64,000 nt of DNA from the NCBI RefSeq assembly GCF_016744625.1, contig NZ_JADGDZ010000001.1, positions 62,001-126,000 of the forward strand, written 5' to 3'. Position 1 is the stretch's first letter; each line of letters starts with the position of its first letter. Positions 1 through 64,000 of this stretch are shown here, piece by piece. Origin of the DNA: Winogradskyella sp. (GTDB lineage Bacteria; Bacteroidota; Bacteroidia; Flavobacteriales; Flavobacteriaceae). Position numbers and translations under genes: made by a program. Under the pieces are notes generated by a model. The model searched no databases, had not been told where the DNA came from, and saw only the letters and a list, made by a program, of their open reading frames with translations.

Positions 1-390
1 CCTCTAATTGCTGCAATGGCTGGTAACGTTGGTGTGCAATCTAGTGCCATTATTGTACAAGGTTTAGCTAATGATGATGTTAAAGGAAGTATTAATAGTA
101 GATTAATAAAAGAGATGTTACTTGCTGCCCTTAATGGAACAATCTTAGCCTTATTCCTATTCTTATTTGTTTGGATCTCTAAAGGTGATTTTTATACAGC
201 CTTGGCGATTTCTGTTTCCTTAATTGCTGTGATTATTGTTGCTGGACTTATTGGCACATTCGTCCCTCTATTTTTAAATAAAAGAGGTATTGATCCCGCT
301 ATTGCAACAGGACCTTTTATTACAACAAGTAATGATATCTTCGGAATCTTAATTTACTTCTGGATAGCAAAAATGATTTTAGGAATTTAA
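1..390 (+). CDS. mgtE: MgtE-type magnesium transporter, C-terminal part (5' end outside window)
   Basis: The reading frame is open from the first base and ends at 390, so only the last ~129 residues are present. They match the membrane domain of MgtE magnesium channels: a conserved GNVGVQSSAI stretch early in the fragment, then hydrophobic segments (about residues 34-60, 62-88 and 100-125), and the family-typical PAIATGPFITTSND motif lining the ion path before the last helix. MgtE imports Mg2+ across the inner membrane, gated by its cytosolic N domain and CBS domains, which would lie upstream of this window. An internal ATG at 16 is not a credible start because conserved sequence precedes it. 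The family assignment is firm; regulation cannot be judged from this fragment. Confidence 0.9.
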   Translation, partial: PLIAAMAGNVGVQSSAIIVQGLANDDVKGSINSRLIKEMLLAALNGTILALFLFLFVWISKGDFYTALAISVSLIAVIIVAGLIGTFVPLFLNKRGIDPAIATGPFITTSNDIFGILIYFWIAKMILGI

Positions 391-413
391 GTTTTAGATG
401 CTCGCTCTAATTT

Positions 414-440
414 GTCATACTGAACTTGTTTCAGTATCTT
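414..440. repeat. Dispersed palindromic repeat remnant (GTCATACTGAACTTG type)
   Basis: Short inverted repeat ATACTGAA / TTTCAGTAT around a CTTG centre, introduced by GTCAT and followed by a T run, between mgtE and the cupin gene. A closely related copy with TTCTGAA lies at 18972-19000, so this is a dispersed element. The trailing T run could also let it work as a weak terminator for mgtE. Confidence 0.55.
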
Positions 441-460
441 TTTATACTTAATTTTATATT

Positions 461-826
461 ATGAAAGCATTAAACATTAAAGAAAAATTTACAAAATTTA
501 GTAAAAACTGGCATCCACATCAGATTGCTGTAGTTGATGATATGCAAGTGATTCTCGCTAAATTAAAAGGTGAGTTTGTTTGGCATAGCCATGATAATGA
601 AGACGAGTTATTTCAGGTTATAAAAGGCACTCTTTATATGCAGTTTAGAGATAGAACCGAAATAATTAATGAAGGTGAAATTATTGTTGTACCAAAAGGT
701 GTTGAACATAACCCTACCACCAAAAATGATGAAGAAGTACACGTTCTTTTATTTGAAAAGCTAAACACCGCTCATACAGGAAATGTAAAACACGAGCGCA
801 CTCAAACTGAATATCCTAAAATCTAA
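461..826 (+). CDS. Cupin domain protein
   Basis: A 121-residue single-domain cupin. Both cupin metal motifs are visible: H42, H44 and E49 followed by G56 (motif 1), and G72-x5-P78-x-G80-x2-H83 (motif 2), so the four metal ligands H42, H44, E49 and H83 are complete. Small stand-alone cupins of this type bind a divalent metal in a beta barrel; their substrates are usually unknown, and none can be named here. There is no signal peptide, so it is probably cytosolic. It precedes the dehydrogenase gene on the same strand with a 45-base gap holding a repeat remnant, so co-transcription is possible but not shown. Fold assignment is secure, function is not. Confidence 0.85.
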   Translation: MKALNIKEKFTKFSKNWHPHQIAVVDDMQVILAKLKGEFVWHSHDNEDELFQVIKGTLYMQFRDRTEIINEGEIIVVPKGVEHNPTTKNDEEVHVLLFEKLNTAHTGNVKHERTQTEYPKI

Positions 827-832
827 ATAAAT

Positions 833-860
833 TGTCAGGTTGAGCGCGCAGTCGAAACCT
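833..860. repeat. Dispersed repeat remnant (GTCAGGTTGAGCGC...GTCGAAACCT)
   Basis: Degenerate inverted repeat with arms AGGTT and AACCT around GAGCGCGCAGTCG, in the short gap between the cupin and dehydrogenase genes. It resembles the other short intergenic palindromes of this window in length and placement but not in core sequence, and is probably a separate subfamily. Confidence 0.4.
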
Positions 861-871
861 AAAAATAGATT

Positions 872-1849
872 ATGAAAATCCTTCACCTAGATTCTAATCA
901 TCCCTTACTCATAAATCAACTCAACGATTTAGGCTTCACTAATCATGAAGATTATTCCTCTCCTAAATCAGAAATTGAAGCTAAAATTGCTGAATACGAT
1001 GGTATGATTATTAGAAGTCGTTTTAGCATTGACAAACAATTCCTAGACGCAGCAAAAAACCTAAAATTCATTGGACGTATTGGTGCTGGCTTAGAAAATA
1101 TCGATTGTGATTACGCAGAAGAAAAAGGCATTTATCTTATCTCTGCACCAGAAGGCAATAGAAATGCTGTTGGAGAACATACTTTAGGAATGTTGTTATC
1201 CTTATTCAACAAACTCAATAAAGCTGATAAAGAAGTAATCCAAGGTAAATGGTTGCGAGAAGCTAATCGTGGATTAGAATTAGACGGAAAAACTGTTGGA
1301 CTTATTGGTTATGGCAATATGGGAAAAGCCTTTGCTAAAAAACTAAGAGGTTTTGATGTCGAAGTGCTTTGTTATGATATTAAGGGCAATGTTGGTGATG
1401 AAAATTGTAAGCAAGTCGCATTAGAAGAACTTCAAGAGAAAGCTGATGTTTTGAGTTTACACACACCGCAAACTCCTTTAACTTTAAATATGGTGAATTC
1501 AGAATTCATTAATAATTTCAAAAAATCATTTTGGTTGATTAATACTGCTCGTGGAAAAAGTGTTATCACTCAAGATTTAGTTTCTGCTCTAGATTCTGGG
1601 AAAATTTTAGGTGCTGGATTAGACGTTTTAGAATATGAGAAATCATCATTCGAGAATTTATTTAAAGTAGAAGAATCTAAATTTAGATGGATGCGAAAAG
1701 GCAAAAAATCAAATTTACCAGAAGCATTTCAATATCTTATTAATGCAGATAACGTATTACTGACACCTCATGTTGCTGGTTGGACCATTGAGAGCAATAT
1801 CAAATTAGCCCAAACCATAGTAGATAAGATTAAAGCAAAATTTTGCTAA
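872..1849 (+). CDS. D-2-hydroxyacid dehydrogenase (phosphoglycerate dehydrogenase-like)
   Basis: A 325-residue NAD-dependent D-isomer 2-hydroxyacid dehydrogenase. The split substrate domain is at about residues 1-95 and 280-325, around a Rossmann domain with G146-Y-G148-N-M-G151. The catalytic arginine lies in INTARGKS and the catalytic histidine is H300 in LTPHVAGW. There is no C-terminal ACT domain, unlike classical SerA, so 3-phosphoglycerate is only one candidate substrate; glyoxylate or hydroxypyruvate reduction is equally possible. Flavobacterial genomes often annotate this short form as phosphoglycerate dehydrogenase. The next gene starts 9 bases after its stop, so the two are probably co-transcribed. 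Confidence 0.85.
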   Translation: MKILHLDSNHPLLINQLNDLGFTNHEDYSSPKSEIEAKIAEYDGMIIRSRFSIDKQFLDAAKNLKFIGRIGAGLENIDCDYAEEKGIYLISAPEGNRNAVGEHTLGMLLSLFNKLNKADKEVIQGKWLREANRGLELDGKTVGLIGYGNMGKAFAKKLRGFDVEVLCYDIKGNVGDENCKQVALEELQEKADVLSLHTPQTPLTLNMVNSEFINNFKKSFWLINTARGKSVITQDLVSALDSGKILGAGLDVLEYEKSSFENLFKVEESKFRWMRKGKKSNLPEAFQYLINADNVLLTPHVAGWTIESNIKLAQTIVDKIKAKFC

Positions 1850-1858
1850 TTTTATAAC

Positions 1859-2269
1859 ATGAAGAAAACCGTTCTTGTTTTTGGATTACTAATATTAGCA
1901 TTGCTATTATTATTCCAATTTAGTAAGTACACGCTAATAAGTGGAGACTTACAAATCGAATACATTATGGCATTTGTTGCCCTTGCCTTTTTGGGTATAG
2001 GACTATTCATAAATAAAAGAACTCAAAAACAAAGACCTCTTCCTAATCGTGAAATTGATTTAAACAAAGTGGAAGAATTAGGTTTAAGCAAACGCGAATA
2101 TGAAGTCTTAAAAGAAGTCGCTCTTGGATTATCTAATCAAGAGATTGCAGGGAAATTATTTGTTTCAGAAAGCACTATAAAAACACATGTATCTAATCTT
2201 CTTGTAAAACTAAATGCTAAACGACGAACTCAAGCAATTCAAATTTCAAAAAACTTAAATATCATTTAA
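1859..2269 (+). CDS. LuxR-type helix-turn-helix regulator with N-terminal membrane segments
   Basis: A 136-residue protein with two hydrophobic segments (about 5-22 and 37-53) followed by a GerE/LuxR DNA-binding domain (about 70-132). The HTH core LSNQEIAGKLFVSESTIKTH and the preceding LSKREYEVL are typical. No receiver domain is present, so it is a membrane-anchored one-component regulator rather than a response regulator. Such short membrane LuxR proteins commonly precede DUF4199 genes in flavobacteria, as here (the DUF4199 gene starts 105 bases downstream), suggesting that they act together or that the regulator controls its neighbour. The signal sensed is unknown. Confidence 0.8.
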   Translation: MKKTVLVFGLLILALLLLFQFSKYTLISGDLQIEYIMAFVALAFLGIGLFINKRTQKQRPLPNREIDLNKVEELGLSKREYEVLKEVALGLSNQEIAGKLFVSESTIKTHVSNLLVKLNAKRRTQAIQISKNLNII

Positions 2270-2374
2270 ATTCTTAGTTTTACGACTAAAGTATCATCTA
2301 TTTGGTACTTTAGTATGAGCCTTCCATCTCTCCTTCTTCCTACTTTTGGCAAACTAATCAAAACATAAATAAAA

Positions 2375-2884
2375 ATGAAAAACACAGTAATTAAGTATGG
2401 TCTTTATGCACTATTAAGTGGCTTTGTATTATTTGGTTTGCCCTTCATGTTTGGAATGGGTGTTGACTTTGACTACGGAGAACTTATTGGCTATACGTCA
2501 ATGATAATCTCTCTATTGTTTGTTTATTTCGGCATTAAACATTATCGCGATAAAGTCAATGGAGGAAAAGTATCTTTGGGTAAGGCAATCGGAATTGGTA
2601 TGCTCATTGCTTTATTTTCTGCGGTTGGTGTTGCTATCTTTGATTATATATACACTACTCAAATAAATCCTGATTTTGCAAGCGAGTATATAGAATATTC
2701 AATTAAGAAAATGGAAGCCACTTTATCTCCAGCTGAGTTAAAAGTGAAAAGCGCTGAATTAACACAACAAATGAAAGATTATGGTAGTCCTTGGATTATG
2801 GCGCTAATGATGTTTGTAACGGTTGTAATTCTAGGATTTATTATATCTTTAATTTCAGGATTAATTCTACAACGCAAAAACTAA
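2375..2884 (+). CDS. DUF4199 family membrane protein
   Basis: A 169-residue integral membrane protein with four predicted hydrophobic helices (about 8-28, 36-54, 66-86 and 141-163) and a soluble loop between helices 3 and 4 containing a short amphipathic stretch. Topology and the GKAIGIGML motif after helix 2 fit DUF4199, a Bacteroidota family of unknown function. It follows a membrane LuxR-type regulator, an arrangement seen repeatedly in flavobacteria. Its stop is only 5 bases before the DUF1801 gene, so the two are probably co-transcribed. No catalytic residues can be proposed. Confidence 0.8.
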   Translation: MKNTVIKYGLYALLSGFVLFGLPFMFGMGVDFDYGELIGYTSMIISLLFVYFGIKHYRDKVNGGKVSLGKAIGIGMLIALFSAVGVAIFDYIYTTQINPDFASEYIEYSIKKMEATLSPAELKVKSAELTQQMKDYGSPWIMALMMFVTVVILGFIISLISGLILQRKN

Positions 2885-2889
2885 GCATT

Positions 2890-3345
2890 ATGACATCAGC
2901 AGCAACAACTCCAGAAGAATACATCGAACAGCTTCCAGAAGATAGAAAAGCACCAATAACTAAATTAAACAACCTTATAAAAAAGCACATGCCAAAAGGC
3001 TTAGAAGCTGGTATGGGTTATGGTATGTTAGCTTATTATGTACCAAAATCAATTTATCCAGCTGGCTATCATTGTAAACCGTTTCCGCCTTTACCTTTTA
3101 TAAATTTAGCATCACAGAAAAACTTTATTGCTTTATACCATTCTGGTATGTATGCAAAAAAAGAATTATATGATTGGTTTGTTTCAGAATATCCTAAACA
3201 TTGCAAGTACAAATTAGATATGGGTAAAAGCTGTGTGCGTTTTAAAAAAATAGATGATATCCCTTATAATTTAATAGAACAGCTTATGAGTAAAATGTCT
3301 GTTGAAGAATGGATAGGTATTTATGAAAACGCATTAAAAAAATAA
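2890..3345 (+). CDS. DUF1801 (YdhG-like) domain protein
   Basis: A 151-residue protein starting at the ATG at 2890 (MTSAATTPEEYI). A longer reading from 2791 would overlap most of the end of the DUF4199 gene and adds no conserved sequence, so it is rejected. The motif EAGMGYGMLAYYVPKS near residue 40, a central aromatic stretch, and KLDMGKSCVRFKKIDDIP near residue 118 match DUF1801, a small iron-chaperone-like fold (YdhG/frataxin-like). The biochemical role is unproven. It lies in a compact run, DUF4199-DUF1801-VOC, with gaps of about 5 bases, which implies one transcript. Confidence 0.85.
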   Translation: MTSAATTPEEYIEQLPEDRKAPITKLNNLIKKHMPKGLEAGMGYGMLAYYVPKSIYPAGYHCKPFPPLPFINLASQKNFIALYHSGMYAKKELYDWFVSEYPKHCKYKLDMGKSCVRFKKIDDIPYNLIEQLMSKMSVEEWIGIYENALKK

Positions 3346-3350
3346 AGTTT

Positions 3351-3737
3351 ATGAAAAAACGAGTTACAGGAATAGGAGGCTTATTTTTTAAAACCAAAGA
3401 TCCAAAAGCTTCAAAAGACTGGTATAAAAAACATCTAGGTTTTAACACAGATGATTATGGATGCACCTTTTGGTGGAAAGATAAAGAAGGGAAGGACTGC
3501 TCAACACAATGGAGTCCGTTTGCTGAAGATACTAAATATTATGAGCCTTCGAAAAAAGACTTTATGTTTAACTATCGTGTTGAAAACTTAAAGGAATTAC
3601 TAGTGACTTTAAAAGAAGAAGGTGTCACAATAGTAGGAGAAATGGAAGAATACGATTACGGTAAGTTTGGCTGGATACTCGATAACGATGGCAACAAAAT
3701 AGAACTTTGGGAACCTATGGACAAGGCCTTTTTATAA
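3351..3737 (+). CDS. VOC family (glyoxalase/bleomycin resistance-like) protein
   Basis: A 128-residue single vicinal-oxygen-chelate domain protein. The N-terminal GIGGLFFKTKDPKASKDWYKKHLGF and C-terminal GWILDNDGNKIELWEP are the hallmark strands of the fold; the terminal glutamate in IELWEP is the usual metal ligand. The first-strand metal position is not an obvious histidine, so metal binding and glyoxalase activity are uncertain. It is the last gene of the probable DUF4199-DUF1801-VOC transcript, starting 5 bases after the DUF1801 stop. No substrate can be named. Confidence 0.85.
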   Translation: MKKRVTGIGGLFFKTKDPKASKDWYKKHLGFNTDDYGCTFWWKDKEGKDCSTQWSPFAEDTKYYEPSKKDFMFNYRVENLKELLVTLKEEGVTIVGEMEEYDYGKFGWILDNDGNKIELWEPMDKAFL

Positions 3738-3787
3738 TACTGTAACTAATTGCACTATTTTTATACATATAATTAAATACTTATTTC

Positions 3788-4330
3788 ATGACTGAAGACA
3801 ACAATAACTTAGAAGAAGAAACAACAAACGCGGTAGAACACACTGCAGAAGCCGTAACTGATTCTGCAGATGCCATTACAGATAAAGCTGATACCTTAAA
3901 AGAAAATGCTTCTGAAGCTTTCGATACCGCAAAAGAGAAAGCTAGTGAATTAGCCAATGACGCTAAAGAAGTTTTAGGTAATGTAAAAGATAAGGCGACA
4001 GAGTTTATTAATGAAGATGCTAAAGAAATGTTGGGCAACGCAAAAGAAAAAGCAACTGAATTTGCAGATGCTGCTAAGGAAAAGGCGTCGCATTTAGCAG
4101 AAGATGCTAAGGAAACTTATACTGAAGCAAAAGAAAAAGCCCAAGAGTTTGCTGAAGAAGCTAGTGAAAAATTGAGTGAATTTGCAGATGAAGCAAAAGA
4201 AAAGGCTTCTGAATTTACTGATGCTGCCGAAGACAAATTAGAGGATTTAGCAGAAGATGCTAAGGAAACTTATACTGAAGCAAAAGAAAAAACTAAAGGC
4301 TTTTTTCAAAAGTTATTCGGAAAGAAATAA
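3788..4330 (+). CDS. LEA-like/YtxH-like alanine-glutamate-lysine repeat protein
   Basis: A 180-residue protein made almost wholly of 11-residue-type repeats rich in A, K, E and D (variants of DAKEKASEFAEDAKE), predicted to be disordered or a long amphipathic helix, like group 3 LEA and YtxH-type stress proteins. It ends in an amphipathic TKGFFQKLFGKK tail that could touch membranes. A 47-nt stretch is repeated exactly at 4092-4138 and 4245-4291 (51 codons apart), which points to recent internal duplication. There is no signal peptide or membrane helix. It precedes a gene with the same repeats fused to a TM2 domain, suggesting related jobs, perhaps desiccation or osmotic protection; that role is inferred from composition only. 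Confidence 0.75.
   Translation: MTEDNNNLEEETTNAVEHTAEAVTDSADAITDKADTLKENASEAFDTAKEKASELANDAKEVLGNVKDKATEFINEDAKEMLGNAKEKATEFADAAKEKASHLAEDAKETYTEAKEKAQEFAEEASEKLSEFADEAKEKASEFTDAAEDKLEDLAEDAKETYTEAKEKTKGFFQKLFGKK
4092..4291 (+). repeat. Exact 47-nt direct repeat inside the LEA-like gene
   Basis: The 47 bases at 4092-4138 recur without change at 4245-4291, in the same reading frame (offset 153 = 51 codons). They encode LAEDAKETYTEAKEK. Such exact identity within a degenerate repeat protein shows a recent duplication of a 51-codon block. Confidence 0.9.
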
Positions 4331-4384
4331 AAGCATTTCGAGCATTTTTATTAACTTTAAAGTTCTAACCAAAACGACAAAAAG

Positions 4385-4885
4385 ATGTCAGACGACAATA
4401 AAGATTTAGGCGATGATCTTAACGATATGTTAGGTGATGCTAAAGAAGGAACAAAAAAAGCAGCAGATAAAGTCAGCGAAAAAGCAAGTGAATTAGCAGA
4501 TGACGCTAAAGAACTTGCAGGTGAAGCTAAAGAAAAAGCCGCTGAGTTTGCTGAAGATGCTAAAGAAACGGCTACTGAATTTGTAGATAATGCTAAAGAA
4601 GCTTTTAACAGTGCTTCTGGTGATAATAAAAAAGTTTTAGCAGGTGTTTTAGGTATTATATTAGGCTGGGCTGGAGTACATAAATTTATTCTAGGTTACA
4701 ATAAAGAAGGGTTTATTCTTCTTGGAATTTTCCTCTTGTCTATTCCTCTCACATGTGTAATTATCGGTGCTTTTACTATCTACATACCAATGATTATTGG
4801 ACTTGTTGAAGGCATTATTTATTTAACAAAATCGGATGAAGAATTTTACAATACTTACCAAGCTGGTAAAAAACCTTGGTTCTAA
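4385..4885 (+). CDS. TM2 domain protein with LEA-like N-terminal repeats
   Basis: A 166-residue protein with two parts. Residues 1-75 are A/K/E/D-rich 11-mer repeats like those of the preceding gene. Residues 80-166 form a TM2 domain: KKVLAGVLGIILGWAGVHKF then two hydrophobic segments with the characteristic HKFILGYNKEG turn, ending in YQAGKKPWF. TM2 proteins are small inner-membrane proteins of unclear function; fusion to a LEA-like segment places that segment at the cytosolic membrane face. The 54-base gap from the preceding gene and the shared repeats suggest duplication and co-expression. A strong terminator follows. Confidence 0.8.
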   Translation: MSDDNKDLGDDLNDMLGDAKEGTKKAADKVSEKASELADDAKELAGEAKEKAAEFAEDAKETATEFVDNAKEAFNSASGDNKKVLAGVLGIILGWAGVHKFILGYNKEGFILLGIFLLSIPLTCVIIGAFTIYIPMIIGLVEGIIYLTKSDEEFYNTYQAGKKPWF

Positions 4886-4910
4886 AAAAAATAAAAGATT
4901 TTAATTATTA

Positions 4911-4947
4911 AAACCCAGAACTCACATTCTGGGTTTTTTGTTTTTTA
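4911..4947. terminator. Rho-independent terminator between convergent genes
   Basis: Perfect 10-bp stem AAACCCAGAA / TTCTGGGTTT with a 6-base loop (4911-4936), followed by a T-rich tract to 4947. It lies between the TM2 gene (+) and the leftward gene ending at 4956, and can serve both directions. Confidence 0.9.
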
Positions 4948-4955
4948 CAATTTCA

Positions 4956-5969
4956 TTAATTATTAAGCCCATAATCCGAAGGCAAAGAATCACCAACACG
5001 CTGACTTCCCATAGCTCCACTAAAATACACACCTATAATTGGTGTATAATTGCCATAAGTATCCACAAGAAACTCATCAATCTCTAATTGTAATCCCGAT
5101 TGAAATTTGTTGTTATATAAAATGGCAACCTTATCACTTAAAATTACTTTTTTAAAGTCAGAATCCTTTATGTCTTCTACTGTGAAATGATCCCATTCTT
5201 CAACTCTAAATCTCTTATGGTAGATCTCATAGCCTTCATTTCTAATATTTGCATTAAACAATGAACGCATAAAATGTTGTACAGAACCTCTATAAGCTAA
5301 TTCTCTATTCTCAATAATTTTATTTTTTTCAGATCCTTTTATATTTTTATAGAATGACGTTCCTATATAGGTTACTGAATTTGGTATAAATGTTCTTGTT
5401 GCTACATCCACATGACGATAATTGACTTCAAAATCTATCATATTATAAGCAATCTCATACCTCAAAGCTTTATTTTTTACTTTAACAGTTACTTTAGAGC
5501 TTACATACAGTGCCTTGTTTTGCTTATCATATTTTAATATTAAATCCTCTTCATTTAATATTTTGCAAGATTTACCAAACTTAGAGATGCCTAAAAACTC
5601 TTTTCTAAATAATCGTAGCTTTTGCCTTCGAGTTAGTCCATCATCGTATTCTATATAAACTTCATCTAATGCGACATTTGCTTCAACAAGTTCTATGATG
5701 ATATTATTTCTAGTCCTATAATCAGGTATTAAAATCACTTGATAACCTAAGTAAGAAATCACTAAAGAAGACTGAACAGCATCTGTATAGGTGATTGCAA
5801 ATTCGCCTTTTTCGTTTGTTGTGGTTCCTATTGTTGTATTATCAAAATAAACAGCAGCAGTTTCAATTGGTTGCTGTGTCATTTTATCAATTACACGTCC
5901 AGAAAAAGTTTGCGAAATACAAAATAAAGGTAAAATTAGACTTAGAATACAAACTCTACTTATCCTCAT
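4956..5969 (-). CDS. Carboxypeptidase-regulatory-like domain protein, exported
   Basis: A 337-residue protein with an N-terminal signal peptide (about 1-19, ending near FCISQ) and a CarboxypepD_reg-like beta-sandwich at about 22-95, recognised by GRVIDKMTQQPIETAAVYFDNT, GTTTNEKGEF and ISYLGYQ. In Bacteroidota this fold begins many TonB-dependent receptors and other outer-membrane proteins, but no barrel or plug follows here. The remaining ~240 residues are soluble and unassigned, with the lysine/arginine-rich stretch RRQKLRLFRKEF linking the two parts. It overlaps the start of nothing but shares 14 bases with the end of the upstream acyltransferase gene, so the two are translationally coupled. 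Function unknown; probably periplasmic or outer-membrane associated. Confidence 0.75.
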   Translation of the reverse strand: MRISRVCILSLILPLFCISQTFSGRVIDKMTQQPIETAAVYFDNTTIGTTTNEKGEFAITYTDAVQSSLVISYLGYQVILIPDYRTRNNIIIELVEANVALDEVYIEYDDGLTRRQKLRLFRKEFLGISKFGKSCKILNEEDLILKYDKQNKALYVSSKVTVKVKNKALRYEIAYNMIDFEVNYRHVDVATRTFIPNSVTYIGTSFYKNIKGSEKNKIIENRELAYRGSVQHFMRSLFNANIRNEGYEIYHKRFRVEEWDHFTVEDIKDSDFKKVILSDKVAILYNNKFQSGLQLEIDEFLVDTYGNYTPIIGVYFSGAMGSQRVGDSLPSDYGLNN

Positions 5970-7788
5970 GATTATCCATGAATTTGCGCTCTAATTCGGC
6001 TTGGAATTCTTCCATTACAGGTCTTACTGTACTTTCTGGAAGATCGGCAATTTTAATATACATTAGCCCATCTACCGCATTATTGAATAAAGGATCTACA
6101 TTAAAACCAATAAGTTTGCAATTTTGCTTAATGTACTTTTTGAGTAAAACAGGAAGACGTAAAGCACCTGGCTCAACTTCATCAATAATCTTGTCAAATT
6201 TATTTAGGTCAGCTTCTGTAGCATCGAATACAAAGTCTTTATCTGCATCTTTAAGCTTTACCTTAAACTCCTTTTTAGGATGTACATATTGCGCCACATA
6301 CGGATCGTAATAATGTGATTTCATAAACTCAATCATCAAACTCTTAGAAAAATTTGAAAACTGATTACTGATACTTACTCCACCTATTAAGAATTTATGC
6401 TCAGGATAGCGCAAAGTGGTATGTACAATACCTTTCCAAAGTAAAAAGAGTGGCATTGGTTTTTGCTGATATTCTTTAATAATAAAAGCCCTTCCTAACT
6501 CTAAAGATTGACTCATCATTTTATAGAGTTCAGGTTCAAAACGAAACAAGTCTTGAAGATAAAATCCATCGATGCCAAAACGTTCAAAAATTTTAGAACC
6601 TAATCCCATCCTGTAAGCGCCAGCCAATACTTTCTTATCGTTATCCCATAAAAACATGTGATGATAATAGGTGTCAAACTTATCTAAATCTATAGCCTCG
6701 TTAGTGCCTTCACCAACTTCTCTAAATGTAATCTCTCTAAGCCTACCAACCTCTCGCAAAATATTAGGCATATCTTCAGCAGCAGCTAAATAAACCTCAT
6801 AATTTTTACTCGTTAAAAGTTTACAGTCTTTTACTTTCAAAGCCTCTACCTCAGCAATCATAACCTCAGGATCAATAGGAGTTACTATACGCTTTGGCGG
6901 TTTAGGTACTTTTAATTGAGATTGAAGATTATCTAAAATCTTTGGCTTATCCTCAAAAGTCTTAGATAACATGTACGTTTTTATCCTCAGAAATTCTGAG
7001 AAATCTGAAAGACTTGGATGTTCTTTTTGAGCTTTTACAGAGATAGGCTTACCAACTCTAACCTTAATAATGCGACGTTTTTGAGTTAGTAATTCCGACG
7101 GTAACTTTGCTGTTCTCAGCGTATCGCTTAATTTAGAGAGTCTGTAAAATAATCGACTGTTTTTGGCATGAAAATAAATAGGAACAACAGGAACATTAGC
7201 CTTTTGAATTAGCTTCATAGCGGCTTCTTCCCATTCTTTATCTACAACTAACTTTCCATCTTTATACGTAGAAACTTCACCAGCCGGAAAAACACCCAAT
7301 GGATGCCCTTCTCTTAAATGTAATATGGCATTTTTAAAACCAGCAATGCTACTTTTCACATCCTTTCTGTCTTCAAAAGGATTCACTGGCATTATATAAG
7401 GCTTCAATGGCTCTATACGATGTAATAGGAAATTAGCAATAATTTTAAAATCACTGCGCTGTTCTATCATCAACTTTAATAATAAAATACCATCAATACC
7501 ACCTAGAGGGTGATTAGAAATCGTAATATAAGGTCCTTCTTTAGGTAAGCGTTTCATATCTGCTTCAGGAATTTCAAATTTAATCTGAAATTCATCCAAA
7601 ATGCCATCTAAAAACTCAAGATTATTAAGGTGCTTGTTACGATTGTAGATTTTGTTGAGTGTAGAGATTTTAAGGACTTTCATCAATATCCAACCAAAAA
7701 AAGTACCTAAGAAACCGTACTTATCAGCATGGATTGCCTTAGCGACTTCTTTAGCGGTTACTAATCCAGTATCAGATGATTTCCCCAT
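5956..7788 (-). CDS. Two-domain lipid acyltransferase (PlsC-like + GNAT-like; OlsF/GlsF type)
   Basis: A 610-residue protein. The N-terminal half (about 60-290) is a PlsC-like O-acyltransferase with SNHPLGGIDG (H93, D99), the acceptor-site block VFPAGEVSTYKDG and VPIYFHAK. The C-terminal half (about 320-580) is an N-acyltransferase of the ornithine-lipid OlsB / hemolysin-like GNAT type, with REITFREVGEGTN, LELGRAFI and FLIGGVSISNQF. The same fusion is known as OlsF, or its glycine-lipid counterpart in Bacteroidota, which N-acylates an amino acid with a 3-hydroxy fatty acid and then O-acylates the hydroxyl. Ornithine versus glycine specificity cannot be read from sequence. It is predicted to act at the inner-membrane cytosolic face, and a downstream exported protein overlaps it by 14 bases. 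Confidence 0.8.
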   Translation of the reverse strand: MGKSSDTGLVTAKEVAKAIHADKYGFLGTFFGWILMKVLKISTLNKIYNRNKHLNNLEFLDGILDEFQIKFEIPEADMKRLPKEGPYITISNHPLGGIDGILLLKLMIEQRSDFKIIANFLLHRIEPLKPYIMPVNPFEDRKDVKSSIAGFKNAILHLREGHPLGVFPAGEVSTYKDGKLVVDKEWEEAAMKLIQKANVPVVPIYFHAKNSRLFYRLSKLSDTLRTAKLPSELLTQKRRIIKVRVGKPISVKAQKEHPSLSDFSEFLRIKTYMLSKTFEDKPKILDNLQSQLKVPKPPKRIVTPIDPEVMIAEVEALKVKDCKLLTSKNYEVYLAAAEDMPNILREVGRLREITFREVGEGTNEAIDLDKFDTYYHHMFLWDNDKKVLAGAYRMGLGSKIFERFGIDGFYLQDLFRFEPELYKMMSQSLELGRAFIIKEYQQKPMPLFLLWKGIVHTTLRYPEHKFLIGGVSISNQFSNFSKSLMIEFMKSHYYDPYVAQYVHPKKEFKVKLKDADKDFVFDATEADLNKFDKIIDEVEPGALRLPVLLKKYIKQNCKLIGFNVDPLFNNAVDGLMYIKIADLPESTVRPVMEEFQAELERKFMDNHEDK

Positions 7789-7792
7789 AAAA

Positions 7793-7800
7793 CAAATATA
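7793..7800 (-). promoter_or_regulatory. Bacteroidota -7 promoter box (TATATTTG) at the acyltransferase start
   Basis: On the minus strand the box reads TATATTTG, an exact TAnnTTTG match, only 4 bases before the ATG at 7788. If used, transcription would begin at or inside the start codon, giving a nearly leaderless mRNA. Alternatively the true promoter lies further up and this match is fortuitous. Confidence 0.4.
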
Positions 7801-7811
7801 ACAACTATTTA

Positions 7812-7824
7812 CTCGCTAAGCGAG
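7812..7824. repeat. Short palindrome CTCGC-TAA-GCGAG
   Basis: A 5-bp inverted repeat with TAA centre in the 114-base gap upstream of the acyltransferase gene. An extended relative, GAACTCGC-CTAA-GCGAGTTC, is at 38721-38740. They look like two members of a small dispersed palindrome family. Confidence 0.4.
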
Positions 7825-7902
7825 GTTTGAATATTTCAATGCGACATCAAAATATTAAACATTAATTTAAAATAATACCTTACAAAATTGCTTTTAAGGT
7901 TT

Positions 7903-9153
7903 TTATTTGGTGACAACTTGAACCGTTCCTTGCGTTAACTGCTTCAATAACACAATTTTATCTTTTTCAAGTTCTTTTATTGCAACGTCGTTATAATGCC
8001 TAATAGTATAAAGACTCACATTATCGTGACATGTTACATTGAATTTTGCTTTTAAATGCTGTAGCAATTTTTCGAGATTATTATACAAATTATCTATACA
8101 TACTGAAAAGCTAATTGCAGAATTCTGAATAACATCAACCTTCATTTTATATAAATGTAGTAAGCTAAAAATTTCACTTATATTCTCTTCCATTATATAA
8201 GAAAAATCTAAAGATGACAAGGAAATTAAAATCTGATTTTTCTTCACTATAAAACATGGAATTTCTGGCTCTAGAGCTTTACCTTTACTTACACAAGTCC
8301 CATCTGCTGTAGGATTTAAAAACGATTTTACATACAAAGGAATTTCTTTTCTCTGCAATGGTTGAAGTGTTTTTGGGTGAATTACAGAAGCTCCATAAAA
8401 TGCCAACTCAATGGCTTCTCTATATGAAATCTGATGCAACAACTTTGCGTTTTCAAAATAACGTGGATCTGCATTTAGTACTCCTGGTACATCTTTCCAA
8501 ATAGTAACATTGTTGGCATTTAAACAATAAGCAAAAATAGCAGCTGTATAATCACTACCTTCTCTACCCAAAGTTGTTGTAAAATTATTCGCATCACTGC
8601 CTAGAAATCCTTGCGTAATATTAAGAATCGATGTGTTAAAATTTGACGCAATGTTCTCTTGTGTCTGCTCCCAATTAACATTAGAACGTCGATAATAATT
8701 ATCCGTTTTTATAAATTCCCTTACATCAATCCAATTATTTTTTAATCCTATTTCATTAAGGTAATGACTAATAATTGTAGTCGAAATTAATTCGCCAAAA
8801 CCAATAGTCTGGTCATAAACAAAGTTATAATCTGGTGATTTGTTACTTTTAAAAAACAAATTAAGCTCATCAAAAAGCAGTTTAACATCTGTAAAAACTT
8901 GATGACGCTTATTTTCAAATAAATCTAATAGTATATCATTATGGCATTTTATTACTTCATGAATAGCACTTTGTAACTCAGTTTTATTTTCAAAATAGTT
9001 TTTAATCACCAATTCCATTCTGTTAGTGGTTTTTCCCATTGCAGAAGCTATCACTAAGGTATTATCATATCCTGTGGTTTTTAAAACCGTTGCTAAATTT
9101 TTTACACCTTCAGCATCTTTTACAGACGCACCACCAAATTTGTAAACTCGCAT
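7903..9153 (-). CDS. Aspartate kinase (monofunctional)
   Basis: A 416-residue amino acid kinase. The N-terminal MRVYKFGGASV is the nucleotide-binding lysine motif; GREGSDYTAAIFAYCL near residue 200 and WKDVPGVLNADPRYF near 218 are the aspartate and ATP sites, and YGASVIHPKTLQPLQ near 252 is the family signature. The C-terminal ~120 residues hold ACT-like regulatory sequence. No homoserine dehydrogenase domain is fused. It phosphorylates aspartate in the first step toward lysine (and diaminopimelate), threonine and methionine, probably under feedback control by an end product. Its ATG overlaps the stop of the upstream GNAT gene by one base, so the two are an operon. Confidence 0.9.
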   Translation of the reverse strand: MRVYKFGGASVKDAEGVKNLATVLKTTGYDNTLVIASAMGKTTNRMELVIKNYFENKTELQSAIHEVIKCHNDILLDLFENKRHQVFTDVKLLFDELNLFFKSNKSPDYNFVYDQTIGFGELISTTIISHYLNEIGLKNNWIDVREFIKTDNYYRRSNVNWEQTQENIASNFNTSILNITQGFLGSDANNFTTTLGREGSDYTAAIFAYCLNANNVTIWKDVPGVLNADPRYFENAKLLHQISYREAIELAFYGASVIHPKTLQPLQRKEIPLYVKSFLNPTADGTCVSKGKALEPEIPCFIVKKNQILISLSSLDFSYIMEENISEIFSLLHLYKMKVDVIQNSAISFSVCIDNLYNNLEKLLQHLKAKFNVTCHDNVSLYTIRHYNDVAIKELEKDKIVLLKQLTQGTVQVVTK

Positions 9154-9629
9154 TATATATTTTTTAAATAATTTTCAATTCCGCTTTCATCTAAGTGTAC
9201 TACATCCCAATCGCGCATTACATTAGCGCCTTTACTTTCATAGAACTTTATGGCTGGTTCATTCCAATCTAATACTTCCCAACTTACTCGTTTTACTCCT
9301 ATTTCTTTTCCATAAGAAATAACAGTATCTAAAAGTTTTGTTCCTAATCCTTTGCCTCTAAATTTTTCACTCACAATAAGGTCTTCTAAATGCAAAACTT
9401 CACGCTTCCAAGTAGAGTATCTTTTATATACTAGCGCTATTCCTTCTACAAAGTCATCAACTTCTAGTACAAAACAGACAAACTTAGGATTGTTGCAAAA
9501 ACCGTCTTTTTCTAAATCAGAAAGCGTGACTTCTACAGCATCGGTTTCCTTCTCAAAAGTTGCCAATTCTTGGATAAGTTCTAAAACTCTTGACATATCT
9601 TGCTTAACTGCTAATCTTGGTTGATTCAT
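9153..9629 (-). CDS. GNAT family N-acetyltransferase
   Basis: A 158-residue GNAT domain protein. The acetyl-CoA site is visible as VSEKFRGKGLGTKLLDTVISYG (the RGKGLG pyrophosphate loop near residues 95-100), followed by WNEPAIKFYESKGA, the typical C-terminal strand and helix. The N-terminal AVKQDMSRVLELIQELATFEK resembles diamine/thialysine N-acetyltransferases (SSAT-like), but the substrate is a guess. It is the first gene of a two-gene leftward operon with aspartate kinase, which may hint at an amino-acid or polyamine substrate. A TATATTTG promoter box lies 21 bases upstream of its ATG. Confidence 0.85.
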   Translation of the reverse strand: MNQPRLAVKQDMSRVLELIQELATFEKETDAVEVTLSDLEKDGFCNNPKFVCFVLEVDDFVEGIALVYKRYSTWKREVLHLEDLIVSEKFRGKGLGTKLLDTVISYGKEIGVKRVSWEVLDWNEPAIKFYESKGANVMRDWDVVHLDESGIENYLKNI

Positions 9630-9649
9630 ATTCGATTTAAAAAAGAAAT

Positions 9650-9657
9650 CAAATATA
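9650..9657 (-). promoter_or_regulatory. -7 promoter box TATATTTG for GNAT-aspartate kinase operon
   Basis: Exact TAnnTTTG match on the minus strand, 21 bases upstream of the GNAT start, at the normal distance for a Bacteroidota promoter. No convincing -33 TTG is seen. Confidence 0.55.
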
Positions 9658-9756
9658 ATCTAAACTCGCCCTATATAACAACTTATTTAAAGTACGAAAA
9701 CGTTATAGTTTGTTAAAAAATGCGATATTTGTGCCAACTAATCAATATCGTACTTC

Positions 9757-10761
9757 ATGTCGCAACGCAATCAAACTTTAGGTGAATTTATTATTGAAAA
9801 TCAATCTTCTTTTAAATACACTTCTGGTGAACTCTCTCGACTTATAAATTCAATCCGTTTAGCTGCTAAAGTGGTCAACCACGAAGTAAACAAAGCCGGA
9901 TTAGTAGATATTATTGGCGCTGCAGGTGATACTAATATTCAAGGAGAAGATCAGCAAAAATTAGATGTATACGCTAATGATAAGTTTATACAAACCATGA
10001 CAAAAAGAAATATTGTTTGTGGTATTGCTAGTGAAGAAGAGGATGATTTTATTGCAATTAATAGTCAAGATGAAAATCATCAGAACAAATATGTGGTTTT
10101 AATTGATCCCTTAGACGGTTCTTCTAATATCGATGTAAACGTTTCTGTTGGTACAATTTTTTCGGTTTATAGAAGAGTAACTCCTGTAGGAACACCTGTT
10201 ACAATTGACGATTTTTTACAAAAAGGAAATCAACAAGTTGCTGCTGGTTATGTCGTTTACGGAACCTCCACAATGCTAGTTTATACAACTGGAGATGGCG
10301 TTAATGGTTTTACATTAAACCCAGCAATTGGTTCGTTTTATTTATCACATCCTGATATGCAGTTTCCAGAAGATGGAAATATATATTCTGTAAATGAAGG
10401 AAATTATATCCATTTTCCTAGAGGTATTAAAGACTATATAAAATACTGTCAAATGGAAGAAGATAATAGACCATATACATCTCGTTATATTGGTTCTTTA
10501 GTCTCTGACTTTCATAGAAACATGATTAAAGGAGGTATATACATGTATCCTAAAAGTTCTAAAAATTCTAACGGTAAACTTCGTTTATTATACGAATGTA
10601 ATCCTATGGCTTTTATTGCAGAACAAGCTAATGGAAGAGCAAGTGACGGATTTATACGCATTATGGATGTAGAACCTACAGAACTGCACCAACGCGTGCC
10701 ATTTATTTGTGGTAGTAAGAATATGGTAGAAAAAGCCGAAGAGTTTATGCGCAACGCGTAA
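9757..10761 (+). CDS. fbp: Fructose-1,6-bisphosphatase, class I
   Basis: A 334-residue class I fructose-1,6-bisphosphatase, which removes the C1 phosphate in gluconeogenesis in the cytosol. The metal-binding signature [10 protein letters not shown] lies at 117-126, preceded by the glutamates of GIASEEEDD (about 89-97). [14 protein letters not shown] (57-70), NEGNYIHFP and the C-terminal substrate loop GGIYMYP...[21 protein letters not shown] are all present, so the enzyme looks intact and of normal length. It is divergently oriented from the GNAT-aspartate kinase operon. A near-match promoter box GATATTTG sits at 9724-9731, 26 bases before the ATG. Confidence 0.96.
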
Positions 10762-10789
10762 AAATACTACTTTAAAAAGTCTCTAGTTT

Positions 10790-10845
10790 GTTATTCTAAA
10801 TTCATTTCAGAATCTAAAAGTTTTAGAACAGAATGACAAATCTTG
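10790..10845. repeat. Dispersed palindromic repeat remnant (TTCAGAATCT...ACAGAATGACAAA)
   Basis: A degenerate copy of the GTCATTCTGAA-type element, with arms TTTGTTATTCTAAATTCA...TTCAGAATCT and AGTTTTAGAACAGAATGACAAA, between fbp and the convergent TerB gene. It ends in GAATGAC, as do the copies at 37498 and 50568. Confidence 0.5.
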
Positions 10846-10864
10846 TAAAATCTCAAAACATAAA

Positions 10865-10890
10865 AAAAGCGAACAGAAATGTTCGCTTTT
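10865..10890. terminator. Bidirectional rho-independent terminator
   Basis: Perfect 10-bp stem AAAAGCGAAC / GTTCGCTTTT with loop AGAAAT. A and T runs on either side let it work for fbp (+) and for the TerB gene (-), which converge here. Confidence 0.9.
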
Positions 10891-10910
10891 TAATTATAAT
10901 TTAGAATCTA

Positions 10911-11342
10911 TTACTGATTCATTTTTTTCATTTTATCAGTAAACTCATCTACATCTACTTCATAATGCACTAAAGTCAAAGCTTTATCTGCAATGTATTT
11001 TACATTGTCTTGGTTAAAACCTAATCCAATACATAGTTTTTCTAATAAAGTTACTTGCTTAGGCCCCTCAATATGATCTGCCCAAACCATACGCGCTAAA
11101 TCATATAAACGTTCTAAACGCAAATCGTATGAAATTGGTGCATTTATTGGGTGACCTTTATAATCTTTAAGAATCTCTTTGTACTCGCGTTCTGTAATAT
11201 CTAATCGTGTTGCTAAACGATCTAAAAACGCCTGTTCAGCTTCATTAATAATTCCGTCGCTCATAGCAATTCTTACTATAGCTGCAAAATGATCTTCATT
11301 ACGCTTTTTAAATCCGCTTTCGAATAAATCTGAAAATGACAT
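10911..11342 (-). CDS. TerB family protein
   Basis: A 143-residue all-helical TerB-like protein. Residues 18-60 (EDHFAAIVRIAMSDGIINEAEQAFLDRLA) show the acidic metal-binding signature of TerB, with MSDGIINEAE matching the usual MADG-x-x-x-x-E pattern. Later helices end in DVDEFTDKMKKM. TerB domains are linked to tellurite resistance and to stress and metal-sensing complexes, but stand-alone flavobacterial copies have no proven function and no other ter genes are nearby. It is cytosolic. Its promoter lies back to back with that of mfd. Confidence 0.8.
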   Translation of the reverse strand: MSFSDLFESGFKKRNEDHFAAIVRIAMSDGIINEAEQAFLDRLATRLDITEREYKEILKDYKGHPINAPISYDLRLERLYDLARMVWADHIEGPKQVTLLEKLCIGLGFNQDNVKYIADKALTLVHYEVDVDEFTDKMKKMNQ

Positions 11343-11362
11343 ATATATTGTTTTTATGTAGG

Positions 11363-11370
11363 CACAAATA
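11363..11370 (-). promoter_or_regulatory. -7 promoter box TATATTTG of the TerB gene
   Basis: Exact TAnnTTTG match on the minus strand, 21 bases before the TerB ATG at 11342. It forms a divergent pair with the mfd promoter box 47 bases away. Confidence 0.6.
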
Positions 11371-11416
11371 TAAATCTAATAATAGATTATTTCAATTAAT
11401 AACACTTCAAAAATTA

Positions 11417-11424
11417 TATATTTG
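11417..11424 (+). promoter_or_regulatory. -7 promoter box TATATTTG of mfd
   Basis: Exact TAnnTTTG match, 20 bases before the mfd TTG start. Its position supports that start codon; there is no in-frame ATG nearby. Confidence 0.6.
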
Positions 11425-11443
11425 CACCTTCAAATAAAGGAAC

Positions 11444-14400
11444 TTGAGTAAAGCCTTCATTTCCCAAACCTATTTACAGACTTTGCAACTGCAAAATCTG
11501 AAAAATTCTATTGCCCAAACTGAAACAAACGTCCATTTAAAAGGTCTCGTTGGTTCTTCTTTTTCGATAGTTCTTTCTGAAAGTTTTAAAACAGCTGACA
11601 AACCATTTTTAGTCGTTTTTGATGACAAAGAAGAAGCCGCTTATTACCTTAATGATTTAGAACAACTCATCAACGATAAAGATGTATTGTTTTATCCTGG
11701 AAGTTATCGCAGACCATATCAAATTGAAGAGACTAATAATGCTAATGTTTTATTGCGTGCCGAAGTTCTAAACCGAATTAACTCTCGTAAAAAGCCATGC
11801 ATCATTGTTACTTATCCTGATGCTCTTTTTGAAAAAGTAGTTACAAAAAAGGAACTCGAAAAGAATACACTTAAAATTTCTATTGGTAACGAACTCAGCA
11901 TCGACTTTGTAAATGAAGTGTTGTTTGAATATAAATTTAAACGTGTCGATTTTGTTACAGAACCAGGTGATTTTTCAGTAAGAGGAGGAATCGTAGATGT
12001 ATTTTCTTTTTCGCACGACGAACCTTACAGAATAGAGTTTTTTGGTGATGAAGTTGATAGTATTAGAACCTTCGATGTAGAAACACAACTATCAACTGAG
12101 CGCATTAAAAAGGTTAGCATTATTCCTAATGTAGCCAATAAATTAATTGCTGAACAGCGTGAAAGCTTTTTAAAATATATTTCTAATAAAACTGTTGTCT
12201 TTGCTAAAAATACACCGCTTTTATTTTCGAGAATTGATGAGTTTTATGGAAAAGCCGTTGAGGCTTTCAATGCACTATCTAAAGAAATACAACATGCGTC
12301 TCCTGATGAGTTGTTTTGTAATTCTGAACTATTAAAACGTCAGTTTTTAGAGTATAGTTTGGTTGAGTTTGGGTCTAATTCTTTATTTGTAAATGTCATT
12401 GCGAACGAAGTGAAGCAATCTGTTTCTAACAAAGAGATTGCCATGTCACAAGTTCCTCGCAATGACGTAATAACCTTCAACACTGAACCTCAGCCAGCAT
12501 TTAATAAGCAATTCAATTTATTAATTGAAGATTTAAATAAAAACCATACAAATGGTATTACCAATTATATTGCATGTGTAAGTGATCAACAAGCCAAACG
12601 TTTTCATGATATTTTTGATGATGCCGAACAAGAGGAAATTCATTATAAAACCGTTGTACTTTCGCTTTATCAAGGTTTTATAGATACTGAGCACAAAATT
12701 GCCGTTTATACAGATCATCAAATTTTTGATCGTTATCATAAATTCCATCTCAAAAATGGTTATGCTAAAAAGCAAGCCATTACTTTAAAGGAACTGACTA
12801 ATTTAGAAGTGGGTGATTACGTCACTCATATCGATCATGGTATAGGAAGATTTGGCGGCCTTCAAAAAATTGATGTTGAAGGTAAAAAGCAAGAAGCCAT
12901 TAAACTCGTTTATGGTGAACGCGATGTCTTGTATTTGAGCATTCATTCATTACATAAAATCACCAAGTTTAATGGTAAAGACGGAAAGCCTCCTAAAGTC
13001 TATAAATTAGGAAGTAAAGCTTGGAAAACCTTAAAGCAAAAAACCAAGTCGCGTGTTAAGGAAATTGCTTTTAATCTTATTAAGTTGTACGCAAAGCGTA
13101 AGCTTAAAAAAGGCTTTCAATATGCGCCAGACAGTTATATGCAACATGAGTTAGAAGCTTCTTTTGTATATGAAGACACACCAGATCAAATCTCTTCTAC
13201 TGCAGATATAAAAGCAGATATGGAAAGTGAGCGACCTATGGATCGTTTGGTTTGTGGTGATGTAGGTTTTGGTAAAACAGAAGTTGCCATAAGAGCCGCT
13301 TTTAAAGCCGTAGATAACGGTAAACAAGTTGCAGTCTTAGTACCAACAACCATTCTTGCCTATCAACATTCACGTACATTTAAAGAACGTTTAAAAGACT
13401 TTCCTGTAACGGTAGATTATGTTAATCGTTTTAGAACTGCAAAGGAGAAGCGCGAAACATTAGAAGGTCTAGAAAAAGGACGAGTAGATATCATTATTGG
13501 CACACATCAACTCGCCAATAAAAATGTGAAATTTAAGGATTTAGGTTTGCTTATTGTTGACGAAGAACAAAAATTTGGAGTTGCAGTAAAAGAAAGACTA
13601 AAAACTATAAAAGAAAATGTTGATGTATTAACATTAACCGCAACTCCAATACCAAGAACGCTTCAATTTAGTTTAATGGCTGCTAGAGATTTATCAGTCA
13701 TCACAACTGCTCCACCAAATCGATATCCTATAGAAAGTCATGTCATTCGTTTTAACGAAGAAGCTATTAGAGATGCTGTGAGTTACGAAATTCAACGTGG
13801 CGGACAAGTCTTCTTTATTCACAACCGAATTGAAAACATTAAGGAAGTTGCTGGTATGATTCAACGTTTAGTGCCAGATGCAAAAATTGGCATTGGTCAT
13901 GGACAACTTGATGGCAAAAAACTAGAACATTTAATGCTCGCTTTTATGAATGGTGAGTTTGATGTTTTAGTAAGTACGACCATTGTAGAAAGTGGATTAG
14001 ATGTCCCAAATGCAAATACCATCTTCATTAATAACGCGAATAATTTTGGGTTAAGTGACTTACATCAAATGCGCGGACGTGTTGGTCGAAGTAACAAGAA
14101 GGCTTTTTGTTATTTTATTACTCCAGAGTATTCTGCAATGACAACAGATGCTCGCAAACGTATCACGGCCTTAGAACAATTTACAGAGTTGGGTAGCGGA
14201 TTTAATATTGCTATGAAAGATTTAGAGATTCGCGGAGCAGGAGATTTGCTTGGTGGAGAACAAAGTGGATTCATAAATGATATTGGTTTCGATACATATC
14301 AGAAAATATTAAATGAAGCGATTGAAGAATTGAAGGAATCTGAATTCTCTGATTTATATAAGGACGACGGAAAGCCAAAACAATATGTTAAGGATATTAC

Positions 14401-14848
14401 CATTGATACTGATTTTGAATTACTTTTTCCAGATGATTACGTTAATAATATTACAGAACGTTTGATTCTTTATACCAAATTAAACGAATTAAAAACTGAA
14501 GAAGAACTAGCAATATTTGAAACTGAAATTATTGACCGTTTTGGTGAATTACCAACACAAGTTTCAGATTTATTAGATAGTGTAAGACTGAAGTGGATCG
14601 CTACTAAAATGGGAGTTGAAAAACTCATTATGAAACAAGGTAAATTGATTGGCTATTTTATTCAAGATCAGCAAAGTGCTTTTTATCAAAGTGATGACTT
14701 TTCTAAAGTATTACAATTTGTTCAAATGAATGCTGGTAAATGTAAAATGAAGGAGAAGAAAACCCGAAATGGATTGCGATTACTCATTACATTCGAAAAC
14801 ATTAAATCTACTAAACAAGCATTTGCTGCACTATCTAATATTAAATGA
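11444..14848 (+). CDS. mfd: Transcription-repair coupling factor Mfd, with an in-frame palindromic insert
   Basis: A 1134-residue Mfd, the ATPase that removes stalled RNA polymerase from DNA lesions and recruits UvrA. The start is TTG at 11444. A UvrB-like N-terminal region is followed by the RNAP-interacting domain (about 460-515, NLEVGDYVTHIDHGIGRF), the RecG-like helicase core with Walker A GDVGFGKTEV near 605-614, the DEEQ box near 704, TATPIPRTLQ and the QMRGRVGRS motif VI, and the C-terminal TRCF domain. Residues 318-341 are encoded exactly by a 72-bp palindromic repeat (12395-12466) lying between conserved blocks of the N-terminal region, so the protein appears functional but carries a 24-residue extra segment. 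The stop overlaps the next gene's ATG. Confidence 0.97.
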   Translation: MSKAFISQTYLQTLQLQNLKNSIAQTETNVHLKGLVGSSFSIVLSESFKTADKPFLVVFDDKEEAAYYLNDLEQLINDKDVLFYPGSYRRPYQIEETNNANVLLRAEVLNRINSRKKPCIIVTYPDALFEKVVTKKELEKNTLKISIGNELSIDFVNEVLFEYKFKRVDFVTEPGDFSVRGGIVDVFSFSHDEPYRIEFFGDEVDSIRTFDVETQLSTERIKKVSIIPNVANKLIAEQRESFLKYISNKTVVFAKNTPLLFSRIDEFYGKAVEAFNALSKEIQHASPDELFCNSELLKRQFLEYSLVEFGSNSLFVNVIANEVKQSVSNKEIAMSQVPRNDVITFNTEPQPAFNKQFNLLIEDLNKNHTNGITNYIACVSDQQAKRFHDIFDDAEQEEIHYKTVVLSLYQGFIDTEHKIAVYTDHQIFDRYHKFHLKNGYAKKQAITLKELTNLEVGDYVTHIDHGIGRFGGLQKIDVEGKKQEAIKLVYGERDVLYLSIHSLHKITKFNGKDGKPPKVYKLGSKAWKTLKQKTKSRVKEIAFNLIKLYAKRKLKKGFQYAPDSYMQHELEASFVYEDTPDQISSTADIKADMESERPMDRLVCGDVGFGKTEVAIRAAFKAVDNGKQVAVLVPTTILAYQHSRTFKERLKDFPVTVDYVNRFRTAKEKRETLEGLEKGRVDIIIGTHQLANKNVKFKDLGLLIVDEEQKFGVAVKERLKTIKENVDVLTLTATPIPRTLQFSLMAARDLSVITTAPPNRYPIESHVIRFNEEAIRDAVSYEIQRGGQVFFIHNRIENIKEVAGMIQRLVPDAKIGIGHGQLDGKKLEHLMLAFMNGEFDVLVSTTIVESGLDVPNANTIFINNANNFGLSDLHQMRGRVGRSNKKAFCYFITPEYSAMTTDARKRITALEQFTELGSGFNIAMKDLEIRGAGDLLGGEQSGFINDIGFDTYQKILNEAIEELKESEFSDLYKDDGKPKQYVKDITIDTDFELLFPDDYVNNITERLILYTKLNELKTEEELAIFETEIIDRFGELPTQVSDLLDSVRLKWIATKMGVEKLIMKQGKLIGYFIQDQQSAFYQSDDFSKVLQFVQMNAGKCKMKEKKTRNGLRLLITFENIKSTKQAFAALSNIK
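12395..12466 (+). repeat. 72-bp palindromic element inserted in frame in mfd
   Basis: Starts GTCATTGCGA and ends TCGCAATGAC, a 10-bp perfect terminal inverted repeat. Inside are a second inverted pair (GCAATCT and AGATTGC) and TTCCTCGC, shared with the intergenic copies at 20146-20235 and 57658-57757. The length is exactly 24 codons and the frame is kept without a stop. It encodes VIANEVKQS...MSQVPRND. Comparable in-gene palindromes are known in Rickettsia (RPE). Confidence 0.9.
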
Positions 14849-15708
14849 ATGAAAAAAGTCATTTAAATCACCTCTTGTGGCTTACAGTAGCTACAATCTT
14901 CATTAGTACTTCAGGAGCATTAGGTAAATTTATAGATATGCCAACTCCAGTTATTATTTGGTGGCGTTCTATACTGGCTACTCTATTTTTATTGGTATTC
15001 TGTCTTTATAAAGGAATTAATCTCAAAATCAATAGTAATAAAGATCGTTGGACATTCGTTATAGCTGCTGCATTAATTGGAGCCCATTGGATTACTTATT
15101 TCTACGCCTTAAAGTTATCTAATGTAGCAATTGGTATGCTTTCGCTTTTTACATTTCCTGTAATTATAGCCTTATTAGAACCTTTATTTTCAAAAACAAA
15201 ATTTGATCCTATTCATATCGTATTGGGAATTCTGGTCCTTATTGGTATTTATTTTTTAGCTCCGGATTTTGATTTAGAAAGCAGTCAATTGCAAGGAGTT
15301 TTGTTTGGTCTACTTTCGGCTTTATGTTATGCTTTAAGAATTCTAATTCTTAAAGGACAAGTAGTACAATACAACGGTACAATGCTCATGTTTTACCAAG
15401 TAGCGATATTGTCTGTTATCTTGACACCAATATTATACTTTAAAAGTACATCTAACATTACAACACAATATCCTTATGTAATTTTACTAGCTTTATTCAC
15501 TACAGCTATTGGACACACCTTGTTTGTAAATAGTCTTAAATATTTTAAAGCAAGTACGGCCAGCATTATAGGAAGTACACAACCCGTTTTCGGAATTATA
15601 ATTGCGTATTTTTTCTTGAATGAAATACCAACAATACATACATTTGCTGGAGGTGCTTTAATATTGACTACAGTCGTTATTGAAAGTATTAGATCTAAAA
15701 CAAAATAA
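14845..15708 (+). CDS. EamA/DMT family transporter
   Basis: A 287-residue drug/metabolite transporter superfamily protein with ten hydrophobic helices arranged as two EamA repeats (about 10-140 and 150-283). The repeat signatures include WWRSILATLFL, ISTSGALGKFIDMPTPVIIWW and STASIIGSTQPVFGIIIAYFFLNE. Members export amino acids, nucleotides or small drugs across the inner membrane, and the substrate here is unknown. The ATG overlaps the mfd stop (ATGA), so it is translationally coupled to mfd, probably incidentally. Confidence 0.88.
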   Translation: MNEKSHLNHLLWLTVATIFISTSGALGKFIDMPTPVIIWWRSILATLFLLVFCLYKGINLKINSNKDRWTFVIAAALIGAHWITYFYALKLSNVAIGMLSLFTFPVIIALLEPLFSKTKFDPIHIVLGILVLIGIYFLAPDFDLESSQLQGVLFGLLSALCYALRILILKGQVVQYNGTMLMFYQVAILSVILTPILYFKSTSNITTQYPYVILLALFTTAIGHTLFVNSLKYFKASTASIIGSTQPVFGIIIAYFFLNEIPTIHTFAGGALILTTVVIESIRSKTK

Positions 15709-15751
15709 TGGCTTAATTATTGAAGTCATTGTGCGTATAAAAACATATAAA

Positions 15752-17053
15752 ATGAAAAAAATCATCTTCGTTCTATTCGTAATCCCTTTTCTAGGGTTTT
15801 CTCAAACTGTAAAAGGAAACTTTTCACCAGCAGAAGATTTTTCATATGCTTTTCTGTATCAAGCCACACCACAAGGAGCAAACTATGTCAATAGAGGGAA
15901 ATTAGATAGTTTAGGGAATTTTAAAATTCCTATAGATTCTACAGTAACGCCAGGTATTTATAAGATTGTGTATGCGATTCCTCCAGAGGAAAACAATTTT
16001 GATTTTATCTACGACGGAAAAGAAACGGTTGCCTTTAATTTTAATTACGAAAAAGGTGTTGATTTTACTGAATCCGAAGAAAACAAACTTTGGAATTCGT
16101 ATCTAAAAAGCATGGACATGGTCAACCAAACCATAAGTAATTATTATTCTAAAGAGACGATAGACAAAAAAGGTTTCAACTCTATTTTTAAGGTTTTAAA
16201 AGACACCCAATTGGCTTATGAGGAATCCGCTAATGGAAAATTGGTGTCAGCATTTATTACAGCAAATAGACCTTATATTCCAATAGAATATGAAGACATT
16301 AGCACGTATTCTAAAAATCTAAAAAAGCAATACCTAAGTCAAATAGATTTTAGTAACTATTTATTACAAAGCTCTTCATTTTTAGTAGATCGTGTAACAG
16401 CTTATGTATTTAATATTGTAGAAAACCCAAGTGATGCAACTTATAAAAAACATGTAGATGATATTGCTGCTGCGATTAGCAATGATGACTTAATTATTAA
16501 AACCAGTCTTTTAGAAATTGTTTGGCAACGCTTTGTAACTTTAGAGAACCATGATTTAGCAAACTATGTTACAGAAAAGCACTTATTAGACTTAGCGAAT
16601 GCAACAAATAACAAAGTCTTAGCAGAAACCATTACATCTTATAAAAACACTTCTATTGGGACCAAAGCACCAGATTTTGATATCCTTTTAGAGAACAAAA
16701 AAACAAGTTTGCATCAACTAGAAGGAGCAGAGAACTATCTTGTTATTTTTTGGAGCAGCGGTTGTGGACATTGCTTAACTGAACTCCCAAAAGTAAAAGA
16801 CATGGTAGCTAACAACCCAAATCTAAAAGTGGTCGCTTATGCTTTAGAAAAAGACAATAAAAAATGGTCTGAAGAAATTAAAAACTATCCCAACTTTACA
16901 CACGTGATTGGTTTAGGTAAATGGGATAACCCAATTGTAAAAACTTATGGAGTAGCTGCGACACCAATGTACTTTCTTTTAAGTACATCTAAAATCATTA
17001 TGGCTAAACCTTATGATTATGAAGATTTAGAAGTTGTATTGAAGAGCTTATAG
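15752..17053 (+). CDS. TlpA-like thioredoxin-fold protein with DUF4369-like N-terminus
   Basis: A 433-residue exported protein starting at the ATG at 15752 (MKKIIFVLFVIPFLGFSQ, a clear signal peptide). A longer reading from 15680 overlaps the previous gene and would bury the signal peptide. The N-terminal ~110 residues resemble the DUF4369 beta domain, the middle is helical, and residues ~300-433 are a TlpA/AhpC-type thioredoxin domain with SSGCGHCLTELPKV, giving a CGHC redox pair, and the cis-proline motif AATPMYFLL. Such Bacteroidota proteins are periplasmic disulfide reductases thought to serve cytochrome maturation or envelope proteins; the partner is unknown. A strong terminator follows. 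Confidence 0.87.
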   Translation: MKKIIFVLFVIPFLGFSQTVKGNFSPAEDFSYAFLYQATPQGANYVNRGKLDSLGNFKIPIDSTVTPGIYKIVYAIPPEENNFDFIYDGKETVAFNFNYEKGVDFTESEENKLWNSYLKSMDMVNQTISNYYSKETIDKKGFNSIFKVLKDTQLAYEESANGKLVSAFITANRPYIPIEYEDISTYSKNLKKQYLSQIDFSNYLLQSSSFLVDRVTAYVFNIVENPSDATYKKHVDDIAAAISNDDLIIKTSLLEIVWQRFVTLENHDLANYVTEKHLLDLANATNNKVLAETITSYKNTSIGTKAPDFDILLENKKTSLHQLEGAENYLVIFWSSGCGHCLTELPKVKDMVANNPNLKVVAYALEKDNKKWSEEIKNYPNFTHVIGLGKWDNPIVKTYGVAATPMYFLLSTSKIIMAKPYDYEDLEVVLKSL

Positions 17054-17106
17054 CATCCTTAATTAACTAAATATATTCTTCTATAAAGAACAGGATATTA
17101 AAAAAC

Positions 17107-17140
17107 AAAAAACCAGCGAAGTTGACTTCGCTGGTTTTTT
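17107..17140. terminator. Bidirectional rho-independent terminator
   Basis: Perfect 14-bp stem AAAAAACCAGCGAA / TTCGCTGGTTTTTT with loop GTTGAC, between the TlpA-like gene (+) and the convergent LysM gene (-). Confidence 0.92.
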
Positions 17141-17162
17141 GTTCTACATCTAAATTAAGTAC

Positions 17163-17663
17163 TTAATCTAAGTGAGGAATACGTAACACTTGCCCTGGAT
17201 AAATCTTATCAGGATCTGTAAGCATTGGTTTGTTTGCCTCAAAAATTTCAGGATACTTCATCGCGTTTCCGTAGTAGTGCTTTGCGATTTTCCCTAAAGT
17301 ATCTCCACTAGCCACTGTATGAAATTGTGATTCTGGTACAATATGCTCAACTGTCATTTCATCATCAACAGTTGCAATACCTGCAGTATTACCAACAACT
17401 AAGATTACTTTTTCTTTCGTAGCTTGGTCATAAGCCATACCAGAAACTTTTGCCATATCATCATCTACAAATACACATAAGTTTTCTACCTGCAATTGTA
17501 AACCGTTAATTGTTTCTTCTAGATTTCTAGCAGCAGCTTCTTCTAGTTTAAGTTCTGCAACCTCAGCTTTTGCTCTTGCTTCTGCTTCTTCTTCTTCTGT
17601 TGTTTTTCCGATTCCGAAAACTTTTGCTCCGGCATTTTTAATAAAAGAAAATAGTCCCCTAAT
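17163..17663 (-). CDS. LysM domain protein with non-ATG start
   Basis: The C-terminal LysM domain (VASGDTLGKIAKHYYGNAMKYPEIFEANKPML...KIYPGQVLRIPHLD) follows a BON-like middle region, as in the YgaU/LysM family; such proteins bind peptidoglycan or act in the envelope stress response. The first ATG or TTG in frame (TTG at 17495) would remove a clearly coding upstream stretch: GLFSFIKNAGAKVFGIGKTTEEEEAEAR then an alanine-glutamate coiled coil. Related proteins are expected to start MGLFSFIK, but here the codon before GLFSF is AGG (17660-17658) and the frame closes at a TAA shortly upstream. Likely starts are therefore ATT at 17663 or a neighbouring ATA, or else the ATG has been lost by mutation or misread. 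Coordinates use the ATT. Confidence 0.7.
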   Translation of the reverse strand: MRGLFSFIKNAGAKVFGIGKTTEEEEAEARAKAEVAELKLEEAAARNLEETINGLQLQVENLCVFVDDDMAKVSGMAYDQATKEKVILVVGNTAGIATVDDEMTVEHIVPESQFHTVASGDTLGKIAKHYYGNAMKYPEIFEANKPMLTDPDKIYPGQVLRIPHLD

Positions 17664-17808
17664 TATATATTTGATTTAAAGTTAATCTCTAGTAAAGTTG
17701 GCGAAAATTCATCTTTTTTCCTACTAATTTTCAGAATAAAGGCTTATTTCTAACTCTTATTATTTAGACACAATTTATATGTAAAAGTTACATTTATAAT
17801 TAAAATAG

Positions 17809-17847
17809 AAAACGCCCAGAAAAGCAAGTGCTTTATCTGAGCGTTTT
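17809..17847 (-). terminator. Rho-independent terminator for the lipoprotein gene
   Basis: Long hairpin, AAAACGC / GCGTTTT outer stem, CAGA / TCTG and AAAGC / GCTTT inner stems with one mismatch and a bulge, loop AAGT. On the minus strand it is followed by T-rich sequence, so it ends the transcript of the lipoprotein gene at 17959-18906. Confidence 0.8.
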
Positions 17848-17958
17848 GAAACTAAATAACCAACCAAAATTTAGCTTCATGTGTTCCTGTTTTATTGTTT
17901 TTCAAATGTCACATGGAACACCTAAATTTATATTCTTCCTTATAATTTAAATTAATTA

Positions 17959-18906
17959 TTAGGTGTTTCTCTTATTTTCTCTAGGATTATCTATCCTTTT
18001 TGTTTTTTGTTTACGTTTTTTAGGCTTATCCTCTTGCTTAAATACTCTTCCTTCGGTATTAGAAGTTCTGTAATAAGCGATGTAACCTTGTCCTTGAAAC
18101 TCATATACTGTACCTGAGTCTGCATGGAACAACTCTATCGTTCCATCATCAATAACGCTGAGTTCAAAGAATTCATTGTCAAAGAAATCATAATCTAATG
18201 TTAATGTTTTTAGGTACATATTTCCTGTAATATCTCCAACACCATAGACTCCTGTATAATCCCAGTATATATTATTTGGATTGCTTATGTTTCCATCTTG
18301 AGAACTTCTAAAAGTAGAATCATTTCCACCAGATAAGAACTGTAAATAGTTTTCGTTATCAAATTCATTTAAGGCACCAAACTCACTAGTATAGGTTTTC
18401 TCCCAAGCTTCATATTCTTGTAAAAAATAATGAATGTTATCATAGAATATAAAATCGTAATCAAACGTTGAACGCTGATAACCATCTAAAAAATAAGAGG
18501 TATCATTATAAGGGTTGTACAATTCAATTGTGTTATTATCAACTTGGTAAACATCAAAACTATCAAAGCCATCAATTATATGATCTACATCTAATATCAT
18601 ATCATAAGCATCATAGTTTCCAATCTGTACACCATAACCTCCACCTTGGCTTCCAAAGCCAACTAAATTATTATTAGCATACATACGACCATTATCAAAA
18701 GTCAGCGTAAACGCAATTTGTAAAAACGGAGTTTCACCATAACCTTGAGTTGCATTAATATCTACATACCACAAATCGTACGATTGTAATAACTGATTTA
18801 ATGAAATAGATGGTCCATTATCGTTTATATGTTGTTCCTCTACATAACACGAGGTGAATAGTGTTGCACTTATTGCAAATCCTAGTAATAATTTTATCGT
18901 CTTCAT
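17959..18906 (-). CDS. Lipoprotein of unknown function
   Basis: A 315-residue secreted lipoprotein. The signal peptide MKTIKLLLGFAISATLFTSC ends in a lipobox with the lipidated cysteine at residue 20. The mature part is rich in aromatic, aspartate and asparagine residues and looks like an all-beta protein, with two related halves (IDGFDSFDVYQVDNNTIELYNP and NEFFELSVIDDGTIELFHAD), which suggests an internal duplication of a barrel-like unit. The C-terminus is strongly basic (KQEDKPKKRKQKTKR). No catalytic motif is recognised. It has its own terminator and probably its own promoter. Probably inner- or outer-membrane anchored in the periplasm; function unknown. Confidence 0.75.
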   Translation of the reverse strand: MKTIKLLLGFAISATLFTSCYVEEQHINDNGPSISLNQLLQSYDLWYVDINATQGYGETPFLQIAFTLTFDNGRMYANNNLVGFGSQGGGYGVQIGNYDAYDMILDVDHIIDGFDSFDVYQVDNNTIELYNPYNDTSYFLDGYQRSTFDYDFIFYDNIHYFLQEYEAWEKTYTSEFGALNEFDNENYLQFLSGGNDSTFRSSQDGNISNPNNIYWDYTGVYGVGDITGNMYLKTLTLDYDFFDNEFFELSVIDDGTIELFHADSGTVYEFQGQGYIAYYRTSNTEGRVFKQEDKPKKRKQKTKRIDNPRENKRNT

Positions 18907-18971
18907 AATCTAACGGTTTTTAGGGTTAATACTTATAGATATTCAAAACGTATGCCAAAGTCCGAATCGTT

Positions 18972-19000
18972 TATCATTCTGAACTTGTTTCAGAATCTAA
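18972..19000. repeat. Dispersed palindromic repeat remnant (ATCATTCTGAACTTGTTTCAGAATCT)
   Basis: Inverted repeat ATTCTGAA / TTTCAGAAT around CTTG, nearly identical in plan to the copy at 414-440. It lies in the divergent gap upstream of gpsA. Confidence 0.6.
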
Positions 19001-19075
19001 AATAACCTTAAGAATCTTCATTTTATTATACTTTACGTGCATATCATATCATTAGTCATTCCATAAAAGTTTCCT

Positions 19076-19083
19076 TATTTTTG
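19076..19083 (+). promoter_or_regulatory. -7 promoter box TATTTTTG of gpsA
   Basis: Exact TAnnTTTG match, 24 bases before the ATG at 19108. It overlaps a possible TTG start at 19081, which argues that the ATG is the real start. Confidence 0.6.
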
Positions 19084-19107
19084 ATATACCTAATTGACAA
19101 CAATTCT

Positions 19108-20109
19108 ATGAGTGATACTACAAAATATGCTGTGTTTGGAGCCGGAAGTTGGGCCACTGCCATTGTAAAAATGCTTTGCGAAAACTTAAATGAAGTTGGC
19201 TGGTATATGCGAAGTGTATATGCTAAAGAACATATCTTAAAAGAACAACATAATCCTAGTTATTTGAGTTCTGTTGAATTTCATACAGAACAGTTAAAAC
19301 TGAGCAATGACATCAACGAAATTGCAGATTGGGCAGATGTTCTCATTTTTGTAATTCCTTCTGCTTTTATACATGCTGAATTAGAAAAGCTCAATACAGA
19401 TATTAGTAATAAAACAATTGTATCTGCTGTAAAAGGTATTTTACCAGAAACAGGAAAATTAGTTGGTGAGCATTTTCATGATGAATATAATATCCCGTTT
19501 GAAAATATTGCCGTTATTGCTGGTCCTTGCCATGCCGAAGAGGTTGCTTTAGAGCGTTTATCTTACCTAACCATTTCTTGTGCTGATGCTGAAAAAGCAC
19601 AAGCCATAGCAGATAACTTATCTAGCAATTACATTAAAACAAAAATCAGTGATGATATTATTGGAGTAGAGTATGCTGTAATGTTGAAAAATATTTATGC
19701 TATTGCTGCCGGAATTGCACATGGATTAGGATACGGAGACAACTTTCAGAGTGTATTGATGAGTAATGCGATTCGCGAAATGAAACGTTTTATTAAAAAG
19801 ATGCATAAGATGAAGCGCAACATTAATAACTCAGCTTATTTGGGTGATTTATTAGTAACTGGATATTCGGTGTTTTCCCGAAATAGAATGTTTGGGAACA
19901 TGATTGGTAAAGGTTATACTGTAAAATCTGCTCAAATGGAAATGAATATGGTTGCTGAAGGCTATTACGCTACTAAAAGTGCGTTTTTACTGAATGAGAA
20001 AAACATTAAGAAAACGCAAATGCCTATTATCAATGCGGTTCATTCTATTCTTTATGAGAACAAAAATCCTAAGAAAGTATTTAAGAAGTTGACGGAGAAG
20101 CTCGACTAA
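19108..20109 (+). CDS. gpsA: NAD(P)-dependent glycerol-3-phosphate dehydrogenase
   Basis: A 333-residue GpsA, which reduces dihydroxyacetone phosphate to sn-glycerol-3-phosphate for phospholipid synthesis in the cytosol. The start is taken at ATG 19108 because a promoter box overlaps the alternative TTG at 19081. The Rossmann loop G11-A-G13-S-W-A-T-A is intact, AVKGILPETG and AGPCHAEEVALE follow, and the catalytic-lysine helix is VEYAVMLKNIYAIAAGIAHGLGYGDN. The C-terminal helical domain includes GDLLVTGYSVFSRNRMFG. Length is normal for the family. It converges on the next leftward genes across a structured repeat at 20146-20235. Confidence 0.95.
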   Translation: MSDTTKYAVFGAGSWATAIVKMLCENLNEVGWYMRSVYAKEHILKEQHNPSYLSSVEFHTEQLKLSNDINEIADWADVLIFVIPSAFIHAELEKLNTDISNKTIVSAVKGILPETGKLVGEHFHDEYNIPFENIAVIAGPCHAEEVALERLSYLTISCADAEKAQAIADNLSSNYIKTKISDDIIGVEYAVMLKNIYAIAAGIAHGLGYGDNFQSVLMSNAIREMKRFIKKMHKMKRNINNSAYLGDLLVTGYSVFSRNRMFGNMIGKGYTVKSAQMEMNMVAEGYYATKSAFLLNEKNIKKTQMPIINAVHSILYENKNPKKVFKKLTEKLD

Positions 20110-20145
20110 AAGTTCGAAGTTGGAAGAACGAAGCTTGAAATTTTC

Positions 20146-20235
20146 CGTCATTGCGAAGTTGACTTTTTTTGTCAACTGTGGTAATCTCATAATCTATAGA
20201 CAGATTACCACGTCACTGCGTTCCTCGTAATGAAA
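20146..20235. repeat. ~90-bp compound palindromic element, copy A
   Basis: Outer arms GTCATTGCGA and TCGTAATGA, a 10-bp inner stem GTGGTAATCT (20178-20187) / AGATTACCAC (20202-20211), and a side hairpin AGTTGAC-T7-GTCAACT. Copy B at 57658-57757, in inverted orientation, has the same parts with GCTGAC / GTCAGC in the side hairpin, a compensatory T-A to C-G change. It sits between convergent genes. Confidence 0.85.
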
Positions 20236-20241
20236 TTTCCA

Positions 20242-20637
20242 TTACTTCACCAAAACTCCTTTGAATTGCATCAAAGGTAGATTCTGTAAAGCCTTTTCAT
20301 TAATAGTATTCTTTCTAAACAAATACGTTTTGTCAAACATTTGGTTGCCTTCAAAAAACGTAATCTTAAATGAGTTGTTCAGTTCTAATACTTTTTCTTG
20401 GATGTATTCAATCTTAGCGTAGCTTCTTGCTGGTAGTTTTGTAATTGTATGACGCATAGGAGGCGTCATTTTTTTATCTGTATAGCCTTGAGAAACTATG
20501 AGAACCGTTTCTAAATCTGTTTCACTATTATTAATGATATAGGCATTCCAATCTTGAGTTTTATATTCTGGATGCTCTTCGTGTACCACAGCAACGTGCA
20601 CATCTTTTACTTCTGGAATTTTTATGTCTTTTTTCAA
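20242..20637 (-). CDS. Conserved hypothetical protein downstream of pheS
   Basis: A 131-residue soluble protein with no signal peptide or membrane segment. Its sequence (HVAVVHEEHPEYKTQDWNAYIINNSETDLETVLIVSQGY...MRHTI) predicts a beta-sandwich. It starts 3 bases after the pheS stop on the same strand, so it is co-transcribed with pheS. Homologues in this position are sometimes labelled a phenylalanyl-tRNA synthetase subunit, but it has none of the synthetase motifs, and that name looks like an error spread by gene neighbourhood. Function unknown. Confidence 0.7.
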   Translation of the reverse strand: MKKDIKIPEVKDVHVAVVHEEHPEYKTQDWNAYIINNSETDLETVLIVSQGYTDKKMTPPMRHTITKLPARSYAKIEYIQEKVLELNNSFKITFFEGNQMFDKTYLFRKNTINEKALQNLPLMQFKGVLVK

Positions 20638-20640
20638 AGC

Positions 20641-21660
20641 TTATAATGCTGACTTAAACTGCTCCAAGAAACGCACATCATTCTCACTCAACAAACGAAT
20701 ATCACTAATTTGATTAAGCAACATCGCAATACGATCTATTCCCATACCAAAAGCAAAACCTGAATATTCTTTAGAATCAATTCCGCAGTTTTCTAAAACA
20801 TTAGGATCTACCATACCACAACCCATAATTTCTAACCAACCTGTTCCTTTTGTAATCTTATAATCAGTTTCAGTCTCAAGTCCCCAATATACATCTACCT
20901 CAGCACTTGGTTCTGTAAATGGAAAGTAAGATGGTCGCAATCTGATTTTAGACTTCCCAAACATCTCGGTTGTGAAATATTGAAGTGTTTGCTTTAAATC
21001 TGCAAAACTTACATCCTTATCAATGTACAATCCTTCTACTTGGTGGAAGAAACAATGCGAACGTGCGGAAATAGCTTCGTTACGATACACACGGCCTGGT
21101 GAAATTGTACGAATTGGTGGTTTATTATTTTCCATATAACGCACTTGTACCGAACTGGTATGTGTACGTAATAAAATATCTGGATTAGTCTGAATAAAGA
21201 AGGTATCCTGCATATCTCGTGCTGGATGATATTCTGGTAAATTCAAAGCTGTAAAGTTATGCCAATCATCTTCAATCTCTGGACCTTCACTCACATTAAA
21301 CCCAATACGAGAAAAGATATCTATAATCTGATTTTTAACAATGGAAATTGGATGACGTGCACCTAAAGCAATAGGTTCGCCAGGACGAGACAAATCACCA
21401 TAAACTCCTTTATCCTCTTCTTGATTTTCAAAAGTTTCTTTTAGAGTATTAACTTTATCTTCAGCTGTTTTCTTTAACTGATTAATGGTTTGTCCAAATT
21501 CCTTCTTCTGATCGTTTGCAACATTTTTAAACTCAGCAAAACACTGCTTTAGTAATCCTTTTGATCCTAAATATTTAATTCTAAAAACTTCAACCTCTTC
21601 CTTGGATTGTGCTTTAAAACTTTCTGCTTCTGCTATAAGTTCTTTTATCTTGTCTATCAT
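20641..21660 (-). CDS. pheS: Phenylalanine--tRNA ligase, alpha subunit
   Basis: A 339-residue class II aminoacyl-tRNA synthetase alpha subunit that charges tRNA-Phe together with PheT, which is not in this window. The N-terminal ~85 residues are the tRNA-binding coiled coil. Motif 2 is visible as RTISPGRVYRNEAISARSH followed by FHQVEGLYID, and motif 3 as GFAFGMGIDRIAMLLNQISDIR near the C-terminus. PSYFPFTEPSAEVDVYW is the conserved phenylalanine-pocket segment. Length is normal. A TAAATTTG promoter box lies about 20 bases before the ATG, just inside the gap from the upstream gene. Confidence 0.96.
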   Translation of the reverse strand: MIDKIKELIAEAESFKAQSKEEVEVFRIKYLGSKGLLKQCFAEFKNVANDQKKEFGQTINQLKKTAEDKVNTLKETFENQEEDKGVYGDLSRPGEPIALGARHPISIVKNQIIDIFSRIGFNVSEGPEIEDDWHNFTALNLPEYHPARDMQDTFFIQTNPDILLRTHTSSVQVRYMENNKPPIRTISPGRVYRNEAISARSHCFFHQVEGLYIDKDVSFADLKQTLQYFTTEMFGKSKIRLRPSYFPFTEPSAEVDVYWGLETETDYKITKGTGWLEIMGCGMVDPNVLENCGIDSKEYSGFAFGMGIDRIAMLLNQISDIRLLSENDVRFLEQFKSAL

Positions 21661-21680
21661 GATATGCTTAATTCAATCTG

Positions 21681-21688
21681 CAAATTTA
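21681..21688 (-). promoter_or_regulatory. -7 promoter box TAAATTTG of pheS
   Basis: Exact TAnnTTTG match on the minus strand, 20 bases upstream of the pheS ATG and 8 bases past the end of the preceding gene. Confidence 0.55.
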
Positions 21689-21695
21689 TAAAATC

Positions 21696-22052
21696 TTAAT
21701 TGATATATTCTGTTTCCACAAAATAGTTCACAATAGCTTCCTTCATTAAAACACTCTGTTCTCCTGCTTTAAGATGTGGTAATTGTGCTAATACTTTATA
21801 ATGTGGCCAACCATCGTCATCAACAAAATCAAATTCATAAAAACCATAAGGCTCTAATACTTTGCAAATAGCAATATGCATTAAATCTAGTTTGTGATCT
21901 TTTTTATACTCGCGGTGTATTTGCCCAAGCTCCTGAACACCAATAAGATAAATAATAGAATCTAAATCTAAACGGTCACCATCAGCGAATTGATTAGAGA
22001 GTTTTTCTACTACCAAATCCCATCGCTCTTTTAATTGTTCGTCTCTTGCCAT
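21696..22052 (-). CDS. Conserved hypothetical protein
   Basis: A 118-residue, acidic, mainly helical cytosolic protein. Conserved-looking blocks are ERWDLVVEKLSNQFADGD, YLIGVQELGQIHREYKKDHKLDLMHIAICKVLEPYGFY and DDGWPHYKVLAQLP. No known domain is recognised. It lies upstream of pheS on the same strand (35-base gap) and divergently from cvpA, with a TAACTTTG promoter box 34 bases before its ATG. Similar proteins seem common in flavobacteria at this place, so it is probably a real lineage-specific gene of unknown function. Confidence 0.7.
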   Translation of the reverse strand: MARDEQLKERWDLVVEKLSNQFADGDRLDLDSIIYLIGVQELGQIHREYKKDHKLDLMHIAICKVLEPYGFYEFDFVDDDGWPHYKVLAQLPHLKAGEQSVLMKEAIVNYFVETEYIN

Positions 22053-22086
22053 AATTTATCTAACACTTTCTGCGTTATAGAATTGG

Positions 22087-22105
22087 CAAAGTTAATGTAC
22101 TTTTG
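22087..22105. promoter_or_regulatory. Back-to-back -7 promoter boxes (minus TAACTTTG, plus TACTTTTG)
   Basis: Bases 22087-22094 read TAACTTTG on the minus strand (for the gene starting at 22052) and 22098-22105 read TACTTTTG on the plus strand (for cvpA at 22123). Only 3 bases separate them, so the two promoters overlap face to face and RNA polymerase could serve only one at a time. Confidence 0.6.
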
Positions 22106-22122
22106 CCTAAACCGCTAGTATT

Positions 22123-22635
22123 ATGAGTATCATTGACATTGTTTTAGGAGCCTTATTGTTATTTGGACTTATTCGTGGAGCCATGAAAGGCCTTTTCGTT
22201 GAAGTAGCATCATTAGTTGCCTTAGTTTTGGGTGTTTATGGCGCAATTCATTTTAGTGGTTTTGCTGCTGGATTTTTAGAATCTAAAGTAGATTGGGCCG
22301 AAAAAACCATCAATATCGTAGCTTTCGCTATCACCTTTGTGATTATTGTTTTAGCTATTAGTTTAGCAGGGAAAGCATTAACCAAATTGGCAGATTTTGC
22401 TGCTCTAGGAATTATAAATAAGCTTGCAGGTGGTGTTTTTGGTGTGCTTAAAATAGGATTGATACTTAGTGTTCTTCTTATTGTTTTCAATAAATTAAAT
22501 AATACCCTTCCTTTTATGGATAAAGAAGATTTAGAAGAAAGTATTCTTTATAAACCTGTGAAGTCCTTAGCACCAATGATTTTCCCAAATCTCATTAAGA
22601 GTGAAACAGAAGAAAATCCTGAGGAAGAGGCATAA
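22123..22635 (+). CDS. CvpA family membrane protein
   Basis: A 170-residue inner-membrane protein with four hydrophobic helices (about 4-22, 28-48, 62-84 and 105-125). The N-terminal IDIVLGALLLFGLIRGAMKGLFVEV is the CvpA signature, and the C-terminal ~40 residues form an acidic tail. CvpA proteins are named for a role in colicin V production in E. coli and have since been tied to envelope and bile tolerance; the molecular activity is not settled. It is transcribed alone from a TACTTTTG promoter and followed by a hairpin terminator. Confidence 0.88.
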   Translation: MSIIDIVLGALLLFGLIRGAMKGLFVEVASLVALVLGVYGAIHFSGFAAGFLESKVDWAEKTINIVAFAITFVIIVLAISLAGKALTKLADFAALGIINKLAGGVFGVLKIGLILSVLLIVFNKLNNTLPFMDKEDLEESILYKPVKSLAPMIFPNLIKSETEENPEEEA

Positions 22636-22636
22636 A

Positions 22637-22662
22637 AAAAGCCACTCTAACGAATGGCTTTT
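22637..22662. terminator. Terminator between cvpA and the carbonic anhydrase gene
   Basis: Stem AAAAGCCA / TGGCTTTT with a 10-base loop; A and T runs on the two sides permit use by cvpA (+) and the convergent carbonic anhydrase gene (-). Confidence 0.75.
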
Positions 22663-22682
22663 CCAATTTATCATTTTTTCAA

Positions 22683-23312
22683 TTATAGCATTTCTACTTT
22701 TCCAGTATGAAGGCTATACACTCCTCCAACAATAGAAATTTCTCCATTATCTTCCATCTCTGTTAAGATCTGGCTTTTCTCTCTGATACGATCTATAGTC
22801 ATTCGTACATTATTCTCAACAGTTTTAGCTACAAATTCTTTATTAGAAGAATTGGCTTCACCATCAACCTCATCTGCAGATTTTCTAACTGCAGGCATAA
22901 TGTTATTTAGCATTGCTGTAATATTGCCTAACTCTACTCCATCACAAGCTGCTTTAACAGCTCCACAACTTTCGTGACCTAACACAAGAATTAATTTACT
23001 ACCAGCAACATTACATGAGTATTCTAAGCTTCCTAGAATATCTATATTTTCAAAATTGCCTGCTACTCTTGCAACAAAAATATCGCCAATAGCTTGGTCT
23101 AAAACTGTTTCTACTGGTACGCGAGAATCTATACAAGATAAAACCACTGCTTTTGGGAATTGCCCCTCTATTGTTTGGTTTACTAATGCAGCATTATCCG
23201 CACCTTGTAAACTTCCATTTACAAAGCGGTTATTCCCTTTTAATAAATCTTGTAATACATCATTTGGTGTTAATGCTCCTTGTACGTCTTTTGTTATTGC
23301 TATATTTTTCAT
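22683..23312 (-). CDS. Beta-class carbonic anhydrase
   Basis: A 209-residue beta carbonic anhydrase, which interconverts CO2 and bicarbonate. The zinc ligands C60, H113 and C116 and the catalytic pair D62/R64 are all present (SCIDSRVP and GHESCGAVKAA). There is no signal peptide, so it is cytosolic. It begins 36 bases after the stop of a SulP transporter gene on the same strand and is therefore probably co-transcribed with it. The pairing of SulP transporters and a beta carbonic anhydrase suggests bicarbonate import and use, for example to supply anaplerotic carboxylases. Confidence 0.95.
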   Translation of the reverse strand: MKNIAITKDVQGALTPNDVLQDLLKGNNRFVNGSLQGADNAALVNQTIEGQFPKAVVLSCIDSRVPVETVLDQAIGDIFVARVAGNFENIDILGSLEYSCNVAGSKLILVLGHESCGAVKAACDGVELGNITAMLNNIMPAVRKSADEVDGEANSSNKEFVAKTVENNVRMTIDRIREKSQILTEMEDNGEISIVGGVYSLHTGKVEML

Positions 23313-23348
23313 GTTTGTTTTTGTTTTATTCTCAATACTGAGAGTTTG

Positions 23349-25217
23349 TTAATATTTGTCTTCTACATTTGTTTTAATCCACTGTAGACAGGATTTGAAA
23401 TCTTCAAAAATGTGTTCATTCGGAATAAAATCTGGAATAATATCAATACGCTCCATCATATAACGCGGTTGTTTTAAAAGGCCAACGAATAAAACTTCAA
23501 CATCATTCTTTTTAAGATCTTGAAGCATATCTTCCATAGCATATAAACCAGATTGATCCATATACTGCATACGTCCTAGTCTTAGAATAACCGTTCTTGC
23601 TGTTTTTGGAATCTGTTCTGTTAACGCTTGAAAATCGCTTGTTGATCCAAAAAATAAAGGCCCTTTAAGATGTTTAATAAAAACTTCTTCTTTTAAATTC
23701 TTAGGAAAATTCCCTTCATCTGGCCAAGCTTCTTCTTTTAACGATTTCACATCAGAACGTTCTGCAGTTAAGTCACCTATTTTCTTCATGAACATTAAAG
23801 ACGCTATCACTAAACCGATACCAACTGCATAAATTAAATCCCAAAAAGTTGATAACACTAATACAACAAGCATTATTAATACTTCTGAGCTAAATTTAAA
23901 TGGTAAAAATTTAAATTTAATGTCTCTTGGTAAACTTGGAATTGCTTTTAGCCCTTTATAATCCATAACACCTATTCCAACTGTTATTAAAATACCTGCT
24001 AAAACTGCTGCGGGAATTTTAGATGCTATAGGTCCTAATGCAAGCATAATAACTAATAACATAATACCGGCAATCATACCAGATAACTTTGTCTTACCAC
24101 CAGCATTAATATTTACAACCGTTCTAATTGTAGCTCCTGCTCCAGGAATACCACCAAAAACAGCTGCAATACTATTACCTATACCTTGACCAATTAACTC
24201 CTTATTTGGCTTGTGCTTGGTTTTAGTCATATTATCGGCAACCACACTTGTCAATAAAGAATCTATTGCCCCTAATAATGACAATGCAAGTGCTGTAAAA
24301 ATATATGGTGTAATACTCCCTAAACTAAAGCTTGTAAACATTTCTAGTTTTGGAATTGGAATACCTCCAGGAATTTCAGAAATTGGTTCATATCCTAAGT
24401 TAAAACCATAGGCTATCCCAGACATAACGACCAATGCAACTAAAGTACTTGGAACCACTTTAGTAATCCGCTTAAAACCGTAAATAATAAATATGGTACC
24501 TAATGCTAAAAACAATTCTAACCACTTAATATTCTTTAAAGCTCTTGGCAATACTTTAAGTGCGCCAAGAGTACCAGACGCTTCTTTTGCTGCCAGAGTT
24601 TTAGATTCATTTAAAATTTGTTCTGGTGAAATTTTATGAGCTCTATCAATGGTTTCTTTAAAGTTTTCAAGGACTAAAATTCCTTCACCAGCTTCTTCTT
24701 TTAAAATATTTTCAAGAATTACCTCTTCTGCTTGTGGTTTAAACTGCTCTACATATGCTTGGTCTTCTTTTGGGTAATAACCTACAGATGGTAATATTTG
24801 AGTTAAAAGAATTATTAAACCAATAGCAGTCATAAATCCAGAAACTACTGGATAAGGGATATACCTAATATATTTACCTATACCAATTAGTCCTAATCCA
24901 ATTTGTATTAAACCTGCTAGTAAGAATACAGTTAATATGGCTGGTAATGCTTTTTCTACACTACCATCATTTGCTGCTACGATACCTGCAATAATGACCA
25001 TACTTACTGCAGTCATTGGTGCGGTTGGTCCAGAAATTTGAGTTGCTGTTCCACCAAATAATGCTGCGAAAAAACTTATGAATATTGCGCCATATAATCC
25101 AGCTTCAGGTCCTAAACCAGAAGACACTCCAAATGCTAAAGCTAAAGGTAATGCGACAATTCCTGCAGTAATGCCGCCAAATGCATCGCCTTTGATATTT
25201 GAAAATAAGTTCTTCAT
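23349..25217 (-). CDS. SulP family anion transporter with STAS domain (putative bicarbonate transporter)
   Basis: A 622-residue SulP/SLC26-type transporter. About 12 hydrophobic segments cover residues 10-470, with the family motif ISGPTAPMTAVSM near residue 62 and a periplasmic insertion at about 150-225 that is rich in charged residues. The C-terminal STAS domain (about 505-615) includes TVILRLGRMQYMDQSGLYAMEDML. SulP proteins carry sulfate, bicarbonate or other anions; the carbonic anhydrase gene directly downstream favours bicarbonate, as with BicA, but this is inference. A second, shorter SulP gene lies upstream. It is an inner-membrane protein. Confidence 0.88.
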   Translation of the reverse strand: MKNLFSNIKGDAFGGITAGIVALPLALAFGVSSGLGPEAGLYGAIFISFFAALFGGTATQISGPTAPMTAVSMVIIAGIVAANDGSVEKALPAILTVFLLAGLIQIGLGLIGIGKYIRYIPYPVVSGFMTAIGLIILLTQILPSVGYYPKEDQAYVEQFKPQAEEVILENILKEEAGEGILVLENFKETIDRAHKISPEQILNESKTLAAKEASGTLGALKVLPRALKNIKWLELFLALGTIFIIYGFKRITKVVPSTLVALVVMSGIAYGFNLGYEPISEIPGGIPIPKLEMFTSFSLGSITPYIFTALALSLLGAIDSLLTSVVADNMTKTKHKPNKELIGQGIGNSIAAVFGGIPGAGATIRTVVNINAGGKTKLSGMIAGIMLLVIMLALGPIASKIPAAVLAGILITVGIGVMDYKGLKAIPSLPRDIKFKFLPFKFSSEVLIMLVVLVLSTFWDLIYAVGIGLVIASLMFMKKIGDLTAERSDVKSLKEEAWPDEGNFPKNLKEEVFIKHLKGPLFFGSTSDFQALTEQIPKTARTVILRLGRMQYMDQSGLYAMEDMLQDLKKNDVEVLFVGLLKQPRYMMERIDIIPDFIPNEHIFEDFKSCLQWIKTNVEDKY

Positions 25218-25290
25218 AGTTTAGTTTTTAGTGGTTTTTATTAATTAACTTAAATTTAAAAAAATTAACCTTTTTAAATTCATCTTTAGC

Positions 25291-25962
25291 TTAGAAATTA
25301 ACGAACGCAATCAGATTAATTTGATCTCTTCCTGAGGTTTCAAAAAACTGATTCATATAACCTAGTTCTAGCCTAAGGTTTTCTGAGAACTTATATCCCA
25401 AACCACCATAGACTCTATTTCTATCAAATACAAATGATCTCGTATTTAAAAATATCTCATTATAAATTGAAAGATACAAAGGATTTTTTCTCTCTTCTTT
25501 ATATTGCAATGGGATATTAATTCCTAGAAAATAACGCAAACGCATTTTAAAATCATCTTCTACAAAACGCTGTTCAAAACGGTAACGATGGCTTAAACCT
25601 ACTTTACCTAGACTTTGCTTTGTTGCAAATTGCTGAAAAATACGATGTTCATTTACAGTTACTTTATCATCAGTTTCACTTATATAATTTTTAGATAAAA
25701 TATAGCCATAACCTAGTAATAGGTTACTATTATCAGTAATGTTATAACCTAATCCTGTGCGCAATAGCAACTGCTCTAAATCACCAGCAGCATTGTAATT
25801 TCTGTATTGCACTTCGTTGTGGATATTCCATTTTTTATTGAGCTTTTTATTACCAATATAAATGAGCCAATTGCCCAGATTATTATCTTGAGCCTCTATC
25901 TTATTTGGGTGAAAAAACATCAAAAGCATTATTGACAGAATACCTAACTTTAAAGATTTCAT
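25291..25962 (-). CDS. DUF2490 outer-membrane-type protein
   Basis: A 223-residue exported protein with a signal peptide (about 1-24, ending KIEAQ) and a repeating beta-strand pattern (WNIHNEVQYRNYN, LLRTGLGYNITDNSNLLLGYGYI, GLSHRYRFEQRFVED, LRLELGYMNQFFE), as in small outer-membrane barrels of the DUF2490 family. The C-terminus NLIAFVNF ends in phenylalanine, as barrels often do. It starts 10 bases after the stop of the upstream SulP gene, so it belongs to the same transcript, and a role as an outer-membrane partner for anion entry is conceivable but unproven. Confidence 0.85.
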   Translation of the reverse strand: MKSLKLGILSIMLLMFFHPNKIEAQDNNLGNWLIYIGNKKLNKKWNIHNEVQYRNYNAAGDLEQLLLRTGLGYNITDNSNLLLGYGYILSKNYISETDDKVTVNEHRIFQQFATKQSLGKVGLSHRYRFEQRFVEDDFKMRLRYFLGINIPLQYKEERKNPLYLSIYNEIFLNTRSFVFDRNRVYGGLGYKFSENLRLELGYMNQFFETSGRDQINLIAFVNF

Positions 25963-25972
25963 AGTTTTGATA

Positions 25973-27541
25973 TTATGCGATTTTTGGTCTTAGTTTAAAA
26001 AATTCAATAAAACTATCTGGGTTTTCAACAATTCCTCTTTCTGAAATTAAATTTATATCAATATTTCGTTCTTTAGCTTTAAAAGCAAAATCATCTAAAA
26101 TTTCAATAATATCATTATCTAAATATCTTGTTTTAGTAACATCGAGTTCTAAATAGGAATCTTTAGGTAATGCATCTAATTCTTTAAGAATTGCTCCTTT
26201 ATTAAAAAATGTTACTTCTTCAGCCAAGGTCATTTTTATTTTTCCATCATCAATATCTTCTCCTTCTTTATGCAAGAAGTGTGAGTTTTGAAAACTTTTA
26301 ATCAAAATCACAACAACTCCAACAGTTAAACCTAAACCAATTCCCCATAATAAATCGATAAAAACAATCCCAAAAACTGTAACTGTAAACGGAATTGACT
26401 GTTTCCAACCTAAGTCGTACATCTTTTTAAATAATGATGGCTTTGCTAATTTATAACCGACGATTAAAAGTACTGCCGCTAATACAGACAATGGAATCAT
26501 ATTTAATAACCTAGGAATTAATATCACAGAAATTAATAATAAAAACCCATGAATAATAGCAGACATTTTACCTCTACCACCAGATTGTATGTTAGCAGAG
26601 CTCCTCACAATAACTTGTGTAATTGGTAGTCCTCCAATTAAGCCCGATAAGACATTTCCTGTTCCTTGAGCCAATAACTCTCGGTTGGTTGGTGTTACGT
26701 TTTTATGAGGATCTAATTTATCTGTAGCCTCAACACACAATAGCGTCTCTAAACTAGCAACTAATGCAATAGTAAAAGCCACAATCCAAACTTCAGGATT
26801 GGTAATAGCTGAGAAATTTGGAAAACTAAATTGCCCAATAAAAGAATCAAAACCATCTGGTACTGGTACGCTAACTAAATGTGATTCTGCGATGGCTAAG
26901 CTTTCATTAGATTGTGTTACAACAAAGAAAATAATTCCTAAAACAACTGCTACTAATGGTCCTTGTACTATTTGAAAAATTTTCCCCTTTTCAGAAAGCA
27001 CATTACTCCACAACAACAAAATTCCCAATGCTATTAATCCTATCAATGCCGAACCTGGTTGAATATGATTTATTGTATTTAGTATTTGAGATAGCGTACT
27101 TTCTCCACTCCCTTTAAAAAGTGTGAATGCTTTATCATAACCGAAAAAGTGAGGTATTTGCTTTAGGATTATAATAATTCCGATACCTGTAAGCATCCCT
27201 TTAATTACTGATGACGGAAAATAATACCCAATGATTCCAGCCTTCAAGACACCAAAAAGCAATTGAATAATTCCACCTAAAACAACAGCAACCAAGAAAT
27301 TTTCATAACTCCCTAAAGTGCCTATTGCTGTTAATACGATGGCTGCTAAACCGGCAGCTGGACCACTTACACCTATTTTAGAACCACTTAAAGATCCAAC
27401 TACAACACCTCCAATAATTCCGGCTATTAAACCCGAAAATAGTGGAGCTCCACTGGCTAATGCAATCCCTAAACATAAGGGTAATGCAACAAAGAATACG
27501 ACAATGCTCGCTGGCATGTCATTTTTTAAAGTTTTAAACAT
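25973..27541 (-). CDS. SulP family anion transporter (second copy)
   Basis: A 522-residue SulP transporter with about 11 hydrophobic segments and IGVSGPAAGLAAIVLTAIG as the substrate-site motif. The short C-terminal region (about 425-522) keeps a reduced STAS-like domain (YLELDVTKTRYLDNDIIEILDDF). It is only distantly similar to the SulP protein encoded at 23349-25217, so the two are unlikely to be recent duplicates. It heads the leftward series SulP, DUF2490, SulP, carbonic anhydrase. Conserved sodium/bicarbonate residues cannot be assigned with confidence; bicarbonate is the favoured substrate by context. Confidence 0.88.
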   Translation of the reverse strand: MFKTLKNDMPASIVVFFVALPLCLGIALASGAPLFSGLIAGIIGGVVVGSLSGSKIGVSGPAAGLAAIVLTAIGTLGSYENFLVAVVLGGIIQLLFGVLKAGIIGYYFPSSVIKGMLTGIGIIIILKQIPHFFGYDKAFTLFKGSGESTLSQILNTINHIQPGSALIGLIALGILLLWSNVLSEKGKIFQIVQGPLVAVVLGIIFFVVTQSNESLAIAESHLVSVPVPDGFDSFIGQFSFPNFSAITNPEVWIVAFTIALVASLETLLCVEATDKLDPHKNVTPTNRELLAQGTGNVLSGLIGGLPITQVIVRSSANIQSGGRGKMSAIIHGFLLLISVILIPRLLNMIPLSVLAAVLLIVGYKLAKPSLFKKMYDLGWKQSIPFTVTVFGIVFIDLLWGIGLGLTVGVVVILIKSFQNSHFLHKEGEDIDDGKIKMTLAEEVTFFNKGAILKELDALPKDSYLELDVTKTRYLDNDIIEILDDFAFKAKERNIDINLISERGIVENPDSFIEFFKLRPKIA

Positions 27542-27627
27542 TTATAAATTCATTTAAGCTAAAGAGTAATCTCAATAGCAAATTTTCAATAATTTTTTTT
27601 AGACAGATTTTGTCCGATTTCTAAAAA

Positions 27628-27936
27628 TTATGAAATGAATTCGGGAGGTGGTGAAATTAAATTAAGATGTGGTTTAGGATAAGTTTTAAAGGTATATCCT
27701 ATAAGATTACCATTTGTTTTAATAACAAAATGATTATCGGAAAGCTCTAAGTTGTTTTCGAAAAGAAGTTTTAGATTTTCACTTTCTTCCTCTTCTTCAC
27801 CTATGCCAAAAAAACAAGAAATATCTACAGAGTCATCAATAGATGTAATGACTGTAGGAGCTGAAATTATTGCCATAAATAATATGGTAAAAAAAATAGC
27901 TGCTCTATATTTGGTGCTTTTCTGCATAAGCGGCAA
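27628..27936 (-). CDS. Small membrane-anchored hypothetical protein
   Basis: A 102-residue protein with one hydrophobic segment (about 13-32, AIFFTILFMAIISAPTVIT) followed by an acidic patch (GIGEEEEESEN) and a proline-rich C-terminus (YPKPHLNLISPPPEF). An alternative start at the fourth residue (MQKSTKYR) is equally good. No domain is recognised. It sits 86 bases upstream of the SulP series on the same strand; short proteins of this kind, with a SAPT motif after the helix, seem to occur near SulP genes in other flavobacteria, so it may be an accessory. Function unknown. Confidence 0.6.
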   Translation of the reverse strand: MPLMQKSTKYRAAIFFTILFMAIISAPTVITSIDDSVDISCFFGIGEEEEESENLKLLFENNLELSDNHFVIKTNGNLIGYTFKTYPKPHLNLISPPPEFIS

Positions 27937-27974
27937 ATATAGTATTAAGAAATTAACAAACTGTTAAATAATTT

Positions 27975-28733
27975 CTAAAAATCCCTCAACAATTTAATGT
28001 CTTTTGAAGCTATCCATCCTGTAGAATTATCTGGTAACTGTATCTTTTTCCAATCGTCATAAGTTTCTAAAACCTGAATTTTAGTGCCTTCATGAAGCCT
28101 AAATATTTCTTCTGAAGTCTTATTAGCTTCAGATTTTACTCTGCTTTCTTGAACAAATACTATTGCAGGATTGTCTTTCTTATCCAAGTGCTCCTTTTGA
28201 AATGCCATTGCAACAGAAAAGCATGCGATTAATAAACTTAAAACGCTAGTTACAAATGCAATTCGCTTTTTTGATGTTGCATAAGAGAAATGGTACATTA
28301 AAAAAAGTAACACAAACAAAATGACTCCGCCAATTGCAATTTTTGCCCAAGTATCTTTTTTGAAGGTCTTAACTACATTATTTATAATTCTTGCAAAACC
28401 AACTTTTGGCACTTTATCAATAGCATCAATCGTCATGTTTTGCGCAAAGACCAAGTTGTTTTCTATTTCTGTATCGTTTGGATTGAGCTGCAACGCTTTT
28501 TCATAATAATAGATGCTTGGCGCAATATTATTAAGCTTGTAGTTAGCATTAGCAAGATTGAAATACAACTCTGAAGAATGCATATCTGATTCTAAAATAG
28601 ATTCATACTTATCTATTGCTTCAGCATATTTGCCTTCATTATACAACCCATTAGCTTGCTCAAAAACCTGATCATTTTGAGCGAATCCCAATAGACTAAC
28701 ACAACATATCAAAAGACCTATAATCGTTCTCAT
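27975..28733 (-). CDS. batE: BatE-like TPR and SH3 domain protein
   Basis: A 252-residue protein with a signal peptide (1-18), two or three tetratricopeptide repeats (about 22-100, ANGLYNEGKYAEAIDKYESIL and LYFNLANANYKLNNIAPSIYYYEKALQLNPND), two membrane helices (about 128-147 and 155-172), and a C-terminal bacterial SH3 domain (about 190-250, WKKIQLPDNSTGWIASKDI). This is the usual BatE layout and the last gene of the Bat operon. It starts 1 base after the batD stop. The Bat complex of Bacteroidota has been linked to aerotolerance and envelope stress, but its biochemistry is not known. Confidence 0.85.
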   Translation of the reverse strand: MRTIIGLLICCVSLLGFAQNDQVFEQANGLYNEGKYAEAIDKYESILESDMHSSELYFNLANANYKLNNIAPSIYYYEKALQLNPNDTEIENNLVFAQNMTIDAIDKVPKVGFARIINNVVKTFKKDTWAKIAIGGVILFVLLFLMYHFSYATSKKRIAFVTSVLSLLIACFSVAMAFQKEHLDKKDNPAIVFVQESRVKSEANKTSEEIFRLHEGTKIQVLETYDDWKKIQLPDNSTGWIASKDIKLLRDF

Positions 28734-28734
28734 A

Positions 28735-30495
28735 TTATCTTAATTGTTTATCTATTAATGAGATTGTTGTTGCAGATTTCTCATAATCATTCTGCATAGT
28801 TACTTGCGTTATTGGTGTATAACGTGCCAATTCGCAATTCTCTAAAATTGAAATAAACTCTAAAATTACATTACTTTCAACATTACGCTCTGTGAGTAGT
28901 TTTTCAATCTTTTCTTTATTAAAATCGCTAGTCTCAATATTTAATTTGGCTTTTAAATAATTATGCAATGCTTTTTCTAAAGCAATATAAAAAGCTTCTT
29001 TTTTTCCTAGTGCTTTTTTGGCTGCACTTAAATATTTTTTAGCCAATCGATCTGCTTTTCTAAGACGATTTCCTTGTACATCTGCATTGCGCTCATCTAG
29101 TTTCTTTCTAATTATAATAGCTAAAGGAATTGCTAAAAATGGAAATAACAACAACGACCAAAATTTTGTTGATTTAAAGAACGGTTGACTAGTAATATTA
29201 GACCAATTTGATGATGTTTTTATAAAGGCAAATGCATTTGTGTTTGGTCTAACTATTTGTTTGGTACCTGATGATGGTTCATCATTAGCTGCGGTAGGAC
29301 CTTCTAAAACATTGATAATAATTTCATCGGAAGAGATACGCTTATAACTTTCAGTCTTTATATCAAAATAAGAGAAAGAAATTGTTGGCACAGGATATTT
29401 CCCTCTGTATTGTGGAACAATGGTATATGTATCTGAAATAGTCCCTTGCATTCCGGCTAAGTTGGTGCGTACATTTTCTTTATGCTCAGGCTCATAGACT
29501 TCTAGAGAACTTGGCACTGTTAACTTTGGCAACTCAAATAGTTTAAGATTTCCTTTTCCTGCGACTTGTATCTTTGCTTGAAGTGATTCTGTTGCATTCA
29601 ATTGGCTCTTGGTTGTATTTACTCTAAAAGAAAAATCACCAACTGCGCCCTTAAAGTCTGAAGGCTTACCTTCTTCAGGTAATGCTTTCACATGTATTGT
29701 TCTACTACCAGCTGTTACCGTTTTAGGTACTTTTGTCATTAATTGACGACCAAAGATATCTGCTCTGCCAGATGGCACTTCTACTGTAATATCTAAAACT
29801 AGAGGTTCTAATTTTAGTTTACCTGTTTTTTGAGGATATAATACCGTTTTACGGAGCACTACATAGCGGTAATCTTCGCCTTTATATTTCCCTTTCTGAA
29901 TATTATGTCCCCTAATTTCTATATTCTGACTCCAAAAATCATTATATCTTGGATTGTCCTTTTCTCTCCAATTACTCACACCTGTTTCTGCCGAAACATA
30001 TAACTTATAAACAACCGTTAAAGCTTCATTTAAATACGGATTTGTTTTAGATACTTCAGCAACCAAATGAATGTTTTCTGATGCGACATCTGAAGCATCT
30101 GGAGGACCATTAGGTCTGTCAACAGCAGCCGTAACATTGATTGTTATCGGAAAGGTCTTATACGTTTCTCCACCAATCTCAATTGTAGCTTGTTTAATTG
30201 TGAATTTTCCACGCTTTTTAGGTGCTAAAAAATAACTGTAGGTTTTAGCATAAGATCGTTTTCCGTTTGCCCAAGAATTACTCACTGACGTATTTGGACC
30301 TCCAACAACTGTAAAACCTTTAAAGCTAGGCGGTACAAAGTTGTCTCCATCTTGGTTCATTTCAAAATCTATTCGCAAACGTTCGTTTACTCCTAATTTC
30401 TTCTTACTCACTTTAGCTTCAAACTTAACTTGTGCTGAAGCTATACTTGTTGCAAGTATTAGGAATAGAATTGATATGTGTTTTGTGAATTTCAT
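28735..30495 (-). CDS. batD: BatD family protein
   Basis: A 586-residue protein with signal peptide (1-21, SIASAQ), several Ig-like beta-sandwich domains over about 22-430 (VKFEAKVSKKKLGVNERLRIDF, LAPKKRGKFTIKQATIEIGG, VLYPQKTGKLKLEPLVLDI) and a membrane helix near 452-470 (SLLLFPFLAIPLAIIIRKK), then a ~110-residue cytosolic helical tail. This is the standard BatD plan: a large periplasmic part anchored near the VWA proteins BatA and BatB. The first 78 bases of the signal-peptide region are almost identical to those of the neighbouring short batD-like gene (75 of 78 bases), showing a duplication. Confidence 0.9.
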   Translation of the reverse strand: MKFTKHISILFLILATSIASAQVKFEAKVSKKKLGVNERLRIDFEMNQDGDNFVPPSFKGFTVVGGPNTSVSNSWANGKRSYAKTYSYFLAPKKRGKFTIKQATIEIGGETYKTFPITINVTAAVDRPNGPPDASDVASENIHLVAEVSKTNPYLNEALTVVYKLYVSAETGVSNWREKDNPRYNDFWSQNIEIRGHNIQKGKYKGEDYRYVVLRKTVLYPQKTGKLKLEPLVLDITVEVPSGRADIFGRQLMTKVPKTVTAGSRTIHVKALPEEGKPSDFKGAVGDFSFRVNTTKSQLNATESLQAKIQVAGKGNLKLFELPKLTVPSSLEVYEPEHKENVRTNLAGMQGTISDTYTIVPQYRGKYPVPTISFSYFDIKTESYKRISSDEIIINVLEGPTAANDEPSSGTKQIVRPNTNAFAFIKTSSNWSNITSQPFFKSTKFWSLLLFPFLAIPLAIIIRKKLDERNADVQGNRLRKADRLAKKYLSAAKKALGKKEAFYIALEKALHNYLKAKLNIETSDFNKEKIEKLLTERNVESNVILEFISILENCELARYTPITQVTMQNDYEKSATTISLIDKQLR

Positions 30496-31339
30496 TACAT
30501 AAAATAATTTTCAATAATCAAATAACATTAATTATGACATTTTCTGTTTTAATTGTTTTAATCACTTTTTCCATTATACGACGACCAAATTCATCTTTTC
30601 TATGAGAAGGAATTTCTGCTTTGATTTTGAGAACATATGGTGGGATTACAAATTTTCCCTTTTGCTTTGCCTTTAATATCAGTTTTTTTATAACGGTTGA
30701 TCTATACCTTGCTTTTTTATAAATTTTATTTTTTATTTTAACTTCATGAGACTTAATATACTCAATATCAAAATCCTTATTTTTAGATTCTTTTTTTTCT
30801 TGAAAACCAGAAATACCAATTTCTGGAGATACATAAAGCTTATAAACAATAATGCATGAATCTTTTACTTTTATCATTGATTCTGATGCTTCTGCTACTA
30901 TATGAATTCCTTTATTAAATTTTGAATCTACTGTTTCTTCATCTTTTGTTTCCTCGACTTCTACTTCTGAGTAATAGAAATCCTCTTCTATTACCTCAAT
31001 TTCTATAGTCTTGGTCTTGTATAAGTTTTTATTAAAAATTAAACAAGCTTCACCAATTAAAAACTTGCCTGCTCTCTTAGGAACAACCCGATAATAAATA
31101 GCTTTTTCATATCCATTTATTATTGCTTTTATAGAATCATTTGCGACAGCTATCCTTTTATTCATTATTATAAACTCCTTGAAATCTGGAGGAGTAAATT
31201 TGGCTGAATCAATATTAGTTACAAAATAAACATCGAAATACTCATTCATACCAACTTTTTCCTTACTCACTTTAGCTTCAAACTTAACTTGTGCTGAAGC
31301 TATACTTGTTGTAAGTATTAGGAATAAAATTAATATGTG
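30403..31339 (-). repeat. 78-bp near-identical direct repeat (batD duplication footprint)
   Basis: Bases 30403-30480 and 31262-31339 differ at only 3 of 78 positions. They encode the signal peptide and first strand of BatD and of its short paralogue. Sequence beyond the repeat diverges strongly, so identity has been kept only here, by recent duplication or gene conversion. Confidence 0.9.
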
Positions 31340-31354
31340 TTTAATAACTTTCAT
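30518..31354 (-). CDS. Short BatD paralogue (N-terminal part only)
   Basis: A 278-residue protein with the same signal peptide and start as BatD (SIASAQVKFEAKVSKEKVG) and about two Ig-like domains (VVPKRAGKFLIGEACLIFN, CIIVYKLYVSPEIGISGF, AKQKGKFVIPPYVLKIKAEIPSHRKDEFGRR). It stops where full-length BatD continues into further domains and the membrane helix, so it is an N-terminal half with a clean stop, probably secreted and soluble in the periplasm. It lies between batC and batD in the operon. Either a truncated duplicate decaying or a soluble competitor or chaperone of the Bat complex; the intact frame over 278 codons suggests it is still selected. Confidence 0.8.
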   Translation of the reverse strand: MKVIKHILILFLILTTSIASAQVKFEAKVSKEKVGMNEYFDVYFVTNIDSAKFTPPDFKEFIIMNKRIAVANDSIKAIINGYEKAIYYRVVPKRAGKFLIGEACLIFNKNLYKTKTIEIEVIEEDFYYSEVEVEETKDEETVDSKFNKGIHIVAEASESMIKVKDSCIIVYKLYVSPEIGISGFQEKKESKNKDFDIEYIKSHEVKIKNKIYKKARYRSTVIKKLILKAKQKGKFVIPPYVLKIKAEIPSHRKDEFGRRIMEKVIKTIKTENVIINVI

Positions 31355-31431
31355 TTTTATTTAATGCCTATAAAATTTAAAGAATATAGTAACTGAATAA
31401 CTACAAGCTGAACACTAAACTGTAACTGATT

Positions 31432-32271
31432 TTACCAGTCTTTCTCTGTTTTTATTTTAGTCCCTTTTTGTTTTTCGGCATTTATCTTTTGCTGAACTTT
31501 TTGTTCTTGATTTTGCATAGCATCTAAAATATTCTTTATCTGCTGAGGAGACATTTGCCCAGGTTTTGGTTTGGGTTTTTGATTCTTATCTTTTTTCTTG
31601 TCATCTCCTTTACCATCATCTTTTTTATCATCCTTAGGCTTCCCTTTTTCATCTTCTTCGTCTTCACCTTCCTTCTTATCCTTATCTCCTTCGTCCTTTT
31701 TATCTTTTTCGTCTTCTTTCTCGTCTTCTTTCTTTTGCTCCTCTTCCTTATCCTTTTCTTCTTCTTTATCCTTGTCTTTTTTATCGTCTTCACCACCACC
31801 ATCTTCTTGTTGGTTGGCACATTCTTTTGCTAAGGCATAATTATAGCGTGACTCTTCATCATTTGGATTATTCCTAAGTGCATTTTTAAAAGCTTCTACA
31901 GCTTCTTTACATTTTTTGTTCTGCATTAGAATGTTACCTATGTTATGAAAAGCTCTGTGTTTTTCATCTTTAGTTACTGCATTTTTTGCAGCCTCTTGAC
32001 TTCTAAATAAAGATTCATTAAAGCTTCCTTTTCTAAAATAAGAATGCGCCAAATTATACGCTCCAACAGCTTTACTTGGGGCTTCAGAAATGGCTTTTCT
32101 ATATTCCATTTCTGCCTCAACGTAATTGTCTTCTTCAACCAATTCATTAGCTTTGTAAACCAAATTAGTTGCTTTTTTTTCTGCTTTTAATTGTGCTTTC
32201 TCATCTTGTGAGAATCCCGAAAACCCAATTAAAAATGCAATAAGTAGTGTGTAAATTTTCATCTTACTCAT
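31432..32271 (-). CDS. batC: BatC-like TPR protein with acidic-basic low-complexity tail
   Basis: A 279-residue protein. The signal peptide covers about 1-21 (the start may also be the Met at residue 4), followed by tetratricopeptide repeats at about 30-150 (VEAEMEYRKAISEAPSKAVGAYNLAHSYF, FHNIGNILMQNKKCKEAVEAFKNALRNNPND). Then comes ~75 residues of K/E/D-only sequence (about 160-235) and a proline-rich, helical end (QMSPQQIKNILDAMQNQEQKVQQK). This is the standard BatC plan of flavobacteria. TPRs probably dock other Bat proteins in the periplasm. It overlaps the upstream unknown gene by up to 8 bases, so they are coupled. Confidence 0.85.
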   Translation of the reverse strand: MSKMKIYTLLIAFLIGFSGFSQDEKAQLKAEKKATNLVYKANELVEEDNYVEAEMEYRKAISEAPSKAVGAYNLAHSYFRKGSFNESLFRSQEAAKNAVTKDEKHRAFHNIGNILMQNKKCKEAVEAFKNALRNNPNDEESRYNYALAKECANQQEDGGGEDDKKDKDKEEEKDKEEEQKKEDEKEDEKDKKDEGDKDKKEGEDEEDEKGKPKDDKKDDGKGDDKKKDKNQKPKPKPGQMSPQQIKNILDAMQNQEQKVQQKINAEKQKGTKIKTEKDW

Positions 32272-32767
32272 TTTTTAATTTAAACACCGTTTGTAGATAA
32301 ATCGCCTCCCATTTATCATTAATATAACTGCCTACAGTGAATTTATATTTGGAATCATCCATGTACTCCCAACAATCTGTAACTGTTGCGTCTCCATACT
32401 TATATTGATACCATATATTTCTATCTTTTATTTGAACTGTGCCTTTGGTCACTCCTCCAAATACATCAAATTCCCAAAATTCAATTTTGTCTTCTACAGA
32501 GTTATATTGTCTAATTCCATGATTTCTATTACCATACTCCGTTTGCTCTTTGTTGATATACCCTTTGGAATCTGCTACAACAATAGATTTATTTAAGTTA
32601 AACGTATAACTTACTTCTTGTTTAAACTTACTTCCATTAGACCATTCTCCTTCAGCAATCCATGTCTTGTTCACTAAATTTTCAAAATCCAGTAATTGAT
32701 TGTTTTGACCAACTCCTAAAAGTGGTATTAAAACCATTAAAAACCAGCATTTCTTTATTTCAATCAT
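32264..32767 (-). CDS. Exported hypothetical protein inserted in the Bat operon
   Basis: A 167-residue protein with a signal peptide (about 1-20, MVLIPLLGVGQ) and a beta-rich mature part (WIAEGEWSNGSKFKQEVSYTFNLNKSIVVADSKGY, GIRQYNSVEDKIEFWEFDVFGGVTKGTV, IWYQYKYGDATVTDCWEY), like the small lipocalin-type heme/fatty-acid barrel families often labelled DUF1579. It is not a standard Bat component, and it sits between batB (90-base gap) and batC (overlap), so it would be transcribed with the operon. Ligand and role unknown; the lipocalin-like fold is a weak inference. Confidence 0.65.
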   Translation of the reverse strand: MIEIKKCWFLMVLIPLLGVGQNNQLLDFENLVNKTWIAEGEWSNGSKFKQEVSYTFNLNKSIVVADSKGYINKEQTEYGNRNHGIRQYNSVEDKIEFWEFDVFGGVTKGTVQIKDRNIWYQYKYGDATVTDCWEYMDDSKYKFTVGSYINDKWEAIYLQTVFKLKNE

Positions 32768-32856
32768 TATTCATTTTAAAATTAGCAAACGCCTTTGTTA
32801 ATTAGCGTTAAAGAAAATCTAAAACTTAAAAGTTTTAATTCGTACGACAATAATCT

Positions 32857-33897
32857 TTATATATATGTTTCATTAAAAAGGTTCAACTTCTTAAGCCATT
32901 CTGTTTTTCTTTCTAAAAAGAATATATCTATAAACAGCAACAGAATTCCCAACCCTAAAAACCATTGAAACTGATCTTTAAAATCTGCAATTTGTTTAGA
33001 TTCAAATTCTTTTTTGTCCATTTTAGCTAACACATCTTTAATTGTATCAACTACTTCTGCAGTATTGCTTCCATTAATATAAACTCCATCGGTTTCTTCT
33101 GCTATCTCTTTTAAAGTCGTTTCGTCTAAACGTGTAATTACAGTTTCACCTTTATTGTCCTTCTTATAATTTAATACAACTCCATTTCGTTTTATTGGGA
33201 TTGGACCACCTTTAATATTACCAACTCCAATAGTCAATATTCTAATCCCTTCATCATTAGCTTCTTCTGCGATATCTACGGCTTCACCACCATGATCTTC
33301 ACCATCTGAGATAATAATTAGGATTCTATTGGTTTGCTCTTCGTCATCATAATACGTTTTTGCTAATTGAATCGCTTCATGAATTGCTGTACCTTGTGAA
33401 GACAACATATCTGTATTCATGTTTTGTAAAAACATTTTAGCAGACGCATAATCCGTTGTAATTGGTAACTGCGGAAATGCTTTACCTGCATAAGCAATAA
33501 TACCAACGCGATCGCTAGCTAAACTATTAATAATTTGAGTAACAAGTTGTTTTGATTTTTCTAATCGATTTGGTGCAATATCTTCCGCAAGCATACTTTT
33601 AGAAACATCAACCGCAAAAACAATATCTACTCCTTGACTTCGAACAGTTTCTAGTTTGGTTCCTATTTTAGGATTTACCAATGCCAATGACAAACATGCA
33701 AATGCACCACACAATACTAAAACCTTTAAGACACTTTTAAAAAAAGACTGATTAGGACTTAAACGTTTCAATAATCCACTATCTGCAAACTTTTTTTGTG
33801 CAGAACGCCTCCATATCTGAAGAAATATAAACAACAAAATAATCACTGGAATAACCAGTAATGTCCAAAACCATATTTTTTCGTCGAGTCTAAACAA
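32857..33897 (-). CDS. batB: BatB, VWA domain membrane protein
   Basis: A 346-residue protein with N-terminal membrane helices (about 8-27 and 55-75), a von Willebrand factor A domain (about 88-290) and a C-terminal helix (about 312-330). The MIDAS metal site is complete: DVSKSMLAEDIAPNRL (DxSxS), the TAIHEAIQ threonine, and IIISDGEDHGG. VWA domains bind protein ligands via a metal ion. It overlaps batA by 8 bases. With BatA it forms the VWA core of the Bat complex, held at the periplasmic face of the inner membrane. Confidence 0.93.
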   Translation of the reverse strand: MFRLDEKIWFWTLLVIPVIILLFIFLQIWRRSAQKKFADSGLLKRLSPNQSFFKSVLKVLVLCGAFACLSLALVNPKIGTKLETVRSQGVDIVFAVDVSKSMLAEDIAPNRLEKSKQLVTQIINSLASDRVGIIAYAGKAFPQLPITTDYASAKMFLQNMNTDMLSSQGTAIHEAIQLAKTYYDDEEQTNRILIIISDGEDHGGEAVDIAEEANDEGIRILTIGVGNIKGGPIPIKRNGVVLNYKKDNKGETVITRLDETTLKEIAEETDGVYINGSNTAEVVDTIKDVLAKMDKKEFESKQIADFKDQFQWFLGLGILLLFIDIFFLERKTEWLKKLNLFNETYI

Positions 33898-34897
33898 AGC
33901 TTCTAAATATTGTATTTCTTAATAGTAATTCAATTAATAAAAGTAAACCAGCTAAAAGTACTAGAGATCTATATTTCTCATCGTAGTTGTAATACTTCTT
34001 TTCTTCTATTTCTGTTTTTTCTAGCTTATTTATTTCGTCATAAATCTCAGCTAACTTCTTGTTGTTCGTTGCTCTAAAATACTTTCCACCTGTAACCTCG
34101 GCAATTTCTTTTAGCAGCTTCTCATCAATTTCTACTTGCTGACGACCATATCTAAATGATCCGTTTGGGTTTATCGCAATTGGAGATAATGCCATTCCAT
34201 TAGTTCCTAATCCTATCGTGTAAACCTTGATTCCATATTCCACAGCAAGTTCACTTGCAATTTTCGGGTCAATAAATCCAGAATTATTAACTCCATCAGT
34301 AAGAAGGATAATCACCTTACTCTTAGCTCTACTGTCTTTTAAACGGTTTACCGAAGTTGCTAATCCCATACCAATGGCTGTTCCTCCTTCAATTATAGTA
34401 TTGTATTTTATGTCTCTGAGCGATCGTTGTACAATAGATTTATCGCTTGTAATTGGTGTTTTTGTATAAGCTTCACCTGCATATTCAACCAAACCAATTC
34501 TATCATTTGGACGACCATCTATAAAATCTGCGGCGACTTCTTTTAAAGCCTCAAGTCTATTTGGTCGTAAATCCTTGGCTAACATACTTGCTGAAACATC
34601 AATAGACATCACAATATCTATTCCTCGAGTTGTTTTGGTTTTTGTAGACACATCAACTGTTCTTGGTCTTGCCAAAGCTGTTATTAATAATCCCAAAGCA
34701 ATTAAACGTAATGCAAAAAGCAAATGCCTAAGTTTTGACCATATTGATGATGATATCTTAAATCCTTTAATACTCGATATTCTTAACTCAGCGGTTTGCT
34801 TGTTATGCTTAAAAACGTACCAAACTACTGCTATTGGCAAAAGCAATAACAACCAGAATAACTCTTTATTTAAAAATTCTATATTCTCAAACATCAT
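33890..34897 (-). CDS. batA: BatA, VWA domain membrane protein
   Basis: A 335-residue protein with the same plan as BatB: membrane helices at about 10-28 and 54-76, a VWA domain (about 90-290) with DVSASMLAKDLRPNRL, GGTAIGMGLATS and IILLTDGVNNSG making the MIDAS, and a C-terminal helix (about 312-328). The start overlaps the upstream gene's stop by 4 bases (ATGA-type coupling), and its end overlaps batB by 8. BatA and BatB are paralogues and are expected to act as a pair. Confidence 0.93.
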   Translation of the reverse strand: MMFENIEFLNKELFWLLLLLPIAVVWYVFKHNKQTAELRISSIKGFKISSSIWSKLRHLLFALRLIALGLLITALARPRTVDVSTKTKTTRGIDIVMSIDVSASMLAKDLRPNRLEALKEVAADFIDGRPNDRIGLVEYAGEAYTKTPITSDKSIVQRSLRDIKYNTIIEGGTAIGMGLATSVNRLKDSRAKSKVIILLTDGVNNSGFIDPKIASELAVEYGIKVYTIGLGTNGMALSPIAINPNGSFRYGRQQVEIDEKLLKEIAEVTGGKYFRATNNKKLAEIYDEINKLEKTEIEEKKYYNYDEKYRSLVLLAGLLLLIELLLRNTIFRSFV

Positions 34898-36606
34898 TCT
34901 TCACCTTCGTTAGCTACTTGTTCATCTGACTTAAGTTCTATTGAATCTATAATACGCTGTACCATTTCATCTGCATAAGTATCGTCTGCAGGCCATGTTA
35001 AGATAATCTGTTGAAGTACATTTTCATTTGAAAACATAAATAATGCATATTCAGCATTCATCACGTAATCCGTATTTGGTACTTTAATATTTAATGTTCC
35101 ATAAGTCTTTAAGCCTTCGGCTGCATTTGGTGTATTAAACTTTTCTCTTTTTACGGTTATATCAGTTGCTCCTTTAGACTCAAATCCTTTAATGCTTAAT
35201 TCTGAAACTTTTAATAAATCGAATGTTGGGTTTTTGGTCTCCTTGGTTTGAGCTTCTTGCTTAGGTACATTAAGTGTTGTAGTATTAATGGCTACACTAA
35301 AAACATCTAATAAGGTTCCATAAACAAATGTTGTCATTGTCATTTGTTCTTTTGCTTCTTCTGGAACTGGCGAATCCACACGTTTTAAAACTTTTGGCGT
35401 TTCTATCCAAACTGGCGGAAATCCATAAGCACTTTCTACCCAATTACCTTCTAAAAGCTCTTTACTTTCGTGGCCTATAATTGTATCTTTTACATAACTA
35501 AATCCGTACTTGATTCCGAAACCAACGAAAGTTGCAATAAGGAGGAAAACAGAAATAGCAACCGTTAAAATGACTTTTCGACGCTTCTTTTTACGCTCTT
35601 GATCTTCTTTGTATTGTTGATTTAATAATTTTTCTTCTTCTGTTGGCTCTGGTAAACTTTCCTTTACATGATCTATTTCTTTATTAATAGTCGCTTTATC
35701 CATTTCAGCAAGTGCTGTGTCTGGTGCTGACTTCGCAAATTTTACCAAATCGGCACGCTTTAAAATAGATTCGAGGTTTTTAATTGTATCTTTTGACAAT
35801 GGAATCTGGTTACCATCTTTTAACAAAATCAATCTACTTATTAATTCGTCTGTAGTACTTTCTAAAGCGCGATCATAAACTTTTTCGTCTAAATATTTTC
35901 TTATTATAAAAGTCAATTCAGAATAATAGTCTTTTACTTCTGAACGGATTAGATATTGACTTTCATCTAATTTTTGTAAGGCTAATTTTGCTCTGTCGTA
36001 AGGTGGTAATAAGGCTATCTCTTCTTCCTCAGTTAAAGGTTTTTTTCGCCATATAAACCAATACAATAAGAAAGCAACTAAAGCTATTGCTAACAATATA
36101 CCAAGCAACCATTTCCACCAATTGCTTCCAGTTTTTTCAACTTCAATGATAGGCTTAATGTCGTATAGCTTCTGCTTTGTGGTATCAACTACAATGGTAT
36201 TAACATCTATACGGAGAGAATCTGTAAAAAATGATTTCTCGTCAATGATGATTTTTTGTCTTGGAATAATATATGAACCAGAATCAAATTGCGTGAGTTT
36301 ATATATTCTCGATAATAAAAACTTAGCGTCCTTTTTAGTAGTATCTATTTTTAAGGCTTCAACGGCTTCTAGTGGCATAAAGGTTTGCCCTTCGGGAAAG
36401 ACAACTAAGGCAGATGAATCTGCTTCAACTTTTATTTTATAGTTGATTTGCTCACCGATTCGTATTTTGGTCGTGTCAATTTCGGTTTTTACTTGAGCAA
36501 ATGCTGAAAAAGAAAGGAAAAAAAAGAAAAGAGAGAATAAACCAAAGACGGATGACCGAAGACGGATGACCAAAATTCTATTATTATATCTAAAATCGTA
36601 TTTCAT
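34894..36606 (-). CDS. BatD-like/DUF4381 fusion membrane protein of the Bat operon
   Basis: A 570-residue protein. Signal peptide at about 22-38 (LFSLFFFFLSFSAFAQ), then a BatD-like Ig domain (about 40-145), a membrane helix (about 162-185, WWKWLLGILLAIALVAFLLYWF), a DUF4381-type cytosolic helical region (about 195-310), a second helix (about 345-365) and a C-terminal ~200-residue domain outside. In Bacteroidota, a BatD/DUF4381-like gene between the DUF58 and batA genes is usual, but the extra C-terminal domain makes this one long. The residues before the signal peptide (NNRILVIRLRSSVFG) are encoded by a 14-nt tandem repeat (36545-36571), so the true start may be different. Confidence 0.75.
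   Translation of the reverse strand: MKYDFRYNNRILVIRLRSSVFGLFSLFFFFLSFSAFAQVKTEIDTTKIRIGEQINYKIKVEADSSALVVFPEGQTFMPLEAVEALKIDTTKKDAKFLLSRIYKLTQFDSGSYIIPRQKIIIDEKSFFTDSLRIDVNTIVVDTTKQKLYDIKPIIEVEKTGSNWWKWLLGILLAIALVAFLLYWFIWRKKPLTEEEEIALLPPYDRAKLALQKLDESQYLIRSEVKDYYSELTFIIRKYLDEKVYDRALESTTDELISRLILLKDGNQIPLSKDTIKNLESILKRADLVKFAKSAPDTALAEMDKATINKEIDHVKESLPEPTEEEKLLNQQYKEDQERKKKRRKVILTVAISVFLLIATFVGFGIKYGFSYVKDTIIGHESKELLEGNWVESAYGFPPVWIETPKVLKRVDSPVPEEAKEQMTMTTFVYGTLLDVFSVAINTTTLNVPKQEAQTKETKNPTFDLLKVSELSIKGFESKGATDITVKREKFNTPNAAEGLKTYGTLNIKVPNTDYVMNAEYALFMFSNENVLQQIILTWPADDTYADEMVQRIIDSIELKSDEQVANEGEE
36545..36571. repeat. Tandem 14-nt repeat in the N-terminal codons of the DUF4381-like gene
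   Basis: Two copies of AAGACGGATGACC, 14 bases apart (36545-36557 and 36559-36571). On the coding strand they read GGTCATCCGTCTT twice and encode VIRLRSSV, part of the region before the signal peptide. Confidence 0.75.
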
Positions 36607-36620
36607 TAACCTAAAACCGT

Positions 36621-37487
36621 TTATCCTCTTCCTTTAAAATATCCTAATAACTTCTTTACGTAGCTTTCATCTACACGACAATCAATTGTACCTGCGCCAG
36701 ATTTTGTAAATGTATCTTTAAAGTAATTCACTTTATCAGCATAAAACTTACCATAATTCTGTCTCACTTTTTTAGAACTTGTATTTACTAACATTAACTC
36801 ACCACTTTCTTCATCTTCCATCTGTACCATTCCAAGATTTGGAATTGCTTCTTCGTGCTTATCGTAAACTCTTATTCCTGTAATATCGTGTCTGCCTGCA
36901 GCAATTTTTAGATTCTGCTTATAATCGTCTGCAATAAAATCTGATAACACAAAAACAATCGCTTTCTTTTTCATCACATTAGATAAAAACTTAAAGGCTT
37001 CAGCTACATTAGTGTTTTTGCTTTTTGGCTTGAACTCTAATAACTCTCTAATAATTCTGAGTACATGAGAGCGTCCTTTCTTTGGTGGAATATATAATTC
37101 AATCTCGTCTGAAAATAAAATCAATCCGATTTTATCATTATTCTGAGTCGCAGAAAACGCTAAAGTTGCAGCAATTTCTGTAACAATCTCATCTTTAAAC
37201 TGATTCTTGGTTCCGAATAACTTACTACCAGAAACATCTGCCATCAACATCATCGTCAGCTCGCGTTCTTCCTCAAAGACTTTGATGTATGGTTCTCTAA
37301 AACGTGCAGTGACATTCCAATCTATATTTCTTACATCATCACCATATTGATATTGACGGACTTCAGAAAAAGTCATACCACGACCTTTGAAGGTTGAGTG
37401 GTATTCGCCTCCAAATATATGATCAGACAAACGACGTGTCTTAATCTCTATTTTTCGTACTTTTTTTAGAAGTTCTTTAGTATCCAT
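36621..37487 (-). CDS. DUF58 domain protein of the Bat operon
   Basis: A 288-residue protein starting at MDTKELLKKVRK. A start 15 bases further up (37502, MTKQK) lies inside the palindromic element at 37498-37578 and is less likely. The DUF58 signature GRGMTFSEVRQYQYGDDVRNIDWNVTARFREPYIKVFEEERE is at about 37-80, followed by a degenerate VWA-like domain (MMLMADVSGSKLFG; VFVLSDFIAD). It is cytosolic. DUF58 proteins always travel with MoxR ATPases and are thought to be their adaptors; here moxR is the next gene upstream and batA lies two genes downstream. Confidence 0.9.
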   Translation of the reverse strand: MDTKELLKKVRKIEIKTRRLSDHIFGGEYHSTFKGRGMTFSEVRQYQYGDDVRNIDWNVTARFREPYIKVFEEERELTMMLMADVSGSKLFGTKNQFKDEIVTEIAATLAFSATQNNDKIGLILFSDEIELYIPPKKGRSHVLRIIRELLEFKPKSKNTNVAEAFKFLSNVMKKKAIVFVLSDFIADDYKQNLKIAAGRHDITGIRVYDKHEEAIPNLGMVQMEDEESGELMLVNTSSKKVRQNYGKFYADKVNYFKDTFTKSGAGTIDCRVDESYVKKLLGYFKGRG

Positions 37488-37497
37488 TTTCTGTTTC

Positions 37498-37578
37498 GTC
37501 ATTCCGCAATTGATGCGGAATCTATCAAATTAAACTTTTGACAAATAATAATGAGATTCCTGCCTGCGCAGGAATGAC
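37498..37578. repeat. 81-bp palindromic element between moxR and the DUF58 gene
   Basis: Starts GTCATTCC and ends GGAATGAC. It has two internal hairpins: TTCCGCA-ATTGA-TGCGGAA near 37502-37520, and ATTCCTGC-CTGC-GCAGGAAT near 37556-37575. Same family as the perfect palindrome at 50568-50593. It fills the whole intergenic space inside the Bat operon without ending transcription in any obvious way. Confidence 0.85.
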
Positions 37579-37582
37579 AATA

Positions 37583-38584
37583 CTATGGTACTTCGATTTC
37601 GTTTACAATCTTGTTGATAATGTCTTCTGAAGTAACATTTTCAGCTTCGGCTTCATAGGTAATACCTATTCTGTGACGCAATACATCGTGCACTACAGCA
37701 CGAACGTCTTCTGGAATTACATAACCTCTTCTTTTAATGAAGGCATAACATTTTGCAGCAGTCGCTAAATTGATACTACCACGAGGAGATGCTCCAAAAG
37801 AGATTAAAGCTTTTAAATCACCTAGTTTATATTTTTCAGGATAACGTGTGGCAAAAATGATATCTAGAATATATTTTTCAATCTTTTCATCCATATAAAC
37901 TTCGCGAACTGCTTCTTGAGCACTCAAAATCTGAGCTACTGAAACTACAGGATTCACTTTATCATATGACCCTTTTAGGTTCGCTCTTACTATTTGCTGC
38001 TCATCATCTATTGTCGGATAATCAATAACAGTTTTCAACATAAAACGATCTATCTGAGCTTCTGGCAAAGGATAAGTTCCTTCTTGTTCAATAGGATTTT
38101 GCGTTGCCATTACTAAGAAAGGCTTATCTAAAATGAACGTTTCATCTCCAATAGTCACTTGCTTCTCTTGCATCGCTTCTAGTAAAGCCGACTGCACCTT
38201 GGCTGGTGCTCTGTTAATCTCATCTGCTAAAACGAAATTAGCGAAAATCGGACCTTTCTTAATCGTAAAGTCATTCTCTTTTATATTATATATCAGTGTA
38301 CCAACAACATCAGCAGGCAATAAATCTGGTGTAAACTGTATTCTACTAAAACTTGCGTCTATGGCTTTAGAAAGTGTATTAATTGCTAAAGTTTTTGCTA
38401 ATCCAGGTACACCTTCTAATAAAATATGACCTTGACCAAGCAATCCAATTAGCAAACGTTCTATCATGTGTTTTTGCCCTACAATAACCTTATTCATTTC
38501 CAAGGTTAATAAGTCTACAAATGCACTTTCTTTTTCTATCTTTTCGTTAATTGACTTTATATCAATTGTACTCGTTGCTTCCAT
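37583..38584 (-). CDS. moxR: MoxR family AAA+ ATPase
   Basis: A 333-residue AAA+ ATPase of the MoxR/RavA clade. Walker A is LEGVPGLAKT near residues 57-66, Walker B is FVLADEINRAPAKVQSALLEAMQE near 112-135, sensor 1 is MATQNPIEQEGTYPLPEAQIDRF, and the C-terminal lid is GASPRGSINLATAAKCYAFIKRRGYVIPEDV. MoxR proteins act as metal-centre-insertion or folding chaperones for VWA-domain partners, which fits the downstream DUF58, batA and batB genes. It heads the Bat operon. A plausible promoter lies ~55 bases upstream. Confidence 0.95.
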   Translation of the reverse strand: MEATSTIDIKSINEKIEKESAFVDLLTLEMNKVIVGQKHMIERLLIGLLGQGHILLEGVPGLAKTLAINTLSKAIDASFSRIQFTPDLLPADVVGTLIYNIKENDFTIKKGPIFANFVLADEINRAPAKVQSALLEAMQEKQVTIGDETFILDKPFLVMATQNPIEQEGTYPLPEAQIDRFMLKTVIDYPTIDDEQQIVRANLKGSYDKVNPVVSVAQILSAQEAVREVYMDEKIEKYILDIIFATRYPEKYKLGDLKALISFGASPRGSINLATAAKCYAFIKRRGYVIPEDVRAVVHDVLRHRIGITYEAEAENVTSEDIINKIVNEIEVP

Positions 38585-38635
38585 TATTTTAAGGGTTTAT
38601 GAACGAAACTATTTTTAGTAACTTTTTCGAGGATG

Positions 38636-38672
38636 CAAAATGTTAAAATTATTCGTTAGTTGCTGTTAACAA
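38636..38672 (-). promoter_or_regulatory. Probable promoter of the moxR-Bat operon
   Basis: On the minus strand, TTG (38672-38670) is followed by TAACATTTTG (38645-38636), a -7 box with one extra base compared with TAnnTTTG. Spacing to the moxR ATG (38584) is about 50 bases. A weak match, supported by position only. Confidence 0.35.
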
Positions 38673-38682
38673 TTGGTTAAAA

Positions 38683-38712
38683 AAAAGAGTAATACCGAAG
38701 TATTACTCTTTT
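38683..38712 (-). terminator. Rho-independent terminator of the DUF4382 gene
   Basis: Perfect 13-bp stem AAAAGAGTAATAC / GTATTACTCTTTT with tetraloop CGAA (TTCG on the minus strand), followed on the minus strand by an unbroken T run. Confidence 0.92.
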
Positions 38713-38720
38713 ATCTTTCA

Positions 38721-38740
38721 GAACTCGCCTAAGCGAGTTC
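38721..38740. repeat. Perfect 8-bp palindrome GAACTCGC-CTAA-GCGAGTTC
   Basis: A second, perfect hairpin just 8 bases beyond the terminator at 38683-38712, related to the palindrome at 7812-7824. It has no T run of its own. Confidence 0.5.
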
Positions 38741-38762
38741 TATTAATCATGGATTAGGATAA

Positions 38763-39332
38763 TTAATATTGAATTTGTCTTATTTCTGTATAAAGTTTTG
38801 GGTTTAAAATCATCATACTTTCATCTTCATTATAACTTACCGATTTATCGATATCAATGTCAATAATAAAGTCATAAAAACGATTCTTAACCAATTCTGT
38901 TCTTACCAAATTTGAAGGTGTTGCATTCCCTAAATTTGAAACATCTAAACTATGTAGTGTATTATTTAAATCTATAAAATTATTATCACCAAGTACTAAT
39001 CTAATTTCGTAGATGTAAGTTGATTCTATTTCAAAATTATCGGCTAATAGTAATTCTGAATCTTCTATTAAATCATAAACGTTATAAGTTCCACTATTAA
39101 TAGCATTTAAGCTTACCCAAGCATTAGATGTACTACCGTTTTCTTTTACTCTTAACTGAACATCTTCTATTTCTACATAGACTTTGTCTAGCTCGCCAGT
39201 TGTACTTTTCAATTTCACAGTAATCGCTGTCAAATTATTGTCTGCATTGACATTGTCTTTAGTACAGCTTGTAAAACAAACTAAAATAATAAGGGTAAAA
39301 ACCAGTGATTTTATAGGTTGTAAATGCTTCAT
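38763..39332 (-). CDS. DUF4382 lipoprotein
   Basis: A 189-residue lipoprotein starting at MKHLQPIKS; a longer reading to 39500 would overlap the divergent aldo/keto reductase gene and has no conserved sequence. The signal peptide ends VCFTSC, lipidated cysteine about residue 23. The mature part resembles DUF4382: LTAITVKLKSTTGELDKVYVEIEDVQLRVKENG followed by a beta-rich body. This family of cell-surface-type beta domains is of unknown function. It is expected to be anchored in the outer or inner membrane. It is transcribed alone and ends at a strong hairpin. Confidence 0.8.
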   Translation of the reverse strand: MKHLQPIKSLVFTLIILVCFTSCTKDNVNADNNLTAITVKLKSTTGELDKVYVEIEDVQLRVKENGSTSNAWVSLNAINSGTYNVYDLIEDSELLLADNFEIESTYIYEIRLVLGDNNFIDLNNTLHSLDVSNLGNATPSNLVRTELVKNRFYDFIIDIDIDKSVSYNEDESMMILNPKLYTEIRQIQY

Positions 39333-39436
39333 GATTTGGGATATGGAATAATTACAGATCAATGATACTGTAATCCTTAGGTTTTGAGTATTTTTATACA
39401 CCAATTGCAAAAAAATCCATATAAACAGAAAAAAAA

Positions 39437-40300
39437 GTGACATATTCTCGATTAATTGCAGGTACGATGACCTGGGGAAGTTGGGGCAAACAGCTCTCAA
39501 AAAAAGAAATGGCAGCTTTAATGCACCATTGCATATCTAATAACATCACAACCTTTGACCATGCGGATATTTATGGCGCTTATACCACAGAAATTGATTT
39601 CGGAAAGTCTTTTATCGAATCTGGTATAAAACGTGAAGACGTTCAGCTAATTTCAAAATGTGGTATTCAATATGTTTGTGATAATCGCGACAATAAAGTA
39701 AAACACTATAACTATAGTAAAGATTACATTATTTGGTCCGTAGAGGAATCTTTAAAGAATCTAAACACGGAGTATCTAGATTTATTGTTGTTACACAGAC
39801 CTAGTCCATTGATGGTTGCCGAAGAAATTGCTGAAGCTATTACCATTTTAAAAAAAGACGGAAAAATTAGAGACTTTGGTGTATCTAATTTCACACCTTC
39901 GCAAATGGAAATGATTAGTTTGCGAATGGATATTGATGTCAATCAGATTGAATTTTCACTCACACAACATTCTGCAATGCATGATGGCACTTTAGATTAT
40001 ATGATGACTAGTGGCATAAAACCAATGGCTTGGTCTCCTTTGGGATCTGTATTTAAAGAAGATAACGAACAAACCAGACGCATCCATAAGCAACTCGGAG
40101 AATTAATGGATAAATACAATGCTACTGAAGACCAGTTATTATTAGCTTGGACTTTAAAACATCCATCTGGTATTCATCCTGTGGTTGGTACTACAAATAA
40201 AGATAGATTAAAATTAGCAGTCGAAGCGCAAAAAATTGATTTAGAATTAGAAGATTGGTTTTTAATTTCAGTCGCTTGTCAAGGACATAAAGTGCCTTGA
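39437..40300 (+). CDS. Aldo/keto reductase
   Basis: A 287-residue NADPH-dependent aldo/keto reductase (TIM barrel, cytosolic). The start is GTG at 39437 (VTYSRLIAGTMTWG), matching the usual start of this subfamily. The catalytic tetrad is present: D and Y in FDHADIYGAYTTE, K in QLISKCGIQ, and H in LDLLLLHRPSP. C-terminal GTTNKDRLK binds the NADPH phosphate. The subfamily resembles E. coli YdhF, which reduces small carbonyls; the physiological substrate is unknown. It is divergently oriented from the DUF4382 gene. Confidence 0.9.
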   Translation: MTYSRLIAGTMTWGSWGKQLSKKEMAALMHHCISNNITTFDHADIYGAYTTEIDFGKSFIESGIKREDVQLISKCGIQYVCDNRDNKVKHYNYSKDYIIWSVEESLKNLNTEYLDLLLLHRPSPLMVAEEIAEAITILKKDGKIRDFGVSNFTPSQMEMISLRMDIDVNQIEFSLTQHSAMHDGTLDYMMTSGIKPMAWSPLGSVFKEDNEQTRRIHKQLGELMDKYNATEDQLLLAWTLKHPSGIHPVVGTTNKDRLKLAVEAQKIDLELEDWFLISVACQGHKVP

Positions 40301-40356
40301 TTTGGTTTGTCGTTGTTTATTAAATTGATTGCATTAAAGATTTCAAAATAATAAAA

Positions 40357-40380
40357 CTCCTGCTTTCGCAAGAAGTGTCA
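40357..40380. repeat. Degenerate palindromic repeat remnant (CTCCTGC...GTGTCA)
   Basis: Remnant of the GTCATTCCTGC-type element (CTCCTGCTTTCGCAAGAAGTGTCA) directly before the ATG of the AlbA_2 gene, whose start codon begins at its last base. Too decayed to pair fully. Confidence 0.4.
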
Positions 40381-41513
40381 TGATTAACAAAAGGCTTCTC
40401 ATAAAACATCTACTAGCTCACAACGATGAGAACAGTTTCTACGACAAAAAACGAAAAATAGATATTGGTTTTAAAGAAGGAAAAGCTAAGTTCTTAAAAC
40501 ATATTTGTGCGCTCTCAAATAGCAACCCTAAAAACAACTCATATATTGTTATTGGAGTGCAAGACGAGGATAACAAAATAATTGGTGTCGATTTTTTTGA
40601 CGACAGTAAAATTCAGAATCTTATCAATGCATATCTCTCTAATCCACCAATAGTACAATACGAAAATATTCCGTTTCCACATTTACCAGATGATAAAGTC
40701 GTTGGCTTAGTCACCATAAGACCTATTGATCAAATTACCTCACTAAGAAAAAACATTTGGAAATATTTCGGAGGCTCAGTATTCTTTAGAGACGGCAGTA
40801 TGAGTATGCCAAAGGTTTTTGATATCGAAATTAAAGACGTTAACTCTAAGATTGTTTCAGCTATTGAAAATCATGCACAGAATAATATTAAACTCACTTT
40901 AGATGGTGTCTTTGATTTTATGAATAAGCGGCAAGATTTTAATCCACAATACAAAGTATTTAAAGAATATTTTGTATTGTGTTGGTCTGGAGATAAAAAG
41001 CACATTAAAGATGAAACCTTCTTTTCTAGAGTAGATATAGAATTAATTAATGAACAAGTGCGTCTATTTTATTCAGCATTAGATGAAGTCGCAATTTCCT
41101 ATACAGAAGATTCCTTTAAGATTGTTGAATATGTGAGACTTGGCCTTCAGCAATCCTATAAATATTATAAGTTAGAAGAAAAAACGATTCACTTTGATAA
41201 TAATGCTAATTATTCTATTGAAGCACATTTAATTTTTGAACCACCTCAATTTGATAAAAAGGTGTTGCATCACATTTATAATAGCAATAATGCAATTCTA
41301 GAAAAGCTTGAAAAAAATAGCTCTCTTGCAGAACATGAGATTAATGATTTACAAAATCTAGCTGCAAGTTATTTAATATGCTATCTCAATGGTTTTGAAG
41401 ATGCTTTACCAAAACTCGAATATGCTAAACCGTATATTAAAAAGCGAGGTTCTAGTCTTTACAACTCTTATAAAGAGACTATTAGAATTTTAAGAAAAGT
41501 GAAGTATAGCTAG
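40380..41513 (+). CDS. AlbA_2 (Schlafen-like) domain ATP-binding protein
   Basis: A 377-residue soluble protein. Its N-terminal ~150 residues match the AlbA_2/Schlafen-like domain: IDIGFKEGKAKFLKHICALSNSNPKNNSYIVIGVQDEDNKIIGVDFFDD...QNLINAYLSNPP, and FFRDGSMSMPK. The rest (about 155-377) has no clear domain but is rich in helix. AlbA_2 domains are found in putative nucleic-acid-binding regulators and in some phage-defence proteins; a defence role here would be speculation because no partner genes are nearby. It is transcribed alone, after the aldo/keto reductase gene and a 79-base gap. Confidence 0.8.
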   Translation: MINKRLLIKHLLAHNDENSFYDKKRKIDIGFKEGKAKFLKHICALSNSNPKNNSYIVIGVQDEDNKIIGVDFFDDSKIQNLINAYLSNPPIVQYENIPFPHLPDDKVVGLVTIRPIDQITSLRKNIWKYFGGSVFFRDGSMSMPKVFDIEIKDVNSKIVSAIENHAQNNIKLTLDGVFDFMNKRQDFNPQYKVFKEYFVLCWSGDKKHIKDETFFSRVDIELINEQVRLFYSALDEVAISYTEDSFKIVEYVRLGLQQSYKYYKLEEKTIHFDNNANYSIEAHLIFEPPQFDKKVLHHIYNSNNAILEKLEKNSSLAEHEINDLQNLAASYLICYLNGFEDALPKLEYAKPYIKKRGSSLYNSYKETIRILRKVKYS

Positions 41514-41672
41514 TTTATCGGAATTTGATGAGATTTTACCCTTGTTTTTTGCATCTTACCGAAGGTTGTATCAAAACACTACAGATTATACATTTTTTTT
41601 GACCATTCATCATAAATTTTGTGGACGATAGAATTTATTCTAGATATTTGTAGTGCTATTAATCAATTATAT

Positions 41673-41715
41673 AACCTTGTTTCACTCGATTTAACTTCGA
41701 ATCTGAAACAAGGTT
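41673..41715. terminator. Bidirectional terminator hairpin with large loop
   Basis: Perfect 12-bp stem AACCTTGTTTCA / TGAAACAAGGTT with a 19-base loop, in the gap between the AlbA_2 gene and the convergent DUF1501 gene. Flanking T and A runs are short, so termination strength is uncertain. Confidence 0.65.
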
Positions 41716-41736
41716 TATTATTTCAATTAGGTTACG

Positions 41737-42924
41737 TTATATAAAATTAAGCTTGTCAAAAGAATTATTTAAAATCGTAATGTCATCTGCTTTTAGCCAT
41801 TCACTTAAAATAGTAGCATAAATAGTTCTAAAATCAATTTCGTACTTTAAATCTCCATTATCATCTAAATCATTAAGACTTGTCAGATTATTATAGAAAC
41901 CAGCTTTCTTTAGGTTTTTACCCATAATAAATACATTGTTTGCTGCTCCATGATCAGTACCAGTAGCTGCGTTTTGTTTAACACGTCTTCCAAATTCAGA
42001 GAAGGTTAAAATCAAAGTATCTTCAAAAGTGTCATTACGTTTTAAATCTTTTACAAAAGCTGAAACGCTATTAGCATACTGAGATAATAGTCGCTTTTGC
42101 CTGTTAGGTTGATTTGCATGCGTATCAAAACCACCTAATGATGTATAAAAAACTTTCGTTTCTAAACCAGAATTAATGAACTGCCCAACATTTTTAAGCT
42201 GCTTAGCAAATTTGTTTTGTGGATATTCTTCTTGAGATAATTTTACCTTGGTATTCTCATAAATATAGTTGGCAGAAGACTTTGCTTCTATCATCGTTTG
42301 GTATAAATAACCTAAATTATGCTCACTCAAATGTGCATCGTTATAACGATTGAGTACATTTTTAAAATATGGATCTTTAGAGGTATTGTATAATACTTTA
42401 TAATCGCTAGTTGCGATGCCATTAAAGTGCTCTCCCTTCATGGCTAAGCTTAATTGCTCATCCATTTCTATGGCGTTGTATGGGTTTTCTCCATTCGCAT
42501 CTAAATAACGTCCTAACCAGCCACTTTGAAGATATTCGTCCGAACCACTAGCAGTTTGCCAAATATCCATAGATCTAAAATGTGATCGAACAGGATTTGG
42601 ATAACCCACATTATTTATAATAGACATTTCACCATTATCAAATAATGATCGTAAAGGTGCTAAACTTGGATGAAATCCTAAATCGTCATTTAGTTTTATA
42701 ATATCTTTTGTAATCGCTAAACGTGGTCTAGCATTATAATAAATATCATTATTATGCGGAATTATAGTATTTAATCCATCATTACCTCCTGCGAGTTGAA
42801 TGATGACGAGTCGCTTATAACCTAAGCGTTCTGCTGCAACAGATTCGAATGCCTTTACAAAACTAGGAACAAAAAATAAGCTACTAGCTAATGTCGAATT
42901 TTTTAAAAATTTACGTCTATCCAT
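41737..42924 (-). CDS. DUF1501 family protein, Tat-exported
   Basis: A 395-residue protein of the DUF1501/sulfatase-like fold. The start is taken at MDRRKFLKNS, which begins a twin-arginine signal (DRRKFLK then a hydrophobic stretch to FVKA); an upstream ATG at 42969 would mask it. Family motifs are QLAGGNDGLNTIIPH (about 42-56), YTSLGGFDTHANQPNRQ near 260 and TFSEFGRRVKQNAATGTDHG near 310-330, a metal-binding phosphatase-like set. It starts 2 bases after the stop of the DUF1800 gene; these two families almost always occur together, and their products are believed to act as a pair in the envelope. Substrate unknown. Confidence 0.88.
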   Translation of the reverse strand: MDRRKFLKNSTLASSLFFVPSFVKAFESVAAERLGYKRLVIIQLAGGNDGLNTIIPHNNDIYYNARPRLAITKDIIKLNDDLGFHPSLAPLRSLFDNGEMSIINNVGYPNPVRSHFRSMDIWQTASGSDEYLQSGWLGRYLDANGENPYNAIEMDEQLSLAMKGEHFNGIATSDYKVLYNTSKDPYFKNVLNRYNDAHLSEHNLGYLYQTMIEAKSSANYIYENTKVKLSQEEYPQNKFAKQLKNVGQFINSGLETKVFYTSLGGFDTHANQPNRQKRLLSQYANSVSAFVKDLKRNDTFEDTLILTFSEFGRRVKQNAATGTDHGAANNVFIMGKNLKKAGFYNNLTSLNDLDDNGDLKYEIDFRTIYATILSEWLKADDITILNNSFDKLNFI

Positions 42925-42926
42925 AA

Positions 42927-44300
42927 TTAACACATTTGATATTCTGGTAATGACATTAACTGAATACAATAATCTTGTTTCGATTTTTTATTCAACGTTT
43001 CTAGATAGTCTGCTGTACCTTTGTTTATGGTTCCCTGAATAACATAAGTGTCAAGATCTTCTGTTTTTACCGACTTAAAGTTTTTAGAAAATGTATCCCA
43101 ATCTGGCAACACTTTAAAGGGTAGTTTCCTTTTATTTCGCTTAAAATACTTCTCTCTAAAACTATCGCTAAAATCGCCATGTTCTTTTAAAGAAATTATC
43201 GCATTATTAAGCATTAGCGAAGGCAATTTTAATCTTACCATAATAGTATTTGCATCAATCCATCCTTTGTCACCTTTCCAGCCGGCAACATTTGGTGGAT
43301 CTAATAACGTTTGTCCTAATAACTTCTGAATTTTAAGAATATCCTTTTTTCTTTCAAACTTAATAGGCACTGTCTTTGCCATTCCTACCAAGTACTCAAC
43401 AGGAGATTTTATCTTAGCACCAATATTTTTTTCATCATAAAACCAATCCGATAGCAAAACATATCGCATCAAGCTTTCTATATTATAGTCTTTAAAAAAC
43501 ACATTTGTCATGGCTTCGACATGCTTTTTATTTGGAATAGGATTCACAAAATAGCGATATATTTTTTCAGAAATGAAACGTGCGCATTGCTTATTTTCTA
43601 GTATAATATCAATGATATCATCACCTGAAAAATCACCTGTTTTACCAAAAAACGTTTTTTGGCCACTATGGTGCTGACGTTCTCTCATCACAAAATTGCC
43701 TGTAAAATTGTGACTATAACCTGAAAATGCTTTTGCACTTTCTTTAATATCTGTTTCAGAATAATGACCTTCTCCCAAAGTAAATAACTCCATTAACTCA
43801 CGTGCAAAATTTTCATTAGGCTTATTCTTTCTGTTTTGCTTCCCATTTAAGTATCTAAGCATTGCCGTTTCCTTAGAAATGGCTTTTACAAACGTTCTAA
43901 AATCTCCTAAAGCATGCTTTCTTAAGGTATTATTATAATTCTGAATATATACAATATTGTTGTCTTTGCAGACAAAATGATTGGCCCAAAACAAGGTTAT
44001 ACGCTCTCTTAGCAATGTTTTTGATGTTACCAATTGGTATATCCAAGCGTAGTTGAGCTCCTTAATCTTTTTGGTATTCTGTTCGCGGACTTCTTTGGCT
44101 AACTTCGGATTATCTTTTATTTTTTTATAAGTAATATCATTGAAATATGAAACATTAACGTTTAAAGTAGAAATAGACTCGGAGTCTTTAAAAAGTGTAT
44201 TGACAACATTTTTTCTGCTTCTATTAATAGACTTATATTCTGCAGGATTTAGTCCAAACCCGACACGCCAATATAAATGCTGAAGTTCTTTATGGTTCAT
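42927..44300 (-). CDS. DUF1800 family protein
   Basis: A 457-residue helical protein. The N-terminal HLYWRVGFGLNPAEY and the central LLRERITLFWANHFVCKDN, RYLNGKQNRKNKPNENFARELMELFTLGEGHYSETDIKESAKAFSGY, and LLGQTLLDPPNVAGWKGDKGWIDA are signatures of DUF1800. There is no obvious signal peptide, which is common for the family. It is transcribed with the downstream DUF1501 gene (2-base gap). The pair has been linked to extracellular or cofactor-related roles but has no assigned activity, so none is claimed. Confidence 0.88.
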   Translation of the reverse strand: MNHKELQHLYWRVGFGLNPAEYKSINRSRKNVVNTLFKDSESISTLNVNVSYFNDITYKKIKDNPKLAKEVREQNTKKIKELNYAWIYQLVTSKTLLRERITLFWANHFVCKDNNIVYIQNYNNTLRKHALGDFRTFVKAISKETAMLRYLNGKQNRKNKPNENFARELMELFTLGEGHYSETDIKESAKAFSGYSHNFTGNFVMRERQHHSGQKTFFGKTGDFSGDDIIDIILENKQCARFISEKIYRYFVNPIPNKKHVEAMTNVFFKDYNIESLMRYVLLSDWFYDEKNIGAKIKSPVEYLVGMAKTVPIKFERKKDILKIQKLLGQTLLDPPNVAGWKGDKGWIDANTIMVRLKLPSLMLNNAIISLKEHGDFSDSFREKYFKRNKRKLPFKVLPDWDTFSKNFKSVKTEDLDTYVIQGTINKGTADYLETLNKKSKQDYCIQLMSLPEYQMC

Positions 44301-44354
44301 AATCTATTAGACTTATTTCATTGCTGAAGGTTTAATAAATCTTATAAAATTACT

Positions 44355-44607
44355 TTATAGATTTGGTGCTATCAGTAACAATGTAGGCAAAAAACCGAAT
44401 AATGCAATTAAAAACCGCTGCTTATTTTTTTTGAAAACGAAAAACAAAATAATTGGACGTACTGAAGACAATATGGTATAGATGATTGTGGCGAACCAAT
44501 ATCCTGATAGAATGAGGTAATAAAAAGTTCTTATGTCTTCATCAAAATAGGCTACAAAATTAGTAATTATAAAGCTAATTGCTAATAAACCAAAACCTTG
44601 TTTTCAT
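44355..44607 (-). pseudogene. Frameshifted small membrane protein
   Basis: An 82-codon open stretch on the minus strand ends at TAA (44357-44355) and has no ATG, GTG or TTG start. It encodes a hydrophobic two- or three-helix protein (LLAISFIITNFVAYF, FATIIYTILSS, ALFGFLPTLLLIAPNL). Eleven bases before the opened frame, an ATG at 44607 begins ATGAAAACAAGG in another frame; deleting one A from the AAAA run would join it to the open frame as MKQGFGLLAIS. This looks like a single-base insertion in a homopolymer, real or a sequencing error. It covers most of the otherwise empty 364-base gap 44301-44664. Confidence 0.55.
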
Positions 44608-44615
44608 TGCATAAA

Positions 44616-44642
44616 AAAACCGTTTCAAATTGAAACGGTTTT
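44616..44642. terminator. Rho-independent terminator of the ALDH gene
   Basis: Stem AAAACCGTTTCA / TGAAACGGTTTT with a short central loop, 23 bases beyond the aldehyde dehydrogenase stop (minus strand). Confidence 0.88.
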
Positions 44643-44664
44643 AAAAGTATTATATTTTACAATC

Positions 44665-46218
44665 TTATAAATCAAATTTAATCCCTTGTGCTAAAGGTAA
44701 TTCGTCTGAATAGTTAACTGTGTTAGTCTGTCTTCTCATGTATACTTTCCAGGCATCAGATCCAGACTCTCGTCCACCACCAGTTTCTTTCTCACCACCA
44801 AAAGCTCCACCAATTTCAGCACCAGATGTTCCGATATTTACGTTAGCAATTCCACAGTCAGAACCAGCATACGATAAGAATTTTTCAGCTTCTTTCATTT
44901 CGTTTGTCATAATAGCAGAAGACAAACCTTGCGCAACACCATTTTGTTTGTCAATAGCATTTTCAACGTCTCCTGAATATTTCATTAAATATAAAATAGG
45001 AGCAAAAGTTTCATGTTGTACAATTTCAAAATGATTTTCAGCTTCAATAATCGCTGGTTTTACGTAGCATCCAGATTCGTATCCTTCACCTTCTAAAACA
45101 CCACCTTCAACCAATACGTTTCCGCCTTCAGCTTTTGCTTTTTCAATTGCAGCTAAATAGGTATTTACAGCATCATGATCAATTAATGGACCAATATGAT
45201 TCTTTTCATCTAATGGATTACCAATCGTTAATTGACCATAAGCACCAACAATTGCATCTCTTACTTTATCGTAAACAGATTCGTGAATAATTAAACGACG
45301 TGTAGATGTACAGCGTTGACCACAAGTACCAACAGCACCAAACACAGCACCAGGAACTACTACTTTTAAATCGGCAGTTGGTGTAATAATAATAGCATTG
45401 TTTCCACCTAATTCTAATAAAGACTTACCAAAACGTTCAGCAACTGTTGCTCCAACGATTCTTCCCATTCGAGTAGAACCTGTAGCAGAAATTAGAGGAA
45501 TTCTAGAATCTGTAGTCATCATTTCTCCAACCTTATAATCTCCATTAATAATACAAGAAATACCTTCTGGTAAATTGTTTTCTTTTAAAATTCCAGCAAT
45601 AATATTTTGACAAGCAACAGAGCATAAAGGTGCTTTTTCAGATGCTTTCCAAACACAAACATCACCACAAATCCATGCTAAAGCTGTATTCCAAGCCCAA
45701 ACAGCAACAGGGAAATTAAATGCTGAGATAATACCAACTACACCAATTGGGTGCCATTGTTCTCTCATAACGTGTCCTGGACGTTCAGATGGAATTGTTT
45801 GACCATTTAACTGTCTAGATAAGCCAACTGCAAAATCACAGATGTCAATCATTTCTTGTACTTCGCCATAGCCTTCTTGCAAAGATTTGCCCATTTCGTA
45901 AGAAACAAGTTTTCCTAAAGGTTCTTTTAAGTCTCTTAATTTGTTTCCAAATTGACGAACAATTTCTCCACGTTGAGGTGCAGGCATATCTCTAAAAGAT
46001 AAAAATGCTTTAGTTGCAGCATCCATTACTTTATCGTAATCTGCTCTTGTGGTCGTTTTTACCTTACCAATTAATTTACCATCTACAGGAGAATACGATT
46101 CAATTATATCCCCATTTGAAAAGTTATTTGAACCTGTAGAAGTCCCATCATTTAAGTCTTTAACACCTAACTGTTGTAAAGCTTCTTTTATTCCGAAATC
46201 GGTAGCGACTGCTTCCAT
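44665..46218 (-). CDS. ALDH7-type aldehyde dehydrogenase (piperideine-6-carboxylate/aminoadipate semialdehyde dehydrogenase-like)
   Basis: A 517-residue NAD-dependent aldehyde dehydrogenase. Catalytic E269 (ELGGNN), C303 (GQRCTS) and N168 (FNFP) are present. The long ELGGNNAI stretch and GTSGAEIGGAFGGEKETGGGRESGSDAW are typical of the ALDH7/antiquitin group, whose bacterial members (AmaB) oxidise L-piperideine-6-carboxylate or 2-aminoadipate semialdehyde in lysine breakdown. Substrate is inferred from subfamily resemblance; other lysine-degradation genes are not in the window. Cytosolic, transcribed alone, with a terminator after it. Confidence 0.88.
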   Translation of the reverse strand: MEAVATDFGIKEALQQLGVKDLNDGTSTGSNNFSNGDIIESYSPVDGKLIGKVKTTTRADYDKVMDAATKAFLSFRDMPAPQRGEIVRQFGNKLRDLKEPLGKLVSYEMGKSLQEGYGEVQEMIDICDFAVGLSRQLNGQTIPSERPGHVMREQWHPIGVVGIISAFNFPVAVWAWNTALAWICGDVCVWKASEKAPLCSVACQNIIAGILKENNLPEGISCIINGDYKVGEMMTTDSRIPLISATGSTRMGRIVGATVAERFGKSLLELGGNNAIIITPTADLKVVVPGAVFGAVGTCGQRCTSTRRLIIHESVYDKVRDAIVGAYGQLTIGNPLDEKNHIGPLIDHDAVNTYLAAIEKAKAEGGNVLVEGGVLEGEGYESGCYVKPAIIEAENHFEIVQHETFAPILYLMKYSGDVENAIDKQNGVAQGLSSAIMTNEMKEAEKFLSYAGSDCGIANVNIGTSGAEIGGAFGGEKETGGGRESGSDAWKVYMRRQTNTVNYSDELPLAQGIKFDL

Positions 46219-46339
46219 ATATGCTTGTTTTTTATGAATTATTAAATTTCGATGCGAAGTTACTAATAAAAAGCCAATATTTCTTGAAGTGACAGTTGTA
46301 AAAATGTAACTTTAAAGCACTTATAAATTCCATCTAATC

Positions 46340-47398
46340 ATGAAAAATTTCATTCCTTGTATTTTACTTGTTTTAATCTGTTTTACTTGTAAAAACAATG
46401 AAGCTTATGAAGCTGAAACTAAAGTTGAAAAACCAGAATTTGCCATAGTAATCCACGGTGGAGCAGGCACGATTTTAAAAAAGAACATGACACCTGAGCG
46501 CGAAGCAGCTTACAAAGCAAAACTAAAAGAAGCTATTAGTGTAGGTTATGAGATTTTAAAAAATGGAGGAAGCAGCTTAGATGCCGTTGAAAAAACGATC
46601 AATGTTATGGAAGATTCACCACTTTTTAATGCAGGTAAAGGAGCAGTTTTTACCAATGCCGAGACTAACGAATTAGATGCATCTATAATGGACGGAAAAA
46701 CACTTAATGCTGGTGCTTCGGCTGGTACAACAACTGTTAGAAATCCGATTAATCTGGCCAGAACAGTTATGGAAAAATCAAAACACGTAATGCTTTCTGG
46801 TAAAGGAGCTGAAATCTTTGCGCAAGAGCAAGGCTTAGAAATTGTTACGTCAGATTATTTTTTTACAGAAAACCGCTTTAAGTCTCTAAAACGTGTTAAA
46901 GAACGTGAAGCTAAAAAAGAAGGTAAAATTGATACAGAATCTGCCTATTTAAATTTCTATGATGCAGATATCAAAGATTCTAAATTCGGTACCGTTGGTT
47001 GTGCGGCTTTAGACAAAAATGGCAATTTGGCTGCTGGCACATCAACAGGAGGTATGACAAATAAACGTTGGGGACGTGTTGGAGATGCGCCAATTATTGG
47101 CTCAGGCACTTATGCTAACAATGCAACTTGTGCAGTATCCAGCACAGGTTGGGGAGAATATTTTATAAGAGCTCAAGTAGCACATGATATTTCTGCACTG
47201 ATGGATTACAAAGGTTTGTCATTACAAGAAGCTGCAAGACTTGTTATCCAAGAAAAAGTGCCAAATTTAGGTGGTGATGGAGGCATTGTTGCTGTAGATA
47301 AAAACGGTAATATGGTTGCAGAGTTTAATACAGCCGGTATGTATCGTGCTACTATGAATGATAAAGGTGAATTAACTATTGGTATTTATGAGAAATAA
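46340..47398 (+). CDS. Isoaspartyl peptidase/L-asparaginase (Ntn hydrolase), lipoprotein-type
   Basis: A 352-residue Ntn-hydrolase of the plant-type asparaginase family. The precursor is cut before the nucleophile T218 (SKFGTVGCAAL), giving alpha and beta chains; GTSTGGMTNKRWGRVGDAPIIGSGTYAN holds the oxyanion and substrate-binding residues and is intact. IHGGAG near 39-44 is the conserved start of the alpha chain. It has an N-terminal signal ending LICFTC, likely lipidated at C17, so the enzyme is periplasmic or surface exposed. It removes isoaspartyl or asparagine residues. It is divergent from the ALDH gene. Confidence 0.92.
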   Translation: MKNFIPCILLVLICFTCKNNEAYEAETKVEKPEFAIVIHGGAGTILKKNMTPEREAAYKAKLKEAISVGYEILKNGGSSLDAVEKTINVMEDSPLFNAGKGAVFTNAETNELDASIMDGKTLNAGASAGTTTVRNPINLARTVMEKSKHVMLSGKGAEIFAQEQGLEIVTSDYFFTENRFKSLKRVKEREAKKEGKIDTESAYLNFYDADIKDSKFGTVGCAALDKNGNLAAGTSTGGMTNKRWGRVGDAPIIGSGTYANNATCAVSSTGWGEYFIRAQVAHDISALMDYKGLSLQEAARLVIQEKVPNLGGDGGIVAVDKNGNMVAEFNTAGMYRATMNDKGELTIGIYEK

Positions 47399-47505
47399 TT
47401 GCTTGTAGTGACTTTTTGAAACATATTACTATCTTTAAACATATATAGTTAACCAACCTCAACTACAACCATAAACCTAATTTGCTTTCAACCTAAAGAA
47501 AGTAA

Positions 47506-48273
47506 ATGATTAAATTTTTTAGGCGATTTCGCCAGCAACTTCTTTCCGATAACAAATTTTCGAAATACTTTATCTATGCCATTGGCGAAATTGTCCTTGT
47601 GGTTATTGGTATTCTTATTGCATTACAATTGAATAACTACAACGAAATTCTAAATGAAAATAATTTAGAAAAGAAAGCAATTAATAATCTAAAATTAGAT
47701 TTTCACTATAATCAAGCCGAACTCGAAAAATCAATAGGGGAACTTAAGGAAACTAGAAAAGCTTGTTATTTAATACTTGACCAAACTGGCAACAAACACC
47801 AAGACTCATTTATTATAGATAGTTTACTGCAATTGGTGCCAAGTATTCCTCAATACTTCCCACAAAACGGATTTTTAATGGATCTCATAAGCTCAGGCAA
47901 ACTTGGTATAATTGAAAATGATAATCTACGAAATAAGCTATCTTCTTGGCTGCCCACTCTAGAGACTATAAAAGATAGAGAAAAATCTGCAGAAAGATTT
48001 TCTAATGATATTGTTAGATATATAATTAAAAAAGGTAGTTGGTTAAATTCGGATGAAGTAGGTTCTGATGAAGAGATAACAGTATTAAAAATGCCAAAAT
48101 CTGGATTCGAAATTGACAACAATAATTTATTGAAGAATATTGAGTTTGAAAATATGATTGAAAATCAAATTGTCTACTTATCCTTATTATTCAACAGACA
48201 AGGAATATGTCTAGAACTGAATAAAGAAATAATTAAACTTTTAGAAACTGAAATAACAAAAGACGAACCCTAA
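47506..48273 (+). CDS. DUF6090 family protein, array copy 1
   Basis: A 255-residue protein with a short basic start (MIKFFRRFRQQLLSDNKFSKYF), one membrane helix (about 26-43, YAIGEIVLVVIGILIALQLNN) and a ~210-residue helical, charged domain outside. This is the plan of DUF6090, a large flavobacterial family of unknown function. It is the first and most diverged member of a tandem array of four complete copies and one stub (47506-50582). The N-terminal ~45 residues are conserved across the array and the rest is not, so the helix and start are probably the shared functional part. The next copy starts 3 bases after its stop. Confidence 0.85.
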   Translation: MIKFFRRFRQQLLSDNKFSKYFIYAIGEIVLVVIGILIALQLNNYNEILNENNLEKKAINNLKLDFHYNQAELEKSIGELKETRKACYLILDQTGNKHQDSFIIDSLLQLVPSIPQYFPQNGFLMDLISSGKLGIIENDNLRNKLSSWLPTLETIKDREKSAERFSNDIVRYIIKKGSWLNSDEVGSDEEITVLKMPKSGFEIDNNNLLKNIEFENMIENQIVYLSLLFNRQGICLELNKEIIKLLETEITKDEP

Positions 48274-48276
48274 ATA

Positions 48277-49080
48277 ATGATTAAATTCTTCAGGAAAATT
48301 AGATACAACCTCATGGAAACAGGAAAAATAGGCAAATACTTTAAATACGCCATTGGCGAAATTATTCTAGTGGTGATTGGGATTCTCATTGCACTTCAAA
48401 TTAGTGATTGGAATGTCAATCGCCTAAATGACAATTTAGAATCACAATATTATATACGGCTTTTAGAAGATTTAAAGGAAGAATCAGCAATTATTCAAGC
48501 GACTTTAAATTACTCAACTCAAGTTAGTTTACACGCCAAAAATGCCATTGCGGTTTTTGAGAATTCCGAAGAAATGAATTCTAATCCTGTTGATAATTTA
48601 GTCGATATGTATCAAGCAAGTCAAATGCAAGATCCAAATTCTGCAACATCAACCTACAGAGAGCTAATAGCTACAGGTCAAATTAATCTTATTCAGAATG
48701 AAAGCTTAAAGACAGCCTTAATACGTTATTATGAAGTTGCCTGGCCTGAAACTGCTGTATTTAAATTACCAAACAGATATAGAGAAAATTTAAGAGGTAA
48801 AATGCTCGATGGTATTCAGACAGAAATAAGATCGAAGTGCGGAGATGTTTATATAAAAATAAGAAAAGGTTATGAAGTCGCTTTGCCAAAAATATGTGAG
48901 GTCGATATTGATGTTATTTTAGCTCAGTCTGTTGTTGATCTTCTGCGGAAAGATGAGAGTTTAATAAAGGATTTACGATATTTAAAAGGCAATGAAGATG
49001 CTAAAATATTACATATGAATTCAACAAATAGGCAGCTCGAAAATCTCATTGCTCAATTAGAAAATATAACCAATGATTAA
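48277..49080 (+). CDS. DUF6090 family protein, array copy 2
   Basis: A 267-residue DUF6090 protein. MIKFFRKIRYNLMETGKIGKYF then the helix (about 25-43) are nearly identical to copy 4, and at DNA level the first ~140 bases of copies 2 and 4 differ only lightly. The C-terminal domain (about 50-267, helix-rich, with LLEDLKEE and LYFMNSTNR-like segments) is not similar to that of copies 1, 3 or 4. The stop overlaps the start of copy 3 by 8 bases. The pattern suggests exchange of the constant N-terminal part by gene conversion while the outer domain diverges. Function unknown. Confidence 0.88.
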   Translation: MIKFFRKIRYNLMETGKIGKYFKYAIGEIILVVIGILIALQISDWNVNRLNDNLESQYYIRLLEDLKEESAIIQATLNYSTQVSLHAKNAIAVFENSEEMNSNPVDNLVDMYQASQMQDPNSATSTYRELIATGQINLIQNESLKTALIRYYEVAWPETAVFKLPNRYRENLRGKMLDGIQTEIRSKCGDVYIKIRKGYEVALPKICEVDIDVILAQSVVDLLRKDESLIKDLRYLKGNEDAKILHMNSTNRQLENLIAQLENITND

Positions 49081-49816
49081 ATTCTTCAGAAAAAGAAGGT
49101 ACGACCTCATGGAAAAAAACAAAACAGGTAAATACTTTAAATACGCCATTGGTGAAATCGTACTTGTAGTTATAGGTATTCTCATTGCTTTGAGCATTAA
49201 TAATTGGAATGAAAATAATAAGTTAGATACCAAAAAACAAAGCTATTATCAACAATTGTTAGAAGACTTAAAAAAGGATAAAGAATTTTCAGAAAATACA
49301 ATTGCTAAGTTTCGTACTCAAAGAAAAACATACGAAGATTATCGTCAAGAATTCTATAAAACTAAATTATCACCTCAAGACGTCAACAAAAATCTTTTTG
49401 ATTTACATATGGAAGCTTATGGTATATTTTTTAACTCTAGTACGATAGAGACGCTTCAAAATAGTGGGGAAATAGCACTTATTCCTGCCGTATTAAGGAA
49501 TAAACTAATCGATTTAAAACGTTTTCAAGAACGTATTTCACAAGGTTCTCAAAATAGCAACAGAAGCAAAAACAATGTAACAGAAAGCATATTTATACTT
49601 CTTGGACAACTCGATTTAGAAGAACGAATAGAAAAACAAGGAGAGTTAAAAACATTTTTAAACATAGAGGAAAATAGAAAAGAAATAATTTTAGGAATGG
49701 AATCTATTCAAGGTTGGAAAAATCATTCCGAAACAACTACAATAAGAGAATTAGAAGAATTACTAAAAGACATAACTATTATTGAAGAACTTATACAAAA
49801 AGAAATTAAAGACTAA
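49073..49816 (+). CDS. DUF6090 family protein, array copy 3
   Basis: A 247-residue DUF6090 protein. MIKFFRKRRYDLMEKNKTGKYFKYAIGEIVLVVIGILIALSINNWNE is the shared start and membrane helix. The outer part (about 50-247) includes QQLLEDLKKDKEF, a segment with SSTIETLQNSGEIALIP and a helical end. It overlaps copy 2 by 8 bases and copy 4 by 1 base, so all are translated from one message. The phrase SGEIALIP recalls the SGKLGIIE and TGQINLIQ motifs in copies 1 and 2, so a short central motif (S/T-G-x-I/L-x-L/I-I) is conserved besides the N-terminus. Role unknown. Confidence 0.88.
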   Translation: MIKFFRKRRYDLMEKNKTGKYFKYAIGEIVLVVIGILIALSINNWNENNKLDTKKQSYYQQLLEDLKKDKEFSENTIAKFRTQRKTYEDYRQEFYKTKLSPQDVNKNLFDLHMEAYGIFFNSSTIETLQNSGEIALIPAVLRNKLIDLKRFQERISQGSQNSNRSKNNVTESIFILLGQLDLEERIEKQGELKTFLNIEENRKEIILGMESIQGWKNHSETTTIRELEELLKDITIIEELIQKEIKD

Positions 49817-50535
49817 TGATCAAATTCTTTCGGAAAATACGCTACAATCTCATGGAAACAGGAAAAACAGGCAAATACTTTAAATACGCTATTGGCGAAA
49901 TTATTCTTGTGATGATAGGCATTCTACTTGCATTACAAGTGAGCAATTGGAATGACAAACGCTTAGAAAAGCAAACTTTAAAAAACACGTATGCAATTAT
50001 TGCTGAAGATTTAAAAAATGATATAGCCGATATCGATCTTATATTAAAAGGGAAAAAAGAAGCTGAGCCAGTTTTCTATAAAATACTGGATGGTTTAATG
50101 ACCAAAGAAGATTATGACAATTGTAATGGATGTGAATGGCTTATAATTGGTAGTCCAGACCTAACAATTGAAAAGCGAGGCTATAATCTCTTGAATAATT
50201 TGAACTCTTCTAAAACTAGTGCAGACAGTTTAACAATTAAAATTGTACAATTTTACACAAAACAACTTACCAAACTTTCTGTCGATGATGATTTGAGAGA
50301 AAGAGATATTGCAAACAATGTTAATGATTGGAAGAACAATTATAAATGGTATTCAAACTATATAACCGATCGAAATAATGATGGATTTATAGAATATGCT
50401 TTAAATAATCCTGACTATACGAATAGAGTGGCAAATTATTATTTGATTAATTATACGATTTACATTCCAAAACTAGAAGTCTTTAATACTAAAGCACGTG
50501 CTATTTTAAAACAATTAGAAGAAAAACTGAAATGA
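49816..50535 (+). CDS. DUF6090 family protein, array copy 4
   Basis: A 239-residue DUF6090 protein beginning MIKFFRKIRYNLMETGKTGKYFKYAIGEIILVMIGILLALQ, almost the same as copy 2. The outer domain (about 50-239) contains an acidic stretch, two cysteines close together (NCNGCEWL near residues 106-113) found only in this copy, and RGYNLLNNLNSSK where other copies have the SG-x-I motif. Its stop overlaps the ATG of a fifth, truncated copy (ATGA). It is the last complete member of the array. Confidence 0.88.
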   Translation: MIKFFRKIRYNLMETGKTGKYFKYAIGEIILVMIGILLALQVSNWNDKRLEKQTLKNTYAIIAEDLKNDIADIDLILKGKKEAEPVFYKILDGLMTKEDYDNCNGCEWLIIGSPDLTIEKRGYNLLNNLNSSKTSADSLTIKIVQFYTKQLTKLSVDDDLRERDIANNVNDWKNNYKWYSNYITDRNNDGFIEYALNNPDYTNRVANYYLINYTIYIPKLEVFNTKARAILKQLEEKLK

Positions 50536-50582
50536 TTAAATTCTTTAGACAAATATGCAAATCTTTTGTCATTCCTGCTTAG
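50532..50582 (+). pseudogene. DUF6090 copy 5, truncated stub
   Basis: ATG at 50532 overlaps the stop of copy 4 in the same ATGA manner as earlier junctions and reads MIKFFRQICKSFVIPA, then stops at TAG (50580-50582). The first six residues match the shared DUF6090 start. From codon 13 the sequence is the palindrome at 50568-50593, whose own bases supply the stop. The rest of the gene is gone: the next ~170 bases hold no similar sequence. Confidence 0.75.
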
Positions 50583-50593
50583 GCAGGAATGAC
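50568..50593. repeat. Perfect 26-nt palindrome GTCATTCCTGC-TTAG-GCAGGAATGAC
   Basis: An 11-bp perfect inverted repeat with TTAG centre, the cleanest member of the dispersed family. It sits inside the stub of the fifth DUF6090 gene and truncates it. Confidence 0.92.
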
Positions 50594-50759
50594 AAAAACA
50601 CGCCCAACTTTCTTCACTTAGTGAGCTATAATTCTTAATTTTAAGAACAATTTAACAACAGCCCAAAGTCTAAACACTAAAATATCAGCGTACTTAATTA
50701 ACAAGAAAGTACCTACCCTTCTTTTTAATCGAAGTATCACACTAAATCCATCAACAATT

Positions 50760-53700
50760 ATGCACATCAAAAAGCACGTCCTCCTACTCCTTATTGTAAC
50801 GCTTGTATTTTCTTGTAAAAAAAAGCCAGTTGAGACAGATAACATATTTAAGTATAGAGATTACATCAGTTATACAACATCAGGAGTCGTTTCTGTAACA
50901 GCGCCAATCAAAATTAATCTTGCAGAAGCCGTTGAAGGTTGGGAAGCAGAGCAAGAGTTAGATACTGGTTTAATTTCTACACAACCTCATATTCAAGGGA
51001 CTTTAAAAGCACTCAACAAACACACCTTACTATTTACACCAGACGAAGTTTTAGAGCCAGCAACGGCTTATGGAGTTACAGTGCAGTTAGGAGATATTTA
51101 TAAAACAATTCCTGCAGAGTTTAAAAACTACACTTTTGAGTTTAAAACCATTACTCCAAGTTTTAGCATCATGACTAACAATCTACAATCCTATAGCAAG
51201 GAATGGCAATATGTATTGGGTCAATTACGCTCTTCGGATGTGATTTCTTTAGAAGATGCCAAACAATTAGTATCAGCAAAACAGAACAAAAAAGACTTAA
51301 ATTTAGTTTGGCTCGAAGTGCCAGAACCTTCTAAGTATTTCGAATTTAGAATAGACAGCATCAAACGTCAAGTAGAAGACAGTAAAATTGATGTGTATTG
51401 GGATGGTAAAGCCATTAAAGCCGAAAACAAAGGAGATAACTTCATCAATATTCCTGGTAAAAATAACTTCAGTATTGTAGAAACAAACGTTATTCAAAAT
51501 CCAGAACAGTATTTATCACTTAACTTTTCCGACCCTTTAAAAAAGCAACAAAACTTTGCAGGTTTAGTAACTATTCAAAATGTAAAAAACCCAAAATATA
51601 TTGTAGATGGTAATGTTTTAAAAGTCTATCCTGACACCAAATTGGTTGGAGATATTAGAGTCGATGTCTTTACAGGAATTAAAAATACAGATGGTTTTAA
51701 ACTAAAGACTGCATTTGTACAAACCTTAACCTTTGAAGAATTAAAACCACAAGTACGATTGGTTAGTAATGGTTCTATTTTACCAAATTCCAAAGACTTA
51801 AAATTCAATTTCGAAGCGGTAAACCTAAGTAAAGTTGACGTCAGAATTATAAAACTTTTTGAAGACAATGTACTTCAGTTTTTACAAACAAATAACTTAA
51901 ACAGTAATAATGAATATGGCATAAAAAATGTCGGAAGACGTATTGCAAAAGAAACCATTACTTTAATACAAGATGGATCTCAAAACACAGGCAAATGGAA
52001 AGCCTATAGCATCGATTTGTCAAAATATATACAAGCAGATCCTGGAGCGATTTACAGAGTTGAAGTCGGATTTAAAAAAGCATATTCATTATACGATTGT
52101 ACTTCGAATTCTGAAACTACTGACGTTGAAGAAGACGATTACTACGATGACTATTATGAGGAAGATTTCTATGCGTCAGATGACACCTCTGAAGAAGAAC
52201 AAGAACTTAGAGAGGAACGCTATTGGGATAATTTAAGCTACAACTACAGAAACACCAATTACAGATATAGAGACAGAGATAATCCTTGTACAGATTCGTA
52301 CTTTAATTATGGTAATAGAACGGTGTCGCTAAACTTAATCGGTTCTGATCTTGGAGTGATTGCAAAGCAAGGCAACGACAATACGTATTTCTTTGCTGTG
52401 ACAAATATTCTATCCACAGATCCTGAAGCAAGTGCTAAAGTAACCTTATACAATTATCAGCAACAAGAACTAGCAAATGGTAACACCAACAATGAAGGAA
52501 TTATAGAAATCGATGCTAAAAAACGAGCTGCTTTTGCTATTGTTTCAAAAGGAAAAAGTGTGAGCTACGTTAAGCTCTTTGATGGCAATTCTTTATCGCT
52601 AAGTAAGTTTGACGTTTCTGGAAATAGATTGCAACGTGGACTAAAAGGCTACATCTATGGCGAACGTGGTGTTTGGAGACCAGGTGATAGTTTGTTCTTA
52701 ACATTTGTATTAAATGACAAGGCAAATAAGTTACCAAAAAGACATCCTGTTAAACTCGAAATTACAGACCCTGTTGGCAAGTTAGTTTACAGAAAAGTCT
52801 CAGTAGATAACATCAATAATTTCTTTGATTTTACCGTTCCAACATCTTCAGATTACAAAACCGGAAGCTACAATGCAAAGGTCTCTGTTGGTGGAGCTAA
52901 CTTTACTAAAAACTTAAAAATTGAAACCGTTAAACCAAACCGATTAAAAATTAAAATAGATTTTAAAGATGAAGTTTTAACCAACAATAAACCATTACAA
53001 GGCGACTTAAACGTAGCATGGTTACATGGTGCACCAGCAAAAAATTTAAAAGCTGAAATCAAAGCAAAATTTATGACGTCGCATACTAGTTTTAAAAGCT
53101 ATAAAAACTATGTGTTTAATGACCCAACTAAGAAATTCAGCACAGAAGAAACCAATGTTTTTGAAGGCTATTTAGATGCAGACGGAAAAGCTAAAGTCAA
53201 TTCAGAATTAAATATTGGCAAAAATGCTCCAGGCATGTTAACGGCTCAATTTTTAGTGAGAGCGTTCGAAAATGGTGGTGACTTTTCACTCGATGCATTC
53301 ACCATGCCTTATGCTCCTTATGAAAGTTTTGTAGGCTTGCAATCACCAAAAGGCAACAACTATGGTTCTTTCTTTACAGATGAAAACCACACCTTTGATA
53401 TTGCAACGGTTACTGCTGAAGGCAAACCTATTCAGCGTAAAAAACTAGAAGTAAAAGTCTATAAAATTGAATGGCGTTGGTGGTGGAATTCCTCTTATGA
53501 CAATCTATCGAGTTACGTGTCTAGTAATTATCACAGACCAGTTCAACAAAATGAAATAGATACAGATGCCAATGGAAAAGCAAGTTTTAAACTCAACATT
53601 CCCGAAAATGATCGTGGTCGTTATTTAATTAGAGTTGTGGATCCTGTAAGTGGTCATGCAACTGGTCGTACAGCATATTTTTATAGAAACTGGTGGTCTA

Positions 53701-56336
53701 ACTCAGCTTCAGGAGATAAAGAAGCTGCTAAAATGTTAGTCTTCTCAACAGATAAAGACAACTATAATGTTGGTGATACCGCAAAACTCACTTTCCCTTC
53801 AGGTAGTGAAGGTAGAGCTTTAGTAAGTATTGAAAATGGTACGGAAGTTTTACAACACCAATGGGTAAAAACCAAGCCAGGTGAAACTACGATTGATATT
53901 CCGGTAACGAAAGACATGGCACCAAATGTGTTTATTAATATTTCATTATTACAACCACATGCCATTACATCGAATGATTTACCAATTCGTTTGTATGGAG
54001 TGATTCCTATGATGGTAGAAAATCCGGCAACGAAATTAGAGCCACAAATTAGCATGCCAGATGCTATTCAACCAGAGCAATCTTACGAGATAAAAGTCTC
54101 TGAAAAGAATAACAAAGCAATGACTTATACGATTGCAGTTGTCGAAGAAGGCTTACTAGATTTAACACGTTTTAAAACACCAAACGCTTGGAATAGTTTC
54201 TACGCTCGCGAAGCGTTAGGGGTAAAAACTTGGGACATTTTCGATGATGTTATTGGATCCTATTCTGGTAGTATAGATCAAGTCTTCGCGATTGGTGGAG
54301 ATGGTTCTGCTGCAAAAGGAAAGAATAAAAAAGCGAATCGCTTTAAGCCAGTAGTCACCTATTTAGGACCTTTCTTATTAAGCGCAGGAAAAACAAAAAC
54401 ACATCAGCTCAAAATGCCAAATTATGTTGGCGCTGTTAGAACGATGGTTGTGGCTGGCGACAACTCTAATGAAGCTTATGGTAGTGCTGAGAAATCAGTA
54501 CAAGTTAAAAAACCATTAATGGTATTGGCAACTTTGCCACGTAAGTTAAGTCCTGGTGAAAAAGTTACCTTGCCAGTCACAGTTTTCGCTATGGAAAAGA
54601 AAGTGAAAGACGTGAAACTTACTGTAAACGTGAGTGACGGAATTATAGTAAAAGGAAATAAAACACAATCGCTTCAATTTAGCAAGCCAGATGAAAAAAT
54701 GGTCTATTTTGAATTGGATGTGACCAAAGCAAAAGGTATCAACACTATTGAAGTCGTTGCGACAGGTAATGGTGAAAAATCAACTTACAAAGTTGAGATT
54801 GATGTCGAGAATCCAAACCCAAGGACCTCTCGTATAATTGATAAAGAATTACAAGCTAACAGCAATCAAAAGATTGATATTACAACCTTTGGAGTACCAG
54901 GAAGCAATTCAGCAACGGTAGAATTTTCAACTTTACCTCCAATGGATTTCACAAAGCGAATGGAATATTTAATTCGCTATCCACATGGCTGTGTAGAGCA
55001 AACCACCTCTGGTGTTTTTCCACAGTTGTTCTTAACAGACATCTTCGATTTAACGCCTCAAAAGAAAAAGCAGGTGCAAAGCAATATTGAAAACGGAATT
55101 AGACGCTTAGGAAATTTCCAAAATGCAAGTGGCGGATTAGGCTATTGGATGGGTGAAAGTTCTGCCAATGATTGGGGAACAAGTTATGCTGGTCATTTTA
55201 TGATCGAAGCTGAGAAAAAAGGTTTTGTTTTACCATTAACTTTTAAAAGCAATTGGATTGCCTACCAAAGACAAGCAGCTCGTAATTGGAGGCCAAGCTA
55301 TAGACATTATCATAGTGATTTTGCACAAGCCTATCGTTTATATACGTTGGCTTTGGCTGGTAGTCCGGATTTGGCTAGTATGAACAGACTAAGAGAATTC
55401 GATGAAATGTCTAACGATGCTAAATGGAGATTAGCCGCTGCTTATGCCTTAGCTGGCCAAAAAGAAGCTAGTGACGCGATTTCAAAACTAGCTAATATTG
55501 ATTTTCAAAGTCCAGAAAGGGATAATTATACTTATGGATCTGTGCATAGAAATAGAGCTATGGCTTTAGAAACTATGTTACTTACAAATCATCCTAAAAA
55601 GACGGATTTAGCAAAATCTATAGCAAAATCATTAGCAAGTAGTCGTTGGATGAGTACGCAAACCACAGCATATAATCTGCTAGCTATTGGTAAAATGATA
55701 ACGCAAAATGGTGGAAAGGAATTAAAGCTAACGTACAAAATCAATGGCAAAACAGAAACTATTGATACGCAAAACGGTATTGCACAACGCGATATTCCTA
55801 TTAATGAAGGAGCGAATCAGATGACAATTACAAATAGTAAAGACAACCGAGTTTATGTTCGCGTTCTGAATTCTGGTAAATTAAAATTAGGCGAAGAATT
55901 GGCAGAACAACGCGGCTTTTCTATCTCGACCGTTTATAAAGATTTACAAGGTAATAAAATTGATATCACTAATCTACAACAAGGACAAGACTTTGTAGCA
56001 ACTGTTAGTATTTCAAATTTAACTAGAGATTATGTTAATGATGTGGCCTTAACACAGATTTTCCCTTCAGGTTGGGATATTGTCAACACACGTTTTACAG
56101 ATTTTGGAGATACAACAGTAAGTAACGCAAGGTTTACAGATATAAGAGATGACCGTGTTAATTTCTATTTCAATATGAATAGAAAAGGAAATCATGGAAC
56201 AAAAACATTTACTGTAATGTTGAACGCGTCCTATTTAGGCACATACTATTTACCAGGAGTTCAAGCTGAAGCTATGTATGACAATGACGACTATTTGGTA
56301 AGGAATAAAGGTAAATGGGTAACTGTTGAGAAGTAA
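50760..56336 (+). CDS. Alpha-2-macroglobulin-like lipoprotein (YfaS/MG2 type)
   Basis: An 1858-residue bacterial alpha-2-macroglobulin. The lipoprotein signal ends FSC, lipidated at C19. The MG1-MG2 and further beta-sandwich domains follow (RGLKGYIYGERGVWRPGDSLFLTFVLND is the MG2 signature, about 625-655). The thioester motif is C1411-V-E-Q1414 (PHGCVEQTTSG), with C and Q both present, and an all-helical thioester domain spans about 1390-1640. A very acidic, tyrosine-rich stretch (DVEEDDYYDDYYEEDFYASDD) near 455-475 is unusual. Such proteins sit in the periplasm, trap attacking proteases through the thioester and work with PBP1C, encoded at 62455 here rather than directly next to it. Confidence 0.95.
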   Translation: MHIKKHVLLLLIVTLVFSCKKKPVETDNIFKYRDYISYTTSGVVSVTAPIKINLAEAVEGWEAEQELDTGLISTQPHIQGTLKALNKHTLLFTPDEVLEPATAYGVTVQLGDIYKTIPAEFKNYTFEFKTITPSFSIMTNNLQSYSKEWQYVLGQLRSSDVISLEDAKQLVSAKQNKKDLNLVWLEVPEPSKYFEFRIDSIKRQVEDSKIDVYWDGKAIKAENKGDNFINIPGKNNFSIVETNVIQNPEQYLSLNFSDPLKKQQNFAGLVTIQNVKNPKYIVDGNVLKVYPDTKLVGDIRVDVFTGIKNTDGFKLKTAFVQTLTFEELKPQVRLVSNGSILPNSKDLKFNFEAVNLSKVDVRIIKLFEDNVLQFLQTNNLNSNNEYGIKNVGRRIAKETITLIQDGSQNTGKWKAYSIDLSKYIQADPGAIYRVEVGFKKAYSLYDCTSNSETTDVEEDDYYDDYYEEDFYASDDTSEEEQELREERYWDNLSYNYRNTNYRYRDRDNPCTDSYFNYGNRTVSLNLIGSDLGVIAKQGNDNTYFFAVTNILSTDPEASAKVTLYNYQQQELANGNTNNEGIIEIDAKKRAAFAIVSKGKSVSYVKLFDGNSLSLSKFDVSGNRLQRGLKGYIYGERGVWRPGDSLFLTFVLNDKANKLPKRHPVKLEITDPVGKLVYRKVSVDNINNFFDFTVPTSSDYKTGSYNAKVSVGGANFTKNLKIETVKPNRLKIKIDFKDEVLTNNKPLQGDLNVAWLHGAPAKNLKAEIKAKFMTSHTSFKSYKNYVFNDPTKKFSTEETNVFEGYLDADGKAKVNSELNIGKNAPGMLTAQFLVRAFENGGDFSLDAFTMPYAPYESFVGLQSPKGNNYGSFFTDENHTFDIATVTAEGKPIQRKKLEVKVYKIEWRWWWNSSYDNLSSYVSSNYHRPVQQNEIDTDANGKASFKLNIPENDRGRYLIRVVDPVSGHATGRTAYFYRNWWSNSASGDKEAAKMLVFSTDKDNYNVGDTAKLTFPSGSEGRALVSIENGTEVLQHQWVKTKPGETTIDIPVTKDMAPNVFINISLLQPHAITSNDLPIRLYGVIPMMVENPATKLEPQISMPDAIQPEQSYEIKVSEKNNKAMTYTIAVVEEGLLDLTRFKTPNAWNSFYAREALGVKTWDIFDDVIGSYSGSIDQVFAIGGDGSAAKGKNKKANRFKPVVTYLGPFLLSAGKTKTHQLKMPNYVGAVRTMVVAGDNSNEAYGSAEKSVQVKKPLMVLATLPRKLSPGEKVTLPVTVFAMEKKVKDVKLTVNVSDGIIVKGNKTQSLQFSKPDEKMVYFELDVTKAKGINTIEVVATGNGEKSTYKVEIDVENPNPRTSRIIDKELQANSNQKIDITTFGVPGSNSATVEFSTLPPMDFTKRMEYLIRYPHGCVEQTTSGVFPQLFLTDIFDLTPQKKKQVQSNIENGIRRLGNFQNASGGLGYWMGESSANDWGTSYAGHFMIEAEKKGFVLPLTFKSNWIAYQRQAARNWRPSYRHYHSDFAQAYRLYTLALAGSPDLASMNRLREFDEMSNDAKWRLAAAYALAGQKEASDAISKLANIDFQSPERDNYTYGSVHRNRAMALETMLLTNHPKKTDLAKSIAKSLASSRWMSTQTTAYNLLAIGKMITQNGGKELKLTYKINGKTETIDTQNGIAQRDIPINEGANQMTITNSKDNRVYVRVLNSGKLKLGEELAEQRGFSISTVYKDLQGNKIDITNLQQGQDFVATVSISNLTRDYVNDVALTQIFPSGWDIVNTRFTDFGDTTVSNARFTDIRDDRVNFYFNMNRKGNHGTKTFTVMLNASYLGTYYLPGVQAEAMYDNDDYLVRNKGKWVTVEK

Positions 56337-56339
56337 CCA

Positions 56340-56400
56340 AATTCCTGAGTAGGCAGAAATCTCATGATATGAAATTAGATACTGAAACAAGTTCATAGCA
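56340..56400. repeat. Decayed palindromic repeat after the macroglobulin gene
   Basis: ATTCCTGAGTAGGCAGAAATCTCATGA...AGATACTGAAACAAGTTCATAG resembles a degenerate mix of the GTCATTCCTGC and ACTGAACTTG family members, immediately after the stop at 56336. It marks the left boundary of the insertion between the macroglobulin gene and pbpC. Confidence 0.45.
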
Positions 56401-56491
56401 TGGCAAAATAATAAACTAAATACTTGCTGGTCGACAAGCAAGACACGAAGAAAACAAACCGCTAAAATGTTTAACTTAAAAACAAGAAATT

Positions 56492-57343
56492 ATGAAAATT
56501 ACAAAACAGATTTTAGCGATCGCATTGGTATTCAATGTAGTAGTATTAACAGCACAAAAAGAAGCGTATGTAGCCGCAGAAAGTGGTTTGTCTCTTAGAG
56601 ATCAACCCGACGTTAGTGCAAAAATGCTGACGAAATTATCCTATGGAGAAGCCATTGGTATTTTGGAAGAAACTGACAAAAAACTAGTTATTGTTGATGC
56701 TGGTAAAAAAGTATCTGGAGAATGGGTGAAGGTGGAGACCAGAAATCACATTGGCTATGTATTCAACGGCTATTTATCACCAGATAAAATTGCCCGAACT
56801 ATTCGCCTTAGGCTAGAAAAATTGAATGTGGAAATTAAAAACTTAGCCACAAGTGATTATAAAAGGTCACACAGATTAAAGGAAGAAGATTCTGCTACAA
56901 TTAATGTAGATGCTAGTGATTCTCCAGAAGGGAAAAGCATTGTTCTAATAGACAATGATTATAAACATGTGAGTCTCTTTCAACGTTATGAAAACAGTTT
57001 CTCTTTTATGAGTACCGATGCTAAATGTAATTCAAACGAATGGAAGCAATTTGATACAGAATGGAAGCCACTTAAACAATTAAAGTCTAACACTTTTGAA
57101 ACCTTAACCTTCACAGAAAAGGACTGGATTAATTTTATTGAAACAGCTACCAGAGATTTAAAAGATGAGGTTGTAGATAAATGTGGTGAAGACTGGTTGG
57201 CTTATGTGAAAACTATAGAAAACACAAAAGATTTTCCGGTTAGTGTATCTACAAACCGTGTTTTTATTAAATTTATACTGACAGATTTTGAAGATAATAT
57301 TACTGAAAAAATAATTGAATTTGAAATGCCAGAAGGTTCTTAA
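56492..57343 (+). CDS. SH3 domain protein, exported
   Basis: A 283-residue protein with a signal peptide (1-21, VLTAQ) and a bacterial SH3 domain (about 25-97, YVAAESGLSLRDQPDVSAKMLTKLSYGEAIGIL...GEWVKVETRNHIGYVFNGYLSPDK). The remaining part (about 110-283) is a soluble domain with WKQFDTEWKPLK, no recognised family. SH3b domains bind peptidoglycan or peptides, so it is probably periplasmic. It starts 155 bases after the macroglobulin stop, and the next gene begins 3 bases after its own stop, so these two are one transcript. Function unknown. Confidence 0.75.
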   Translation: MKITKQILAIALVFNVVVLTAQKEAYVAAESGLSLRDQPDVSAKMLTKLSYGEAIGILEETDKKLVIVDAGKKVSGEWVKVETRNHIGYVFNGYLSPDKIARTIRLRLEKLNVEIKNLATSDYKRSHRLKEEDSATINVDASDSPEGKSIVLIDNDYKHVSLFQRYENSFSFMSTDAKCNSNEWKQFDTEWKPLKQLKSNTFETLTFTEKDWINFIETATRDLKDEVVDKCGEDWLAYVKTIENTKDFPVSVSTNRVFIKFILTDFEDNITEKIIEFEMPEGS

Positions 57344-57346
57344 ACA

Positions 57347-57655
57347 ATGAAAGATTTTAAACCATACTTTGCTGTAATATTTACATCAACACATACAGAA
57401 CATACTAAAGGCTATGCAGAAATGGCTGAAAAAATGGAAAGCCTAGCCAAACAACAAAAAGGTTATATAGGTGTCGATTCTGCTAAAAACGACGTAGGTA
57501 TTACAGTAAGTTATTGGGAAAGTTTAGATGCTATTAAAAACTGGAAAGCTAATACAGAGCATTTATTCGCGCAACAAAAAGGGCGCGAGCAATGGTACAA
57601 TTGGTACAATGTTAGAATTTGTAAGGTAGAACGCGAGTATGAATTTAAAAAGTAA
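57347..57655 (+). CDS. Antibiotic biosynthesis monooxygenase (ABM) domain protein
   Basis: A 102-residue ABM-fold protein (dimeric alpha/beta barrel). FAVIFTSTHTEHTKGYAEMAEKMESLAKQQKGYIGVDSA and GITVSYWESLDAIKNWKANTEHLFAQQKGREQWYNWYNVRICKVEREYE match the YqjZ/ABM subfamily, whose conserved W, H and Y residues are seen. Roles range from heme or quinol oxidation to detoxification; the substrate is unknown. It starts 3 bases after the SH3 gene on the same strand, and converges on the T9SS pseudogene across a compound repeat. Confidence 0.85.
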   Translation: MKDFKPYFAVIFTSTHTEHTKGYAEMAEKMESLAKQQKGYIGVDSAKNDVGITVSYWESLDAIKNWKANTEHLFAQQKGREQWYNWYNVRICKVEREYEFKK

Positions 57656-57657
57656 CA

Positions 57658-57757
57658 TCATTACGAGGAATGAAGTGACGTGGTAATCTATATATTACCT
57701 GGCACTAAGCATTATGAAATTGCCACTGCTGACAAAAAAAGTCAGCTTCGCAATGAC
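57658..57757. repeat. ~100-bp compound palindromic element, copy B
   Basis: Inverse orientation to copy A at 20146-20235. It starts TCATTACGAGGAA and ends TTCGCAATGA, with stem GTGGTAAT / ATTGCCAC and side hairpin GCTGAC-A7-GTCAGC (T7 on the other strand). It begins 3 bases after the ABM stop and ends 8 bases from the T9SS fragment's stop, filling the space between convergent genes. Confidence 0.85.
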
Positions 57758-57764
57758 TCTTCAA

Positions 57765-58829
57765 TTAATGTTTCAAAGCAAAGTGTCCCTTAAACTCTTT
57801 GCTATCTAATACAATACAATACCAATAATCTGAAGTTGGTAGAACATTACCATTAAATATTCCGTCCCAAAACACATTACTGTTAATTGCAGAGTACAAT
57901 AATTTGCCGTATCGATCGAAAATATAGACCTCTGTTGATGTAAAAAATTGTGCAACATTTAGAACAAAGAAGTCATTATCTCCATCATCATTCGGAGTCA
58001 TAAATTTTTGAATGTAAAAGTGGAAATATTCTTGAGTTACCACAACATCACACTCATTAGACTTTACATAAATTGTATATAGTCCACTTGGTAAGCCAAT
58101 AAATACATTACTAAATTGATAATCTATGCCATCAAGTGAATATTGATAGCCACCATTATTAGCAAGATTTACAATTATAGAACTTCCTTGGGTTATGACA
58201 TTCTCTATTATTGGATTCGCAATTTCTGTTACGATAAATGTTATTATTTCTGTGAGACAACCATCTGTAACTTCTACTTCATAACTACCTTCACTGTCAA
58301 CTATTATTGATTGAGACATTTCACCAGAAGCCCATTGATACTGAAGGTTTATTATTGAAGAGGTTGCTACAAGCATTATATCTTCCCCTTCGCAAAAGGA
58401 CACAAATTCATCACTAAATTCTAAAGGTTGTGTTCCTATAATCTCCCATTCGCAGGTGTTTTCATTAAATGAAGTGGATTCCCAACACTCTAAGTCCATT
58501 GGCTCCTCAGGTTGTACTCCCGATACTTCCCAAGTACAAGTAACGTTATTAAATGTAGTAGTTTCCCAACACTCAAGAGTAGGCTGTATAGGTTGTGTGC
58601 CTATAACTTCCCATGAGCAAGTTGCATTATTAAACGTTGCGGTTTCCCAACATTCTATCTTTGGTTGAACTTGTTGTATTCCTGTTATATCCCAACTACA
58701 TGTTGTGTTATTGAATACCGTACTTTCCCAACACTCTAATCCAGTAGGTATAGCTGGTTGTGTACCTGTAACTTCCCATAAGCAAGTTGTACTCTTAAAA
58801 GCAGCAACTTCCCAGCATTCGATTACTGG
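57765..58829 (-). pseudogene. T9SS type B adhesin, 3' fragment with CWE repeats
   Basis: A 354-codon open frame with no start until an internal ATG at 58499. It encodes five ~27-residue repeats (consensus ECWE-x3-F-N-N-x-T-C-x-W-E-x2-G-x-QP; 58423-58823), an Ig-like domain (about 115-210) and a C-terminal gliding-motility/T9SS type B sorting domain (FMTPNDDGDNDFFVLNVAQFF...VYIFDRYGKLLYSA...WDGIFNGNVLPTSDYWYCIVLD). Upstream the frame is stopped by TAG (58832-58830), while the preceding 59316-58795 frame, which has the signal peptide, is offset by one base. Read together they are one adhesin gene broken by a frameshift or, more likely, by an internal deletion of 3n+2 bases. Confidence 0.75.
58423..58823 (-). 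repeat. Five tandem ~81-bp coding repeats (ECWE...TCxWE...GTQP)
   Basis: Five tandem units of 27-28 codons, each with two cysteines and conserved ECWE, FNN, W-E/D, and GTQP positions, in the 3' adhesin fragment. DNA identity between units is visible by eye (TGTTGGGAAA, TGGGAAGTTA). Confidence 0.85.
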
Positions 58830-59316
58830 CTAAAAGATTAGTATCTGTATTATCCCAAATTTCAAATTTTACATTTATTGGAATAACTCCAGAACCGCAA
58901 AACCCACCTAAAGGAGAAAGATTAAGTAACCAAGATGAAAACTCATAGGTTGTATTTTCACATAAACCACTTATTGTTGTTCTATAAAATTCACCAGCTG
59001 TAAAATTAGAATTTACAATTAGCATTCTTTCATTTGTATCATTTGGAGTATGGTCATTTATATCAAACCAGTCAAAATAGTCAGAATTACTTGACACTGT
59101 ATAAAGTCCGTCATTTGGGTTTTGACCATTAGCATATACATACGAAGTTGTACCTACAGGTAACGATGAATCCTGTAATCCTATTCCAAAAGTTTCTGTA
59201 AAAATTGGATCTCCTGAATTACCTTGGCAAAATCCCAATTGCGCATGTATCTCTTTTGAAAAAAAAGAAATGCAAATAATTATGACTATTTTAAGATCTA
59301 AGAAAGCGTTTCGCAC
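58795..59316 (-). pseudogene. T9SS type B adhesin, 5' fragment (signal peptide plus start of domain)
   Basis: A 173-residue frame with a signal peptide (about 8-25, IVIIICISFFSKEIHAQ) and a secreted beta-rich domain: GFCQGNSGDPIFTETFGIGLQDSSLP, TYEFSSWLLNLSPLGGFCGSG, PINVKFEIWDNTDTNLLAS. Typical homologues continue for another ~70 residues before any repeats, but here the frame shifts straight into NRMLGSCCF and stops at 58795-58797. The 3' frame picks up in the middle of a CWE repeat. So this is the N-terminal part of a disrupted surface protein, not a complete gene. Confidence 0.75.
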
Positions 59317-59659
59317 GTTTAAATATATAGATAAGTCTATGTAGTAATTTTAACTTTTCGACGAAATAATCATAAAAAACCCGTTTGCATAGTACATGTA
59401 TAGGTTAATAAGGTGTTTTAAGAGAAATGCTTCTGACTTATCTTAAGCAGAAAGTGCTACTTTGTCTGTATTACCAAATACACCTAGCTTAATTTGTCCT
59501 ATAAAAAATCAAAAAAAGTATGTTAGATAGATAGAATCGTTTATTAAAAGAGTCGCAAGAAACAATAAATAGTAAGAAACGTATAAAGACTACTGTGAGC
59601 ATCAATTTACAAGAACAAGTAAATACTATAAGCAACATCATAAATTGTTAAGCAAAAAT
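59317..59659. other. 343-base gap between adhesin fragment and glycosyltransferase
   Basis: AT-rich and without a credible gene. A 38-codon stretch on the plus strand (59535-59651, reading NRLLKESQETINSKKRIKTTVS...) is preceded in the same frame by ATGTTAGATAGA and a TAG (59532-59534); it could be the remnant of a decayed small gene but may be chance. No clear repeat or terminator is seen. Confidence 0.5.
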
Positions 59660-60829
59660 CTACTTATAAATTTCTTCTTGTTTTTCTTTAGTAAATTTTT
59701 GTAGTTTTTTAATTAATTTAATAGCTGTAGACCGCCTCCATTGTTCGGAAATAATTTGTTTATTCTCAGCGATTTGCAAACTCGTCAAGGGTATTAAATT
59801 ATATGTATTCCCTGTTAAATCTTGTATTGAAAAAATATGAATACCTAGTTTTTTACATTGTATATAAATCGGATTTTCTTTCCTTAAAAACACTTTTGCA
59901 CCTTTGTATAATACAGTATTTATATTACCTCTCGCTTGTTGACGAGTATGATTCATGATAACAAACCCACACGATTCTATTTTTTTATAGTACGCTTCTA
60001 AAGAAAGAAAATCCATAAGTGCATCAACCTTATTTCTTCCTAAAAAAAAGACACTAAAGTTTTTTATGATTTTAGCATATATTTTACTTCCATAACTAAG
60101 TGGAATAACAACTTTTATGTCTTTGAAATTTAATTTTCTTAATAATAAAATAGCCTCAAGATGGTTATTCGATGCATATGCAGAGTTACCCAATAAAATA
60201 TTATTCCCAGAAAAACTTTTAGAACCAACATTAAATGTATCTTCTAAAGTATATGAGTTTAGATAAAGATGCTTAGCAGTTAATTTAGGAATAGCTTTTA
60301 ATAAAATAGGGTAAAGCTCTTTTTGAATTGAGACTACGTCTATTCTATTATATGGAAAATTTTTGTCTTTAGAACTAGTGGAAATTATTTTATTAAATCT
60401 TTTTAATTTAGATTTTAATTTCGTTTTTGCATCAAAAAAACTCAATGTTTTAGAAAATACTTCTATGATTTTAGAATATGGTAAAGTTACTTTATTTGTA
60501 AAGGGAGCAATAATGTTTGCATAATCTCCTCCCCAAGAATGCCATACTATTAGTGTTTGTGGCAATGCATCTCTTAAAACTTTTTCATAAACAGGAAACA
60601 AATAATGAATAACAATACAATCAACATTTTTTATCTCTTCTTGTAATTCTTCAGACTCAAAATAATTATCATATATAACACTTATGTTATTCAAATTATT
60701 TGTAAATCTTTGAAGCTGTTTTACAGGCTGATATATTTTCCATGTGTTACTTCCTGGAAAAGCTTCTTCATACAACCCATGAGTTAATGGTATTACCTTT
60801 TCATCAAATGCAAAATGTACTATTCTCAA
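59660..60829 (-). CDS. Glycosyltransferase, WecF-type (GT56, Fuc4NAc transferase-like)
   Basis: A 389-residue GT56-family protein like WecF, which adds Fuc4NAc from TDP-Fuc4NAc to lipid-linked intermediates of enterobacterial common antigen. Signature blocks are GNSAYASNNHLEAI near 205-218, VIPLSYGSKIYAKII near 242-256, FLGRNKVDALMDFLSLEAYYKKIESCGFVIMNHTRQQARGNINTVLYKGAKVFL near 268-325 and NPIYIQCKKLGIHIF. WHSWGGDYANI near residue 100 is present too. It probably acts on the cytosolic side of the inner membrane. It is the third gene of a leftward cassette after a BKACE enzyme and an acyltransferase, which suggests assembly of a modified sugar; donor and acceptor are unknown. Confidence 0.85.
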   Translation of the reverse strand: MRIVHFAFDEKVIPLTHGLYEEAFPGSNTWKIYQPVKQLQRFTNNLNNISVIYDNYFESEELQEEIKNVDCIVIHYLFPVYEKVLRDALPQTLIVWHSWGGDYANIIAPFTNKVTLPYSKIIEVFSKTLSFFDAKTKLKSKLKRFNKIISTSSKDKNFPYNRIDVVSIQKELYPILLKAIPKLTAKHLYLNSYTLEDTFNVGSKSFSGNNILLGNSAYASNNHLEAILLLRKLNFKDIKVVIPLSYGSKIYAKIIKNFSVFFLGRNKVDALMDFLSLEAYYKKIESCGFVIMNHTRQQARGNINTVLYKGAKVFLRKENPIYIQCKKLGIHIFSIQDLTGNTYNLIPLTSLQIAENKQIISEQWRRSTAIKLIKKLQKFTKEKQEEIYK

Positions 60830-60839
60830 TTTATTGAAG

Positions 60840-61481
60840 TTAATTCTCGTTTTTTCTAATTACTTTACATGGATTACCATAGGCTACAACATTGCTTTCA
60901 ATATTTTTTGTTACTAAAGCTCCTGCTCCGATAATAACATTTTTCCCAATTTCAATACCATCAATAATATAAGCTCCCATACCTATAGTTGTCCCTTTTC
61001 CTATTGTTACAAACCCTGCAATATGAGCTCCAGGATTTACAGTAACATAATCACCTAAATTAGAATGATGACCGACAGAAGCATTTCTATTAATGGTTAC
61101 ATAATTCCCTATTTTAGTTTGCCCAGCAATTGAGACATGACTATTTATCATACATCCAAACCCCATATTTACTGTTGATGATATTTCAACTGACTTGTTT
61201 ATAACATTTGTCATCTTAGACCAGTGTTCTAAAAACAATTTAGACACTTTCTGTTTATTTATTGCTTTATTAACACCCAGAAACAACAAATCTGTTTTCT
61301 CTGGCATTGATGAAACAATAGTAGTATCAAATTTATTGTTGATATATGCGTGACGAGGTTCTATTTGTAAATTATTAACAATCTCAATTTGAGGAAACCA
61401 ATTAAGCGACTCAAGATTATCAAAAATCATAGTTAATACAGGTTCGCTAAATCCTAAAATCGTGAGTTTATTATTAGACAT
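60840..61481 (-). CDS. PglD/NeuD-type sugar O- or N-acyltransferase (hexapeptide repeat)
   Basis: A 213-residue protein. The N-terminal ~75 residues are a Rossmann-like domain of PglD/NeuD acyltransferases (LTILGFSEPVLTMIFDNLE), and the C-terminal ~110 residues are a left-handed beta-helix of hexapeptide repeats (VSIAGQTKIGNYVTINRNASVGHHSNLGDYVTVNPGAHIAGFVTIGKGTTIGMGAYI, then IGAGALVTKNIESNVVAYGNPCKVI). GHHSNLGDY contains the catalytic histidine pair typical of PglD. It transfers an acyl group from a CoA donor to an amino or hydroxyl sugar in the cytosol. It overlaps the upstream BKACE gene by 8 bases and lies 10 bases before the glycosyltransferase gene. Confidence 0.88.
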   Translation of the reverse strand: MSNNKLTILGFSEPVLTMIFDNLESLNWFPQIEIVNNLQIEPRHAYINNKFDTTIVSSMPEKTDLLFLGVNKAINKQKVSKLFLEHWSKMTNVINKSVEISSTVNMGFGCMINSHVSIAGQTKIGNYVTINRNASVGHHSNLGDYVTVNPGAHIAGFVTIGKGTTIGMGAYIIDGIEIGKNVIIGAGALVTKNIESNVVAYGNPCKVIRKNEN

Positions 61482-62331
61482 GAGTATTTACATTTAATTT
61501 GTTGCCAAACCCTTCATTTCTCAAACTTAATGGCGTTTTAAACTCTTTCTCATTAATTTCAATCAATTGATGTATTCTTTTCAGTAACTGAATATTAGTT
61601 GCTTTTTGTGTCTTCTTAGTGTCATACCAAATATTATCCTCTAACCCAACTCTAACACCATAGCTCTGTGAGATAGCAAGACTATTAACTTTAAGTTGAT
61701 TAACACCTAAACCTGCAAAAACAACTTTACTATTTTTAGGTATTTGTTGCAATGCCGTAGATATAGTTGTTAAATCTGCTTGCATACCTGAGATATTACC
61801 AAATAATAAATTCCAATAGTATGGACCTTCAATTATGTTCTTTTCAATAAGGTATTTCCCATAATTAATCATTCCTAACCCAAAACATTCTAATTCAGGA
61901 ATTACACCATATGCCTTCATTTTTTCAGCAAGTTTAATAATCATATCAGGATTATTTACAGATGCATTTTTAATAAAATTTAGTGATGATAATGTTAGTG
62001 AGCACATATCAGGCATTAATTCTATTATCTCTGATCTTTTTTCAAATTCTGACACATTTCTACCAGATGTACTTCCACATATTATCAAGTCTGGACAATA
62101 TTTCCGTACTCCTTCAAAAATCTTAGTGTATACGCTACTCCTATGTGTTGGCACTCCATTATCTTCTCTTGCATGTAAATGAGCTATAGTTATTCCTACT
62201 TCATATGCCTGATGCGTTTGTTCAATAATTTCTGAAGGTGAAATTGGAACAAATGGTGTATGAGCCTTAGTTGGAATCATTCCAGTAGGGCAAAAATTAA
62301 TAATTATTTTATTTAATAAATCCATAAACAA
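61474..62331 (-). CDS. BKACE (DUF849, beta-keto acid cleavage) family enzyme
   Basis: A 285-residue TIM-barrel enzyme of the BKACE family, known from 3-keto-5-aminohexanoate cleavage enzyme (Kce): a beta-keto acid plus acetyl-CoA gives acetoacetate and a new CoA thioester. Signature blocks are the Zn-binding HLHAREDNGVPTH near residues 51-63, ICGSTSGRN near 83-91, a conserved glutamate in PELECFGLGM near 146-155, and GVNQLKVNSLAISQSYGVRVGLEDNIWYD near 213-242. It heads a three-gene cassette with an acyltransferase and a glycosyltransferase, an unusual setting, because lysine-fermentation genes are absent. A role in making the acyl-CoA for the sugar acyltransferase is an attractive inference. 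Start may be Met 1 or Met 3. Confidence 0.88.
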   Translation of the reverse strand: MFMDLLNKIIINFCPTGMIPTKAHTPFVPISPSEIIEQTHQAYEVGITIAHLHAREDNGVPTHRSSVYTKIFEGVRKYCPDLIICGSTSGRNVSEFEKRSEIIELMPDMCSLTLSSLNFIKNASVNNPDMIIKLAEKMKAYGVIPELECFGLGMINYGKYLIEKNIIEGPYYWNLLFGNISGMQADLTTISTALQQIPKNSKVVFAGLGVNQLKVNSLAISQSYGVRVGLEDNIWYDTKKTQKATNIQLLKRIHQLIEINEKEFKTPLSLRNEGFGNKLNVNTHV

Positions 62332-62454
62332 GTAACCAATGTGCTTTCCAACAAATATAACAAAGCAGCAATAAAATTTTATGCTTCAAGAATAAATATT
62401 AAAATTGTCTTAACTAAACATCTAAAAGGGCTACGCTGAAAGTATATATTCTAA
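62332..62454. promoter_or_regulatory. Divergent promoter region of BKACE cassette and pbpC
   Basis: 123 bases between the outward-facing starts of the cassette and pbpC. It must contain both promoters but shows no exact TAnnTTTG box on either strand. Confidence 0.4.
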
Positions 62455-64000
62455 GTGCAAATAACCAACTACATAAAACGAAACAAAATAAAGTCTGCTA
62501 TTCTAGCAATACTATTGTTAATCTATTATTTCTGTTTACCTCAGCAATTATTTAAAGATCCTACAGCAACGGTTATTACAAGTAATTCTGATAAACTTTT
62601 AGGTGCACTAATTGCAAAAGATGGTCAATGGAGATTTCCGGCGAGTGATAGTGTACCAGATAAATTTAAGACTTGTATTCTTCAGTTTGAAGACGAATAC
62701 TTTTACAAACATCCTGGTTTTAATCCGATTTCAATTTTTAAAGCTTTAAAAGGCAACCTAAGTTCTGGTTCTGTAAAACGTGGCGGAAGTACGATAACGC
62801 AACAAGTCATTCGGTTATCTCGAAAAGGACAATCGAGAACTTATTTTGAAAAATTTAAAGAACTGATTTTGGCAACACGATTAGAATTTAGATTATCAAA
62901 AGATGATATTCTAAATCTATATGCTAGTCACGCACCATTTGGTGGTAATGTTGTCGGAATTGATGCAGCATCTTGGAGGTATTTTAATAGAAATGCTTCT
63001 GATTTATCTTGGGCAGAAAGTGCAACTTTAGCTGTATTGCCAAATGCCCCAAGTTTAATTTATCCTGGAAAAAACCAAAAACGATTATTAAACAAACGCA
63101 ATCGTTTATTAAAAAAGTTGTTTGAAAATGGCACAATCGATGAACTCACTTATGATTTGTCTATAATTGAAGGCTTACCACAAAAACCATATCCATTACC
63201 TCAAATCGCGCCTCATTTGCTTCAGAAAATCGCCAGAAAAAATAAAGGCGAACGCATTAAAACCACAATTAAGGTATCACTACAAGAACAAACAAACGCT
63301 ATTGTAAAACAGCATTATAACCTATTGAAGCAAAATGAAATTTATAATATCTCTGTATTAGTTTTAGATGTAAATACGAGAGAAGTTTTGACCTATATAG
63401 GCAATTCACCAACTGATAATGCGCATCAAAAAAGCGTAGATATTATAGATAAGCCTAGAAGTACTGGTAGTATTCTAAAACCGTTTTTATATGCTTCAAT
63501 GTTAGATGCTGGTGATTTATTGCCAAATACTTTAGTTGCAGATGTGCCAACACAATTTGGGAGTTATCAACCCGAAAATTTCAACAAGTCCTACGACGGA
63601 GCTGTATTTGCAAATGAAGCTTTATCTCGTTCTCTTAATGTTCCTGCTGTGCGAATGCTTCAAGACTTTGGTTTAGATCGATTTTATCACTATTTAAAAC
63701 AACTCCAATTAAAAGATTTAAAATACAATGCCAATCATTATGGCTTGTCTTTAGTACTTGGTGGAGCTGAGAGTAACCTTTGGGACTTATGCAAAAGCTA
63801 TTCAGCTATGGCTTCGACTTTAAATCATTTTAATGCTAATTCGAGTCAGTATTTTACGAATGAGTTTTGTCAACCAATTTATAACTCAAAGCAATCTATT
63901 GACTTCGGAAAACTAACTAATGAGAAAACAGTTTTTGATGCTGCTTCTATCTATCTCACTTTTGAAAGTATGAAACAAGTGAATCGTCCAGAAAGTGATG
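62455..64000 (+). CDS. pbpC: Penicillin-binding protein 1C, 5' part (gene continues past window)
   Basis: 515 codons of a bifunctional class A penicillin-binding protein. The GTG start at 62455 (VQITNYIKRNKIKSAIL) gives a membrane anchor (about 13-30) and follows an in-frame stop; no ATG is available upstream. The transglycosylase GT51 motifs are EDEYFYKHPGF (79-89) and GGSTITQQ (110-117). The transpeptidase SxxK is S339-x-x-K342 and SxN is S393-x-N395; the KTG motif and the C-terminal PBP1C domain lie beyond the window. It makes peptidoglycan in the periplasm. In many bacteria pbpC directly follows the alpha-2-macroglobulin gene; here 6.1 kb of other genes separate them. Confidence 0.93.
   Translation, partial: MQITNYIKRNKIKSAILAILLLIYYFCLPQQLFKDPTATVITSNSDKLLGALIAKDGQWRFPASDSVPDKFKTCILQFEDEYFYKHPGFNPISIFKALKGNLSSGSVKRGGSTITQQVIRLSRKGQSRTYFEKFKELILATRLEFRLSKDDILNLYASHAPFGGNVVGIDAASWRYFNRNASDLSWAESATLAVLPNAPSLIYPGKNQKRLLNKRNRLLKKLFENGTIDELTYDLSIIEGLPQKPYPLPQIAPHLLQKIARKNKGERIKTTIKVSLQEQTNAIVKQHYNLLKQNEIYNISVLVLDVNTREVLTYIGNSPTDNAHQKSVDIIDKPRSTGSILKPFLYASMLDAGDLLPNTLVADVPTQFGSYQPENFNKSYDGAVFANEALSRSLNVPAVRMLQDFGLDRFYHYLKQLQLKDLKYNANHYGLSLVLGGAESNLWDLCKSYSAMASTLNHFNANSSQYFTNEFCQPIYNSKQSIDFGKLTNEKTVFDAASIYLTFESMKQVNRPESD

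Follow-up and report, generated by a model that had tools for sequence, protein, structure and literature searches.

A BKACE-family enzyme paired with a NeuD-like acyltransferase as a candidate acyl-CoA source for surface-glycan decoration

A coupling of BKACE enzymes to acyltransferases is well supported by comparative genomics, and it is the pair of BKACE and acyltransferase that is widely conserved, with a GT56-like glycosyltransferase being one of several local add-ons. We analyzed a 64,000-nucleotide stretch from a Winogradskyella sp., here called the window, which corresponds to positions 62001-126000 of contig C15 of a 3.7 Mb genome. An earlier note on this DNA had proposed that a BKACE, a PglD/NeuD-type acyltransferase and a GT56 glycosyltransferase together place an unusual acyl group on one sugar of a glycan, a hypothesis that is right in outline. 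As one reading, an acyl-CoA made by the BKACE would be used by the acyltransferase on a nucleotide-activated 4-amino sugar, which the GT56 enzyme would then transfer, the trio constituting a mobile glycan-decoration cassette; we give this explanation as a whole a probability of about 0.62. We also consider it fairly probable that BKACE is a general biosynthetic acyl-CoA source for either a left-handed beta-helix (LbH) NeuD-like or a GNAT partner, and that the NeuD branch is a new His-His subfamily of sugar acyltransferases decorating surface glycans. Little is known of how the unusual N-acyl groups found on surface glycans such as O-antigens are made; known acyl routes for surface glycans comprise ACP-based and dedicated CoA routes. 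That the idea was undescribed agrees with our survey of the open-access literature, in which a BKACE in glycan acylation was not found, and the BKACE-acyltransferase partnership is likewise undescribed as far as found there.

A three-gene cassette between a T9SS gene and pbpC

The cassette consists of three genes on the minus strand, whose described overlapping or near-abutting arrangement is borne out by the open reading frames. The BKACE gene (PF05853; 61474..62331, 285 aa), assigned by profile and PDB sequence matches, comes first and overlaps by 8 bp the gene of a NeuD/PglD/VioB-like acyltransferase (60840..61481, 213 aa), a left-handed beta-helix protein belonging to a subfamily linked with BKACE; the GT56-like glycosyltransferase gene (59660..60829, 389 aa) follows after a gap of 10 bp. 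The BKACE frame was called from a TTG; translation more probably starts at an ATG two codons inside, at 62325. In the upstream region of this gene, TATATTTG (62352..62359, minus strand) fits TAnnTTTG, which we take to be the Bacteroidota -7 promoter consensus, a consensus match alone being no proof of function.

The segment carrying the trio (59317..62454) is, by comparison with relatives, an insertion between a T9SS gene and pbpC. The T9SS gene directly adjoins pbpC without the trio in six of the eight relatives examined, and both T9SS gene and trio are missing in the remaining two; with a G+C content of 0.25-0.30, the segment is the lowest in the stretch profiled. Within the window's genus, no more than 13 of 68 genomes possess a BKACE, most of these copies being 54-55% identical and located at a different site. 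The trio lies between plus-strand genes for an 1858-residue protein (50760-56336), presumably alpha-2-macroglobulin-like, and for PBP1C (pbpC, 62455-63999), a neighborhood that is kept in relatives. The T9SS-sorted protein (57765-59316, minus strand) is encoded in two frames, split around 58800 within an ECWE...TCxWExxGTQP repeat array, owing to a frameshift or else to an error in the assembly. A homologous gene occupies this position in relatives, and the T9SS sorting domain is a pointer to Bacteroidota.

Pairing of BKACE with two types of acyltransferase

To characterize BKACE neighborhoods, 69 loci with their flanks were picked by BKACE sequence and not by neighbor. A NeuD-like gene lies beside BKACE on the same strand at 32 loci and a GNAT gene at 30; 58 of these 62 pairs are directly adjacent and BKACE comes first in 59, counts that are not independent because many loci are related. 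The other seven comprise a lysine Kce (L068), one GNAT-BKACE fusion, three loci that are incomplete or cut off by the end of a contig, and two partnerless cases (L006, L025). A family-wide scan unselected for neighbors returned the lysine Kce as the sole intact unpaired BKACE. Moreover, GNAT-BKACE fusion proteins occur in nine genomes of one family (L098-L106 and L136). The L136 fusion (G422 and kin) was considered as the known bifunctional lysine enzyme, which is ruled out by the GNAT domain found by Pfam; at L099, an ATP-grasp gene adjoins the fusion. GNAT partners are weakly recognized by Pfam (22 bits versus 20.7), and the best 50 PDB matches listed for a low-confidence partner model (pLDDT 52) are nearly all annotated acetyltransferases (E down to 7.7e-8). 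BKACE is therefore tied to two unrelated acyltransferase folds, as expected if it supplies acyl-CoA.

In the BKACE tree, the partnered enzymes form one clade (support 100/99) that excludes both lysine Kce and 3no5, and the window enzyme falls within the NeuD-partnered clade (27 rows, 100/100), closest to L021 (97/95). Changes of partner type are few but include at least one swap, since L079 belongs to the GNAT clade and yet is paired with a NeuD, and a long separate branch (L132) is NeuD-paired too, with reversed gene order. Given the small outgroup and several long branches, deep placement is tentative.

In line with the earlier designation of the second gene as PglD/NeuD-type, a sequence search retrieved PerB, VioB and PglD as PDB relatives, and the fold agrees as well, whereas its score against TIGR03570 (NeuD/PglB/VioB) of 142.8 stays under the cut-off of 160.8, making it a relative of that family below the curated cut-off. 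The predicted structure (pLDDT 69) resembles PglB, VioB, PerB and PglD across both domains (Z 7.2-8.6, next 4.5), these proteins accounting for all 11 top matches of the structure comparison and spanning approximately residues 1-200, and it displays the two-domain PglD-type fold of a nucleotide-sugar domain plus a left-handed beta-helix. Foldseek with the same model yielded weak matches (E 0.095). By alignment, the catalytic His of the beta-helix (H125 in PglD, H141 in PerB) corresponds to H138, followed by another His (H139) and not by Asp, Asn or Glu. Asn37, Arg132 and His138-His139 are found in 32 of 32 BKACE-partnered NeuDs, compared with His-Asp or His-Asn in all 12 unpaired NeuDs and Arg132 in 2 of these 12. 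The partners of BKACE form one separate group (support 90) and, judged by sequence, constitute a distinct subfamily.

When 299 genomes of the family were searched in reverse with the partner NeuD, three matches were strong (232-286 bits, next 135), two of which adjoin an intact BKACE and the third (L209, genome G258) a decayed BKACE remnant. This remnant is frame-broken and spans BKACE residues 5-74; despite weak scores of 7.9 and 3.4 bits, it is collinear with BKACE and in the expected place. The L209 locus (6551-10757) holds AMP-ligase, KASIII and ACP genes, then the broken BKACE and then a His-His NeuD, which looks like a replacement of the acyl supply from BKACE to an ACP type.

In the window's genus, loci L089-L095 contain BKACE and one or two GNAT genes near dnaK; their neighbors are a canonical NeuD gene, a gene for a CapK/PaaK-like ligase and ATP-grasp genes of the sugar-transfer-associated kind. 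Overall, neighbors of GNAT-partnered BKACE display no enrichment of glycan genes and are mostly housekeeping, and a glycan role for these loci is accordingly not claimed.

The sugar side and the acceptor

According to the proposed mechanism, BKACE would condense a beta-keto acid with acetyl-CoA to yield acetoacetate and a new, non-acetyl acyl-CoA. From CoA, the LbH acyltransferase would shift the acyl group onto the amine of a 4-amino-deoxy sugar in nucleotide-activated form, for which dTDP-4-amino-4,6-dideoxygalactose is a plausible candidate, and the GT56 enzyme would add the N-acylated sugar to a growing surface glycan. A gene making the beta-keto acid was found neither in the cassette nor recurring beside it. 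The earlier note reported that the window lacks genes for making sugar nucleotides. This was borne out for two families, DegT aminotransferases and RmlB-type enzymes, neither of which has a match in this stretch of contig C15. Both the aminotransferase WecE (554.6 versus 375 bits, contig C59) and the dehydratase RmlB (469.5 versus 365.1, contig C138) are encoded elsewhere in the host genome, so that the cassette could draw on dTDP-4-amino-4,6-dideoxygalactose. On C59 (L141), WecE is grouped with a formyltransferase, a MOP flippase and another GT56, so that this locus is the N-formyl equivalent of the N-acyl cassette in the window; contig C78 carries a further NeuD within a locus of the legionaminate type.

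The third gene had been read as a GT56 glycosyltransferase of the WecF type. Its membership in GT56 stands (PF07429, 50.7 bits; cut-off 25), but its identity with WecF does not, the WecF equivalog models of NCBIfam scoring at most 109.9 with a cut-off of 457. Homologues of the GT56 gene were examined in 12 further genomes of the family; at 10 of the 12 loci, an aminotransferase of the DegT/WecE type occurs together with either NeuD or a formyltransferase, some of these matches being weak. Among 90 neighbors of 21 BKACE-NeuD loci, we counted 13 GT2, 10 DegT, 4 UDP-sugar dehydrogenases, 4 epimerases and 2 NeuB. Conservation of the trio elsewhere, by which the earlier note had proposed to judge its idea, is largely not observed: a GT56 gene near the pair is confined to the window and one looser instance in Aequorivita (L026), where aminotransferase, BKACE, NeuD and GT56 lie in one stretch. 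The idea survives because BKACE-NeuD and GT56 plus N-acyl/N-formyl transferase are each recurrent. Its core, a BKACE-derived acyl-CoA serving a glycan-sugar acyltransferase, is strongly supported by the adjacency at 62 of 69 loci, the fusions, the NeuD subfamily and the sugar-gene neighbors; counted against the main reading are the narrow distribution of the GT56 link and the scarcity of glycan genes around GNAT-partnered BKACE, so that the general partnership need not mean sugar.

In a possible, though considerably less likely, alternative, BKACE and acyltransferase are coupled but the acceptor is a sugar hydroxyl, a lipid-linked sugar, a small amine or an amino acid, and GT56 acts on an unrelated sugar. 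In PglD, the His of the GxSGHA motif (His15) and an Asp pair contact the UDP-sugar (PMC8040287). Both features are replaced in the partner NeuDs, the window protein having GFSEPV and N36-N37, and the acceptor may therefore be something other than an ordinary nucleotide sugar; the GNAT-partnered loci, without glycan genes and in several cases near sugar-transfer-associated ATP-grasp genes, can be cited to the same effect. Conversely, the NeuD partner retains the catalytic His and is predicted to have the PglD/VioB/PerB fold in both domains, no neighbors of BKACE-NeuD are commoner than GT2 and DegT aminotransferases, and GT56 relatives adjoin WecE and N-acyl or formyl transferases. We favor acylation of a nucleotide-activated 4-amino sugar.

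Chemistry of the BKACE and comparison with known systems

The assignment of the first gene to BKACE is confirmed by 236.3 bits against PF05853 (cut-off 24.8), and a sequence search identified 3chv, 3no5 and 2y7d as PDB relatives. Aligned with Kce, in which we take His46, His48 and Glu230 to bind zinc and Ser82, Glu143, Arg226 and Asp231 to be catalytic, the window enzyme keeps the putative zinc ligands (H51, H53, E231) and the putative catalytic residues (S87, E148, R227, D232). As all of these positions are retained, it is probably active. The best NCBIfam match is the lysine-fermentation Kce model NF052387, with a score of 204.8 versus a cut-off of 382, compared with 439.8 for the control lysine Kce L068, the true lysine Kce of the host's family, which lies beside lysine aminomutase. 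Kce Glu14, which presumably contacts the amine of the substrate, aligns with Ile19 in the window BKACE and with Val or Ile in all NeuD-partnered rows (V23/I9); Ile also occupies it in GNAT-partnered rows (I29). On these alignments, the window BKACE is not the lysine enzyme, and family and residues suggest that its product is probably a short acyl-CoA without positive charge. Other BKACE groups act on hydrophobic or non-charged substrates in Bastard's classification, as PMC4922564 summarizes it.

It is improbable that the BKACE homologue instead performs a divergent chemistry, forming a beta-diketone or other product while the acyltransferase uses ordinary acetyl-CoA. A precedent is BsfD of flavophos biosynthesis, a BKACE homologue with ligands analogous to the BKACE zinc positions, which forms 2,4-dioxopentylphosphonate (PMC12871164). 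Furthermore, a Tyr called universal in BKACE (PMC12871164) is Phe150 in the window enzyme (Kce Tyr145 site). Since lysine Kce L068 and 3no5 likewise have Phe there, this Tyr is not universal, and Phe150 was dropped as a mark of divergent chemistry, being non-diagnostic. Riboflavin-linked homologues inside the same wide clade as the window BKACE speak for a different chemistry as well, whereas the decay of BKACE in G258 accompanies acyl-supply genes. These homologues lie in riboflavin-gene clusters of Salmonella plasmid pRSE21 (L147, 7001-7870, 46% identical) and a Streptomyces plasmid (L148, 7001-7855, 36% identical), near ribA and a methyltransferase and, in Streptomyces, rosB too.

A catabolic BKACE (lysine fermentation or other keto-acid breakdown) beside glycan genes by chance, the case named earlier as refuting, is the least likely account: characterized BKACE are mostly catabolic, the best NCBIfam match is a lysine Kce model and a true lysine Kce exists in the family, but the fit is poor given the score far below cut-off, Ile at the Glu14 position, the separate clade outside Kce, the absence of lysine-pathway neighbors, and the acyltransferase, which is a neighbor at 62 of 69 loci and part of a fusion protein in nine genomes.

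If BKACE indeed feeds acyltransferases, many Bacteroidota genes annotated as '3-keto-5-aminohexanoate cleavage protein' would be glycan- or amide-forming and not lysine-degrading, and the paired and fused forms would offer ready enzyme pairs for studies of acyl hand-over.

Several known systems resemble parts of the cassette. WecF (GT56) of enterobacterial common antigen transfers Fuc4NAc from a TDP donor; it has the PF07429 domain in common with the window GT56, whose relatives adjoin WecE-type aminotransferases, although the latter protein is far under the equivalog cut-offs. Kce of lysine fermentation (DUF849/PF05853, PDB 2y7d) belongs to the same fold family and, in the alignment, shares the zinc ligands and catalytic residues, whereas the window BKACE belongs to another clade and context, tied to acyltransferases in apparently biosynthetic loci. 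The N-acetyltransferases PglD, VioB and PerB (TIGR03570) share the predicted fold of both domains and the catalytic His with the window acyltransferase, but the partner NeuD is below cut-off, has His-His in place of His-Asp/Asn, and has the PglD His15 and Asp pair replaced. BsfD, like the proposed window enzyme, is a BKACE homologue in biosynthesis; unlike for the window BKACE, no acyltransferase partner is described for it (PMC12871164). In Flavobacterium psychrophilum, wfpC-wfpG form a predicted route to the 3,5-dihydroxyhexanoyl group of Qui2NAc4N, deduced from genes and an NMR-solved O-antigen, and this acyl-supply module likewise adjoins a PglD homologue, in an O-antigen locus (PMC6519341). 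Beside the window acyltransferase, flanked by pbpC and the T9SS gene, ACP and ketoacyl-ACP synthase genes are absent, and the dihydroxyhexanoyl route was rejected as a direct match, being ACP-based. The wfp module is predicted to employ an ACP and 3-ketoacyl-ACP synthases, a route that the L209 locus resembles, whereas the cassette is predicted to rely on a single CoA-dependent BKACE.
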